This document shows positions 1 through 56,955 of a DNA stretch of 56,955 nucleotides, one piece after another. The DNA comes from Rhizomucor pusillus (Eukaryota; Mucoromycota; Mucoromycetes; Mucorales; Lichtheimiaceae), in assembly GCA_900175165.2 (NCBI GenBank), contig FWWN02000228.1:265-57219 (forward strand), written 5' to 3'. Numbering within the stretch: the stretch's first letter is position 1; the number at the start of each line of letters is the position of its first letter. Both the position numbers and the translations under genes were made by a program. Under the pieces are notes generated by a model. That model made no database searches, had not been told where the DNA came from, and saw only the letters and a list, made by a program, of their open reading frames with translations.

Positions 1-870
1 AAAAAAAAAAATATGGAAACCTATGCGAAAGCTTGACATTTCTGGATTTTAACGATCCAAAAGGAAATCGAGCAACAAAGAAGGAAGTTGCACAAAGCGT
101 TGCATCTTTTTGCGTGCTAGGTTCAATAAATTTCAGAATGAATTCGACGTTTGGGGAATACTTTCAGTGAATTCGATGCGTTGTGCTGCTCGCTTTCCTT
201 CATAAACCTCTATTCGACGGCGGTTTTGTATCCACTTCGCTACTGCAAATAATGCGCTGTCGAACTTCCGGTTTATTCGGGTCGGCGCTCAATGGAACAC
301 ACACTTGATTTGCTGTTGGAGCTCCTGCGCCGCGGCGCACATACGCCCGGCATTTTCGCCTTAGTCCATAGCAGTAGCCTTCATTTCTTTATGTCCTCAA
401 CGTGTTGGAGCGCTCCTCCATGGAGATGCGCTTCGCGCAAAGACACAGCGAGGTTCGGGAATGTATAGGTTTGATACAAAAAGGTGAACTTAATGCTTGA
501 TCCCAAAACCTTGCCTTGGGCGCTCCTTGCGACGCGATGCACTTCACGCAAAGACACTGGGGATTTCCGGAACACAAATTATTAATCCACAGATTGAAAA
601 TCTAAGACTTCATATACACGTTCACACTATTCAGTGCAAACTACCGAGGCACACTCCTGAATAGTTATTGATAAGGAGAGAGAAATAGAGATACTTCCTG
701 CGCGTTATAATCGGCCATAAGATTGTTAAGCTTTCATTTATGTATTTTGTTCAAAATCAGAATCAAGTGTACAGTATATCGCAACTATTTACGTTGACTT
801 TTTATATATATGCAGTATCATTTTGGAATGGATTTTGGTATAGGATGTATGTTAGCTGGATCCAATACGG
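1..870. other. Left edge without a recognisable gene
   Basis: I see no convincing coding exon in these 870 bases on either strand. The segment starts with an A-run and holds the pair of imperfect direct repeats listed separately. Short open frames here lack start context and family resemblance. The right part is the 3' flank of the LITAF-like gene on the minus strand. Confidence 0.5.
407..575. repeat. Imperfect direct repeat pair (about 54 bp each)
   Basis: A segment near 407-461 and a segment near 517-572 share the order gcgctcct, then a cttc(g/a)cgcaaagacac core, then a ggattc-like end. On the minus strand both copies translate to a peptide containing SLREVH or SLREAH. The intervening 55 bp is not repeated. 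They may be relics of a tandemly duplicated mobile or satellite unit; no function is visible. Confidence 0.5.
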
Positions 871-1395
871 TTATGACGTTGAAGGCATCGACACAGTCTG
901 GTCGAGTCGCGAATACACAGCGATGGTCTCATTGCAAGCAGGGCATGTATGGTGTACGTCCTTGAGCGGCGGACAGCAGAAGGGAATCAGGCAACCGCCG
1001 GAATGGCATCCCAGAATAAATAGCACTAATATGCTGAATGCAACTGCGCTTCCGCTCTTGTGCTCCGTCACCGTTTCCACCTGTTGCCCGCAAGACGGGC
1101 ACTGCACCACCTCTGGATCGCTTTTGAGGCTCGAAAGAGGGACTACTGCTAAATCGGGCCTCATTTCAGAGATGGCACCATACATCGGTGTAGTAGGCTG
1201 CAGTGCTGGCCTGTTATCATTTGCAAAGGGAGCAGGTGGTGCTGATGGCGGCGGGAAACGGAGCTGGTCCGCATACGGTGGAGGCAGTTCTAAAGGCATA
1301 GCTTGTGGGTCATAATCTCCCGTGGAAGAGTATGGAGGTGCAGAAGGCGCTGGCGGCGGCACAGACGGATACAGTCTGCCTCTATTGTTGTTCAT
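871..1395 (-). CDS. LITAF-domain (SIMPLE-like) membrane zinc protein
   Basis: A single-exon 174-aa protein. The first 90 residues are rich in Pro, Ser and Ala (PPPAPSAPP and similar). The C-terminal half is a LITAF domain: CPSC at about 99-102, a hydrophobic insert at about 116-142 containing HSGGCLIPFCC, and the closing CPAC at about 151-154. In this family the two CxxC knuckles bind one zinc and the hydrophobic part dips into endosomal or lysosomal membranes as a monotopic anchor. The ATG at 1393-1395 is chosen because the upstream frame has no family resemblance. The gene is tandem with the WNK kinase upstream on the same strand. The domain call is strong; the cellular role in fungi is not established from sequence. 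Confidence 0.85.
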   Translation of the reverse strand: MNNNRGRLYPSVPPPAPSAPPYSSTGDYDPQAMPLELPPPYADQLRFPPPSAPPAPFANDNRPALQPTTPMYGAISEMRPDLAVVPLSSLKSDPEVVQCPSCGQQVETVTEHKSGSAVAFSILVLFILGCHSGGCLIPFCCPPLKDVHHTCPACNETIAVYSRLDQTVSMPSTS

Positions 1396-1721
1396 ATGTA
1401 AGCGTGACCAATGCAAGCGTCGGAGGAGTGGAAGAAGAACAAGAACAGGTTTGGAGCTTGCTGCAGTCCAGCTCAGCTCAGCACGGTGTGTAGCGCAGCA
1501 CAGCATTGTCACCTGTTCCTTTCCTGTCTTTATTTCTTTTTTTTTCACCTACAAGAAGAATAAGTGGATGCAGTAAAGGTTTATTATATCGATTGTTTGC
1601 TATATAGAATGTCATTTTTGAGGGACTTTCTACAAATGTCTTAGGCGAAAGTTGGATTGGGGGATGGGGGGGGATAAAAAAATCAGATATCATGCTGGTA
1701 TACATAGTAGGGGACAACTGC
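1396..1721. other. Intergenic: LITAF promoter and WNK 3' flank
   Basis: The 326 bp lie between two minus-strand genes. They contain a G-rich run near 1659-1674 and T-rich tracts. I see no gene. Confidence 0.5.
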
Positions 1722-4187
1722 TTAGGCAGTCGCTTCACCAGAGTCGGTCGTTCCTCCTCCTCTTTTTGATTGATATAACATGTTTTTTAGTGCTCGCAGC
1801 GCAAAGACTGTCAAACCAATGCTGGACCAATCTTCGTCCAAAAGTTCGCGTAAATCTCCAACCGTTATGATATCTTGCTCTTTCAATTTGGCGGCCCACT
1901 CGATTGCTTTATCTTCTCCTCGATGCGCGGCTGCTGCAGTGGCACGTACAAAATCATCAATGTCGCTATCATCAGAGTACTCTGCCAGCGCTTGATTCAA
2001 CACATTCGCTTGCTGTGGGATTGCTTCGCTTGCGCCGTTCTCTAGTGCCCTAAAAGTCGAGGACTGTCAGTTTTTTTTTTCTTCTTCCTTTTTGTCCGCG
2101 TCATACCTGCGTTCTTTCATTAATCGGTCCAGCTCTAGTTCGGCTTCTCGCAACCGTTCTTCGGCCTGCCGCATCTGTGTTTCAAGCATCTCGCGCCGCC
2201 GCTCTGCTTCCAGCGCACGCTCAGTAGCTCGGCTGAGTTCTTGACGTAACTTTTGCAGATCACTTTCGGCGTCGGTATCTCGTCGCCATACTTCTCGGTG
2301 GTCGTGACCGTTCACGCGACTATCTCCTTCTGACTCTTCCTTTTGAATATCCCGCAATATCCGATTAAGTTCTCCTGTAATCCAATGCTGGTACCGTTCA
2401 GGAAGAACTTGTTCCTCAATCTACACCGAGGTTACAGTTAACATAAGTCCTTATCGCGCGTGTTAAGTATTACCATTTCCGCGACAACCTCCTCGGCTGT
2501 ATCTTTTTCCTGCTCTTACAAGTAAGCATCATCATCTTCATCACAGAAAGAAAAGTGATCCACGTCAATACTTGCCACATTGAACTCAAATTTAACTGAC
2601 ACTTTGTCTGATCCCTTGAACACAACCTGCAACGTTAGCAGTTTATGCGAGGGATCCGCCGCTAAGAGCTGCACATCCGGTTCAACCGCTAAAAAGGAGC
2701 ACTCCAAGAGCTCTTGTGCAGATAATCTGAAGAAATAAATAGGTAACGGTGAACCATGCATGAGTATACAAGGTATTACCAACGCCACTACACATAATTA
2801 CCTTTCATTCTCATTCTCCGAGAGACAGCTGTTGATGACGTCCAAAACTTGTTGGTTCGATACTTTATTGAGGGATTCTGGTTTGATATGCTGCAATATT
2901 GAGATATATCAGTCACAGTGGAAAAATGTCCTTGCCTTTTCATCAATGCTACTTGCCTGGGAAACTTTTTTGTACACTTGTGCGGCGTTGGTGCATTCAG
3001 AGTAAGGGTACTCGCCGGTGACCATTTCCAGCAGGCACATGCCAAAGGCATAAATGTCGACCTTCTCGGAGTAACCCCGTTCCTCATACATTTCTGGGGC
3101 CATAAACTCGGGCGTCCCGATAAGCGTATACTTTTTATCGCCGAGCCACATATTTTCTGCAGTTCCCATATCACCAATCTTGATCTCATTGTGTGCACCG
3201 TTGATAAATATGTTGTCGCATTTGATATCTCGGTGGATGATCGGTGGGTTGTGACCATGCAGGTAAGCGAGTCCTTTGAGGATCTGACGGCTCCATCGTT
3301 TTACGATTTTCGGATTCGGCAAACTCAGTTTCCTGATATACTCTCTAAAAGTTTACCAGAGAGTACAAGATTGTTAGTTAGAAAGTAATGATCCAGGAGG
3401 AGGGCTGTACCGAGTTCATAGACTAAATAGAGCTCTCACAAAACCTCCCTTCTCTTACCTTAACGTGCCCGAAGTCATCAGTTCGGTCACAAACACGAAT
3501 TCCGTTTTGTTTTGACCGATCCACGCATCGTGAAACGCAATGATGTTTGGATGCCGGACGGACTTGAGAATTTCAATTTCGTGTCCAATGTCCTTGTTGT
3601 TCTCGTGCACAATCTTTGCCAAACATCAGGCCATTTCATATATACAAGATCTCCCTCCCTTGCTCCATCCCCCAATTCCCATACACAGGGAAAGCTGTCT
3701 CTTTGTATCACACAGACATACACTAGCGCATGTAATCTCAATTTCTGTAAATATATACCTGCAGGACATTCCAGGCAACCTCGAATCCATCTTCGTGATC
3801 AATCGCCTTGTGCACAACTTTAAAGGCGCCTTTTCCGAGAACCGTGTTGAGTCTTCCGTATCGTTCATTCGGTGAAATCTCCACTACACATTCTGCAACG
3901 TGCTGATTTGAGTGGTCAATGAGTTCTCCTGCGCTGCTGTTCGCCTGCTGCAGTGCTAGTGGCTGATGCATCTGTTCTTGCGCATCCAGCTGTGCTAAGT
4001 GATACGTAATGTGATCTGCGATGCTCGTCGAGCCATTGAGCGAGCCGAGAGATGACGACGACGGCGGGCTGAGTGAGTTTGACGAATTCGTTTTATCAAG
4101 GAGTGCGGCGCCGGGCGACAAGAATCCAAAATCTGTTGCAGGCTCAAATGACGCAGGCGGATGGTGCTGCTGCTGTGCCTCTGCCAT
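1722..4187 (-). CDS. WNK-type serine/threonine protein kinase
   Basis: Eight exons (3759-4187, 3459-3613, 2957-3344, 2802-2890, 2576-2726, 2474-2509, 2107-2420, 1722-2049) join in frame to 629 aa. The kinase domain is at about 109-360. It has the WNK hallmark: Lys in the glycine loop (GKGAFK, about 118-123) and none in strand beta3 (VAWNVLQ). [15 protein letters not shown] and [13 protein letters not shown] follow. An OSR1_C-like autoinhibitory domain (VKFEFNV then [12 protein letters not shown]) follows at about 366-425, then a long Glu/Arg coiled coil (about 460-520), then a SAM-like C-terminal helix bundle. WNKs sense osmotic and chloride stress in other eukaryotes. Two introns use GC donors: 2891-2956 and 2510-2575. 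Reading through the second gives an in-frame TAA, so it must be removed. The start is the ATG at 4185-4187 before a Gln/His-rich N-terminus. Confidence 0.9.
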
Positions 4188-4590
4188 GATGCAAACAAGG
4201 CGCGTTGAGAAAGAAAGGAGGAAAGGGAAAAAAAGTTGTTTGAAAAGAGAGGAGACGGACCGAGAGTATAGCGGGCGAGCGCGCACGGAAATGATTTGAA
4301 ACACAGAGTGGATAGCGATGCAGCCAATCAGAACCAGCTAAACCGCCCAGTGCATGTATACATTCTGTGTGCGTACTAGCTCTGAAAGAGTTTAATACTA
4401 CATATTAGCACAAAGTCATAGCTACTGGCAGACTCATCCACTGCATTTACTGTGCTTAACTTTGCTGTTCTCTTGGAGTTTGGTATTCGGTGATAAGTGA
4501 TTCCGATGGATAGAGTTTCAAGCAGCGAACCATTTTTTGTCGCTCACTTGCTGGACGACCCCGCTTACGTGTCTTTTCACCGCCTGTACA
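4188..4590. promoter_or_regulatory. Divergent promoter region between WNK and RPN12
   Basis: A 403-bp head-to-head intergenic region. It contains a CCAAT box at 4324-4328. I see no recognisable proteasome-type element. The assignment as a shared promoter rests on gene orientation. Confidence 0.45.
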
Positions 4591-5754
4591 ATGTCAAACC
4601 AACAGCAGCAACTTGTTTCGCTTCGCGATCAATTGAAAGCAGAACTCAGTAGCCCCAACGCCAACGTCCAGAAATGCAACCAATTGCTGTCACAGTCTAA
4701 GGTAGAGACATTTTATAACAGTAATACGTATTTGAGGATTCTTACAGTGGAACGCGCGTACATAGATTGCATTTACAGTGCTTGGCCTTTTTAACCCAAC
4801 ACCTGACAAAGCAAACGTCGACACGCTTGTAACAGCTCGTAAGCATTCAGACATGGTTTGGTGGATCCAAGTTTCCGATTTTAACTGCTCCTAGGCGAGA
4901 TTCTCGAGATGGGAGCATACTACAGTGTACGCGCAAAGGATATAGAGTCTTTTGAAAGATACATTGCTCAACTCAACACATACTACCACGACCTTGCGTA
5001 AGTGCCTTGGATACATAGGGAATTTGCTTGAATGTCAGCAAATAATTTTGTGTGTTTAGATCTGTCATTCCGCCTTCGCCTCAAATGTACCCGCTTACCG
5101 GCTTAAACTTATTACGACTTCTTTCTCAAAACCGACTATCTGATTTCCACACAGCTCTGGAAGCCATCGATCCTGACCAGCTTCAGACGAACCAATATAT
5201 CAAGCAAGCCGTTGATTTGGGTAAGAGAATATTTGCGGTTATGGACATCAGGAGGACGTTTCCAGTAATAATTGCTTGTTTTTAGAACAATTCTTAATGG
5301 AAGGAAGTTACAACAAGGTTTGGAGTACCCGAAATACAGTGCAAGGCGAAGAATTCATGTTCTTTTACGATATCCTTATCGAGACCATCAGGTTAGACAT
5401 GGAAAACTTCTACTTGCTAGCTGATACTGACGATTATTTTCAGAGATGAGATTGCAAACTGCAGCGAGAAAGCATACGACTCTTTGCCTTTACAAGATGC
5501 TGGCACTTTGCTTTTCTTAAAGAACACAAAGGAGCTGCTCGATTTTTGCCAAAAGGTGGGATGATATCATTTTCTCTCTAGCATTTTACAGATTGTGGTA
5601 ATACATTCGATATTTGCAGCGCGGCTGGAAGGTACATCCTGGAGAACAGATTATCCACTTTGGAACAGAAGACAACACCCAAGTCGAAATACCACAGGAG
5701 CAGATCATTACACAAACTCTGGTTTATGCAAGAGAGTTAGAACGCATTGTATAG
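4591..5754 (+). CDS. RPN12: 26S proteasome regulatory subunit Rpn12 (PSMD8)
   Basis: Seven exons (4591-4720, 4779-4838, 4895-4997, 5060-5220, 5286-5391, 5444-5555, 5620-5754) give 268 aa, the family's usual length. Recognisable blocks are [68 protein letters not shown] and the closing ARELERIV. The protein is a PCI-fold lid subunit of the 19S particle, needed for lid-base assembly. The end of exon 1 is the least certain boundary. The good-looking donor after 4701 breaks the frame, while the donor at 4721 keeps it and gives the right spacing to [11 protein letters not shown]4 follows in tandem. Confidence 0.93.
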
Positions 5755-6083
5755 ATTGCTAATACATATGCTTTTTATCTCATCAATTTATTTATTGATG
5801 TATTCCTGAACGCACTAAAATCGGCTGCATAGCGGCGCATTCTACTTTGTAAAAGACGACAGAATGGGTTCTTCAGTGCGTGAAATCAGAAGGAACAAGA
5901 GACTCTTCAAAAGTGTGTATATAGCCGATGTTGGGCACATGCTTCCGTCAATGCCAGCTGAAGCAGCAACCCCAAACATTTTGTGAGCGCTTCTTGAATT
6001 GGGCAACTATTAAGCATCATTTTTGGGAACATAGCGCTGATATCAGGCAGCAGTTGTTTCCCTTTGCGAACGCAATCCGTTTG
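5755..6083. other. RPN12 3' flank and SNF4 promoter
   Basis: 329 bp without a separate gene. An upstream in-frame ATG at 5928 would add 52 residues to SNF4, but that extension does not look like the family. Confidence 0.4.
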
Positions 6084-7403
6084 ATGGCATTCCAAGGCAT
6101 ACCACCGGATGAGCGCCTGCTGCGGGACTCTTCTTCTAGCTCTGGGGACAGCCTACCTGGCAGAGGAATATCCCCATCGTCGAACGAGATTCAATCCTCC
6201 GTGCGATCGTTTCTAAAAGAGCACACAGCGTATGATGTGTTACCGGTTAGCTACCGTTTGATCGTATTTGATACTCGTTTGCTGGTCAAGAAGGCGCTTG
6301 CTGCGCTTGTTCAGAATGGTATAATAAGAGATAAACCTTTATCCTTGCGCTTTTACAAGACATCTTGACTTCAACCTTCCTAGGCATCGTGTCAGCACCC
6401 ATATGGTCGAGCGAGAGACAGCAGTTTGCAGGGATGCTGACAGTTTCTGATTTCCTCAACCTGATCCAGTATTACTACAAGCATTCGTGCGTGGAAGATG
6501 CATTGCGGGATATCGAAAAGATAGAGATCCGACATTTGCGGGACATTGAGAGACGATTGGGAGCACCTGCACCGCAGCTCTTGTCGATGCATCCAATGTC
6601 GACCCTGTACGACGCCTGCCGCTTGCTTGCCGAAAGCCGTGCGCATCGCGTGCCGCTCTTGGATCACGATGAAACCGGAACGGAGATGATTGTTAGTGTT
6701 ATTACCCAGTATCGTATCCTGAAGTTTATTGCAGTCAACGTAAGATGTGCACAATATATATGAATTATCTATCTCAAGTTGACAGAGCCGCTTTTTCTTC
6801 TAGTACAAAGATACTCGATCGCTGCGACGTCCTCTTTCAGAGCTAAGAATTGGAACGTATCAGGGCATCGCAGTTGCTTCGCTCTCAACACCTGTGATTC
6901 AGGTGATCAACATGTTTGTCGACAAGAGAATCAGTGCAGTACCTATCGTGGATGAGAATGGTATGTATCAGTGCTAGTAATCGTAGTAATGCCATGGACT
7001 TATGACCTTAGATGTCGTCTTGAACGTTTACGAAACGGTGGATGTCATGGTAAGTTGATTAGACAAAGTCTACGAACAACGGAAGTGTAATTTACGTTTA
7101 TTTTTAAAGAGCATCGCTCGTGCTGGTCGTTACAATGAGCTGGATATTCCTGTTGGCGAAGCGCTGGAAGCTCGTCCAAAGGTAGTACGCAGTATACCCA
7201 GTGGTTGCTCAATAATTAACTGATGGTAGGATTACCCTGGCGTCCATACATGCACGCTCAATGATACATTGTACTCTATATTCCAAACGATTCGCCGGCA
7301 GCGGGTCTACAGACTCATCGTCGTGGATCAGGATAAACGACTTGTTGGCATCGTCAGTCTGTCTGATATTCTGGGCTACCTTGTTGGTTACGAACGGTCA
7401 TAG
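6084..7403 (+). CDS. SNF4: AMPK/SNF1 gamma subunit (Snf4), four CBS domains
   Basis: Six exons (6084-6318, 6384-6739, 6804-6960, 7012-7049, 7110-7181, 7230-7403) give 343 aa; the yeast protein is about 320. Typical blocks are SHTAYDVLPVSYR-like text (here EHTAYDVLPVSYRLIVFD), FAGMLTVSDFLNLIQYYY, AHRVPLLD, VSVITQYRILKFIAVN, GIAVASLSTPVIQVI, ISAVPIVDEN and RLVGIVSLSDILGYLVG. These mark four CBS repeats that form the adenine-nucleotide-binding regulatory subunit of the SNF1/AMPK kinase. The start at 6084 is preferred because the N-terminus then matches family length. Confidence 0.93.
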
Positions 7404-7728
7404 AGAGGCATAATTGTTTCTTTCATGGCTTGTCTTTTGTACAGCAATTTATGCAACCTTCATCTGCATCGTTTATCTCCCTCTCACACACACATCATTT
7501 ATATACATATCTCTTCCCAAACCTTTTGTATGTACATGTTTCGTTTGCATCATCTATAAACTTGCTTTTTTCTTTTCGGGCAGAAAAAAAAAGGACAGAG
7601 AGAATGACTGATGCCAGTGATGTATTGCAATTGTGATAGGAACAAAAAAATCTGTTATGTACAACGTGTTACATGGGAAGTAAATAGGGACCATATAAGA
7701 GACAAGAAGTAGGAAAAGGAAAGGGTTG
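7404..7728. other. Convergent intergenic region
   Basis: 325 bp between the 3' ends of SNF4 (+) and the Zn2Cys6 gene (-). It is AT-rich with pyrimidine tracts. I see no gene. Confidence 0.5.
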
Positions 7729-8020
7729 CTAATATTGTGTCTGGAAAAGATACATATCCAATGCTTTCTTGACTTCGACAAAGTACGGTGCTACAGAATA
7801 CGGTGTTGGATGCATAGATTGCGAGTTGGAAGATGCTGTTGTCGTTGGCGTCGAAGCAGAGACCTTTGCGTCGATTAGGTCGTCGGAAGTCAGGTCATCG
7901 ACAAAGGATGGTGTGGCAGTGGCAGGGGTTGAGCGAAAGGAGCTACAAGTGGAGCTGGATGTAGAGGAGCTAGTGGCGGTGACGATGCTGCAGCTATCGC
8001 ATGGAATATCATTACAATCG

Positions 8021-8084
<64 letters not shown>

Positions 8085-10049
8085 AAGGACTGTTAGGAGT
8101 ATGGATGAAGCTGCAGAGAACATTTAATGCTTCCTGGAAGTTGCGCTTGGCTTGGAATTGGATGCGAGGGTTGGCGGACTTCATAAGCATGCGCATTGCA
8201 TCGCTGGCGATCATCACCCAGTGTAAATCAAGGACGCAAGCAAGCCGGCATCGCAAGACCTGGAATATCTTTGCAGCTGCATCGCAACAGATAGAGACTA
8301 TCAGTAACGCACGGTCCCCATCCATGCGTGCCAGGGATGCACCAACAAGATTGGTCCGTGTTGGATCTTGCATTAGTCTGGTTTCCAGTGCCAGCCAATA
8401 GCAGTAATAAAGCTTGTTGAGATAAAGGATCTGCGGATTCTGACACTGTTGAACACGATCCAGTTGCACATATTCCATGGGTCCATTCGCTAAGCGGTAC
8501 TCTGAAGGCAAACTTTGCCACAGGCCAAACATTTGGTTCTCCAGGAACTCAACGTCGGTGCAGGCTATCGTGTCCATGGAACCAGCCAAAAGACGATAAC
8601 CGATTTCATCCAGTTTTGTAGACGCATGGCAATCATTGAGCCGTATAATGTGACAATACACCTCGACGGCACTGCGGAGTGTATCATTCGCTGCTTCGCA
8701 AGGTACAGGCGTTGGCTGACCAATGTCATCGTGGAGGAGTGCTGATGATACTCCTCTTCCGTGTCCGTCGTACACTATATGCATGCTGATTTCAAGATCC
8801 CGAACCATGTAAAATATCCGTCGCCATGACTCTGCTTCGGCGAGCGCCCGTTCATCTTGGCAATTGGTGTCACGCAGCACAGGAAGATACTGGCTGCGCA
8901 GCTGCATGCACATCGTCCAGGCTAAACTGATGTAAGTTCGTCCCTCGTTATTCCGAAGTAGGATTAAGGAGGACAGGGCCAAGAATAACAAGGTCGCAAG
9001 CACCTCCACGTTCGGTTCATCCTCAAACAAGATTTCCCGGAGCATCGTCTTTGCGTTTTCCCGGCAGCTTTCTGCGAGTTCTAGACGTGCATGTATCGGA
9101 ACGGCAATGTGCTGACACTGTGCATAGCCAATGTACGCAGCGATGGCGTCCGCCAGCATGCACGACGGATTGAGCTTCAAATACTGCTCGTAATATGGTT
9201 GGACAAGGACAGGATTCACGAGACCTATACAGGAGAAATAGATCTCGATACAATGTATTTTGAAAAAAGTCGTTTGCTGCTTCAGCGTCGTGCATGACAT
9301 GGCTGAGGATGCATGCGGTGGCGGGGTCGAAAGTCTCTCGTCTTCCTTTTTGCTGGTGAAGAATGACCATATTATCCCCTCAATAACCAACACCTTGTTG
9401 GTCACAGTAAGCGAATGCTCTCGTCTGTCAACGTGAAACGCAGGTGTCCGATCGGGTGAGTGAATGGAAAAATATCGCAGTGTCTCTCTGAGGAACACCA
9501 AGATGTCGGAAATGTTTTGTATGGATGTCTCGTAGCTGAAAGCGTCGCTTACCCGGGTAACTGTGAGTTGCCACAGACGCTTATCAGTATTGCTGATCAC
9601 GTCATTGATCTTTCGGCGTTTGAGCCGTTGCTGCTGTCGTTGCTGTTGCTGCTGCAGCTGCGTTTGTTCACACGTGGTATTGCTTCCGCTGCTGCTGCCC
9701 CTGGATTCTCGCACATCGACGGCGACGTTGAGTTGCTCGAGTTGCCGCTCCATGGCCACGATTTCGTCCTCCAACAGTTGGACTTGTGTAAACATGCGAT
9801 TACGTTTCGACACTGGCACAAACTTCTTTGGGATGACCGGCTTCGCAACATTCGTAAAGATGCAAGGCAGTGACATGTTGATACATCGCTCGCATTGCGT
9901 CCCTTGTGCCACAAAGCACTTTCGACGGTGCGCCCGGCAATTCTCACCTTTGACAGTATGGGGTAAGAAACGCAGCTGTGCGGCAAGCTATATATATACG
10001 TACATGGTTTGTTTCGCTTTTGCCTTGAACGATTATCCTCAGCTAACAT
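7729..10049 (-). CDS. Zn2Cys6 fungal transcription factor
   Basis: Two exons (10004-10049, 7729-9947) give 754 aa. The intron splits the first zinc Cys codon run: joining restores C16, C19, C26, C34, C37 and C44 (C-x2-C-x6-C-x7-C-x2-C-x6-C) in KRNKPCENCRAHRRKC plus CERCINMSLPC. A linker and a short coiled coil (EDEIVAMERQLEQLN) follow, typical for dimerising factors of this class. A middle region with fungal_trans-like text follows: IEIYFSCIGLVNPVLVQPYY and FLALSSLILLRNNEGRTYIS. The C-terminal part has a run of about 21 Asn encoded by the trinucleotide repeat at 8020-8084 and Ser/Thr-rich stretches. Targets cannot be inferred. The start ATG is at 10047-10049, with an in-frame stop just upstream. 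Confidence 0.85.
8020..8084. repeat. (GTT)n microsatellite inside the Zn2Cys6 gene
   Basis: About 21 perfect GTT units on the plus strand, read as AAC codons for Asn on the minus strand. The tract is in frame and lies in a disordered C-terminal region, so length changes would alter the protein without a frameshift. Confidence 0.95.
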
Positions 10050-10476
10050 GGAGCTTATTTTCCCTCGCTCCTGCCAAAAAGAAAAAAAGTTAAACGGGAA
10101 GAAGAAAAGCAAGGATGAAAAATTGAATACCACAATGAATAAGCTTCCATGCACCGTCATTTCGGCTGCAGATATGCTTTGGTCTTGTGCCACGTGAGGA
10201 GGGCGGTGCACTCTTACCCCTTATGCACTTGCCATTATTATTATATTATTATTATCATTTATGAAACCTTGCTGGGGGTGGACAGACCAGCAAACCAGCA
10301 CAAGAATAATTGAATTCCCTGAAATATAACAATAGAAAAAGAGAAAAAGGATTTTACAGAGGTAATAAAGACGCAAAAGGAAAAATATAGGAAGAAGAAA
10401 ATAGATAAAAAGAGACAGCGTGAAGACGGAGAAGAAAATGGGACAAATAGTAGTAGGATGGAGATAGGGTCTGTTG
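10050..10476. other. Promoter of the Zn2Cys6 gene and tetraspanin 3' flank
   Basis: 427 bp with long A/T-rich and purine tracts. I see no gene. A CACGTG E-box-like palindrome sits near 10191-10196. Confidence 0.45.
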
Positions 10477-11578
10477 CTAATAGTATCTACCGTTACTGTA
10501 TGGGTCTCCATACTGTACACGGCTACTGTTTTCTTGTCTGTACATGTCGTAACTGTCGTAGCGAGGGTTACGACCAGAATATGATGATGTATCTTCCTTG
10601 TAACCGGCTCCGTAGTAGCTTTTGGCCTCTTCTGCAGAGAGACCGTAGTGGTTGTGTGAGCCTGCAGTCGTAGGTGTGTCGGGAGACATGTCGTCGAGCC
10701 GGATACCTGACTTCCTTCGGCGTCTGCGTTCAGCATCATCGTCGTCGCCGTAAATGTAGCTAGTGCAAAGGATCGTGATACCGTTTGAAAGAGCCAGCAC
10801 TTCTACAGCGAGCGCAGCAAACAGAACAGCGTATACTCGGACGAACGCCGTGTGAACGTAGCTGTTGAGGGTATCGTAGCAGGGCGGATCGGTCGAAATC
10901 ATGCCAGAAGTTGGGTTGCACGTGTCAGTAACAGCCGGAGCGTCCATCGCATTGTTGTAACCGCAGCAGGAAAACTATACAGATTATAAGTCATTGAGGA
11001 ACATGGGTACGTGAAATGATGCTCACTTCGTTCTCAAGGTGGGCTCGGTAAGATTCGCTTGCTGTAGCCCAAATTGGTGCCAGGTAACCGGAGGGATTGG
11101 CCGCTTTTTGATACACTCGGATACCGATAACTACTTGGTAGACGAGCGCAACAATGACAATAATCATGTAAATATACGTCAGGAATTTGCGCCGCGTGAA
11201 GGCTGCCACGATGCCAATCAGTGCAGCCACGAGGATGATTGCCCCCAAAATCGCAATAACTATATAGAAGCAATGATATATGTGTTTTGGCTCAGTATCC
11301 ATCTCTTTTTAATCCTCCTTTTTTCACCCGTTTTTCGATTTGCGTACGTTTAAATGTGAGTTCGGGAAACAGCGAGGCACCTTTAAAACGGTCTCGTTCG
11401 CCAATCACGCCGAATGCAATGAATGCAATGCCGAGACACGCAAAGAGCAGATTGGTGGTGATCACGTATACTTTGCTCAGCCTAAATAAGCGTTTAAACT
11501 TGTATGAATGAGCCAGTCCTTTTCGTTGTTGCAATCACTGTAAAACGGGCTGAACCTTGCACAACACGTTGCTGCCAT
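10477..11578 (-). CDS. Tetraspanin-like four-TM membrane protein
   Basis: Four exons (11556-11578, 11348-11481, 11027-11259, 10477-10974) give 295 aa. The N-terminus MAATCCARLSKVYVITTN has juxtamembrane cysteines before TM1 (LLFACLGIAFIAFGVIG). SLFPELTFKLIAILGAIILV leads into TM2, and TM3 is IYMIIVIVALVYQVVIGI. A large extracellular loop has the CCG signature (FSCCGYNN) plus two further Cys (DTCNP, PPCYD). TM4 is VYAVLFAALAVEVLALSNGI. The cytoplasmic tail is basic, then Tyr/Ser-rich (SGRNPRYDSYDMYRQENSSR). Fungal tetraspanins are linked to polarised growth and infection structures; here the role is unknown. Joining exon 1 by the 74-bp intron is required to give a start codon. Confidence 0.82.
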
Positions 11579-11788
11579 GTCGACAATGTGGGAGCGTTGC
11601 TAGGTTATGTTATCTCTCTCGAAGGATCGGTTGGTTGGTGGACCGAGGATGTCTGTTGTTAAGTATCACAGCGGTCCCTTTCACACAGTTTCCAGGTACG
11701 GCTGAATAGCTGAGTGAGTGAGTGAGCGTGCGTTTGTTGCTTTCTCACTTGAGCGAGAATAGTTTTGTTCAAGGGAAGAAAACAATAG

Positions 11789-11790
<2 letters not shown>

Positions 11791-11821
<31 letters not shown>
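11791..11821. repeat. (GA)n microsatellite
   Basis: About 15 GA units in the intergenic region upstream of the tetraspanin start. A GTGA repeat lies just upstream, near 11710-11730. Confidence 0.95.
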
Positions 11822-11823
<2 letters not shown>

Positions 11824-12274
11824 TGAATGCCAGGAGGATAGATCCTGCTGTTACTACGAAGGGAAAGTAAGGGGTGAAGTGCTGTTAGAAACAAAAGAGA
11901 GAGAGGAAGGAAAAGGGTGTGTGAGAGTCAAGAGAAAGGGAAAGCTGTTGCACCGTGCAGCAGCAGCAGAAATTGTTGATGGGCTCTGTCGCCGTCCGAC
12001 GATGAACTATTTTTTAACAACGTTAACTTTGAGCCCACTCACCACTGCCTTGTCTGTGCGACCTCGCTGTTCTCGAGCGAATCAGATACGTTGATTGAAA
12101 TGAATCGGTTTCAATTCGCGAAGCGCTAAAGTGGACCTGCAAGGCAATTAAGAGCCATCAGGCTCTGCGGAGAATCGCAACACACGCAGCTCTACCCAAA
12201 CAGGCCTGAAAGAATGTTTCGGAAATCCTGGAACGCCTTTTTCAATGTTAAGCAGCAAAGGAGCAAGTGCACAT

Positions 12275-12572
12275 TTTGCGGAATCTGTCAAGCTATGCAA
12301 CAGTAAGCGGATCATTCGCTTAATGAAAAAAATTGTTGAATTTGGATAGATATGTGTCGATCTCGCCAAGAGCCAGACTAAACTGTGGTACGATCTACCG
12401 TATTAGCCTCGTTAAGTTAATCAAGCCAATTGTAAACCGGGATCTTCCTTTTCATCACTCTTCTTCCTCCCTCCGGAGATATTTACAGCTACTTGCTATC
12501 TCACTGACCACAGCCATAACGCATCCTATTTGACAACATGCTCTTATCACGTTTATGTTCCTGCATTCTGCT
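12275..12572 (+). repeat. Diverged duplicate, copy A
   Basis: This copy aligns with 13807-14120 over about 300 bp at roughly 70 percent identity by eye. Shared blocks are tgcggaatctgtc, gtaagcggatcat, a tggtacg core, actcttcttcctccctc, atatttacagct and tttatgttcctgca. The plus-strand reading gives FAESVKL, SKRIIRL and VDLAKSQTKLWYDL, with stops. It is a degraded copy of something once coding or mobile. Confidence 0.6.
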
Positions 12573-13391
12573 TAACTGCTGCTCTAAGGATAATTCGGTA
12601 TATAGATAGATGATTATAACGATAGACACAGTGATGGACCATTTCCTGAATTTGAATCAAGGTTGTATTTCGATATCCATAGACGAGACCCTTGCCAGGG
12701 CTGGATCCTTGTTTGTTATGTCCATGAACCTGGATCAGAACTAATCGTTGGGGTTCAAGAAAGGGGAAGAAACAAAATTTTCTCCTCCAAGTTTTGGGCG
12801 TCGATACAAAGTTTAGCCACCTGCTCCATGAACTCCAAAAAGTCGCCGCCGGCTTGTTCCCTTTTTGGCCACAGGACCTGTTACTTTGCTTTTCTTCATC
12901 GATGGAGCAAGTATCTCTCTCGTGGATACTATCGGCATGGATACAGAACAAGCCGAGATTGCTAAAGTTTTTTGAACCCGTGGTTTGACAGTGATCCGGC
13001 CAATCTCAGACCAGCCTTGCGTATTCCTCTCGATTAAATTGTCAATGAGCAACATACTGTACATTCGGACGTAAAATGTACTTGATCAAAAATTTTGTGG
13101 GGGTGTGGGTGGGTGGTTGGCATCACACAACAATTTCATAGAACTTTCTCTTATCACAGTCGTCTATTGGTAGACTTTACTCCTTTGCTTCTTATTCCAT
13201 TAAAAGCATTATCGCAAAGTCTCACAGTATTTCACTTCGCTTTCCCTTGCAAATACTTCAGTGTGGCTGAAGACAGTCCCAAGATGCTGTCGTTCCGCTC
13301 CAGCCGTAGTCAATCCATACTCAGGACAGCAGTATGGGTACGCGGTCATTGTGGACCTGATATAGCAAGCGGGGCAAGTTTCTAGCTGGAG

Positions 13392-13741
13392 TTAGACTGA
13401 CGGGGTTCTCACAGAGTACGGTGGTGTGTACGGATCGGCTTCTGGAGGGTATGCTATACCAGCGACTTGCATGAGTGCTCGTACTGTGTTTACGTGACGT
13501 TGTACATCTTTGGCGTCGTTGTTGTCGTTTTGTACAATAGAAATGGTCCATTTGAAGAGTGGTGAAGAAATGGAGGATATCTGAACAGAAAAAGATAATC
13601 GAGTTGATTTAAATCAACTGCAGTACGTACGGAACCGGGAATGGAGAAGTGGACGTGAGATGGTGAACGCAGCGGAAATGAACCAAAAGCTTGAGCTTGA
13701 ACCATGTTGGCTGTTTTTGACTTACCGTCCGCATCTTGCAT
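13392..13741 (-). CDS. Small hypothetical protein (two exons)
   Basis: Exons 13631-13741 and 13392-13580, joined over a 50-bp GT-AG intron, give 99 aa. The protein contains AFGSFPLRSPSHVHFSIPGS, LFKWTISIVQNDNNDAKDVQ and ADPYTPPYSVRTPSV before the stop. It looks like real coding sequence: open, balanced composition, clean splice sites. I do not recognise the family. Exons further upstream may exist, and the sequence before 13741 runs into duplicated copy B, so the start is uncertain. It could also be the surviving 3' end of a broken gene. Confidence 0.4.
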
Positions 13742-13806
13742 CACTAACAATCCAGAATATTGTACACAAATAAGTAGCAAAGGAGGCATTAAAAGTGAAT
13801 AATGTA

Positions 13807-14120
13807 CCTTGCGGAATCTGTCGAGGTACTCAGTAAGCGGATCATCTCTTCTGAACAAGTTGGATCTAGATTAGTATGTAACGACCTAGCCAAAGGCCAG
13901 TTTAAACGATGGTACGGCGATCTACGTATCAACGTCGTTCAATCTAACCAAGCTTAATGTAAAAATCGGGACCTTCCCCTTTACTCTTCTTCCTCCCTCT
14001 TTTCCGCCAGAAATATTTACAGCTGCTAGCTTTTACAGCTGCTTGCTGCTATCTGGCCACAGCCACAATAGAACCTATTTGACAGCAAGCTCTTGCAATG
14101 TTTATGTTCCTGCAATATGG
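13807..14120 (+). repeat. Diverged duplicate, copy B
   Basis: This is the partner of copy A. The plus-strand frame reads without stop through AESVEVLSKRIISSEQ and CNDLAKGQFKRWYGDL to a TAA near 13950. Because residues (SKRII, DLAK-Q-K-WY-DL) are conserved between copies, the ancestral sequence was probably protein-coding on this strand. Confidence 0.6.
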
Positions 14121-14492
14121 ATATATTCGCAGGAGTGTATGATAACTCATTGTACTGTATAATAGATGAATATGCTGATTCAGGTGATATTACTGCTATG
14201 CAACTTTGCTGGCGACGATAGAGTGCGTATAGATTTTTGTTTTTAACGTGAAGGGGTAGATTATCTGAGCGATGACAATGAAAATGAATGCATTGTATTG
14301 TTCGGGCTGGGTCTTCCGCATTCCTTTGGCTGAACGGGAACATGGTGCACAGTCTCTCTCAGCCCAGCAAAAATTTGGACTACAGCTTTTCCGTTGCATC
14401 GTGATCAACCTCCTTCCAACACCACTAACGTTGTCTTGTAAACCACTTCTCCTCTTCCTTCTCGCTCGTTCTCAATCGCATCACGACGGTTA

Positions 14493-16311
14493 ATGGCAGA
14501 CAAGGGAACATTTAATTCTGATACGATGGAGCCTACCTCTGATCTCTCGCGCCAGACCGCGGCAATGGAAAACGGTGAGGAGTATATACTTTGCCGTTGG
14601 GTGACATATTTCTAATTTGAAGAGCAGACACAGAGGAGAAGAACGCAACACCTACACGTAGCAATACCTTCGCGCTTTCCTCTGTTATGGATACGCCACG
14701 TGTACGACGGTTCTCTGCGAAGTTAGCCAACGCAGCAGCTTCAATGTCACCTAACTCTCAACGTACAAGACCATTTCCGGCTTTTATCGATCTGGAGAAC
14801 GACGACGACCAAGAACACCAAGAACACGATATTATGGCAATAGATTCACCCTCACCTGTTAGACGCACAGTGAGCAAGAGCATCTTTTCAACATCACCTT
14901 CTGACATGGAATTTTCATACACATCATCAACATCACAATCCTTAACCACGCAGCCGTTTGGCATTGAACAAACACAACGAAGAAGACGTACAATTTTACG
15001 CCACAAACACTCCATTAAAGAAGGAGTCTGTGAAGATGACGACCTTCTAAAAGCTGAACCACAGAAACAAAGACGCAAACTCAGACATTTGAAAGAAAAG
15101 AACAAGAACGAAAAGGATGATCTAGAAGAAGACATATTTAGCATAATCGAACGTCGAAGGGAGTCTTCTCGACAGAGCAGCGTCTCTTCCGACGTAACCA
15201 TGGGTAGCAGCAGCAACGCGGGCGGGGATGAAGAAAGTTCCGCGGCGGCAAGCAATCCTAACAACAGTAAACCGGGCAGACGGAGAAAATTACGACCGCA
15301 CAGTACTATCGTCACACCGACGATCGGTGCTTTGGGCGGCCTGACAGCCGCCTCAAAGGACATTTCCACATCCGGATCAGACAAAGGTATTAAACAGCGG
15401 AAACGGCGGAAGAACACCGAGCAGGTTGTGATGGGAACAACCAAAGGAGTCAAGGCGGATCCAGCAACCAAAGAAGGCTGCAGCAGCGATGGCAATGATT
15501 TTGCATACAATGATGCTACCCGACGCCGCCGCCGGCGACCAGATCCATTATCTGAAAAATTGTACAAATTCAATCGGATAGATTCGTATTCCACGCTTGA
15601 CTTGAGCCAGCACCTCGTTTTGCCGGACAGTCAAGGATCGATCCAGCCGAAACAAAAAAGTAAAGTCGCAGAAAATGCTAACGATACACAATCTACTGTG
15701 GATAGCAACAATCAACAGCAAGAACAAGAGGACTCGAGGAAGGGCAATGAACCAATGGTTATTGACGACAACGATGGCGGCAACAATCGTGACAACATGT
15801 ACAGTGAAGAATATAATGATAATAATAGTAATAATAATCCAAGGTATGAACCCTGTCAAGAAAAAGGTTGCATCCACATACTCACCGCTGTTGTTGTGCT
15901 GGTAGTATACCCGCACATACCTCGTCATTTGATCGCGAAGCATTCTCGCCTCTAACGGCAGAGCCTAGTCAAGATGCGCAGGATATGTACGCTTTTCTGG
16001 CTTCACAGGAATCAAAACCAGCGTCTTTTTTACGTATGCAAACTGAAGAATGTGATGACGGCGACGATGATGATGAAAATGAACAAGTAGAAAAGGCTCA
16101 AGAAGAAAAAAAGCATGAAGGAAACGATAATGCAAACGATGTTCAAATCCAGAAAGTTTCTAATGATACTGCTGAGGAGCAACAGCAAAAGCAGCAGGAA
16201 GAAATCTCCAAAGAATCCATTTCATCTTCGCCATCTTCGTCTTCTTCCCCTCGCAAAACATATCTTGGCCGAGTAGTCGGTACTGTTGTTGATTTTTTCT
16301 CTGCACGTTAA
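14493..16311 (+). CDS. Large disordered basic/acidic protein of unknown function
   Basis: Three exons (14493-14574, 14628-15843, 15906-16311) give 567 aa. The composition is low-complexity: Ser/Arg-rich with basic clusters (TQRRRRTILRHKH, ATRRRRRRPDPL, GRRRKLRPHST) that could be nuclear localisation signals, Gln/Glu runs and an acidic stretch (CDDGDDDDENEQVEKA). Slightly more ordered segments are DPLSEKLYKFNRIDSYSTLD and the C-terminal TYLGRVVGTVVDFFSAR. I recognise no domain. The exon phases agree and the frame is long, so I take the gene as real. A long open frame on the opposite strand is a compositional shadow. EMC10 follows in tandem. Confidence 0.7.
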
Positions 16312-16523
16312 CTAAAAAGCACGCATTGCATCAATGTATGAATTCATCAATGGTACATTGTTTCATAATAATATCTGTCCGTTCGATTTGTCTTTTGTAT
16401 ATTCCTGTCCTGTTGTAACGTATGAGAATTTTAAAACAGGTTCCTGCTTGATTCAAAGTCGCCGGAGAAGAAATGCAGGCCAGTCGCAACGGCAGACAAG
16501 CAGTTCAACCCAGAGCAAGGATC

Positions 16524-17496
16524 ATGACTCGGCGAGGAGGACGTGCATCGACTTTACTTGCCGCAGTTCTTGTAGCCTATGCAGCTACTGTCGCCGCTGA
16601 ATCGTCCGAAGTAAGGAAAACAACGTGGTGATGAAAAAGACAATGCCGAGGCTGACGATTGACGTTCGTAGGCTGGAGTACCAAAGTTATCCGTTTATCA
16701 CAAACACGGCAACGACTATGTGAAGCGAGGCGAGATCACTGGACTACCACACTCGCCTGTGTATACTCCCAACAGCAGAGAGACACACGTAAAAACGACG
16801 TTTGATGCTAAGACTCTGTATCAAGTCAAAGTACGTGATGAAGAAACTGACCGCATCGTGCTGACTACCGTGAAATATGTAAGAAAAAAACAGACGCTAA
16901 GTAGCGTGCGTTGTTCAACTTACCGGTGCTGTTAGTGTCAACTTGTGGCCAGCGATTATCAAGACGAGTTTAGAGTGCATTTGGACGATCAGGACAACGT
17001 GTACCACATTGATTACTACACTCTCAACAGCGAGTGTCCTGTCTCAGGAACCCAAGAGGTGCTATTACATGTCTACTAGCGAAAAAGGAGTACAAACTTT
17101 AACAATGATTGGCAGGTAACTCCAAAGAGCACCAAAAGCACGGTTAAAATTGTGCGTGCCGATGCTGCACCGCGGTACGTGAGACACTTATGCAAAGCGA
17201 ATGCTTGCTAACACGACTTTGGAAAAGCCCCGTTTTGGGTGGAAAAGGTGGCGGCGCCGCGACGACGGCGAAAACAAGACAACAGGTACCGACTGGTCAG
17301 AGAACGGAGGAAGGAGAGATTATCTACGAAGAAGAAAAATCATTCTTCCAGAAATACTGGCAAGTAGAACGCTTCACTTATTTTATCCGTCTTCTAACAT
17401 CAATGTAGGTATTTGCTCCTAGCGGGTCTGCTTATTCTCATGAGTTCATCGGCTCCTCCACCGGAAAATGCACAGCAGGGCAGCAACAGACGGTGA
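16524..17496 (+). CDS. EMC10: ER membrane protein complex subunit 10
   Basis: Six exons (16524-16610, 16672-16878, 16936-17058, 17116-17174, 17228-17359, 17409-17496) give 231 aa. A signal peptide (TLLAAVLVAYAATVAAESSE) precedes the lumenal beta-domain (LSVYHKHGNDYVKRGEITGL, YQVKVRDEE, ASDYQDEFRVHLDDQDNVYH, ECPVSG). Next come a linker and the motif SFFQKYW, then one TM (YLLLAGLLILMSSS). EMC10 belongs to the insertase complex that places tail-anchored and multipass proteins in the ER. The last intron has a GC donor (17360-17361). A GT four bases later (17364-17365) also stays in frame but replaces the TM by a soluble tail ending at 17579. An upstream in-frame ATG at 16473 exists, but the inner one places the signal peptide correctly. 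Confidence 0.85.
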
Positions 17497-17889
17497 TGAA
17501 AAGAGATTTGGAAGAAACATATCTTGATATAAAACTTGCATCAAAAATACAATCACTGCTTGGAACGTCCATTGAATAATGCAAAATGGATCTTTGAAGT
17601 TTTCAATGGCAAGCATATCATCCGCTTACAATATGGATTGCTACATCGTTCCTACGAACTCTAGCATATGGGATGATGGTTGTGAAGTTTGGCTACGATC
17701 AAGTAATCAGTTACTTCAAAACACGTGCCTGCCAATCTGGCTTGTCATGTCAGGTGAACCTTGAGTCACTCATGGTCTGTCATCGTCGAGTGGTCCCCAA
17801 TTTGCTGTCCGAAGAATTTTTCTTTTTGGATAGGGAAATCTTTTGATTGGGAAAGCAACCCTTTCGAAAAACTCACCAGGCACCCGACA
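17497..17889. other. Intergenic between EMC10 and SerRS
   Basis: 393 bp, tandem orientation, presumably the SerRS promoter. The first 83 bases may be translated in an alternative EMC10 isoform. No other feature is seen. Confidence 0.45.
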
Positions 17890-19500
17890 ATGTTGGATAT
17901 TAACTTGCTTTTGGAGGATCGCGGTGGTAACCCTGAAATTGTAAAGGAGTCGCAGCGAAGACGCGGTGCTCCCGTTGAAATTGTTGACGAGATCATTGCC
18001 CTCTACAAAGAATGGGTCAAGAGTACGCCACACAACACAGCTTTGAACTGCACAAGACGCTTCTCTTGACGCTTTATTTTTTTCCCCTCTCATGTAGCTC
18101 AATTCCAAAGCGAACAAAAAAACAAGGAGATCAACGCCATCCAAAAGGAAATTGGCAAAAAGTTCAAGGCCAAGGAAGACGCTAGCGAGCTCGTTGCAAA
18201 GAAAGCACAGCTCCAAAAGGAAAAGGAACAGTTGTTGGCCCAGGCGAAGGAGGAAGAGAGTATCTGGAAGGAGAAACTCTCCACCGTTGGTAATATTGTC
18301 CACGCTTCTGTACCCACTTCTATGGATGAGGCAAGTTCTCTGCCACCACCCAGATCCGCTGGCATATTTGTTAACCTTTATTCCGCGTACCTGCAGGATA
18401 ACAATGAGATTATTCGCACTTACAACCACAACGGCGTCGAGCCTGTCAAAAAAACTGATATCTTGTCACATCACGAAGTTCTTGCTCGGTTAGATGGCTA
18501 CGACCAGGATCGTGGTGCTAACGTTGCTGGTCACCGTGGATACTTTTTGACAGGTGTTGGTGTTGATCTCAACCTCGCCATGATCAACTATGGTCTTTCT
18601 TTCCTTGCTAAGCGCGGCTACAAAAAGTTGATGACTCCCTTCTTCATGAAGAAGGATGTCATGGCCAAGACTGCTCAGTTGAGCCAGTTTGATGAGGAAT
18701 TGTACAAGGCACGACGACACGCCGCGACTATCTATTTATCTGTCTTTACTAACTATTCATCATTATCAGGTCTCCGGTGATGGTGATGACAAGTATCTTA
18801 TTGCTACTTCTGAGCAGCCTATCTCTGCCTTCCACGCCAATGAATGGTTCGAGAAGCCTTCTGAACAGCTTCCTATCAAGTAAGTATTAACGACGAGAGC
18901 AGTACTTGGATGAATTGTGCTCACTTGGTGATTCTTTAAAGATATGCCGGTTACTCTACCTGTTTCCGCAAGGAAGCCGGTGCTCATGGCAAGGATACCT
19001 GGGGTATTTTCCGCGTCCACCAGTTTGAAAAGGTCGAACAGTTTGTCTTGACTGATCCAGAAAAGTCTTGGGAAATGTTCAACGAAATGATCGGCCATTC
19101 TGAAGACTTCTTCCAGAGCTTGGGTCTCTCGTACCGCGTCGTAGCCATCGTCTCTGGCGCTCTTAACAACGCAGCCGCAAAGAAATACGACTTGGAAGCC
19201 TGGTTTCCATACCAAGGCGAATTCAAGGAACTCGTCTCCTGCAGCAACTGCACTGACTACCAATCCCGCCGCCTTGAAATCCGATGCGGTGTCAAAAAGA
19301 TGTCTGACCGCGAGAAGAAGTACGTGCACTGCTTGAACTCGACTCTGTGTGCCACCGAACGCGCCATTTGCGCTATCTTGGAGAATTGGCAGCGCGAGGA
19401 CGGTCTCGAAATCCCACCTCCTTTGGTCCCCTACATGGACGGCCGTACCTTCATTCCATATGTTAAACAGCTCAACACTAAAGCCAATGCAAAGAAATAA
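17890..19500 (+). CDS. SES1: Seryl-tRNA synthetase, cytosolic
   Basis: Four exons (17890-18022, 18098-18708, 18770-18879, 18942-19500) give 470 aa; the yeast enzyme is about 462. The N-terminal long coiled-coil arm binds the tRNA ([38 protein letters not shown]). The class II catalytic core follows: [38 protein letters not shown], motif 2 [17 protein letters not shown] and motif 3 near [20 protein letters not shown]. It charges tRNA-Ser (and the Sec tRNA precursor where present). Intron 2 (18709-18769) has a GC donor after AAG; no GT donor keeps the reading frame. The start ATG at 17890 gives the expected N-terminus. Confidence 0.95.
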
Positions 19501-19754
19501 AATAAATTTCTCCAATGTTTGTAGATAATGACCACCAGTATTCCTGTCAAGTTCAAAAAAGAATGGCATTCTTATGCACTGTGACGCACGTCTACGCTCA
19601 TTAATACCACAGGCAAACAATATTCATGTACAAAGTGACAATTCATATGGTCAGGAGTCTTCAGATAGTTTTCTGATATGAGTCCCAGTGCTCAAGAAAG
19701 TCAAGTGCAGATATGCAATCGTTATTTATAATCGGTTTATTGTCTGTTTGGGTT

Positions 19755-20163
19755 TCACTTGTCGATACGAGTCAGCATCATATGCAGGGTGTTGTGAACC
19801 TTGGCTAATTCGTCAGCAATCTGGCCTTGACCTTGGTGCTCGTATGGATCATCTTCCAAATTGGGCGTATCACGATCGTCGATGATTCCTTGCTTGTACT
19901 GTTCGTCAATGGCCATTAGCTTGTTCTATAAAACAGCAGTATCTACTGTTATATATTCGGATTGTATTGAACTTGTTGCAGATTATATTACCTGGAGCTT
20001 TCGTACATCGTCTTCAGTATATTGCCGTTGAGAGACTTCAGACGTCTCCTTCGCAATGTGAACCAATTGCTCGTGGATTTTTTCTGGTAATTTGTAACTT
20101 ATAAGCATTGGCACTCCAACAAAATATTTGAATCTTTGCATTCTCACCGAGATCCTTTTTCAT
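19755..20163 (-). CDS. Small acidic coiled-coil protein, unknown
   Basis: Three exons (20148-20163, 19992-20083, 19755-19925) give 92 aa, starting MKKDLEKIHEQLVHIAKE, with the middle QNKLMAIDEQYKQGIIDD and the end ELAKVHNTLHMMLTRIDK. The pattern is helical and coiled-coil-like, of the kind seen in small scaffold subunits. I do not recognise the family. The tiny first exon is supported by phase and by a matching acceptor. An acceptor just upstream of the ATG suggests a 5' UTR intron or a further exon. It lies convergent to SerRS. Confidence 0.6.
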
Positions 20164-20431
20164 GGTTGTTATGTTCGTATGATCTGAAAAAGAATGATAG
20201 ACTATTGCCAGTCAATACCCTTTTTTAAACAGAAATTACAAATTTGTTATTGAATGGATTCCATCAAACCCCAGCAGTATTTGTGACAACTCCCTGCTCC
20301 AAAGAGTTGCATGACATGGAAGGTACGTTTACGAAGCACAGGCAATAAATAGTACGGTGAGATAAGTTCATTCGGATGATGGGATATCCAATGCATAAAA
20401 AGGTAATTTAAATATGTCTATATCCAGGCTA

Positions 20432-22534
20432 TTACTGTTGTGAACGCTTCTGCCACCAAGGTTTGGCGGCCCTCATGCGTTCGCCGTACACTTGCACGCA
20501 GGGTATGCAGGCTGAATACATTACTAGCAACGTCAATGCTGCAACCGTGCTAAATGGATGCATACAATATGTTAGTGATTGTTTGTCACGGAGCGCTCCG
20601 ACGCACTCACTATGTCCATCCGTCACCCAAACTCCCACGGATTTGCACAGCCAAGAGTGATGATATCATAGACAGAACACCCCGTGTAAAGTTACTGACT
20701 GAGACAACTTTGCAAGAATAGGGCAGGCGTTAGCATTTAGAAAGATGTCAACTTGAAAGAGAAAACGAAATTTCTTACCTGATGCCGACAGTTGCAGATA
20801 CGATTCAACAAGATAGGTTGTACCCGTGGTAATCGTATACATGGAGCCAAAGGTGGCTAGAAAATGTCATGAGAATTGTTTTTGCGTCGATGTTTTGTTT
20901 GAGCTCGACTTACTAAACAAGTAACCGACCAACGGAGTGAACCAGTGCAGGTGACTCTCGAGGAACCATCCATAGATCAAAAATCCACCGATCAGAAATG
21001 GAACTCCAAGATACAAAGGTGTCAAGCGGGATTCTTGTTTGAATACACCGTTGTTGCTTTTCATTTGTCGTGCGTACAATCGATCGGCAACGATGCCCGC
21101 AACCAAACTTCCTGACGAGTTGCCGATACCACCGGTCAAGTACAGGAGCCCAAGCGAGCCAGTTTCAAAGTCATAATTGCCAGCATACGTCGAGGGGAGA
21201 ATGGTTACCAACAGGAAAAACCAGCCAAATGCAAAACTGATAGGCATGCATATTAAAAACACATCTGGCCGAAGCAGCAAAGCAAGACTTTTAAGCTTTT
21301 TTACATCAGAGTGTTGTTAGCTCATATGACGACAGACCAACAATGATTATAGCTTACAGGGTTGAATTTGAGTTCTTGCAGTTGTGATTTGAATGATCGT
21401 CGTGCGCCGTTGTCAGGCTTTTGTTGTGCTTGCTGCTCTTGCTGAGGTCTATACAATGTTTCTCTCAAGAGCAGCAGGTCAGCAATGAATATGGCACCGC
21501 CAAACATGGCCGAAATGTAAAAAATCCAGCGCCATCCCAGGTACTGTGCTACGTAGCCACCTACAATCGGTGCAAATGCAGGCCCAATAATAACACTTGT
21601 GAATTAAATGCATTAGTGATCCACATATATATATGGTTGCTCCTGATGATGAGCCAACTTACGAAAGCATAAATAGGCTCATGGCCTTGCCACGTTCGTG
21701 TGGAGCGAACAAATCTGCTACTGTTCCACCTCCAACGGCCATACCAGCGGACGATGCGATGCCTTGCAATATGCGCATGGCAAAAAAGAGGCCAAGGTTT
21801 GTAGCAACGCCACAGATAATTGTGAAAACGGTGTACAGAGCCATGGCAATCGTATACACCCACCTGATTTACAGAGGAGTGAGCAAACTAAACATATACA
21901 ATGATTGTATCGGTCTATACCTTCTTCCAACACGCTCGCTAAGCGGTGCCCAGACAAGCGGCTATCGCATGCAGGTGTGAGTGAGTCGGAGTGAGGACAA
22001 CTTAGCTCGTCTTCTGTGCAACTTACTGCGGCACCCACAACGAAGATAAAGAGCGCAATCGTTGCGTTGATTGTCTAATCCAATTCATTCAGTCCAAATT
22101 TCCTTGAGATAATCGAATGCACGTACGGTCAAACTGGTATCAAAGTATTCTCGTAAATTTTCGGTTGCTGGCATCTAACCAAGATGGTTACCATGTGTGT
22201 TATTAAATTGTTCAAACATGAGATATTTACGTACATAGACAGATGATGTGAAGTATCCGATGAGGGAGTTGAAAAAGACCAAGCCAAAGTTAGTCCATCT
22301 CTTCGAGTTTGACCAGTTCTACATATTGATCGATCTGTGAGTGCTTGGCACTTCGTCAAGGGATATTGGCTTCTTACTTACCCGCGGATTGAGCGGATCT
22401 ATAATCAGTTTCTCGATATCATCATTTGGTGGCGTCCCTGAATGCAATGTGGATTTTTCAACATCGCTGATAGATGACGAGACGTTGTCAATGCTGGCAT
22501 TGCGATCTGGTTTGCTGGCGACTGTTCTTGCCAT
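20432..22534 (-). CDS. Major facilitator superfamily transporter (drug:H+ antiporter type)
   Basis: Eleven exons (22382-22534, 22235-22318, 22127-22174, 22027-22074, 21921-21961, 21663-21863, 21358-21595, 20914-21295, 20779-20856, 20611-20707, 20432-20549) give 495 aa. The N-terminal cytosolic tail is followed by DPLNPRNWSNSKRW, typical of fungal DHA1 carriers. The signature PLVWAPLSERVGRRWVY sits between TM2 and TM3. GIASSAGMAVGGGTVADLF, APIVGGYVAQYLGWRWIFY and NPLKSLALLLRPDVFL follow. The total is compatible with 12 TMs. It probably exports small molecules by proton antiport; the substrate is unknown. The last exon ends with a basic tail. Confidence 0.9.
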
Positions 22535-23853
22535 GTAAGTAGTTGTTAGAATTGTATTGGATAACTTGATCTACTGTCAACGAACCACCACGCTGATCTG
22601 TCGTGTCTTGCATCATCAATCACGGAAAGGAAGACGGCAACGACAAAGATGGAAACAAGAGAAAAATGAAAAAAAGAGTAAATATACCGTGGAAATGCAT
22701 GCATGTGTGCGGCCTCAACTATACTCGGGAAAACAAGCAGCCGGTCAAAACAATGCACCTTGCTGGAGTGTTCAATGAAAACCAGAAATAAACTGTGAGT
22801 TACCTAAATACGCAATTGTTTGACCTCATTGCATACGTCTCACAAGCACAGATGAGCGGATCGTGAAAACAACGACCGAGATTCAGGGCAGTCCTTCCGG
22901 ACCCACTCAAAGCCCAATCCCTCTCACGTCATCTTGTATAATGATGCGTACGAATTTATACTACTGAATTTCGGGCTTCGTGCCATTCTCCACGATGATC
23001 TGTTATGCTACTTGACCTTGGCTTGAGCTCTCCATATCAGTTGAGTCGGCATCGGTGGCATTGTTGTCCATGAATTTGATGCAACGCCATCATGCTAAAG
23101 TGGAAAATGTTTGGTTACTTACTCCAACCTTGACAAAGCTAGACCTTGAAATAACCTTCAGGTGGAGGATCTACATCCTAGGCTCCGGGATCTTGATACA
23201 GGATTTCAATTGCGTGAATGATGGCTGCAGCGAGCGGATTAGTTGTTTAACTTTTTACTTTATGGTTTAAACGTGGGATGCTGTATCCTATTTGCTGGTT
23301 CAAATATCTGCGCATCAGCAGTTTTGGAAAAGCTTGCGCTTAGCAATTTTCCATTAGGCAATCATGATCTTTCAACCGGCCAAGAGAAAATGCCACGAAA
23401 GAGCCAAGAAATAAGAATCACAAATTTGCAAGGTTCCCTAAGCTTACAGTATTTAGTTTTCGACTCCAGCAGCAACGCTGACTAGGAGCACTAGTATCCT
23501 TATCACCTGTCATAAAATGGAAAGCTGACGGGATAATGTTTCCATGGTTGCCAAACATATTGGCAAAGGGATATCAACATTCGATGGTGCCGTGAAATGT
23601 TCAAACATCATAGTAGAAAGCTTCTTTCGAGATGCTATATAATATTCAATATACATAATAGTCCAAAATTCGTTGACTAGTCATTCAAGACGGATACAAA
23701 TGTCAGGAGATGGTATTTGACGTGACACATGCAACTTCTTTCCCAACCCCAAGACCGGAGTTTCCTGCTATGCAGAAAGAGAACCCAAAAAGAGAAATTA
23801 TCTCTGTCTCATTTTTTTTCCAACTCACTTTTTTTTCCTTCCCTTCTCTTGTC
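22535..23853. other. 1.3-kb intergenic stretch between MFS gene and FA2H
   Basis: The two genes are divergent. The plus strand near 23270-23480 has an open frame with text such as GCCILFAGSNICASAVLEKL, but neither strand gives a recognisable protein. It may be promoter DNA or old relic sequence. Pyrimidine tracts occur just before the FA2H start. Confidence 0.4.
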
Positions 23854-24993
23854 ATGGCCGTCAAGCTGTATACCCCGGCAGAAGTCGAGAAGCACAACAA
23901 CGTCGACTCTTGCTGGGTCGTCTACAAAGGCAAAGTCTACGATGTTACGGAATTCCTCCGGGATCATCCCGGCGGTGAAGACTTGATCCTCAACTTCGCC
24001 GGCAAAGATGTGTCTGACGTTCTCCACGATGTCAACTACCACCCGCACTCAGATGCCATCTATGACATCTTTGAAGATTTTTACATTGGCCAGGTTGCTC
24101 AGGACCAGACGGCAAAGAAGCAAGATGAGCAGCAGCAAGTAGAGGAGCAGGAAGAAGAGATCGACTATAGCAAGGAAGATTTCCAACCCAATGTCACCGA
24201 TCTTGCGCTAGACGTCAAAAAGAATCAATTTTTGGACCTGCGAAAACCGCTTATTCCACAGATGCTAAGAGCCAACTTTACAAAGGAGTTTTACCTGGAG
24301 CAAGTTCACAAACCTCGGTATCTTCCTTACCCTGCTCCGTTCTTTGGTCATCCGCTTTTGGAACCTTTGAGCAAGACGGCGTGGTACGTTGTACCGATCA
24401 TCTGGCTACCTGTTGTAGCCTACCAGACCAAGCTCTCGCTTGATTACGGCCTTCCGGTGGCCACAGCCGTGTGTTTCGGTCTCGGCATCCTCATTTGGAC
24501 CCTGCTGGAGTATGGTTTGCACCGATTCCTTTTCCACGTTGACCAGTGGCTTCCAGACCACCAACTGGCCTTCACTCTTCATTTCACTCTGCATGGTTTT
24601 CATCATTATTTGCCCATGGACAGGTAAATTTTCAGGAATGCCCTTATCGATTTGGGGTGGAGATACTCATACGGGGGATTTTTTATCAGATTGCGGCTTG
24701 TGATGCCACCAGCTCTCAATGTGTTCATTTCCTATCCCTTAACGAGATTGGGCCATCTCTTATTCCCTCCCATCATTGCTCACGCCATTATTGCCGGCGG
24801 TTTCTTCGGCTACGTTCTCTACGACTGCATCCATTACTACTTGCATCACGCAAAGGTCTTGAAGTTCCACTTTAGCGAGATGAAAAAGTACCACATTGCT
24901 CACCACTACAAGAACTTTGAGTCCGGTTACGGCATCACCTCAAAGATGTGGGACTATGTGTTTGGCACCGTCTTGGAGTACAAGGATGATTAA
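23854..24993 (+). CDS. SCS7: Fatty acid 2-hydroxylase with N-terminal cytochrome b5 domain (Scs7-like)
   Basis: Two exons (23854-24623, 24690-24993) give 357 aa. Residues 5-85 are a cytochrome b5 domain with the heme motif HPGG at 38-41 and a second His in DVNYHPHSD. A Glu/Gln linker leads to a membrane hydroxylase domain. Its histidine boxes are seen as LHRFLFH, LHGFHHYLPMD, CIHYYLHH and HIAHHYKNF, and they bind two irons. The enzyme puts a 2-hydroxyl on the very-long acyl chain of ceramides in the ER. The start ATG at 23854 follows a pyrimidine-rich leader; upstream in-frame sequence does not fit the family. Confidence 0.95.
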
Positions 24994-25149
24994 TTTTTCC
25001 TATCTACTACTACATCTCTATTTTGATGGTCCTTTGTGTTTCTTTTCTCAAGTCTCCTCTCTCTGTCTTTCTTTGTTTATTCTAAACCTTGTTGTGTGCT
25101 GTTGTTTTGTCCACTCTACTACATCTTACTTGTTAATCTAAAGTATCTC

Positions 25150-25184
25150 CTCTCTCTGTCTCTGTCTCTGTCCCTGTCTCTGAC
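25150..25184. repeat. (TCTCTG)n-like tandem repeat in the FA2H 3' flank
   Basis: About five imperfect hexamer units (tctctg with a tccctg variant) between the convergent genes FA2H and HMG-CoA lyase. Confidence 0.85.
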
Positions 25185-25261
25185 TCTTTTAATAATACAT
25201 AACTCAACACATAATTTGTAACTTCGATTTTAATTGAAAATGCTTATCTTTTTATCTTGCT

Positions 25262-26577
25262 TTACAATTTAGCAGCTTTGGCAGCTTCTTTGCGTGCTTT
25301 AGCTACTATGAGTGCAGCTGCAGCTCTAGAGTTGGTTTCACGGCCCAATTGTTCTGAAATCCATCGACCGGTTTCAATTAGCTGCTCCAAGTTAATGTTT
25401 GTCTTTAGTCCCAAGCCATTCAGCATGTAAACAACATCCTCGGTTGCCACATTGCCCTTAGCACCGGGTGCATACGGACATCCGCCTAAATGAAGATTAT
25501 CAATATCTATATCTCAAGACATCACACTACCGGCGCCACGCATCTTACCGAGACCTGCCACCGAACTGTCTACGATGCGGACTCCGTACTACGATGACCA
25601 TGATGAATATTAGCTTACGTGCACCAGGGTATCCAAAGATAAATCTACCTCCAATGCCTTCAATATGTTAGCCAGTGCCTGGCCGTAGGTATCGTGACAG
25701 TGGACAGCGACCATCTCGACAGGCACTACTTTGAGAACATGCTCCAGCATGCGTGCCATCGACCCAGCTGTGCCTACACCGATGGTATCTCCCAAACTGA
25801 TTTCATAGCAACCGGCTTCCTGCATCTGCTTTGCCATCTCTGCCACTTTCTCGGGCGCCACCTCGCCTTCGTAAGGACATCCGAGGACACAAGAGACGTA
25901 TCTGTTTCAAGTCCAATAATTATTAAATCATTTTAACAATGTAATGATAAGAAAACTCACCCTCGAACTTTAAGACCCTGATCCAGTGCAGCCTTGGTTA
26001 CCTGGGTCAGACGCTGCATGGCTTCGGCTGTCGAGCAGTTTGTGTTCTTTTGGTTGAATGTCTCTGTGACTGCGGCAAACATCGCAACCTCCTTTGCACC
26101 GGCCTTGACGGCATTCTCCACACCACGGACATTGGGTGTCAGCACAGGATACGAAACGCCTGGATTCTTCTTGATACTCGTAAAGACTTGGTGGTTATCG
26201 CCCATCTAGGTTTTTGTCTTTTTTAACATCTTAAGCCTAGGGATTTTCTGCATATTATTATTTACCTGCGGTACCCATTTGGGGCTAACAAAACTTGTTA
26301 CTTCAACGACAGGCAGACCGGCGTTGGCGAGCCGTTCGATCAGCTCAATCTTGACAGGGGTAGGGATAACTTGCTTTTCATTCTGCAGACCGTCGCGTGG
26401 ACCGACCTCGACAATCTTTACAAAGTCATTGCTAGGTGTAGAGTACCGACGGGCAAACTGGAAAGCATCTTTAGTTCGCAAAGTAGGGAGCAAACTCGTA
26501 ATAACTTAGTACTTGACACATGCCTGTGTGTAAACTGGACGCTGCAGTGTACGAAGGGTACGTAACGATCGCAACAT
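25262..26577 (-). CDS. HMGCL: Hydroxymethylglutaryl-CoA lyase
   Basis: Six exons (26520-26577, 26266-26468, 25961-26205, 25649-25901, 25549-25588, 25262-25485) give 340 aa. Blocks are [15 protein letters not shown] (catalytic Arg), [50 protein letters not shown] (metal His) and the active-site Cys loop [14 protein letters not shown]. It cleaves HMG-CoA to acetyl-CoA and acetoacetate in leucine breakdown. The Arg-rich N-terminus ([14 protein letters not shown]) suggests mitochondria; the C-terminal AKL fits a PTS1 peroxisomal signal. The first splice is uncertain. The model here uses a GT donor; a GC donor after CAG (intron 26458-26523) would also be in frame and gives 335 aa. Confidence 0.93.
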
Positions 26578-26713
26578 GATCGTTCACAGAAGGAAAAAAG
26601 CAAGAGCAGCGAGATATTTCCCACGCCAATCTAAATACAGTGTACATTATGATAATTTATTGATGCAGTGATGATTAATGCAGGACATTTCCATATGTAC
26701 TAATGATTTTTTT

Positions 26714-28337
26714 TTATCGTCGTTGCTTCTTTCCGTAGTTCTTTCTAGACACTTTCTCCTCTCGATCTTCATCGTCGTCATCGTTACCGCGTGATCGGCC
26801 TCGCTTGGAGCCCTTGAATCCTCCTCGTTCCTTCATCTCTAGCGTGGCTATCCGGCCAGCTTCGCTGACACGTTCCTGCAGTTTCAGAACCTCATCCTTA
26901 TCTACAGGGAATAGATCCAACTGGCGACCCAAGTCCTTTTCAATACGCTGGATAAGTTCGACATCGTATTGCGTGACAAAGGTGACTGATTTGCCCGCTC
27001 TACCGGCACGAGCGGTACGACCGACGCGGTGGATATAATCTTTCGAAGATAACGGCACATCGTAGTTCAATACAACATCGACGTGAGGGATATCCAAACC
27101 TCTGTTCAACGAAATGTGGTCAGCATGATCTGACAAAGTCCGCTGCTCTTATTCGTGCATACCTGCTGGCTACATCTGTGGCAACCAGGATATTTCGCTT
27201 GCCTTGCTTGAACTTTTCCAAGGCACCCAAACGTTTTGCTTGTTCCATTTGACCGTGAAGCGGGATCGCTTGCAAACCGAGGTTTCGAAGCATAATTGCC
27301 AACCGCTGTGTATCGTTGCAAGTACGAGTAAAAACAATGACCGAGTTGCCAGCAAACTCGTTGAGCAAATATGCCATATAACATTCTTTGTGTTTGAGAG
27401 GGAAGAAGAGATAGTATTGCAATAATGTCTTGACAGTTGAATACCTTTTCACAATGTTAGCAAATTTCTCAAAGACAGACTGCATTTAAATATCTAAATG
27501 CTTACTTTGTGGCGACTTCGATCTTGACAGGTTTTGATAAACTGGCACGCTGCAACTTTTGTACTTTAGTCGTCATCGTGGCAGAGAAGAGAAAAGTGTT
27601 TCGTTCGCGTGGAATAACTCGAAGGATCTGGTCGATCTTTGGTCCAAAATCCATATCCAACAATCGATCGGCTTCATCCATTACGAGGTATTTGAGGTTG
27701 CGCAGATTGAATCCCTTCGTGTTCTCCAAATGGTCCTGCAAGCGACCGGGTGTGCAGACAATGATGTGCGGGTTCTTGGACAGTGCAATAGATTGAGCCA
27801 TCATCTCCATACCACCGACAATTACAGCGCAACGCACACCAATGTCTGAGCCTAGTTTTTCGAAAGTTTCGGCAATTTGGTACGCCAATTCTCTGAACAT
27901 GACATGCATTCAGTAAACAAGGCATATGCAAAGGATTCAAACAAATTATTTACCTTGTAGGTGCCATGACACAGGCAAAGAAAGGTTGCGGGTTATCCCA
28001 GAGCTTTTGGATAATGGGAATTGCAAAAGCCGCTGTTTTACCGGAACCCGTCTGAGCCAGACCAATAATATCACGACCTTCGAGTGCCCAAGGAATGGAT
28101 TCCAGCTGGATCTGTGTTGGGTGTTTGAAATTAAGCTTCTCGCAAGCGTCGCATAATTGTGGCAAGACACCCTGAAACATGTAAAAAATGTGCAGGAACA
28201 ATTCCATTAGAGACTATTATTCCAGTCTACCGATCTGCCGATTGCCAACTTACCAGCTCCGAGAACTTGGTTTCCTCGGGCTTCTTCTTTGACAATGCCT
28301 CAATGTCAATGGAAGGCTGGGTTTTGATCTCGGGCAT
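26714..28337 (-). CDS. RRP3: DEAD-box rRNA-processing helicase Rrp3/DDX47
   Basis: Five exons (28254-28337, 27954-28171, 27506-27892, 27163-27444, 26714-27101) give 452 aa. Q motif and motifs in order: [17 protein letters not shown] with [16 protein letters not shown] (I), APTREL (Ia), [10 protein letters not shown] (Ib), [12 protein letters not shown] (II), FSATMT (III), SVIVFTRTC (IV), ATDVASRGLDIP (V), [13 protein letters not shown] (VI). The ending NTKGF in the Ib region and the basic tail ([10 protein letters not shown]...KNYGKKQRR) match DDX47/Rrp3, which is needed for early pre-18S rRNA cleavages in the nucleolus. Closely related DEAD-box paralogues are the only alternative. Confidence 0.93.
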
Positions 28338-28423
28338 GATCTCAAATTACTTAGGAAACGATCGAGGAAAGAAAAAAATTGTGGGATGCAAAGCAGCAGA
28401 AAAGATGAAGATAAACTCCGCAT

Positions 28424-30929
28424 TCAAAGCAGTATGTCGTACAGGATTTGCAATCTTTTTACAAATTCATCATCCCCTTTCCGGCCTTCGTCCTTGACGT
28501 TGCTAGAGCAAGCAATGTTCAGTATTCTATACACGAGTTGAAAAAATGGAATATCTAACCTTAATCGATGCTTAATAGGATCAATCGTGATAATTCTGTC
28601 TTGGAGACCGCGATGATGCTCCTGGGCTGTCTTTTGATATGCACCTTCTAAGGTTGCTGCTATGGATTGATCTATCCTTCTCCCTCTTCTCTTAAGAATA
28701 GCTTGAATAACTACACCGACAACTAATATAGTCTTATGCAAGTACTCTGTTAATCTGTACAATATATCATCCTTGCACTGTGGGTTGACATACTGGAATA
28801 GATAACCATACACACAAGGAAAGCAAGCGAGATTTTATGTGCACCTCAGGAACTGGGAACTCTTGCCCTCGTAGCTCTCGACTCCACAATAGCATATGCA
28901 AATGACTCGCATATTTTACAGCAGCCAGGATGGCAAAGGACACTGTAAGATGGTACATAAACATACTGGGACAAAGGAAATAAACAAGTTCTTGACTACT
29001 ACCTAGGACCGATAGCTTGATCGAGCTTTGACTCAAGTGCAGGTGCTGCCGAAAGATAATACGCAGTATAGAGTACACCGGATGAATGACTATCATTATC
29101 ATTGCTAACACTCCAATAAGTGTGATCATCGAGCCTCCAAGATGATCTACGCACATTTACATACAAGGTTAACAGATGTAAAGCCAAGGATGAAATCAAG
29201 TTCCAATCTTACTGAATATGGAGGATGCTCGCTGAATGGCATCTGACAAACCGTTGAGTTGCGCACGGACATCACCGATATGATATTTAAGAACATCCAC
29301 AAGCAACACTGTCTCATTTAACATTTGATGCATTGAGTCTTTCACTTGAAAAGATAGCTTTGTCAAATCTCCAGTAACATTGGTTTGGATTATCTGAATT
29401 CCATTAGCGCCAGAGAATGAGAGATATTTCAACAAATTCAATATGCATATGACTAACTTGCATGTGCAGCAGATCATCCAATGTCCTTCTTTGCGTGAAA
29501 TATGATTCTCGAATCCCTTCTTGTAACATCTGTAGCTGTAAACTGGCTTCTTCAAATACCTGGTTTTCTTATAAGGTCAGAAAGGTAACAAAAGCACCCG
29601 GTCGGTAACCCTTCAACATGCCTCTCTTGTTGATTCTTTAAAATATACACCGAGATCATCTAACTGTTCCTTGCTCCAATCGACAATATCTTGTTGCAGC
29701 TGCTCCTGTGTTTCGAGAACAGTCTCAGCAGCTTGCTGTATCGACACCACCATGTCCATCAAGTTAAAGATCTCTCGAGTGGTGCGTGTCTGTGCATCGT
29801 TGACGTGATTCTCGAACAGAATCCAAAGGTCGGATTGAGATTGCCGTATAGCCTCCAAGGTACTTATTTCTTCGCGACGCCATTCCATCAAGCTCCTTTG
29901 TTGCTCACGTAGCAATTGAAAATGGCGAAGCTGGTGAACGGATATATTGCGATGCAGTTGCTCAAGAAGCTCTGTGATCAATGTGATAGATCGTTCTAAG
30001 CAAGCAGAACAGAAATAAACTAGAGTGGAAGGTATTTTTGCATACCTCGGTCCAAACGGTATCGCAATGCCTGGCACATCAACTCTGCGTCTCGAAAGTA
30101 ACCTGCATGCAACGGTTGCGATGTTAAAATAGTATACATACAATGTAAGAAAGATGCATATTGAGCTCACCACTGTAAGACGTCCATGTCTGAGGAATAT
30201 TTGCAAGCCGACTAGTACATGTTTATGTATGTAGTTAGAAGCCGTTTGTCTCAAATAGATGAAATTTCGTACCTGATGCAGTCTTCCGCATCTACGTCGC
30301 CACCCTGTGCGGCCTCTCGGCAGATCAAAGGGATAGGGATGCTGGCAGTAGCAAGCTCACACAGAGTAAGCTGCAAAGCATCTACAGTCAAGTATATAAG
30401 TCGTTTGTTTCTCGTTGAATATGTATCTAGGATAGATGTTATGTACGAAATATACTGCTTACATTGGATCTTTTTCTCTTGCTTGATAGTCAAGGATTGG
30501 CACCCTTTTTCTAGCGACTTGGTAGCAGCCTTGAAGCAATAATCATTTTTGCTCTGCAATGCTTGCAGTGTTTCTGTGAAAGCCCATTGAGAATGAATTG
30601 ACTACCTTTTTTTATGTCAAATCATTGGGATTTTGCTTACGCAAGCCGCGGTCGACAATGGCTTCGTCCTTGAAAGATATTTCGAACATGTCCTGTAATC
30701 GATCTAGAACATGTCCGATTGTTATCACACATAGAAGGCTGCATTCCATGCGTATGCTACCTTGAATCGATGCAATCCTGGTGTCACGCTTCCCAGTCTC
30801 CATATCAGGAACGACAATCTCCTTGTCTACTGCTGACCGTCTCAAAAAATATCGCCATCCGCTGCATTTGCTTTGCATAGAAAGGAATACAAGCAGGAGA
30901 GGCAATGCTCGATACTGCAGTATCTTCAT
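28424..30929 (-). CDS. Nuclear membrane fusion protein, Kar5/Tht1 (GEX1/Brambleberry) family
   Basis: Thirteen exons (30761-30929, 30641-30703, 30463-30573, 30273-30381, 30171-30211, 30046-30102, 29622-29995, 29458-29559, 29213-29393, 29003-29146, 28845-28942, 28560-28792, 28424-28502) give 586 aa. A signal peptide (MKILQYRALPLLLVFLS) comes first. A cysteine-spaced lumenal head follows (KNDYCFKAATKSLEKGCQSL, YALQLTLCELATASIPIPLI, DAEDCIR, ELMCQALRYRLDR), then about 200 residues of coiled coil, then two or three TM segments (ITLIGVLAMIMIVIHPV, VSFAILAAVKYA, TILVVGVVIQAIL) and a basic tail. Kar5-type proteins act at the inner and outer nuclear envelope in karyogamy. Intron 29560-29621 has a GC donor. 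Sequence in this family is weakly conserved, so the call rests on layout and Cys spacing. Confidence 0.7.
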
Positions 30930-31078
30930 TTTGGCGAATCCAGAAAGGAAATGAAAAAGGACAGAAAAGCTTTGCTGCTAGATCTGAATTCGTCGGCATG
31001 ACATTTTTAGTGCAAGAAATCCGACCGAGATTTTGGAGTATCACTGCTGCGGATCGTACCATACACTTTTGTGCTATT

Positions 31079-31393
31079 ATGCCCGGTATAATCAATCCAA
31101 CAACGACTTGTACGCTGACTTCACCGTACGAAATGTCTCCAGCTGAAAGCTATGAACGCTTACAGCAGTTCTTGGATACCTACGATACCACGCAGCGATT
31201 TACAGTAGACGACAATAATCATGACATGGGTTTACTGTGCGCTCATTTGCCCAGCGGCGAGATTCGAGCGACCACCGCACGGCTCAATCGAGAACAAATC
31301 AGTAACTTTATGAGAAGCCACGGTTTCCAGTGCTGGCAAGTAGGAGGAGAGTCTACAGCGATCGAGTGTACGAGACCTCCTACGTCGTCCTAG
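31079..31393 (+). CDS. Small hypothetical protein
   Basis: A single-exon frame of 104 aa from the ATG at 31079 (an upstream in-frame ATG at 30998 would give 131 aa). It contains SYERLQQFLDTYDTTQRFTV, LPSGEIRATTARLNREQISN and FMRSHGFQCWQVGGES. The composition is that of a folded alpha/beta protein, but I do not recognise it. It starts 150 bp from the Kar5-like gene in head-to-head orientation. It may be a gene, or an exon of a larger one. Confidence 0.5.
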   Translation: MPGIINPTTTCTLTSPYEMSPAESYERLQQFLDTYDTTQRFTVDDNNHDMGLLCAHLPSGEIRATTARLNREQISNFMRSHGFQCWQVGGESTAIECTRPPTSS

Positions 31394-31960
31394 ATATTTT
31401 TATGCACATCTATTACTATGTCCTCCTCCGTTACAAATTCGCTTAGCAAAGTGCATCTGTACTTCACTGGCTCTTGCAATAAATACATTAAACTCTTGTT
31501 TTCATGTATCAATCGAGACGTAGATTGTTCGGCAAACTTCCTGGATTCAAACATGAAATTTCATGTCCGGCTTCCCTTATTTGACGATTCGTTTCAAAGC
31601 TAAATGGTGACATGCACTTAAAATACCTGCTTGCTGTTAAAGAATAGCCTATCCTCAGAGCTCCTTGCATTGACAGCGTGGAATATGCGTTGTTATTTGT
31701 CGCAGCAATAGCACCGGTATAGTTCATCCGGGTCAGTTCATTGATTGCTTTTGCTCATAATCATCTACAGTCCTCTCTATTTCACTGTCCATACAATGCT
31801 TTACTTTTTCTAGATATTATATGCTGCATACTAGCTAAAAAGAATGAGAGGTTTGTGTGCAAAATTATTTGGTAAATTCATCAACTGTCCAGCAAGAAAC
31901 GTCGGGTCGGGATTACCGGATTGCCTGCAGCGGACGTTCTGTATATTCTTTAAGCAAGAC
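31394..31960. other. Intergenic before VPS18
   Basis: 567 bp, AT-rich, no recognisable gene on either strand. The last 120 bases are in frame with VPS18, but that extension does not resemble the family. Confidence 0.45.
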
Positions 31961-34900
31961 ATGTCTCTCATTGACGATTTCAATGAGGCCGTTGACGCTG
32001 CAGTCGGTCTCCCAGGCGTCAGCTTCGACCACTCCTACGCGGGCACGAATGGGTACAGCGCTGGCTTCGATGGAGCCGAGAATGTTCGGGTACGTAGACC
32101 GCCGTTCGCCTGACACGTAAGGAGAAACTGCACAACCGAGTGCTGACAGTTTCATTTCAGCTGGAAACCGGATATGTGTCTATATCTTCAGGATTTGGAC
32201 AAGCTGAGCAGCCTATATTTGCCTTGGACTATGTTCAGTTCCAACTTCCCGCCGACCTTGTCGACCTGGCAGTATCTAACAATATACTTGTGATGGCTCT
32301 GGAGAGTTCACGTGTGCTACGCATCGACCTGGATAACCCCCTTGAAGTTGAAGGTAAAGCGATCGTACATCATAATTGCTGTGTAGATCGTGTTTATTTT
32401 CTCACAAAAAAGCGGTTTTGAATTTACAAAGATATTGAGGTAACACGTAAACCAAGCGACGGCAAGGTTACAAAGATCTTCTTCGATCCGACCGGACGGC
32501 ATTTGCTACTAACGACCGACCATGGCGAGAATTTTTATCTGTACGAGAAATGGAGACGCACAAAACAGCTATCGAAATTGAAGGCAAGTAAACCGCAACG
32601 TGATCAGACACTGTTGCCCGATACAGCGCAGTAACGGAGCATGCAACGGCAGGGTATCACGATATCTTCGGTTGCATGGAACAAGCAAGCAACATTGACG
32701 GATCCTTCTACACGCGAAATATTGATCGGTACACGGAATGGTCTTATCTACGAAACATGCCTCGAACCAACAGACGATTTCTTTCGACGCGAGGAAAAGT
32801 ATTTCAAACAAGTATACTCTATCCACGAAAGCACAATGCCTATTACAGGCTTGCATTTCGAGCAATTTCCCGTTAATAGCCGCAAATATTTTGTAATGGC
32901 TACCACACCCACGCGGATATACCAGTTTGTTGGATACGTCGGTCCGTCCAGTGTTAACGGTACGAGGCAGTCACCTGGATATAATGACGCAGAAGATCGT
33001 GGCGAGAGGGCAATGTTCGAAGGATTGTTCTCCAAGTATGATGTTAATCCAGGTACAATCCCGCTATCTGTATTCAAGCAACCAGAATGCTCATCGGCCA
33101 ATTATTACTTCAGGTTTCCAAGAACTCCCAGGAGATCTTCCATTCAGTGAACTACATTTTTTCAGTAAATTCCATGAATTGCAACAACAAGGTGTTGCCC
33201 AGTCTTTTGCTTGGTTGACAGGTAAGGAATGGTACAATGATTTGATATATGTTGTAGTCCGGTATATTTAACGTGTTTTTGAAATAGGTCCTGGAATCTA
33301 CCACGGTGATCTAGTATTTGGATCGCAAGAAGTCGGCGATAGCGTTATTGACAGTGTACAACTATTACAGTACGTAAACTAACGGTATCTGATCGAGACT
33401 TTTCATTTATAAGTTGCGCTTTTTTATACAGATATCCTGCCGTTTCCCCTGAAGATGGCCTTGGAAAAGTAGTAACGGAAACGCCCATCTCGTTAGCGCT
33501 TACAGAATTCCACTTTCTTTTGCTTTACAAGGATCGCATCCGAGCGATCTGCCAACTCAATGACCAAATTGTTTATGAAGAGATGATCCCGATAGTATGT
33601 CTGATCAATGACAATTTTGAGAGATATATATGCTAACAAGAAACATCGTAGCAAAAGGACGAAACGATCATCAGCATGGCTGTGGACGATATTAAGAAGA
33701 CTTTTTGGATATTTACCAACCAGTCTATCTACGAACTGGTAATCAAGAACGAAGAAAGAGACGTATGGAAGCTGTACCTTGAGAAAGGACAATACGACAC
33801 CGCGCTGCAGTACTGCAAAGATCCAGCGCAAAAGGACAAGGTGTACACTGCTCGAGCCAGAGACTATTTCGATCAGCGAAGATACCAAATGAGTGCCAAA
33901 TATTTTGCAGAAAGCACTGTACCTTTTGAAGAAGTGTCATTGAAGTTTGTGGAGAAGGACGAACGGGATGCACTGCGCGTTTACCTTATAAGCAAATTGG
34001 AACGATTCAGAAAAAAGGTAAGAAGGAAATCCTATCACGTTGAGAAACGGCGACTCATCTGCCCTTTAGGATCTAACACAAAAGACGATTGTTGCGACGT
34101 GGCTCACAGAATTATATTTATCCAAACTGAACGATTTGGAAGATATGATATCTTCCGCGCATTGCGCTCCCGTTGGCATTGTCCAAGATTCTGCTACCAA
34201 CGGCACAGTAGCTCACAATCCGGCTGCATACTATGAGGAATTAGAAAGTGAAATCCGGGATGAATTCAAGACATTCCTAGATACATATCACAATATTCTA
34301 CACAAAGCGACTACATATAAACTTATGGCTAGTCACGGTCGAAACGAAGAGCTCTTATACTATGCAACCATTATTGGCGATCACGAGCGTGTGATTAGCC
34401 ATTGGGTGGTTGAAAAGAACTGGAGCAAAGCATTGGAAGTACTGAGCAAACAGGTATATAAACGCCAAGGAAACTTTAGAGATCTACATAGGCCGCCTCA
34501 TATCTTTTTAACCAGGCGAAACCGGATGTTTTTTACAAATATTCGCCAATTCTCATGGAGAACGCACCGTACGAGACTGTGAATGTTTGGATGCGGCAAC
34601 CAAACTTGAACCCTCGCCAGCTTATTCCTGCCTTACTTCGTTACGATCATTCACGCACGGGAAAAGAAATGACTCAGGTACGGTTGATCGGAACATATTA
34701 AACAGCTAACAGGCTGCTAACTGCTTTGACAGAACCAAGCTATCCGATACCTTTCTTACATTGTGACATCACTGGGCAACACAGATCCAGCTATTCACAA
34801 CCTGTTGCTCACTTTGTATGCCACTGAACCCACCACAGACGAGACTGCATTATTGACCTTTCTCAAAAATGAAGTATGTCAAGGAAACTACTAGTTGCCT

Positions 34901-36182
34901 GCGTCTACGTGAAACTAACGAACATTTGAAAGGGTCGCGAAATGCACTACAACTTGGATTATGCTCTTCGCTTGTGCAGTCAGAATCAGAGAACTCAGAG
35001 TTGCGTGCATATATACAGCCAAATGGGTCTATATGAAGAGGCAGTGAATCTGGCACTGAAGGTTGGTTCTCGCCAATGAAAAATTACCACTATAGATCCA
35101 CTTGCTGACGCGGTACTTAGCATCATGATTTGGAACTCGCACGTATCAATGCAGATAAACCTGAAGACGACGATGCTTTGCGAAAGAAACTGTGGCTCAG
35201 TATTGCTAGTCACGTCGTGAAAGAAAATAAGGATATTAAGACGTAAGTCCTCAATTATATTGAAAGTGTAGTCTGGAAATTAATTTGTGAGCACTATTAT
35301 TACAGCGCTATGGAGTATCTGAGACAGAGCGATCTATTGAAAATTGAAGATATATTACCTTTCTTCCCTGATTTTGTTTTAATTGACGACTTTAAGGTGA
35401 GTACTCAAGAACGATGCCGCTGCAGCTATATCCTATACTAACAAATTTTTGGTTTCCTTTGAAGGATGAAATCTGCGCTGCGCTCGAAGAATACAATATC
35501 CACATCGAAGAGCTCAAGACGGAGATGGATGAAGCGACCAGGAGTGCTGACAGCATTCGCTTAGATATACGGGAATTGAAGAGCAGGTATGCATTCTGAA
35601 CGATTAACAAAGATACAACAGCTAATCGCTCTTTTGAATCCAGATTCGCCGTTATCAATGCAGTGGAAAAGTGCTACATTTGCAATTACCCATTGTTAAC
35701 CCGGCAATTCTACATTTTTCCCTGTCAGCATGCTTTCCACGGTGACTGTCTTATAAACAGAGTAAGTAAAAGCTGAAGTGCATAGCTTTTGTAAGGCGAT
35801 TATATTCTAAATACCAAATTATTAGACGACGAAGTATCTTCCAACGCGACAAATACGTCGACTCGCGAATCTTCAAGAGTTGTCGCGAGAACTTAATACA
35901 TCTCGAGGAATTTCTAGCCCAGTACCTGGTGGCAGCGGTGCAAGTCGCTCTTCAGCAACTGGAAACAGCCGTGGCATTGTCCTTCCCGGCGACGCTGCAG
36001 CTGCGGACGCAGCGCACGAGTCTCCTAGGAATGCACTTGCCCGAAGCGAGCAGCTCAAGGAGGAACTCGATGATATAGTGGCTAGCGAATGTGTGCTTTG
36101 CGGTGATATAATGATTCGATCTATTGATCATCCGTTCATCGGCGATGATGAGTTGGACGTAGTTAGCAGCTGGGCAATATAA
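31961..36182 (+). CDS. VPS18: Vacuolar sorting protein Vps18 (HOPS/CORVET core)
   Basis: Seventeen exons (31961-32089, 32161-32353, 32432-32583, 32653-33052, 33114-33221, 33288-33369, 33432-33594, 33652-34017, 34070-34453, 34516-34677, 34733-34873, 34933-35061, 35121-35242, 35306-35396, 35465-35586, 35644-35761, 35826-36182) give 1072 aa. An N-terminal beta-propeller (Pep3/Vps18 domain; ALDYVQFQLPADLVDLAVSN, TKIFFDPTGRHLLLTTDHGE, GPGIYHGDLVFGSQ) is followed by a clathrin-repeat solenoid (DVWKLYLEKGQYDTALQYCK, YYATIIGDHERVISHW) and a C-terminal RING-like finger (CYICNYPLLTRQFYIFPCQH near 926, CVLCGD near 1042). It tethers membranes before endosome-vacuole fusion. Intron 3 (32584-32652) has a GC donor. 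Confidence 0.95.
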
Positions 36183-36316
36183 GTAATATACCCCACTTTT
36201 GGATACGATCGGACTTTTGGTATTTTCACATGCGGAGCAAGATTGAGTATATATGCTGACTATATGATTTACCCCACATCGTTCGTTTCTTCCTCAGCGA
36301 GTGTTTCTCTCTCCTC

Positions 36317-37458
36317 ATGCGCGAAGACCTGATCAAATCGGCAGTGTCATTCCTCTCAGATCCCAAGGTGCAATCTGCTCCTTTGGCCAAGAAAGTCTCC
36401 TTTCTTGAGTCCAAGGGCATGAACTCGGAGGAGATTGAAGAAGCTATGAGCCGCGTGAGCGGCAAAGCTCCTTCTACGCCTGCTGCGCAAACCGCAGTTA
36501 CAGCTTATCCTTCACAGCAACCGGGAGCAGTTGTAGCAGATACTCCACCCATTCCTCCGCGTCCCAAATACGATTGGCGCGATATCTTCATTGGCGCTGT
36601 GCTAGCTGGAGGCGTTGGATACGGCATTTGGGTGCTGGCAAAGGTACACATCAATGTGAACTCTGCAGTGGCCTCAGTTCTAATCGAATAATTATTAGCG
36701 GGTATTTGGTCCTTGGTTTAAAGTGCCCACACAAGAACAGCTGGAAAAGGACAAGCAGGCTCTTGACGAACAATTCCAAGCTGGTAAGAATTAAATTAAC
36801 ACATTCAATATTTCGCTCTAACATTGGGATTAGTTGAGGATTCTTTGAAGGAAATCAAGGATCAAACACAACAAGCATTGTCATCTGTATCCGCGCAGTC
36901 TGACAAGGTCAAAGACTCTCTAACGAGTCTCGAAGCAGTTCTTGAAGATTTGAAGAAAGGAGACGAGCAAAGAGATGAGGAATTCAAAAATGTCAAGAAC
37001 GATGTAGATGCACTCAAGGATATGGTCCCCAAGGCAAGTATACGCAATGAAGCACGCTGCTCCGGTACCTTGTCTGATTTATGTCTATTCTTTATTAGAT
37101 GCTGGATCGCAACAAGGAAGCACAAAATCGCGTACTCGAAGAATTGCAGAATGAGCTCAAATCACTCAAATCCTTGATGCTCAGTCGTCGACCTCAGTCT
37201 CCAGCTGTCGATAGTCCAACCGAAAATGGACTGTCATCCCGTCTGACCGCTGCCCTGAATGGCTCCGGTAGCGCTAAACCTGGCATCCCGGCATGGCAAC
37301 AAGCTGCCGCTTCCAAACCGGCGGCCGCGTCGTCGTCGTCGTCGTCTGAAGCAGAGCCTGCAGCTGCAGTTCCTTCGTCCTCACCTTCGTCGTCGGCAGC
37401 AGCAGCAACAACGACTAACAACGGTGAAGCTGCCGAAGCATCTCAAGAGAAAAAATAG
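36317..37458 (+). CDS. PEX14: Peroxisomal docking protein Pex14
   Basis: Four exons (36317-36643, 36699-36783, 36834-37033, 37099-37458) give 323 aa. The N-terminal Pex14 domain binds Pex5 (REDLIKSAVSFLSDPKVQSA, FLESKGMNSEEIEEAM). A Pro/Ala linker with an SH3-binding-type PPIPPRPKYDW follows, then a single TM (DIFIGAVLAGGVGYGIWVL), a coiled coil (QTQQALSSVSAQSDKVKDSL) and a Ser/Ala-rich tail. It docks cargo receptors at the peroxisome. Intron 3 (37034-37098) has a GC donor with AAG before it. It lies 134 bp downstream of VPS18, in tandem. Confidence 0.93.
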
Positions 37459-38394
37459 CACCTTTCCCTTCAAATCTTGTAGATAATTCCTTCCGCTGTA
37501 TCCTTATTCCTACGGACCTTTCTTGATGTGAACGTGATAATTTGCAAATGATAGTAGACAGGCACTATATCGTAACCAATCATTGTTTTTCATATTCACC
37601 TAGTATCTATTCAAAGTTATGCTTAGATCCTATGAGAATGTTCAACATAAAGGAACAACATGAGGTCAGCATCGTGACCGACTGAGCAATCAGAGACACC
37701 TCAGAACTTTTCAGGTCCAAGTTCTCTCTATGTACAGTACTAGGCAGAAGTTCAGTGTCATCTACCTTAAAAGGAAGCTGAATAAAGCGTGCACGGTCTT
37801 TAAGAAGCCCCTGCATAAACGTGGCGTAACGACAGTAGTAAGATGAGCTACGCAACTGATAGCCAGAGAAAAGATATTGTACTTGCGTTGATACTACAGA
37901 AAGAAGCCCTTAGCTTTTTGGCTTCTTGGAGTAGCTCTGGAGCTATTTGTGATACCTTTTAAATGCTCTTGTTCTTAGTGTTCTTGATGCGCCGTAATGC
38001 GAATAATTACACGAGCACTTTACAGATACCAGAAAAGCATAAAAACTACGTAGATCATCGTATTTATTAGCTGGTCTACTTTAGGAGGTCGTTTACAAGC
38101 ATCACGATTACCAGGAAAACTGATTGAGATCAAGAGTTCAAATTACTCACATGTACATCGTCGCACATTGTATATAATGGGACAGAGGTTCTTTTATATA
38201 CGTGTAGCTAACAAAGTTGTAACAAGTGTATCGTGGTCCTTTTTTTTTACAACTGGCATCAGGGCTTCGTTATGCAAAAGATACATTTATGCTGAGTTTT
38301 TCCCCCAACACGACGCATTTTCCCTACATCGTTCCCTCTTTGATAATCACAAACGGACTGCCGTGCAGACACCAGCTGCCAACTCGTAAACACC
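37459..38394. other. Intergenic with one open frame of unknown nature
   Basis: 936 bp. On the minus strand 37607-37852 stays open and reads YCRYATFMQGLLKDRARFIQ and FKVDDTELLPSTVHRENLDL, which looks protein-like, but it has no ATG and no recognisable partner exon. It could be a relic of a gene or element. The remainder is promoter DNA for the Myb-like gene, with a TATATAA-like stretch near 38170. Confidence 0.4.
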
Positions 38395-40266
38395 ATGGAA
38401 GAATGTAATCAAGCTGAGGTCAAACTCGAAGCAGAGGACGACATTCACACACTTTTGAATGTATCTGCTGCAAATGAGGATTTCGCAGTCAAGGAAGAAC
38501 CCTTTGAATTCGACATGGCCTCCGTTCGTGCGCAAAGTCCACGCCTCGCCGATGTCCTCCAGTTTATTGAAGATATATTTCACGCTGAAGACGCAAAGAG
38601 TGGACGGGATATACGCAAGGCATACACAGCAAAGCTGCGCAGCGAGTATGTTTCCTTGCTAGTTCCCGACAGCAACAGCCAGTCTTCTCGTGAAATGACG
38701 CCAGGAGTTTTAGCAGACGAAAATAGATCGAGGACGGAAGAATATCCTGGGCGCATAAATGAAGGAGTAACCATGTTCATCGATGGAAAAGATGAGAATC
38801 AAAACAGCAGCGGCAACGAGAGCTATGCAGCATATAGTCCATTGCCATCAAGCCTCTCCTATCTATACGAGGACGAATTATGGGATGAAGAAACAGCGTA
38901 TGAATATATCCAGAGATATAGCCAAGATCATCCAACTGCTGTAGAACAAGTACATGAGCTAGAGCAGCAGGCCGAGGTCGATCATCCACGTGCAGAGCTA
39001 CAACTCAGCGGTTCAAAGCGGAAAGCAACAGAGCCTGATGATATGGGAAGAATTCAAAGCCGCAATGACGGCAATGATATGACGGCTGAGCCTATACTAC
39101 CGGAAAACAAGAAACGCAAATCCAGCAATCTGCTCAGGAATGAAGCGCATGACACTGAAGCAGAGGCACAAATCGATGCAGATACCCAGAATTATATCCG
39201 ACATCGCCAACGAATAACAGAGGAGCCACGAGAGGAGCAACAGCAGGATGATAACAGGAATTTACGAGAAGAAGCACGATCTAGAGGTCCCGGACGGAAC
39301 ACTCTTACGCTTGACCTTCTGGAAGAAACTACAAATATCATGAATGACTGGAATCACAACGCCGCGCTCAATGTGCAGACCGGATCGAAACGAAAGAAAA
39401 CGAAACCCAGTTATCTATTTGACGATGAACCGTCGGACGTCGAGGAAGAAGTAGCATATTTGCATGTCGAGATCTGCCGGCATACTACGGGCCACCAGAA
39501 CATCAGGACAGGCACAGCGTCTGGAGACGCAGAAGGAAGCATTAACTACAGTGAGGAGAGGAATGTTACAAATATATATAGACCATCGACGCCAGCGGTA
39601 AAAAAGGCGAAGCCTAGTTATTTATTTGAGGATGAGTTGTCCGATGTCGAAGAAGATGTAGCATACCTGCACGTCGAAGTGTGTAGACAGCCTCGCGAAT
39701 TAACAAGTGAAGAGCAGCAAGGACATGAATCAAATCGAAGCCTAGATGTTAACAGCCTCAGAGTGGAAGCACCGATTGGAAACGCAGAAAGAAGGATTCA
39801 TAATGTTATATCACCCAGACCGCCAGTCAAGAAAGCAAAACCTAGCTATTTATTCGAGGGTGAATCGTCTGATACCGAAGAAGAAGTGTCATACCTGCAT
39901 GTCCAAACGTCTACGCAAAGTCAACTGCAGAATCCACAGCGACGAGGCAGTGATGCCAACAATTCGAGGACACACCCACGAGCGACTAGTCTGGAAGGAG
40001 GAGGAGCATGGGCAACTACAGTAAATTACACACAAGGCGTCAAACGATTTGGATCACGCCGTTTCTGGACATTGGAAGAGATAAATGCATTGGAGTCTGG
40101 TCTTTTGCAGTATGGGCATCGATGGGCGCATATCAAACAGAACAGGATGGAGCTCAGGAACAGGACACCCATGCAAATCAGAGACAGAGCAAGAACAGAA
40201 GTCCGGAAACAATTGCAAGCCGGTCAGGATCTAGGTCCTTATACCATCTGCAGATCAGTTGTCTGA
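38395..40266 (+). CDS. Myb/SANT-domain protein with three internal repeats
   Basis: A single-exon 623-aa protein. The N-terminal acidic region contains RLADVLQFIEDIFHAED. The middle is disordered and holds three copies of a 27-residue module of the form K-(T/A)-K-P-S-Y-L-F, acidic, (S)D-x-E-E-(E/D)-V-x-Y-L-H-V, at about residues 333-360, 402-430 and 477-505. The C-terminus at about 548-605 is a Myb-like helix bundle (RFWTLEEINALESGLLQYGH, then NRTPMQIRDRARTEVRK). This spacing is close to telobox or TRF-type Myb domains, so double-stranded telomere or promoter binding is possible; that is an inference. The lack of introns is unusual among its neighbours. Confidence 0.75.
   Translation: MEECNQAEVKLEAEDDIHTLLNVSAANEDFAVKEEPFEFDMASVRAQSPRLADVLQFIEDIFHAEDAKSGRDIRKAYTAKLRSEYVSLLVPDSNSQSSREMTPGVLADENRSRTEEYPGRINEGVTMFIDGKDENQNSSGNESYAAYSPLPSSLSYLYEDELWDEETAYEYIQRYSQDHPTAVEQVHELEQQAEVDHPRAELQLSGSKRKATEPDDMGRIQSRNDGNDMTAEPILPENKKRKSSNLLRNEAHDTEAEAQIDADTQNYIRHRQRITEEPREEQQQDDNRNLREEARSRGPGRNTLTLDLLEETTNIMNDWNHNAALNVQTGSKRKKTKPSYLFDDEPSDVEEEVAYLHVEICRHTTGHQNIRTGTASGDAEGSINYSEERNVTNIYRPSTPAVKKAKPSYLFEDELSDVEEDVAYLHVEVCRQPRELTSEEQQGHESNRSLDVNSLRVEAPIGNAERRIHNVISPRPPVKKAKPSYLFEGESSDTEEEVSYLHVQTSTQSQLQNPQRRGSDANNSRTHPRATSLEGGGAWATTVNYTQGVKRFGSRRFWTLEEINALESGLLQYGHRWAHIKQNRMELRNRTPMQIRDRARTEVRKQLQAGQDLGPYTICRSVV
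39385..39912 (+). repeat. Three coding repeats (KPSYLF module)
   Basis: Units at about 39391-39474, 39601-39684 and 39826-39909 encode near-identical modules (KPSYLFDDE, KPSYLFEDE, KPSYLFEGE; EEEVAYLHV, EEDVAYLHV, EEEVSYLHV). The separating 125-140 bp is not repeated. Confidence 0.9.
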
Positions 40267-40619
40267 ACCAGAATAATAAATATACCATCCCTATCTTCAC
40301 CAACGATGAGCACTTTTTAATACTATATTCTGTGACGAGTACAAAAAAGAAAAACGTTCGAAAGTTTCCGTAAGTCGATTAAACTTGGAAATGCTGGATG
40401 CAATCCGACGTGGATGTGAGGCAATTTTCAAAATAGCTATTCTTTGATGATTTCCGGCGAGCAGGTATAGACGTAATAATAATAGCATTGTTGGGATAGA
40501 AACGAGATTATTGTTGATCTGTTGCTTGTATTGGTCTGACTCTCGTTCGGAGACGAATTTAAGGTGTTTCATGCCAAGCATGGCCGGTGCCGATACTTTA
40601 TTCTTCCTTTACGAAACAA
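40267..40619. other. Intergenic between the Myb-like gene and SERINC
   Basis: 353 bp. A minus-strand open frame (40297-40581) starts with ATG but has no family resemblance. I take the stretch as 3' flank and promoter. Confidence 0.45.
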
Positions 40620-42597
40620 ATGGGCGCTGCATTGAGTTGCGTCGCTTTACCTGCCTTGGGCTCCGTAGGGACATGGATAGCTAGCTGCTTTTCTGCGGCA
40701 GCCTGCTCGCTATTCTGTAAAAGGTGAGGTTACTACCCACAAGCACTCGAGAGCAACTGCAAGTGACCGAATCCCGTAGCTGTAATTGCAACAATTCCAT
40801 AGCAACGAGAATCGGCTATGCTGTAAGTACTTGCTACAATGGATACTGCAACCATGTTTTAGCAAAAGAGTGCTGATAAACAGCTTAGATTATATTTTTG
40901 CTTAACTCCATAGTAAGTTGGAGAATCCGATAATGTGACGATCGGCCGGACGGCTCACCACGGTCTTGCTTTAGCTTGCATGGCTTATGCTATCCAATTG
41001 GGTCATGAAACAATTGCAACATCTTACACTCGATTATCTTAAAATTGCATGCACTGAAGGAACCTGCTACGGAATTATCGCTGTAAGTGGGTCGGGCCGC
41101 TGGCCTCGTCTACCCTGCATTATTCTTCTCCGAATTGACAAACAATGGCTAGGTGCACCGCGTATGCTTTGCGCTTGTGCTGTTTCATGCTATCCTCGGC
41201 ATTGCACTTTTGGGCGTTCGAGACAGTAGGCAGAAACGCGCTGCGTTGCAGAATGGGTAAAGTTTGCAGAGACGATATCTCATGTATACAACAATTAATA
41301 ACTATATATTCTTATATACGTAGCTGGTGGGGTCCTAAAGTCCTTTGCTGGCTCAGTCTTGTAGTGGTCTCGTTCTTTATACCCAACGGTTTCTTCATGG
41401 TCTGGGGCAACTACTTTGCTCTTATAGGTGCAGCCGTGTTTATCCTTTTCGGACTCGTGCTACTTGTCGACTTTGCACATAGCTGGACAGAACATTGCTT
41501 GGAGAACTATGAAATGAACGAATCAAGCAAATGGAAATACTTTCTTATCGGTAAGTTGCCTGCATCAGTGATCGTTGAAGCATCGAGTTAACCAGATGAT
41601 CCCTCTATATCTTTAGTTGGTACATTGTTAATGTTCGCCGGAAGCATTACATTGACTGGAATTATGTACGGCTTTTTCGCAACAAACGGATGCTCACTTA
41701 ATCAGTTCTTTGTGACGCTTAATCTTATACTTTGCATTATTGTCACGTTGTTGTCTATTTCGCCATCTGTGCAAGCCGCTAACTCTCGCTCTGGTTTGTC
41801 GCAAGCATCAATTGTCGTGATTTACTGCACGTATCTCGTGCTCTCAGCGGTGGCAAACGAACCGAACGATAAGCAGTGCAACCCTTTGCGTCGATCAAGC
41901 GGTCCACAGACTACATCCATCGTCTTGGGTGCAATCTTTACATTTCTGGCTGTAGCGTACTCGACCAGCCGCGCAGCTACGCAGGACAGTGCATTCATTA
42001 GCAAGTCCAAGAAGCACTATGAGCCCCTGGACACTCAAAGCGCTACTCCTTTAATGGCAAACCGGGTGGATGCTGGTGTGCACAGAATGAGCACTTCAAG
42101 CCCACGCGATCACTTGGTTGCAGCTGTCGAGAGCGGGTAAGTCCAGTGTAACGATTTTTTATTTCACTATCAATGTTTATAACCGTTTCACTGCAGAGCT
42201 TTACCTCGGTCTGCGTTGTATGAAGATGACGACGACGACGAGGATTTCGATGATAAGGATGACGAAAAGTATGGATCGGTGTACAATTATTCCTTCTTCC
42301 ACTTTGTATTCGCCATTGCAGCCATGTACATTGCCATGGTTCTCACCAACTGGTTAGTGAGCATGCTAAAATTTTTACGGTAGATGTACTTTACTGATAC
42401 CATATTTCTACAGGAACACCATCTCAATGGAAAGCATGCCAGAAAATGGTGTGGAAGATGGGGATTTTGTACGGATTGGTCAGAGCTACACTGCCGTCTG
42501 GGTCAAGATTGTCTCTGGATGGCTTTGTCACATCTTTTACGGATGGTCGCTCATTGCTCCTATCATCATGCCCGATCGATTTGGCGTAAGTTATTGA
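40620..42597 (+). CDS. TMS1: Serine incorporator family protein (SERINC/Tms1)
   Basis: Nine exons (40620-40723, 40780-40822, 40889-40912, 40975-41082, 41153-41256, 41324-41550, 41617-42136, 42197-42352, 42414-42597) give 489 aa with about ten TMs. The N-terminus has a Cys-rich motif (AACSLFCKSCNCNNSIATR) after an AALSCVALPALGSVGTWIA helix. Family blocks are LNSILAWLMLSNW, CYGIIAVHRVCFALVLFHAI, RDSRQKRAALQNGWWGPKVL, DFAHSWTEHCLENYE, the acidic loop YEDDDDDEDFDDKDDEKYG, and YSFFHFVFAIAAMYIAMVLT. Members are lipid scramblase-like membrane proteins. Exon 3 is only 24 nt. The last codons (GVSY) lie over a potential GTAAGT donor, so a further 3' exon is possible. Confidence 0.92.
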
Positions 42598-42858
42598 CAA
42601 CGACAGCAACAACAGCAACAAACACTTTACCGCACAGACTTCTCTAAACAATATCAAAATGAATAGGATTATTAAATGATTCAGGCTGTTTCTCCATTTA
42701 ACATCATTTTTTAAGTGAAGATGTATATATCCGTTAGCTCTATGGAAATATATGTATTTTTTAATCAAAACAATGACGGAAAAGCACAAAACAAGAAATA
42801 CTCGGTGAATAGGAGGTATATAAGGATAGTGTCTGTGGTGGAAAAAGCTGTATTCCTT
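42598..42858. other. Convergent 3' flanks of SERINC and OSBP
   Basis: 261 bp, AT-rich, no gene. Confidence 0.5.
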
Positions 42859-45800
42859 TTACCACAGCTCAAACATGTCACTGGGCCACTGCCCGGATTC
42901 TCTTGCCTGCCAGTATTGACCAGCATACTGGAATGTCTTCCCGATATTGTTCTCGCTGCCATCAGGGTTTGCGATGAAATTCGGTTCAACGTGTTCATCA
43001 GGTTGAAGAGTGAACCATCGTGGAGACCATACTTTGCCTTGCTGTTCAAATTCCTTGCGTCTCTCTCGTTGCTTCTGCTCAATTCTTTGCTTTTCAGCAT
43101 CGGCCTCATCCACCAAACCTAGAAATTCGCGTGTTATGATAGGAATCAAAGTTAAATATATTTGTTTTTTTCCTACCATTCTCATAGAGACGTTGATCCG
43201 GGCGCAGGCGAGTGTCGGTAATCGGCAACTTTCCTCGTTCGAGGTCAGTAATTTCGTTGAGTTCGACGCAGTACCGTGTGAAACCGTAATACTTTGAGTA
43301 ATCCTCGATACCAGGCGGGTTTGCAGTCCACATGACAGACAGTTTCCGCTTGTTCATATCGATTTCTTCTGCCAATTTATCGCTCCATTTGCCAACAATG
43401 CGGCGGCATTTCTTGCCTGATCTGTCATAGAACGTTGCTACGACATCGTTTCTGTTCGTTGGTGCACCAAAGAGACCTCCTCCTGTACCTTCCTTGAATG
43501 TGACGCTTGCGTATTCGCCTGTCGTGTGATTCTTGACCTGCATTTCGCCTGCAGTCTCCAAATATTTCTCGCCTGCAATCATGTTTCGCATCCAGCTGGA
43601 AGGTTTGTTGTATGTAAAGTGATCGTCGTGTCCCGTCAAAGTTACATGATAAATGCCCTCCGTCATGAATTCCTACGTTGTAAAGTAACCATTCATTAAC
43701 TTCGTTTGCCGTAGATGAGCGAAGGAAACTAAACTTTACCATGGATTTGCCCCAAAATTTGCTCTTAATCTTTGTACATTGCCAATATTTGTAACTCTTT
43801 GCCTCTGCGTGTGCCTGCCAATATGGTTAATTCAGATTGGTACGTCCATTTTACTACAGGGTACTGCTTGTGTATACTTACGGCGATGACAAGAGGATTG
43901 TGGGATACCTTTTCCGCAATGAAACGGAAACCCTTATCAGGCCGTATGTTCTCATATGTTTCAGTCATCATAGGATTGAAAGGCTAGATATTGCAATCAA
44001 AGTAAGAATGGTTAGATAAATCAATTTATTTACGTTTGAATATCTCCAAAACTGTACCTTTCGACCAGTACGGTATTGAGAGGATGCATAGCTTGAAATA
44101 GCAAAGATAGCGACGTGCATCAAGCGTTCCATTGAATCGGACAATGTGGCCGCTTTGTCTAATAATTCGCAGTATTCCAATTCTTCGCATGCTTTTTGCA
44201 GCATGTTCAGCGGTTCATTCATGCTGATAGGCATCGAGATAGTGGAAAGATCTTTGCCGACGTTCTTTCTAAACACTGCCAATGCTGATCCAACGTCTCC
44301 GACAGCGGGTGATGGAAGACGTCGTCGTCGAGGGCAATCACCTGCCAGACTAAAATCGAGGGAGCCTTCGCTGCTCTCGTCATTGTCATTTCCTTCGGTT
44401 TCTACGTCACATAAGAGATATAATCTATAAGAGTTACGAAATGTCTTATAGTGTTACCATCTTCATCATCGTCAGAACTGTCTTCTTCGTTTCCTTCTTC
44501 TTCCCCTTGAAAGAAGTCGTCGTCGCCACCACTGAGGACAATATCCTCGGCATCAAAGAACTGCTCGGATATGGACGACCGTGTGCTGGTGACCGATTTT
44601 CGGAATGAATGATGATCTGCACTGTCCTGATTCTCTAGGCCAGCTGCCTTATCCGTAGCCAATAGATCCCGCACAGTTCGCCATTGCCTATACTGCTCAT
44701 CCGCTGTGTCTCGCACTTGAGTGTGATCCTTGGAAAGCTGTGCTGCCAAATCGGATAGCTGTTGATATAATTCCCGAGACTCTGCTGCAAGCGCCAATCG
44801 CTGGAGTAAGGTACGCAAGTGATCAATATTTTTGCCCATTTTGGCAATATCTGCAGCCAGAGCGGCAGATCCAGATAAGCCAGTCTCCAAGGCGGCAATA
44901 GCACGAGATGTACCAACAACAATTGTGCCGTTAGTATCAGGCACTTGAGCTCCCTCGTTGTCACCGTTTGTAGCTTGACCTAAATCACTTTCCAGAACGC
45001 CTGATCGATATTCACGGAAAGCTGCAGTCCAACGCTCGTGGTCTTCGGAAGATAAAGTTTTCAGGTGGTATAGCATTGTGCCTGAATCAATATGGATCAG
45101 GCGCTGATCAGGATTGGAGGAGATGGTCGCCAGCATGATCTGTATTGATCCTCGTGTGACACTGTTCGGCGATAAGGAGTATGAAAGGACACCCGAAGGA
45201 GAGAGTTGGAACCACCGTTTTGCCCAACCTTTTTTCCACAGAAACAGTGTTACACAAGACGCTTTTTCTTCGCGCATTGACACTAAAGTTTGCTGCTGTC
45301 ATTTTACCTTGCATTTTCTTGCGCTTCTTCTTCAGCAACCAGCCAGAAATCTCATGTTGTGGTTCGGAAAGGGATGCTTTAATGTCCGCATCGACCAACG
45401 CGACCGAGAAGGTTAGCGTTTTAGCCTTGTTTCTCGAGAAGGTATTATCTATAAATATGTAAATTAAGCTCGCATGTTTACTTGACGAGAGAGTGCGAGT
45501 GCTGCATAGTGGGCAACTAATTACCGAAAACAAGAACATAGTTGCCTGGTTCCTCAACTACGTGGGATCCGACCACTTTGGTGTTGCTCGAATTCATGTG
45601 CTGGATAGGAATAATTTCGTCGAGACCCTGCTCTTTGAGCTTGATGGAGGCGACCGACTTGGCGCGTGGGCGGCTGCCGGAACCCATGGTTGAGACAGTA
45701 GAAGCAGCATAGCTTTGACCTGATGCCGGCTCAGCATCGTCATCTTGGCAAAACGGGAATCAAAACTCTCATTTTGAGCACCACATTGTCGCTTGTCTTA

Positions 45801-46051
45801 CCACCCAGCTTTCGGTTCGAGGACGAGTTGAAGAGCTCGCCAGCCGACATTTGTCGCTGCTGCAGTTGTTGTTGCGCGCGAAAGATGAGGTCGGACGATG
45901 AGGGCAAAGGTGCCTGGCCACGACGTCGGTAGAGGCCGAAGGAGATATTGTGTCTTTTGGTTGTAAAGGACCAGCGAATGGCTGTACCTTTAGTAGGGAC
46001 GTATATGTAATGGAGGTATGAGTCCCTAGGTTGCACTTGGACTACTTCCAT
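42859..46051 (-). CDS. OSH3: Oxysterol-binding protein homologue, Osh3 type (GOLD-PH-ORD)
   Basis: Nine exons (45802-46051, 45525-45743, 45308-45448, 44458-45228, 44058-44401, 43882-43983, 43740-43814, 43177-43672, 42859-43118) give 885 aa. The N-terminal GOLD-like domain ([40 protein letters not shown]) is followed by a PH domain at about 188-270 ([37 protein letters not shown]), an acidic linker, and the lipid-binding ORD at about 505-860 ([68 protein letters not shown]). It exchanges lipids between ER and plasma membrane or Golgi and senses PI4P. The family fingerprint EQVSHHPP appears as EKVSHNPL, so one of the PI4P-contacting His is Asn. All introns are GT-AG. Confidence 0.92.
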
Positions 46052-46555
46052 GGGTTGCTCAAAAAATTACAAGAAGAGAGAGAGAGATATCAAGTAATCG
46101 AATGTGATTGAATTTTATATGGAATTGCCCGTGTGTGGGTGCGGGGGGTTGCGCGCACGGTCGTCGGTGCCGAGCAAAAACGGAAACTGGCAACGACGAA
46201 AACCTGTGCTTCGTCGCGGCGTTGATTGGATATGGTCTTTGCAAGTGTCAGCGACTTCGCGCCTTTTACGGTTCTCACATGCAAAAGCAAGAAGCATTTC
46301 CTCAGTATTTGCCAAAAACGGAATGGCTGCACCGCGCGATTGGGGGTGAGCTTGACCTTACAAAACTTGATGGGGAGCTGGTATGCACGATGCATGAGTA
46401 TCCTTGCCTTTGTAAATTCACCACGTCCATCTGTCTGGTTTGTACATTTTCTTTCTTTTTCGCAGAGTTCAGTTTATTAGTCTTATTTGATGCAGGGAAA
46501 GTGAAAAAGCAAGATTGGAGCAGACATTAAGGTAGAGGATTTCATTACAAGTTTT
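46052..46555. promoter_or_regulatory. OSH3 promoter and PEF gene 3' flank
   Basis: 504 bp between tandem minus-strand genes. It has a GA-rich run near 46074-46090 and a G-rich stretch (tgcggggggttgcg) near 46140. The open frames seen here on both strands are not protein-like. Confidence 0.45.
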
Positions 46556-47662
46556 TTAAGCCCGTTGACGTACGACAAGTTCGAGGAACTACAATGATAT
46601 GTCATTAGAGGCAAGGAGAAAGAGTGACTTTCGGATCTCGTACCTGTTCATAGTTGATTTGGATCCAGGAATCGTTGTCGGTGTCGAACTTTCTGAAGGA
46701 ATCCGTCAAGGTCTTGACAGTAACGCATGCTTGGACGAAATTATCAAAGGTAACATCACCGCGGCCTGTGTCGCTCTTGCCTGTCAGTTTCGGTTCCGTA
46801 ATAAAATTATTATAACAACCCAAATCAGACAATGTCCGTATCTTCGGCAAAAGAATCAAAGAGATGCGAAGAAGAATGGAGAAGAGGAAGGTGCAGGAGA
46901 AGAGAGAAATCACTTACCGTACTTGTCAAACTTGCTGATAAGCAATGCAATGAAACGGTCAGACAAGTTGTATCCAAAGGTACGCAAAGCCTCGCCCATT
47001 TCGTTTCTGTCGATACTGCCGGAGCCATCGCGGTCGAATGCCTGGAAGCAGCGCTTCCAGTCTTCAATGTATTTCCACAATCCTGCAAACTCTTGGAAAT
47101 TGATGGTTCCGGTACCGTCTACGTGGGAGGAAAAGTATGCATTGTCAGCTTCCTCCTCGCACAAAGCAGGCTCTTCCGAGTCTGCTGATCATTATCATCA
47201 GATATTACCAGCATCAAACATATTCACCATCGTACGCACAGTCTCGATGTTGAAGGGACTCCAGTCACCATTGATCAATGCGCGCTGCAGTTCGTCTACA
47301 GTCAATTGGCCCGAGTTATCCGTATCAACTGCCTTGAACCAGCTCCAGAGCTGTGGATTTGCGTTTGGTGGCGGTCCCTGAGGTTGGACTATATAATATT
47401 CACAGCAAAAGACTCAGATGACTCTGTGTAGAATCTCCTCCGGAACTTAGGAGTACATACCACCCTGCTGTTGATAGCCGTATGCTTGCTGATGCTGCTG
47501 ATGAGGAGTGCCGTAGCCTTGATGCGGAGGAGGCGCGCTGTAGCCACCGTAGCCTCCAGCTGTAGGAGGCGGGGCACCGTAGCCAGGTGGAGGAGGTTGT
47601 TGATAGCCCTGAGCTGGGGAGCCATAGTGTGGAGGGGGAGGTTGCTGTCCGGGATAGCTCAT
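46556..47662 (-). CDS. PEF1: Penta-EF-hand calcium-binding protein (ALG-2/peflin/Pef1)
   Basis: Five exons (47461-47662, 47209-47388, 46918-47118, 46644-46780, 46556-46588) give 250 aa. The N-terminal 67 residues are Pro/Gly/Tyr/Gln-rich (YPGQQPPPPHYGSPAQGY), as in peflin. Five EF-hand-like units follow: AVDTDNSGQLTVDELQRAL, FDADGTGTINFQEF, FDRDGSGSIDRNEMGEAL, a degenerate GDVTFDNFVQACV and KFDTDNDSWIQI with the final helix FLELVVRQRA. PEF proteins dimerise and link Ca2+ to ESCRT, COPII or division machinery. The last coding exon has only 11 codons including stop and is supported by phase. Confidence 0.92.
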
Positions 47663-48023
47663 TATAAAGTAGAAACAAGGGAGAAAGACGCAAAAAGCTG
47701 CTAGACGGGAGAGAGGTGATCTCGCACTTTCCGTAGAAGCCTCGGCGCAGCTCGAGCCAAGACATTTTAGGCTGCTCCGCACACAGGGCAACGCCACGCA
47801 TTGGAAAGACAGATAATCATGAACACGGGAATTCTTCTTCCTCATCCATAACAAAAGACGGCTCTTTTCCTACAATTTGTAACTCTCTTGAACTATCAAT
47901 CGTCAGGCACTTAACAGAAAGTGACGCCGCTGAAAGATCGCGGCATAATAGATTCTAGATTCTTTCTTTTCCATAGATGCTCAACATGTAGGTATTATAT
48001 CTAGCACTATTGTCAAATTTAAG
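47663..48023. other. PEF1 promoter and NUDT12 3' flank
   Basis: 361 bp between tandem minus-strand genes; no gene or notable motif seen. Confidence 0.45.
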
Positions 48024-49836
48024 TTACATCTTTGGACTGAAGCTTCTATTTGCACTCCATTGCTTGTCGGTTGCCCATGTCTTGATCAATTGAAGTGCTA
48101 TCGCAGTTTCCGGTGGCAGCGAAAAGGTGGCATCTGGTTCTCTGTTTAAGGCAGCCAGAACCTCTGCTCGAGAGAACCATGTAGCCTTTTCGAGTTCCTT
48201 GTCTTCCAACTTGATCTCTGTTGTGGAAGCTTCAGCAAGGAAACCGAACATTAGGGAGTTTGGAAATGGCTAGATACACAAGGCAGTCCGTCAGTAAAGT
48301 GCTCAAATGTGCGATTAAAATTTCTCACCCAAGGCTGGCTACTGTGATAAACCACACGATTGACAGTAATACCGGTTTCTTCTAAAGCTTCTCGTCTCAC
48401 AGCTTCTTCGACAGATTCACCGGCCTCCACAAATCCTAAGGGAGACCATCGGCTAGTTATAGTTGGCTGCTATATACACAGCTGCTCAGACTGTACCTGC
48501 AATGCATGAAAACATTTTTCCGGGCCATTTCCGCTGACGGCCTAACAGGATCTTGTCTTCAGAAGGATGTAATATGCATACAATGATGGTCGGATCTAAT
48601 ATAAAACATAAACTTGATGAATATGATGCAAAGGATATTAAAAATGTCATATAGTCAGTAACCTGTCCTAGGGTAGGCAAAGTTGTGTATACCCTTTTGG
48701 CTGATGCATGGCGTTTCTGCTTGTGCACCGCCGTCTGCTGGAATCGGTGGGCATGTGCGTTTGTGGCCTGCTTCTGCTGAGATGGTCTTTCGACCGCAAG
48801 CAGGACAGAATTGGTTCCGAGCGTTCCAATCAACTATAAAAGGCGGAAATCGTCATTGAAGTATATGGTATAATCACCAAGAAATCTCTTATTGTACCCA
48901 TTGCTCTGCCCTGTGCTAGGATTGCAGCCGTCGGTTTATCCAGGCTCATGGCTCTAGGAAGAGCAGGAATATATTCTAACTGGCGCGATTCAAACTCTAC
49001 AACGTACCGAAATTGTAAGTTGCTTACCGCATCGTCGAATTTGCTCTCTTTTCATGTCGAGTACCTTCGTTTAACTTATTAGATTCCTCTTCATGAGCGC
49101 CTCTGGGAGTCATATCTAAAGCCCAATAGGCCGTTCCATGTTCGCCCTTGCCATCTCTTTCGTCGATGCCTAGGAAAACCAAGATAATTTCATCCCCCTC
49201 AGGCACAGGCTTAGTAACTTCGGGTTTGGCGTCTGGATACACTTTGTTGACAATTGTCGCTACTTCTGTGTACTTTGCAAAGTAAAGTCCACTCGCGTCG
49301 AACAAGGGATTGAGCTCCTTCAACAAGATATATCTTGATCGTTCAGAGCGTGCAATTCCCCGCAGCTTGTGATATTCAGATCGATACCATCCATATCTAA
49401 GGTATCCGAGAACCAGCAAAGGAAAACATACTTGTAAGCATGCTGTCATGTGCATATATTGTACCCGCGGCCATGAATACCTATTTAGTGGGCTTCCTGC
49501 AAAGAAGTTGGTCCTATTGGGCGGGAATCGAGCGTCGTGACCTTCACGATTGCCGGTATTGCCAGCCTTAGCGACCCTGATAAGCTGAGCAATCTTATCG
49601 AAGCCCCAGAACACTGCCACTTCCTCTGCAGTTTTCCCCTCTACATTGACAGCTGACAAATCGCACGACGTGGTGAGCAGATACTCTACAATTGGCAGTT
49701 GGCCGTAACGTGCTGCAAAATGCAAAAGCGTCCAACCACGCTCATTCTTTTCAGTAAGGCCCTGAGGATTTTTCTTCAAGAGTTCGAGATCTCCAGCAGC
49801 CGCTGCTTCGAACAAGTCTTCTTTTGTTGCACCCAT
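48024..49836 (-). CDS. NPY1: NADH pyrophosphatase, NUDT12/Npy1 type with ankyrin repeats
   Basis: Proposed exons (49481-49836, 49101-49396, 48898-49047, 48663-48833, 48497-48595, 48329-48435, 48024-48269) give 474 aa. Ankyrin repeats lead ([39 protein letters not shown]). Then come [16 protein letters not shown], a zinc ribbon ([23 protein letters not shown]), [18 protein letters not shown] and the Nudix box [20 protein letters not shown] plus TGI. The tail has [14 protein letters not shown], the stretch typical of NADH diphosphatases. It hydrolyses NADH to NMNH and AMP, in peroxisomes in animals; the C-terminal PKM is at best a weak PTS1. The join at 49048-49100 is uncertain: frames change and only a poor GC-donor intron or an indel explains it. 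The rest is clear. Confidence 0.88.
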
Positions 49837-52500
49837 ATGGAAAGGAGATTATTCAAAAAAAGCCAGAAAAGATAGGCTGACTCAGCTCGTTTCGCATGAA
49901 TTTTAAACTGGGCACTTAGGACATGTATGACAAATACAGAATTGACGTTCGTTCGATGTACCAAGCTGTCTGTTATCGCCGTGCAGCGAACAGCCCGAGC
50001 AATACAAAGGCCTTTAGCTCAAGCTCCATAGTCGCTTCCAACTTTTACAATGCTGGAAATTGAATTGGAGCCACGACAAACTTGACTGGACCATCCCCAC
50101 GAAATTGAGCCATCGGATTAGCCAGGCAAATCTGGCTACCTGTCCTGAAAATGGATTGGCCACGAACTCGGACCAAGACAAAAAGCCTTGATGACCAAGT
50201 TGCCAAGAAGGCGATGAAAGATGCTAGCTTTTGGGTTAAGAAAATATACGTAAGCACGTCGATTGACAATCGTTCACTGCACAAAATGTTAGACGGGTCT
50301 GACCCCATCCGACCCGTCAGATTGCGACCTCTATCCGCATCCGGGAGGAGCAGAGACTCATTCTCTCATACGCTGCTATGGCTGAAGTCCATTTTCATTA
50401 CACTTTGTGGGAAAAACACAGTGCCATTACACTTTTCTGGTGAGACTTGCTCTCGCTACAATTTTGTAGCCCTCAAGTCCAATTCAGACTCGTGCCGCAA
50501 CACTTACCTCCACTTGGTTTGAGTGACTTTTAAATCAAGGGAAAGGTTACTATTTATTGAGAACTGATGTTAAAGATGATGATATCAGAACTTGAAAGAA
50601 ATAGAGCTTACTGCTCGGTGGTTGGTGAAAAGGTTGATGGAAGATAAAGAGAAGAGTTTGGCAAAGAAGCACTGATGACAAAACAAAGACTTCGAAATAG
50701 GCACATGGTGATTTTCGGTTAATATCCTTTCTGAGCGTTGTCCAAAACGTTGAGCAGCAGCATCGTGTGAACATCTCTCGTCAGTCTCTGCAATTATGCT
50801 CTCGTGAACTACTCAATGCTGCCTCGCCTTTTGGCCTTTAGCCTTTGGGTGGTGAGTTACAGGACGTGGGAAGAGGAAAGCGGGGCTTTGAGGCAAGCAT
50901 CTATTCCAGCATACTATCGGTTTGTATGGTAGCATGTATGGTGTATGGGCAATTGGATTAGATGCGTGTGATACAGATTGTGAGGATGAAAAAGGTATGA
51001 CTTACATTGCGGCTCTACTTCTATATTTTTTAATATCTTTTTTTACGAGCAATATCTTGAAGCCATCATTGTCATCACCTCCAGTAAAGGACTGCACCGA
51101 CTTATTATCAACGTCTTGATATATGACAAACCTTCAAATTTGGGCTCATTTTGGCAGCTGGTTGCTGAACATTTTTGCGAGGACTATCGGCATCGATCTT
51201 AACAACAACACAGAGATCGACATGGAGCGTTGCATATTGAGCTTATCGGCGAAATGCCACATGCCGCGAGTGAGGGCCTTGACCTTCATCAGCGAATTTT
51301 TGCTTTCCTTGATAGTTTTAATGCTTTCGATGACCGGTTTAAGCATTGATTCCTGCGCCTTCTCAAGATTATGTTCCGCTCCGGCTCCGCTGATCATCAT
51401 CGGTTTGCTCCTGCCTATCTTTTCCACCTCTATTTGATACACAGGCATTGGTACAGTAACTGGCGCTTTATTTTGTGTTTTTCCTCGTCGTCCTCGTCGG
51501 CAGCGTCTACGAATAATGGGAAAAGAGTAGAAAAATACTTGCAAGGTCCACCATCATGCACTTTATCATCAAGCACAAGCAGTGTTTAGACCCCTGCTAG
51601 ATTTGAAGCGAGGAAGCAGACACAAACCGTCCAATTTTCAACAACTGTTGCTGGAAAACATCTGATCTGCTTAAGCCTTCAGCGTCTATACTTGCTCGTT
51701 TTTTAAAAGATAACGAGCATATATCTTGGAATGAAGAAAAATTTCACGAACCAGGCGATGCCGACGATTGAAGAAAGACACATTGTACAACAAAGAATCA
51801 ACGTATACCTCTTTGTCAATAAACTCGCAGATTTTCTTTATCGTAATTCATAAAGTGAATTAATAAAACCTGATGAATTAGCGAACTTTGTCACTGCATG
51901 GCTCAGATAACTGCTCAGTATTATCATCAGCAGATCTCTATCGTATACCGAAATTTCTCTCGTGTTCTTTGTCCTTTCAGTATGCTTCCATGTCATCATC
52001 AATAGCCCTATCTTCTCCAATATGCGTTGCTGTACTGCTTATATCTTTCTTTACGAGTGTAGATGTATGAGTAAGGAAACCAATACGTGGCAAAGCCCTC
52101 TTTCAACACAGATTTTCTGCATTCGTTGTACAGGAGTATCCACCAGTCCCAGCCAAAAAGTTTAGAATGCATCCACTGTGAAATGTTCAAATATCTTGAG
52201 TCATTCCTTGAGAGAACCTTCCGGTTTGCAATAATAATGGGCGGGCTAAATGGACTGTATTGCTATTATAAGAGAGACGAACAAAAGATCTGTCGCTTGT
52301 GCAAGCAGGCATATAAAGTGCAAAAATCTAATTTGATGGATCATGTATCCCATGGTAATGGCCCAGAGAATATAGAGTTATCATCAGGGCAATAATCAAT
52401 GAGTTCTGCCAGTGCAGGACAAGTGATGCGATACGGATGCCTTTATGTTTGTACAATACCGTTAGTACTTGGATCATTGGTAACACTGTATTGTGCTCTG
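49837..52500. other. 2.7-kb gene-poor stretch with coding-like relics
   Basis: No intact gene was found. The minus strand at 51146-51520 is open and reads VYQIEVEKIGRSKPMMISGA and KALTRGMWHFADKLNMQRSM. A second minus-strand piece near 51000-51120 reads SFTGGDDNDGFKILLVKKDI. A plus-strand piece near 52281-52345 has a zinc-finger-like C-x2-C-x13-H-x2-H. A perfect 8-bp inverted repeat with 11-bp spacer lies at 50292-50318. Pieces lack starts and consistent splice sites, so I take them as decayed mobile or gene sequence. The region also holds the NUDT12 promoter. Confidence 0.4.
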
Positions 52501-53552
52501 TTACCTCCGTCTGAATGGGTTTCGATCCATTTTTTTCTGTTTCAGTGATCCATGACAGCCATATAAGTCCATCTGAAAGGGACCTTGAGAGTTAGCAGCC
52601 TCGCCTGCTAGCCATTCTGAAGCGGAAACCGGATCAGAAGTAGGGTCAATGCCTATGTATTGAAATCTTTACATGACTCTCTCCATCAATATCGCATTGC
52701 GACCATTGTTGATATCATTTCTTGAGTACCTGTCTATAGGGTATCGAATGGATGGAAGATGTATCTCTTGAAATCGTTTCCTTTTGAAATCAAATCCAAT
52801 GACTGTGATCGAGGTAGGATACTGCCCGGTAACTTCATAAAAGCGACAAATGGAAAACAGCAGATTTTCGTACGAGTCTCGAGCATATTCCTCGGTGACT
52901 ATCCTCTCATTACCGACCATTCCCAGTGTATCGTTGCGTCGCTTTAATTCCTCGGCAATTAACCAATATGACAGACCTTCTGATCGTGGACCGGCCGCTA
53001 GACGCGTCTGACCGCTGCAATGTATGGCAATGATGAGCAATTCTGGAAAAATCAAAAGTTCCATTTAAGCGTTCAATATTACCCGCTGAATATAAGTATA
53101 CTTTTTGGATCTTTTCCAGCAACCTCCAAGCCCTTTTCTATATGCTGTATAAACGTTGAGACTTGCCCCTTTCTTTGGAATGGTTCAAGCACCCAATTCT
53201 CATCAGAATGAAGGTTATCCGTCAAAGATCCTACAAAGATCGCGTGACCCGCCACGATGATTGCATGATTTGACTCCAATAAGCGAGATTGCGGAACTGG
53301 ATCAGTACTGAAAGAGGTGATAGATGCGGTCTTCACAAGACTGCGGTGATGACGTCCATACTGAACGAGATTGAAAGTGATGCTTATAGTGAACAGAGTC
53401 AGTATAATAAGGAATGGCAGTTGTCTTTTGTTGAAAATGCGTCGCCACGGATAAAGTGTTTGCGGAGGAGGATTGGTGAACGACGTAGTGTCTATATGTA
53501 AAGGAAGGATCGCGATTTTTCTTTTGCTGCCATGGGTGCCTGCAGCTGGCAT
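52501..53552 (-). CDS. DUF218-domain (YdcF-like) single-pass membrane protein
   Basis: Three exons (53083-53552, 52730-53014, 52501-52666) give 306 aa. After a basic cytosolic tail comes a TM (LPFLIILTLFTISITFNLVQ). The DUF218 fold follows: SNHAIIVAGHAIFVGSL, SILIFSGGQTRLAAGPRSEG, TEEYARDSYENLLFSICRFY, TSITVIGFDFKRKRFQEIHL and, in the last exon, DRFQYIGIDPTSDP. Bacterial relatives bind nucleotide-like ligands; the fungal members have no firm function. Skipping the last intron would end the protein early; the spliced version restores the conserved YIGIDP block. It is the only intact gene in the right-hand 7 kb. Confidence 0.85.
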
Positions 53553-54647
53553 ATCCTAGTTATGGTCGAAAGGCTAGTGAATAATAAATTTGGAGCTCGG
53601 ACACTGAAGGTTTTGGGTCATTGTAATCAACGGTGTTCTATTTTTTGTGCCTGAGATCACGATTTTACCGGTTATGATCTATAGCTCAAAACTATCTATT
53701 GGATACTGCAGAGATTCCTATGACTTGAACCTACTTGCTATAAACGAAATCATCATAGCTTTGGGATTCGGTGAGATCAAGAACATTTACGAATTCAGAA
53801 TTATCCTGGTTCGTGCAACACCTGAAAGATTCTGCGACGCATCAGAGACCTGCACTCCAGTAGTCCAGTACAAAAGCTTGCAGTCTCCTATTTGTTGATA
53901 GAAGAGGCGATATCTATATTCGAGAAATTACATCTCGATCGTCTAGGCCTTTATCTTTGACCAGAGCAAGAACCATAATGCCAACGATTCGTTGCTAGTC
54001 GAAAAAATTGTCAAAATGGGAGAAGACGCTCGATCCACACAAAGATAAATACAACTTCAAAAGCGGTTGGTTTACCGTAAAGGGCATGTTGGACCAACAG
54101 CGACTAACAGTTATGTTTTGAGCTTCCGTAATCCCAAAATCACTGCTGTCTTGCGCAGCGCAGGAGCATCCAAACTCTTTTAAAGCAAAGGCGCTGCTTT
54201 ATTGTCTAGGCATCCCCAGAGGACTGATGTACGAACTACATATAAAGTTAGATACCATGTTATTTTTAGCTGAGGTGATGTCCTCGAACTGCATTGCTTG
54301 CAATCACTTTTGTAGATATACTGTATTTTTAAAAACAGTTGTCGTTTGGAGCATAAAATTGCACCACAAACAAGGCAAATTTAAACCTGTAGAATAAAAT
54401 TAATAAATATTCTTGTCGATCTAAGGAAGAAAACTTACCATATTGGTTCAAATTTGCCATGTAGCGCAGTTGCTCCAAACAATGCCAACCCGTTTTTACT
54501 TACCGAATCATCTAAAGAGAAGCAGTCTCAATATTAGTACTTCGATAATATTAAGAATCCAAGATGAACTGCAAAGCTTACCGTACAAACCTAAACCCTT
54601 TCGGGTCCCACATTCGCAGTGGTGGATTGATTTGGTCTACAGAAGGC
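53553..54647. other. 1.1-kb non-coding flank of the transposon pseudogene
   Basis: AT-rich, with no recognisable protein. A plus-strand open frame at 53647-53898 has no family resemblance. The stretch 54300-54647 directly downstream of the pseudogene stop is where a TnpB/Fanzor guide RNA or element end would be expected. I could not identify terminal repeats by eye. Confidence 0.4.
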
Positions 54648-56955
54648 TTAAGGGTGACCAAAGCCCTCCCAGATTTTTCTTGCAATGAAGTACATATTCT
54701 TCGAGGCATTGGTGTCCCTATTCCATAGCATTCCACAGGTTTGGCCATCCAGGATGCCATGGTGAGTAACACCGTCCTCCGTCTTCAGCTTCTTCAGAGA
54801 TTTTGACATGCATCTATGACAAATCTAAAGTTGTCATGAATAAAAGAGACAGAGTATTTTACCAGTGATTCATCATAAATGGTAAAGTGCCCTTACTTGT
54901 GATGTGTTATATTCGCTGATAGTCACGAGCGCGATTTCTCCCCTAGCTTCTCTTCTTTGGAGCATTTTCCACAACACACCGACCGCTCCGCATTCGTGTC
55001 CTTTGATTTTGGTCTGATTCTTGCCAAACATTACGTCGCCGAATACCACGAGTGGCATCTTGCCCTTGCTTCGCTGCGGTACTGTTTCTCGTTTCCATTT
55101 TTTTCTTTTTGTAGTTGCAAATTTACTAGCGTCGATCGTAAAGCCGATTCTGGCTGCGACGGTATTCTGATGAAACATTTGGTTGATTTACATGGATATT
55201 TCGAGATCCCCATTTCACGTACCTCTCAGTACTTTGTCGGCGCTGTTCTCGATACTGTTTTCTCTTCTTCCGGTTCCTGGCACGTTTCGTCCGCTTCTTG
55301 CGGTTGTACCTTTTGCCGCCGTTTATTATAATATTCGCAAGTTCTTCACGTGCTCTGTTTCGGCCTTGTAAGTTCGGGAATCGTGTATGCGCATGGTATC
55401 GTAAGTAGAACTCGCGTAAGGTCGTTCATGAACCTGGAGATAATGCACGTATCGATTATAGCGTTGGATGTTTGCTGTCTTCGCAGTAGGAAAACGTGAC
55501 TCGATGACTTCAATACCATGTTATTTTTTCCGTTTCTGTAATCGTTTTGTTCTTTGCTTTGCACCTATCATGTTACTGTATTCTGATCGGCGAACTCGAC
55601 GTATTTCATGTTCCTGTTTATTACATCCATAGGCTGCTGTGAAAATATGTCGCCGGCCTGGATCTATGGCGCATACAGGAAATATTCGTCCACTTCCTGG
55701 CTCGAGAAATCTTCCAGGTCCAGCTGAATGCATGGTTTTCTTTTTGCTCTTGCAAATTGAAAATGCACAGCCATACCATCTGTGTTGATATGGTTTGTAA
55801 AGATGCTATTGTCATCACTAGAAGGGTACATTAATGAATGATATGGTATATTCCATCCGGAAACCATACCTAAAAAATCTATAATTGTCCATGTCGAAGA
55901 CTTTTTGGAATAGCGAGCAATGGCCTTCATATGAATCTGACTTGCTGTTGTCGTTAAGCAATACCCTTAAAGCCTTTCCGTTTACTGTTATAAAGCGCTG
56001 CTTGAGAGTCGGCACTGGTGTAAGAGCAAACAATTTCGGCAATGTACGTGTGGGTTTCATAGTATTCTCGGCTGCTGCATGCTCTCGCTCGTACTCCTCT
56101 AATATAGCACGGAGCACAGGAACAAATGCCCCAGGCGTCGCGGACATGCTCTGCGTACTCCATGGCCTTGGTGCTAATGGCTGCAAAAAGTCCTTGAGCT
56201 CTTGTATGGCAAGTATCAATTCCAATGGTGCGTCAGCAAATCCATCCAAGTCTGCTGGTTCACCTCCAGCAATCCATTCGTAGATATAATCGTTGCTAAA
56301 AATATCATGAGCATACCACAATGCCGATTTTTATAGCTCGCAGCATTACAGGCACAAACTTGTCCAATTTATACTAGATATACGATACAACCCGTCGTTG
56401 AAAATTTTCGACGATGTGATTTGTATATGCAGTTGCTATTTCCTTGCAGGCTGCGGAAAGGATGTCACTGTAACATGTGACATTCAATGGATATCGAATA
56501 TCTGGATGGAGAGCCGAGAACGAAGCCCAGAGTCCGTGTTTGAGAAATTGCTTGGGAACTTTGTATTTGTGTTCAATACAGGTAAGCCTAGGATGAGCTG
56601 GCACACGGAATACCAGAAGTTTTGTCCAAATATGTACGTCGGGATGCTATTCTGACTTTGCGAAATAAAATAGCCATTTACGACGACAATGGCCCTCAGC
56701 ATCACCTGGCCGAGTTCTGGGTGATTGCATTTTTCAATTGCATTTGGTATTTTGGTGTGAAACGCTCATGATCTTTGCCAAACTTTTGAATAATGCGCTC
56801 TTTTATGTTCGGCTTATGGTTGATACAGTTTCTTGACGCTGAGTTTGAGTGTCCGCTTTGACCACAAGAGGCACATATAGATCTAGCATTGATGTTGACA
56901 TTTGCCGCGTGGCGTGCAGCTTGACCATCTTTCTTTTGCCTTTTATGTTTTGCGT
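54648..56955 (-). pseudogene. TnpB/Fanzor-like RuvC nuclease gene of a mobile element, decayed, 5' end beyond window
   Basis: Read right to left on the minus strand. Edge to about 56720: basic start and a zinc knuckle (SICASCGQSGHSN..NC, C-x2-C-x4-H-x7-C). About 56630-56375: FGQNFWYSVCQLILG, FLKHGLWASFSALHPDIRYP, CKEIATAYTNHIVENF. 56295-55870: helical middle domain. 55817-55690: TNHINTDGMAVHFQF. 55673-55641: RuvC-I CAIDPGRRHIFTAAYG. 55620-55180: EHEIRRVRRSEYSNM, VIESRFPTAKT, then LREFYLRYHAHTRFPNLQGR and a Lys/Arg-rich stretch. 55150-54897: MPLVVFGDVMFGKNQTK and ISEYNTSQ. 54824-54648: ICHRCMSK, TCGMLWNRDTNASKN (RuvC-III). Introns look intact at 55818-55869, 56296-56374 and 54825-54896. Disablements: in-frame TAA at 55521-55523 and frame changes near 55695, 55430, 55160, 56580 and 56700. 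The second zinc CxxC has lost one Cys. Confidence 0.75.

Follow-up and report, generated by a model that had tools for sequence, protein, structure and literature searches.

A decayed, intron-bearing Fanzor1 gene in a fungal genome, with a conserved hairpin at the right end of its element

A Fanzor1 gene at the contig end

The window, by which we mean the whole stretch of 56,955 nucleotides that was analysed (G000:C248:265-57219), belongs to a 24.45-Mb assembly of 353 contigs, and on the right it stops where its contig stops. The host is probably a fungus close to Rhizomucor: the best PDB match of L070, a lipase gene of the same genome, is 6qpp (E 2.6e-79), the lipase of Rhizomucor miehei. For R. 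miehei a genome of 27.6 Mb with 43.8% G+C is described (PMC4023604). The evidence supports the presence at the contig end, on the minus strand, of a decayed, intron-bearing gene for Fanzor1, a eukaryotic TnpB. A first-pass annotation had named a series of motifs on this strand, and all of them are indeed found at the positions and in the order it gave. The gene motifs also lie inside the interval that it had drawn (54648..56955); the element itself reaches past that interval, to 54321. The 5' part, which had been described as missing, is truly absent because the contig ends there, hence its absence is an effect of the assembly. The features are as follows.

54319..54320, no strand: TA dinucleotide flanking the right end, a putative target-site TA (of 39 right ends cut by script, 32 have TA next to them)
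54321..56955, minus: decayed Fanzor1 transposon copy; similarity drops sharply at the right end, 54321, and the left part is cut by the contig end, 56955
54330..54498, minus: right-end hairpin, candidate omega-RNA scaffold (minimum free energy -58.4, z -6.38)
54387..54438, minus: putative spliceosomal intron of 52 nt within the loop of the hairpin (all 26 rows of alignment A2 have ATG/G[TC]A)
54651..54824, minus: zinc ribbon (second CxxC damaged) and RuvC-III with WNRDTNASKN (PF07282, E 0.0012; C-terminal profile)
54825..54896, minus: 72-nt GT-AG intron between SEYNTSQ and ICHRC; its donor position is common to family loci
54876..55187, minus: RuvC-II piece with SEYNTSQ, the rearranged catalytic glutamate, at its end (25 other matches in the same genome; C-terminal profile)
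55129..55520, minus: helical and Lys/Arg-rich bridge pieces, after the in-frame stop and with internal frame changes
55524..55805, minus: RuvC-I piece, CAIDPGRR (18 other genome matches; profile A3 matches SpuFz1 8gkh)
55821..56330, minus: REC/WED-like piece, an open frame which by eye resembles L046 upstream of RuvC-I
56374..56646, minus: REC-like helical piece (9 other matches on 6 contigs of the same genome)
56702..56953, minus: N-terminal piece with the CCHC-like zinc knuckle CASCGQSGHSNSASRNC, supported by the paralogue L055

In L055 a single frame of 203 amino acids holds both the knuckle and the helical region that follows it. The Lys/Arg-rich stretch of the window copy lies within 55129-55425 (minus strand), the ICHRC...WNRDTNASKN block lies within 54651-54824, and a stop codon can be placed by eye at about 54591-54593, in a frame common to L058. 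Two related copies, C49 and C25 (L058 1693 and 1932; L062, sense, 1445 and 1683), carry two consecutive CCHC-like knuckles 5' of the Fanzor coding sequence. Elsewhere the window contains host genes (874-1548, 18070-18777, 23677-24624, 38347-40263, 44405-45298 and 49027-49848), whose frames include a LITAF zinc ribbon, a seryl-tRNA synthetase N-terminus, a cytochrome b5/fatty acid hydroxylase, and Myb, PH and ankyrin proteins; in four of the ten other window frames scanned there was no Pfam family.

The window copy is dead, because it combines an in-frame stop, which separates 55524-55805 from 55326-55520, with frame changes relative to C144 and the loss of a zinc ligand; the earlier claim of decay is thereby borne out. 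The ligand is lost in the second CxxC, which has become GxxC by loss of its first cysteine. Since L058 and families 2 and 3 keep CxxC intact, we read GxxC as decay of this particular copy.

One apparent break is of a different nature. The gene had been called intron-bearing, and we find that the interruption at 54825-54896 is a GT-AG intron and not a lesion, because its donor falls at the same codon throughout much of the family and other families read continuously across the site. Of 24 loci of the family that were scanned, 15, among them the window copy, have GTA immediately after EYxTSQ or a near form of it (K replaces E in C189); the pattern used detected no such block in the other nine. 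Five of the six loci scanned from two other Fanzor families run uninterrupted into ICP, with the same glutamate-CxxC block and no intron, and under the same pattern the sixth, L042, yielded no such block.

The pieces of this gene recur across its own genome, thus the motifs seen in the window are not a matter of chance. The 18 further matches of the RuvC-I piece are spread over 15 contigs, the best at E 6.7e-27, and the N-terminal piece has 9 others; some matches are two pieces of one copy. The search of the genome which the first-pass annotation had called for did therefore reveal a multi-copy family. The intact copy it had hoped for, and with it the active relatives it had supposed elsewhere in the lineage, did not emerge: none of the loci read showed a full-length copy free of breaks, though in many of them the sequence is interrupted by the end of a contig or by Ns.

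Profile searches had likewise been proposed as a check, and their outcome depends on what is searched. Window pieces alone give weak results with Pfam and NCBIfam. PF07282 matches the last piece at 19.4 bits, under its cut-off of 26.3, and the other seven of the eight pieces have no Fanzor-type Pfam match; TnpB models reach only E 0.07-0.19 against the window pieces. Across the genome PF07282 has 57 matches at E up to 1, with 23 above the cut-off and the window's own at 15.9 bits; some of the 57 resemble unrelated zinc fingers, and those on C21, C196 and C261 are near-identical contig-end stretches. Against PDB the 58-aa piece alone returned five weak matches, led by a transposase at E 0.074; two of the five are unrelated proteins. 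With the knuckle-REC frame of L055 there were three spurious matches, and with the 289-aa piece of L046 none.

Profiles that include paralogue pieces do match Fanzor1 structures. With the C-terminal profile, made from the window, its relatives and other families of the genome (three of the six rows of profile A4 come from other Fanzor families of the same genome), the top PDB match is the Fanzor1 of Parasitella parasitica (9cf0, 1.4e-7). SpuFz1 (8gkh, 8.9e-7), TnpB (9nzp, 2e-5) and the Guillardia Fanzor1 (2.5e-5) come next; up to E 0.1 the profile matches 13 PDB sequences. The RuvC-I profile A3 has SpuFz1 8gkh as its sole PDB match (E 0.0018). By profile rank, with 9cf0 and 8gkh first, the gene is thus nearer to Fanzor1 than to TnpB, and no named Fanzor2 is among the matches. 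When viral contigs were searched with profiles A4 and A3, no relatives were confirmed.

The residues agree with this assignment. As hallmarks of Fanzor, the available account names DPG in RuvC-I, a glutamate six residues before CxxC, and an aspartate after the finger (PMC10711439). The window has DPG in CAIDPGRR, and the rearranged glutamate (ExxxxxxCxxC) in SEYNTSQ-ICHRC, read across the 72-nt intron; the spacing of the motif holds because that intron is recognised. The RuvC-III aspartate is expected four to eight residues after the finger, and here the D of WNRD comes six residues after the final ligand position. The complete C4 finger (CxxC...CxxC) is what the window copy lacks, its second half being GxxC. 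Hence the call of a eukaryotic TnpB of Fanzor type stands on the C-terminal and RuvC-I profile matches together with DPG and the spacing of glutamate and aspartate. The same genome holds at least two further Fanzor families, of VDPG type (L040, L041, L042, L049; L043, L044, L045, L046). The L040 group has a sharp right end of its own, about 75 nt past the stop, with a different small hairpin.

Ends, copies and derivatives of the element

Family copies lose their similarity sharply at window 54321, and the flanks beyond are unrelated. Among the seven of 39 right ends which have no TA as cut by script, C104 and C155 have one within a few bases. In all four copies with both ends read, TA is found at both; the right end of C104 is degenerate, and the script cut missed its TA. 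The left end starts TA-C(A/T)GGTTTTTGA in these four copies. A genome search for the left-end motif, allowing up to three mismatches, gave 20 occurrences, and one for the right-end motif gave 45, as against none in the reversed control for either. We saw no empty site, so that the TA could be part of the element rather than a duplication.

These observations bear on whether the window could hold a domesticated host gene derived from a Fanzor instead of a transposon copy. The flank of the window copy is unique, which is the one point that speaks for domestication. The in-frame stop, the frame changes and the lost zinc ligand, together with the many copies that have unrelated flanks and sharp ends, refute it for the window copy, and we give it almost no credence.

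The element is about 4.1 kb long (C316, C329). Two elements were searched for inverted repeats that would join one end to the other, and neither has any. Of the 30 ORFs of at least 55 aa listed in the 5' part of two decayed copies, 8 were scanned with Pfam at E up to 0.01, and none of the 8 had a match; a broken transposase could escape such a scan, because both copies are decayed. Membership in Tc/mariner was considered and rejected, there being neither terminal inverted repeats nor a recognised DDE transposase in the copies examined. Helitron-type ends (PMC3627910) were dropped since the ends lie at TA. Beside the C329 copy (L055 5659-6339) there is a frame which by eye resembles the helix-turn-helix part of a Tc1-like transposase.

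Three copies, C14, C94 and C230, share one deletion of 1.34 kb (window 54966-56308) and differ in their right flanks; they represent a non-autonomous derivative that multiplied. C338 is without 54621-55028 instead. The 45 motif matches and three further ends make 48 right ends in all: 25 are preceded by Fanzor coding sequence at a distance of no more than 1.5 kb, 15 are truncated by the edge of a contig, and 8 have no such sequence, although two of these 8 may lie near a contig edge. L076 (C9) and L092 (C106) are right-end fragments of about 86-97 nt with unrelated DNA upstream, that is, truncated copies which keep the right end.

A conserved hairpin at the right end

The last ~180 nt of the window copy fold as one long hairpin. 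The fold energy of these 180 nt is -58.4 kcal/mol as against -33.2 (sd 3.95) in 200 shuffles, none of which was as good. Rfam has no match in the window at gathering scores.

Conservation was assessed in two alignments. A1 has 35 rows; it leaves out C178 (Ns), C341 (same as C184), C9 and C106 (truncated), C333, C79 and C124 (no clear end), and C25 and C99 (no motif). A2 consists of the 26 A1 rows that align without deletions, and leaves out those with deletions in arm or loop (C14, C230, C338, C316, C218, C197, C206, C109, C156). Two of the latter, L033 (C230) and L094 (C156), have by eye the same deletion in the hairpin loop, between two CAAG repeats.

Over the 26 copies of A2 a structure of 36 pairs has 91.9% of its cells paired; sliding the arms lowers this share to 27.9-43.9%. 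For helix 1 the share is only 86.5%, and part of the left arm is missing from several copies. Changes on both sides of a pair occur in 48 cells, compared with 21.9 in shuffles, and none of 500 shuffles reached as many. The number of pairs with such changes (7) is no more than in shuffles (mean 7.1), and further pair types (24) are below the shuffled value (26.8). Switches at group level, between subfamilies, include G-C to U-A and A-U to G-C. The changes are not independent, because the copies fall into few subfamilies. For the looser 35-row alignment A1, RNAalifold gives only 15 pairs and a small covariation term.

A covariance model of the hairpin, run on 59 sources, had 60 matches, 40 in sense and 20 weaker ones on the reverse strand, all in family loci. 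Nineteen of the 59 sources had no match. Nine of them are loci taken by PF07282 (L040-L043 and L045-L049, seven of them from other Fanzor families, with L047 and L048 apparently unrelated), six are lipase loci, and the remaining four, L061, L063, L068 and L095, belong to the family. Within the window the model finds only the hairpin, its own reverse strand and three matches at chance level.

Is this a structure of RNA or of DNA? Palindromes are common at element ends, and the hairpin could be a DNA-level terminal palindrome serving some transposase, like the subterminal hairpins of IS200/IS605, and not RNA at all. It does finish at the right end of the element, and a third of the matches of the covariance model, 20 of 60, are weak ones to the reverse strand. 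The two strands are nevertheless not equivalent. In 32 of 35 copies the sense strand gives a more stable fold than the antisense, and there are 95 G-U pairs to 25 A-C (ratio 3.8), where A-C would be G-U on the other strand. This is beyond the six slid controls, which sum to 593 G-U and 441 A-C and of which the most lopsided has 148 to 61 (ratio at most 2.4). An inverted repeat linking both ends is also missing from the two elements examined. The asymmetry favours an RNA read from the Fanzor strand, with the caution that the copies are related, and we regard the palindrome as an unlikely explanation.

If it is RNA, it may be the omega-RNA of the Fanzor, because its location between stop codon and right end is where known Fanzor omega-RNAs lie; that of SpuFz1 is placed there in the description at hand, with the guide beyond (PMC10432273). 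A long hairpin RNA could also feed host RNA interference, silencing the family without any role as a guide. It would be in keeping with such a fate that the 36-pair stem is kept across subfamilies and that the copies read are decayed, as is often so for silenced elements. But the stem sits exactly at the right end and has subfamily-specific paired changes, which favours a function for the element, and the position matches that of known Fanzor omega-RNAs. In our opinion RNA interference is an improbable account, slightly more so than the palindrome. As a candidate omega-RNA the hairpin is unusual in shape, because known omega-RNAs have 75-150 nt and shorter stems: for the structurally described Fanzor1 omega-RNAs the source gives 150, 90 and 75 nt, with an SL1 of seven pairs (PMC11423790). 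A single long stem would thus be a new shape.

The loop of the hairpin has some marks of a spliceosomal intron. It starts with ATG/G[TC]A in every A2 copy, and the next bases are mostly AGT. The donors are GTAAGT in 12 copies, GCAAGT in 10, GCAAGC in 2, and GCAGGT and GTAAAT in 1 each; at position +2 T and C occur in 13 copies each, and no other base does, as in GT and GC donors. The segment has 52-55 nt in all 26, a TTATTAAT-like stretch stands 5' of its end, and AG is found at the aligned end in 22; of the other four, three have it shifted by a base or gap and C250 has lost it. Among the nine rows left out of A2, by eye, five keep a G[TC]AAG donor and C316, C218, C197 and C109 have lost the donor by deletion. 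Removing the segment in silico from the window copy leaves a compact hairpin of 128 nt that is nearly as stable, at -54.7 kcal/mol. Folding energy alone does not favour splicing, because in each of the 26 copies the fold is more stable with the segment than without it, the difference being 1 to 15 kcal/mol. No exactly intron-less copy was seen among the family copies. We regard a spliceosomal intron within the guide-RNA scaffold of this family as plausible, though somewhat less probable than its absence. If it is true, splicing would couple the maturation of a transposon's guide RNA to the eukaryotic nucleus. IStrons, which are bacterial intron-bearing TnpB elements, raise the question of splicing versus guide, and a real intron here would raise it in parallel.

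The element and known systems

Taken together, we think it quite likely that the window holds an inactivated copy of a DNA transposon that encodes Fanzor1 and whose right end encodes an unusually long candidate omega-RNA, possibly spliced. The intact element would have encoded a RuvC nuclease in several exons, with a zinc knuckle at its N terminus, and a structured RNA from its last ~180 nt, ending at the right end. If it works as SpuFz1 and PpFz1 do, the nuclease would load the hairpin RNA with a guide from host DNA past the right end, and would cut the matching empty site beside a TA-containing TAM, which would favour retention of the element. The gene itself is a decayed member of an already known kind. 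What is new here is the conserved right-end hairpin: this family from Mucorales, whose dozens of copies have exact right ends and a long hairpin kept by paired changes, provides an independent omega-RNA candidate.

A working Fanzor1 is described from another member of Mucorales, Parasitella (PpFz1 of P. parasitica, PDB 9cf0; PMC11423790). RuvC, zinc ribbon and WNRD block are common to both. The omega-RNA of PpFz1 is given as 75 nt with a four-pair SL2 (PMC11423790), whereas here there is a single long hairpin of ~130-180 nt.

SpuFz1 and its element SPu-1 from Spizellomyces punctatus (PDB 8gkh) are, in the published descriptions, like the present family in being flanked by TA and in having the RNA between stop and right end, in their many derivatives without an ORF, and in D-E-D residues at equivalent places (PMC10432273, PMC3627910). 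The TAs that flank SPu-1 are presented there as putative duplications (PMC3627910). SPu-1 is described as ~2.1 kb long, with terminal inverted repeats of 30-33 bp and one ORF (PMC10432273, PMC3627910); the window family, in contrast, has elements of ~4.1 kb with introns, and no inverted repeat linking the ends was found. In this last respect it resembles MCi-2 and MCi-5 of Mucor circinelloides, likewise Fanzor1 elements from Mucorales, listed as unclassified and without recognisable inverted repeats (PMC3627910). Compared by description, MCi-2 has target-site duplications of 11-12 bp and MCi-5 a putative one of 6 bp (PMC3627910), while here there are TA flanks alone.

With bacterial TnpB, that is OrfB of IS607 and IS200/IS605, the gene shares the order RuvC, zinc ribbon, RuvC and has weak profile matches. 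It differs from bacterial TnpB in the glutamate six residues before the finger, in its spliceosomal intron, and in that TnpB ranks below the two best Fanzor1 structures.
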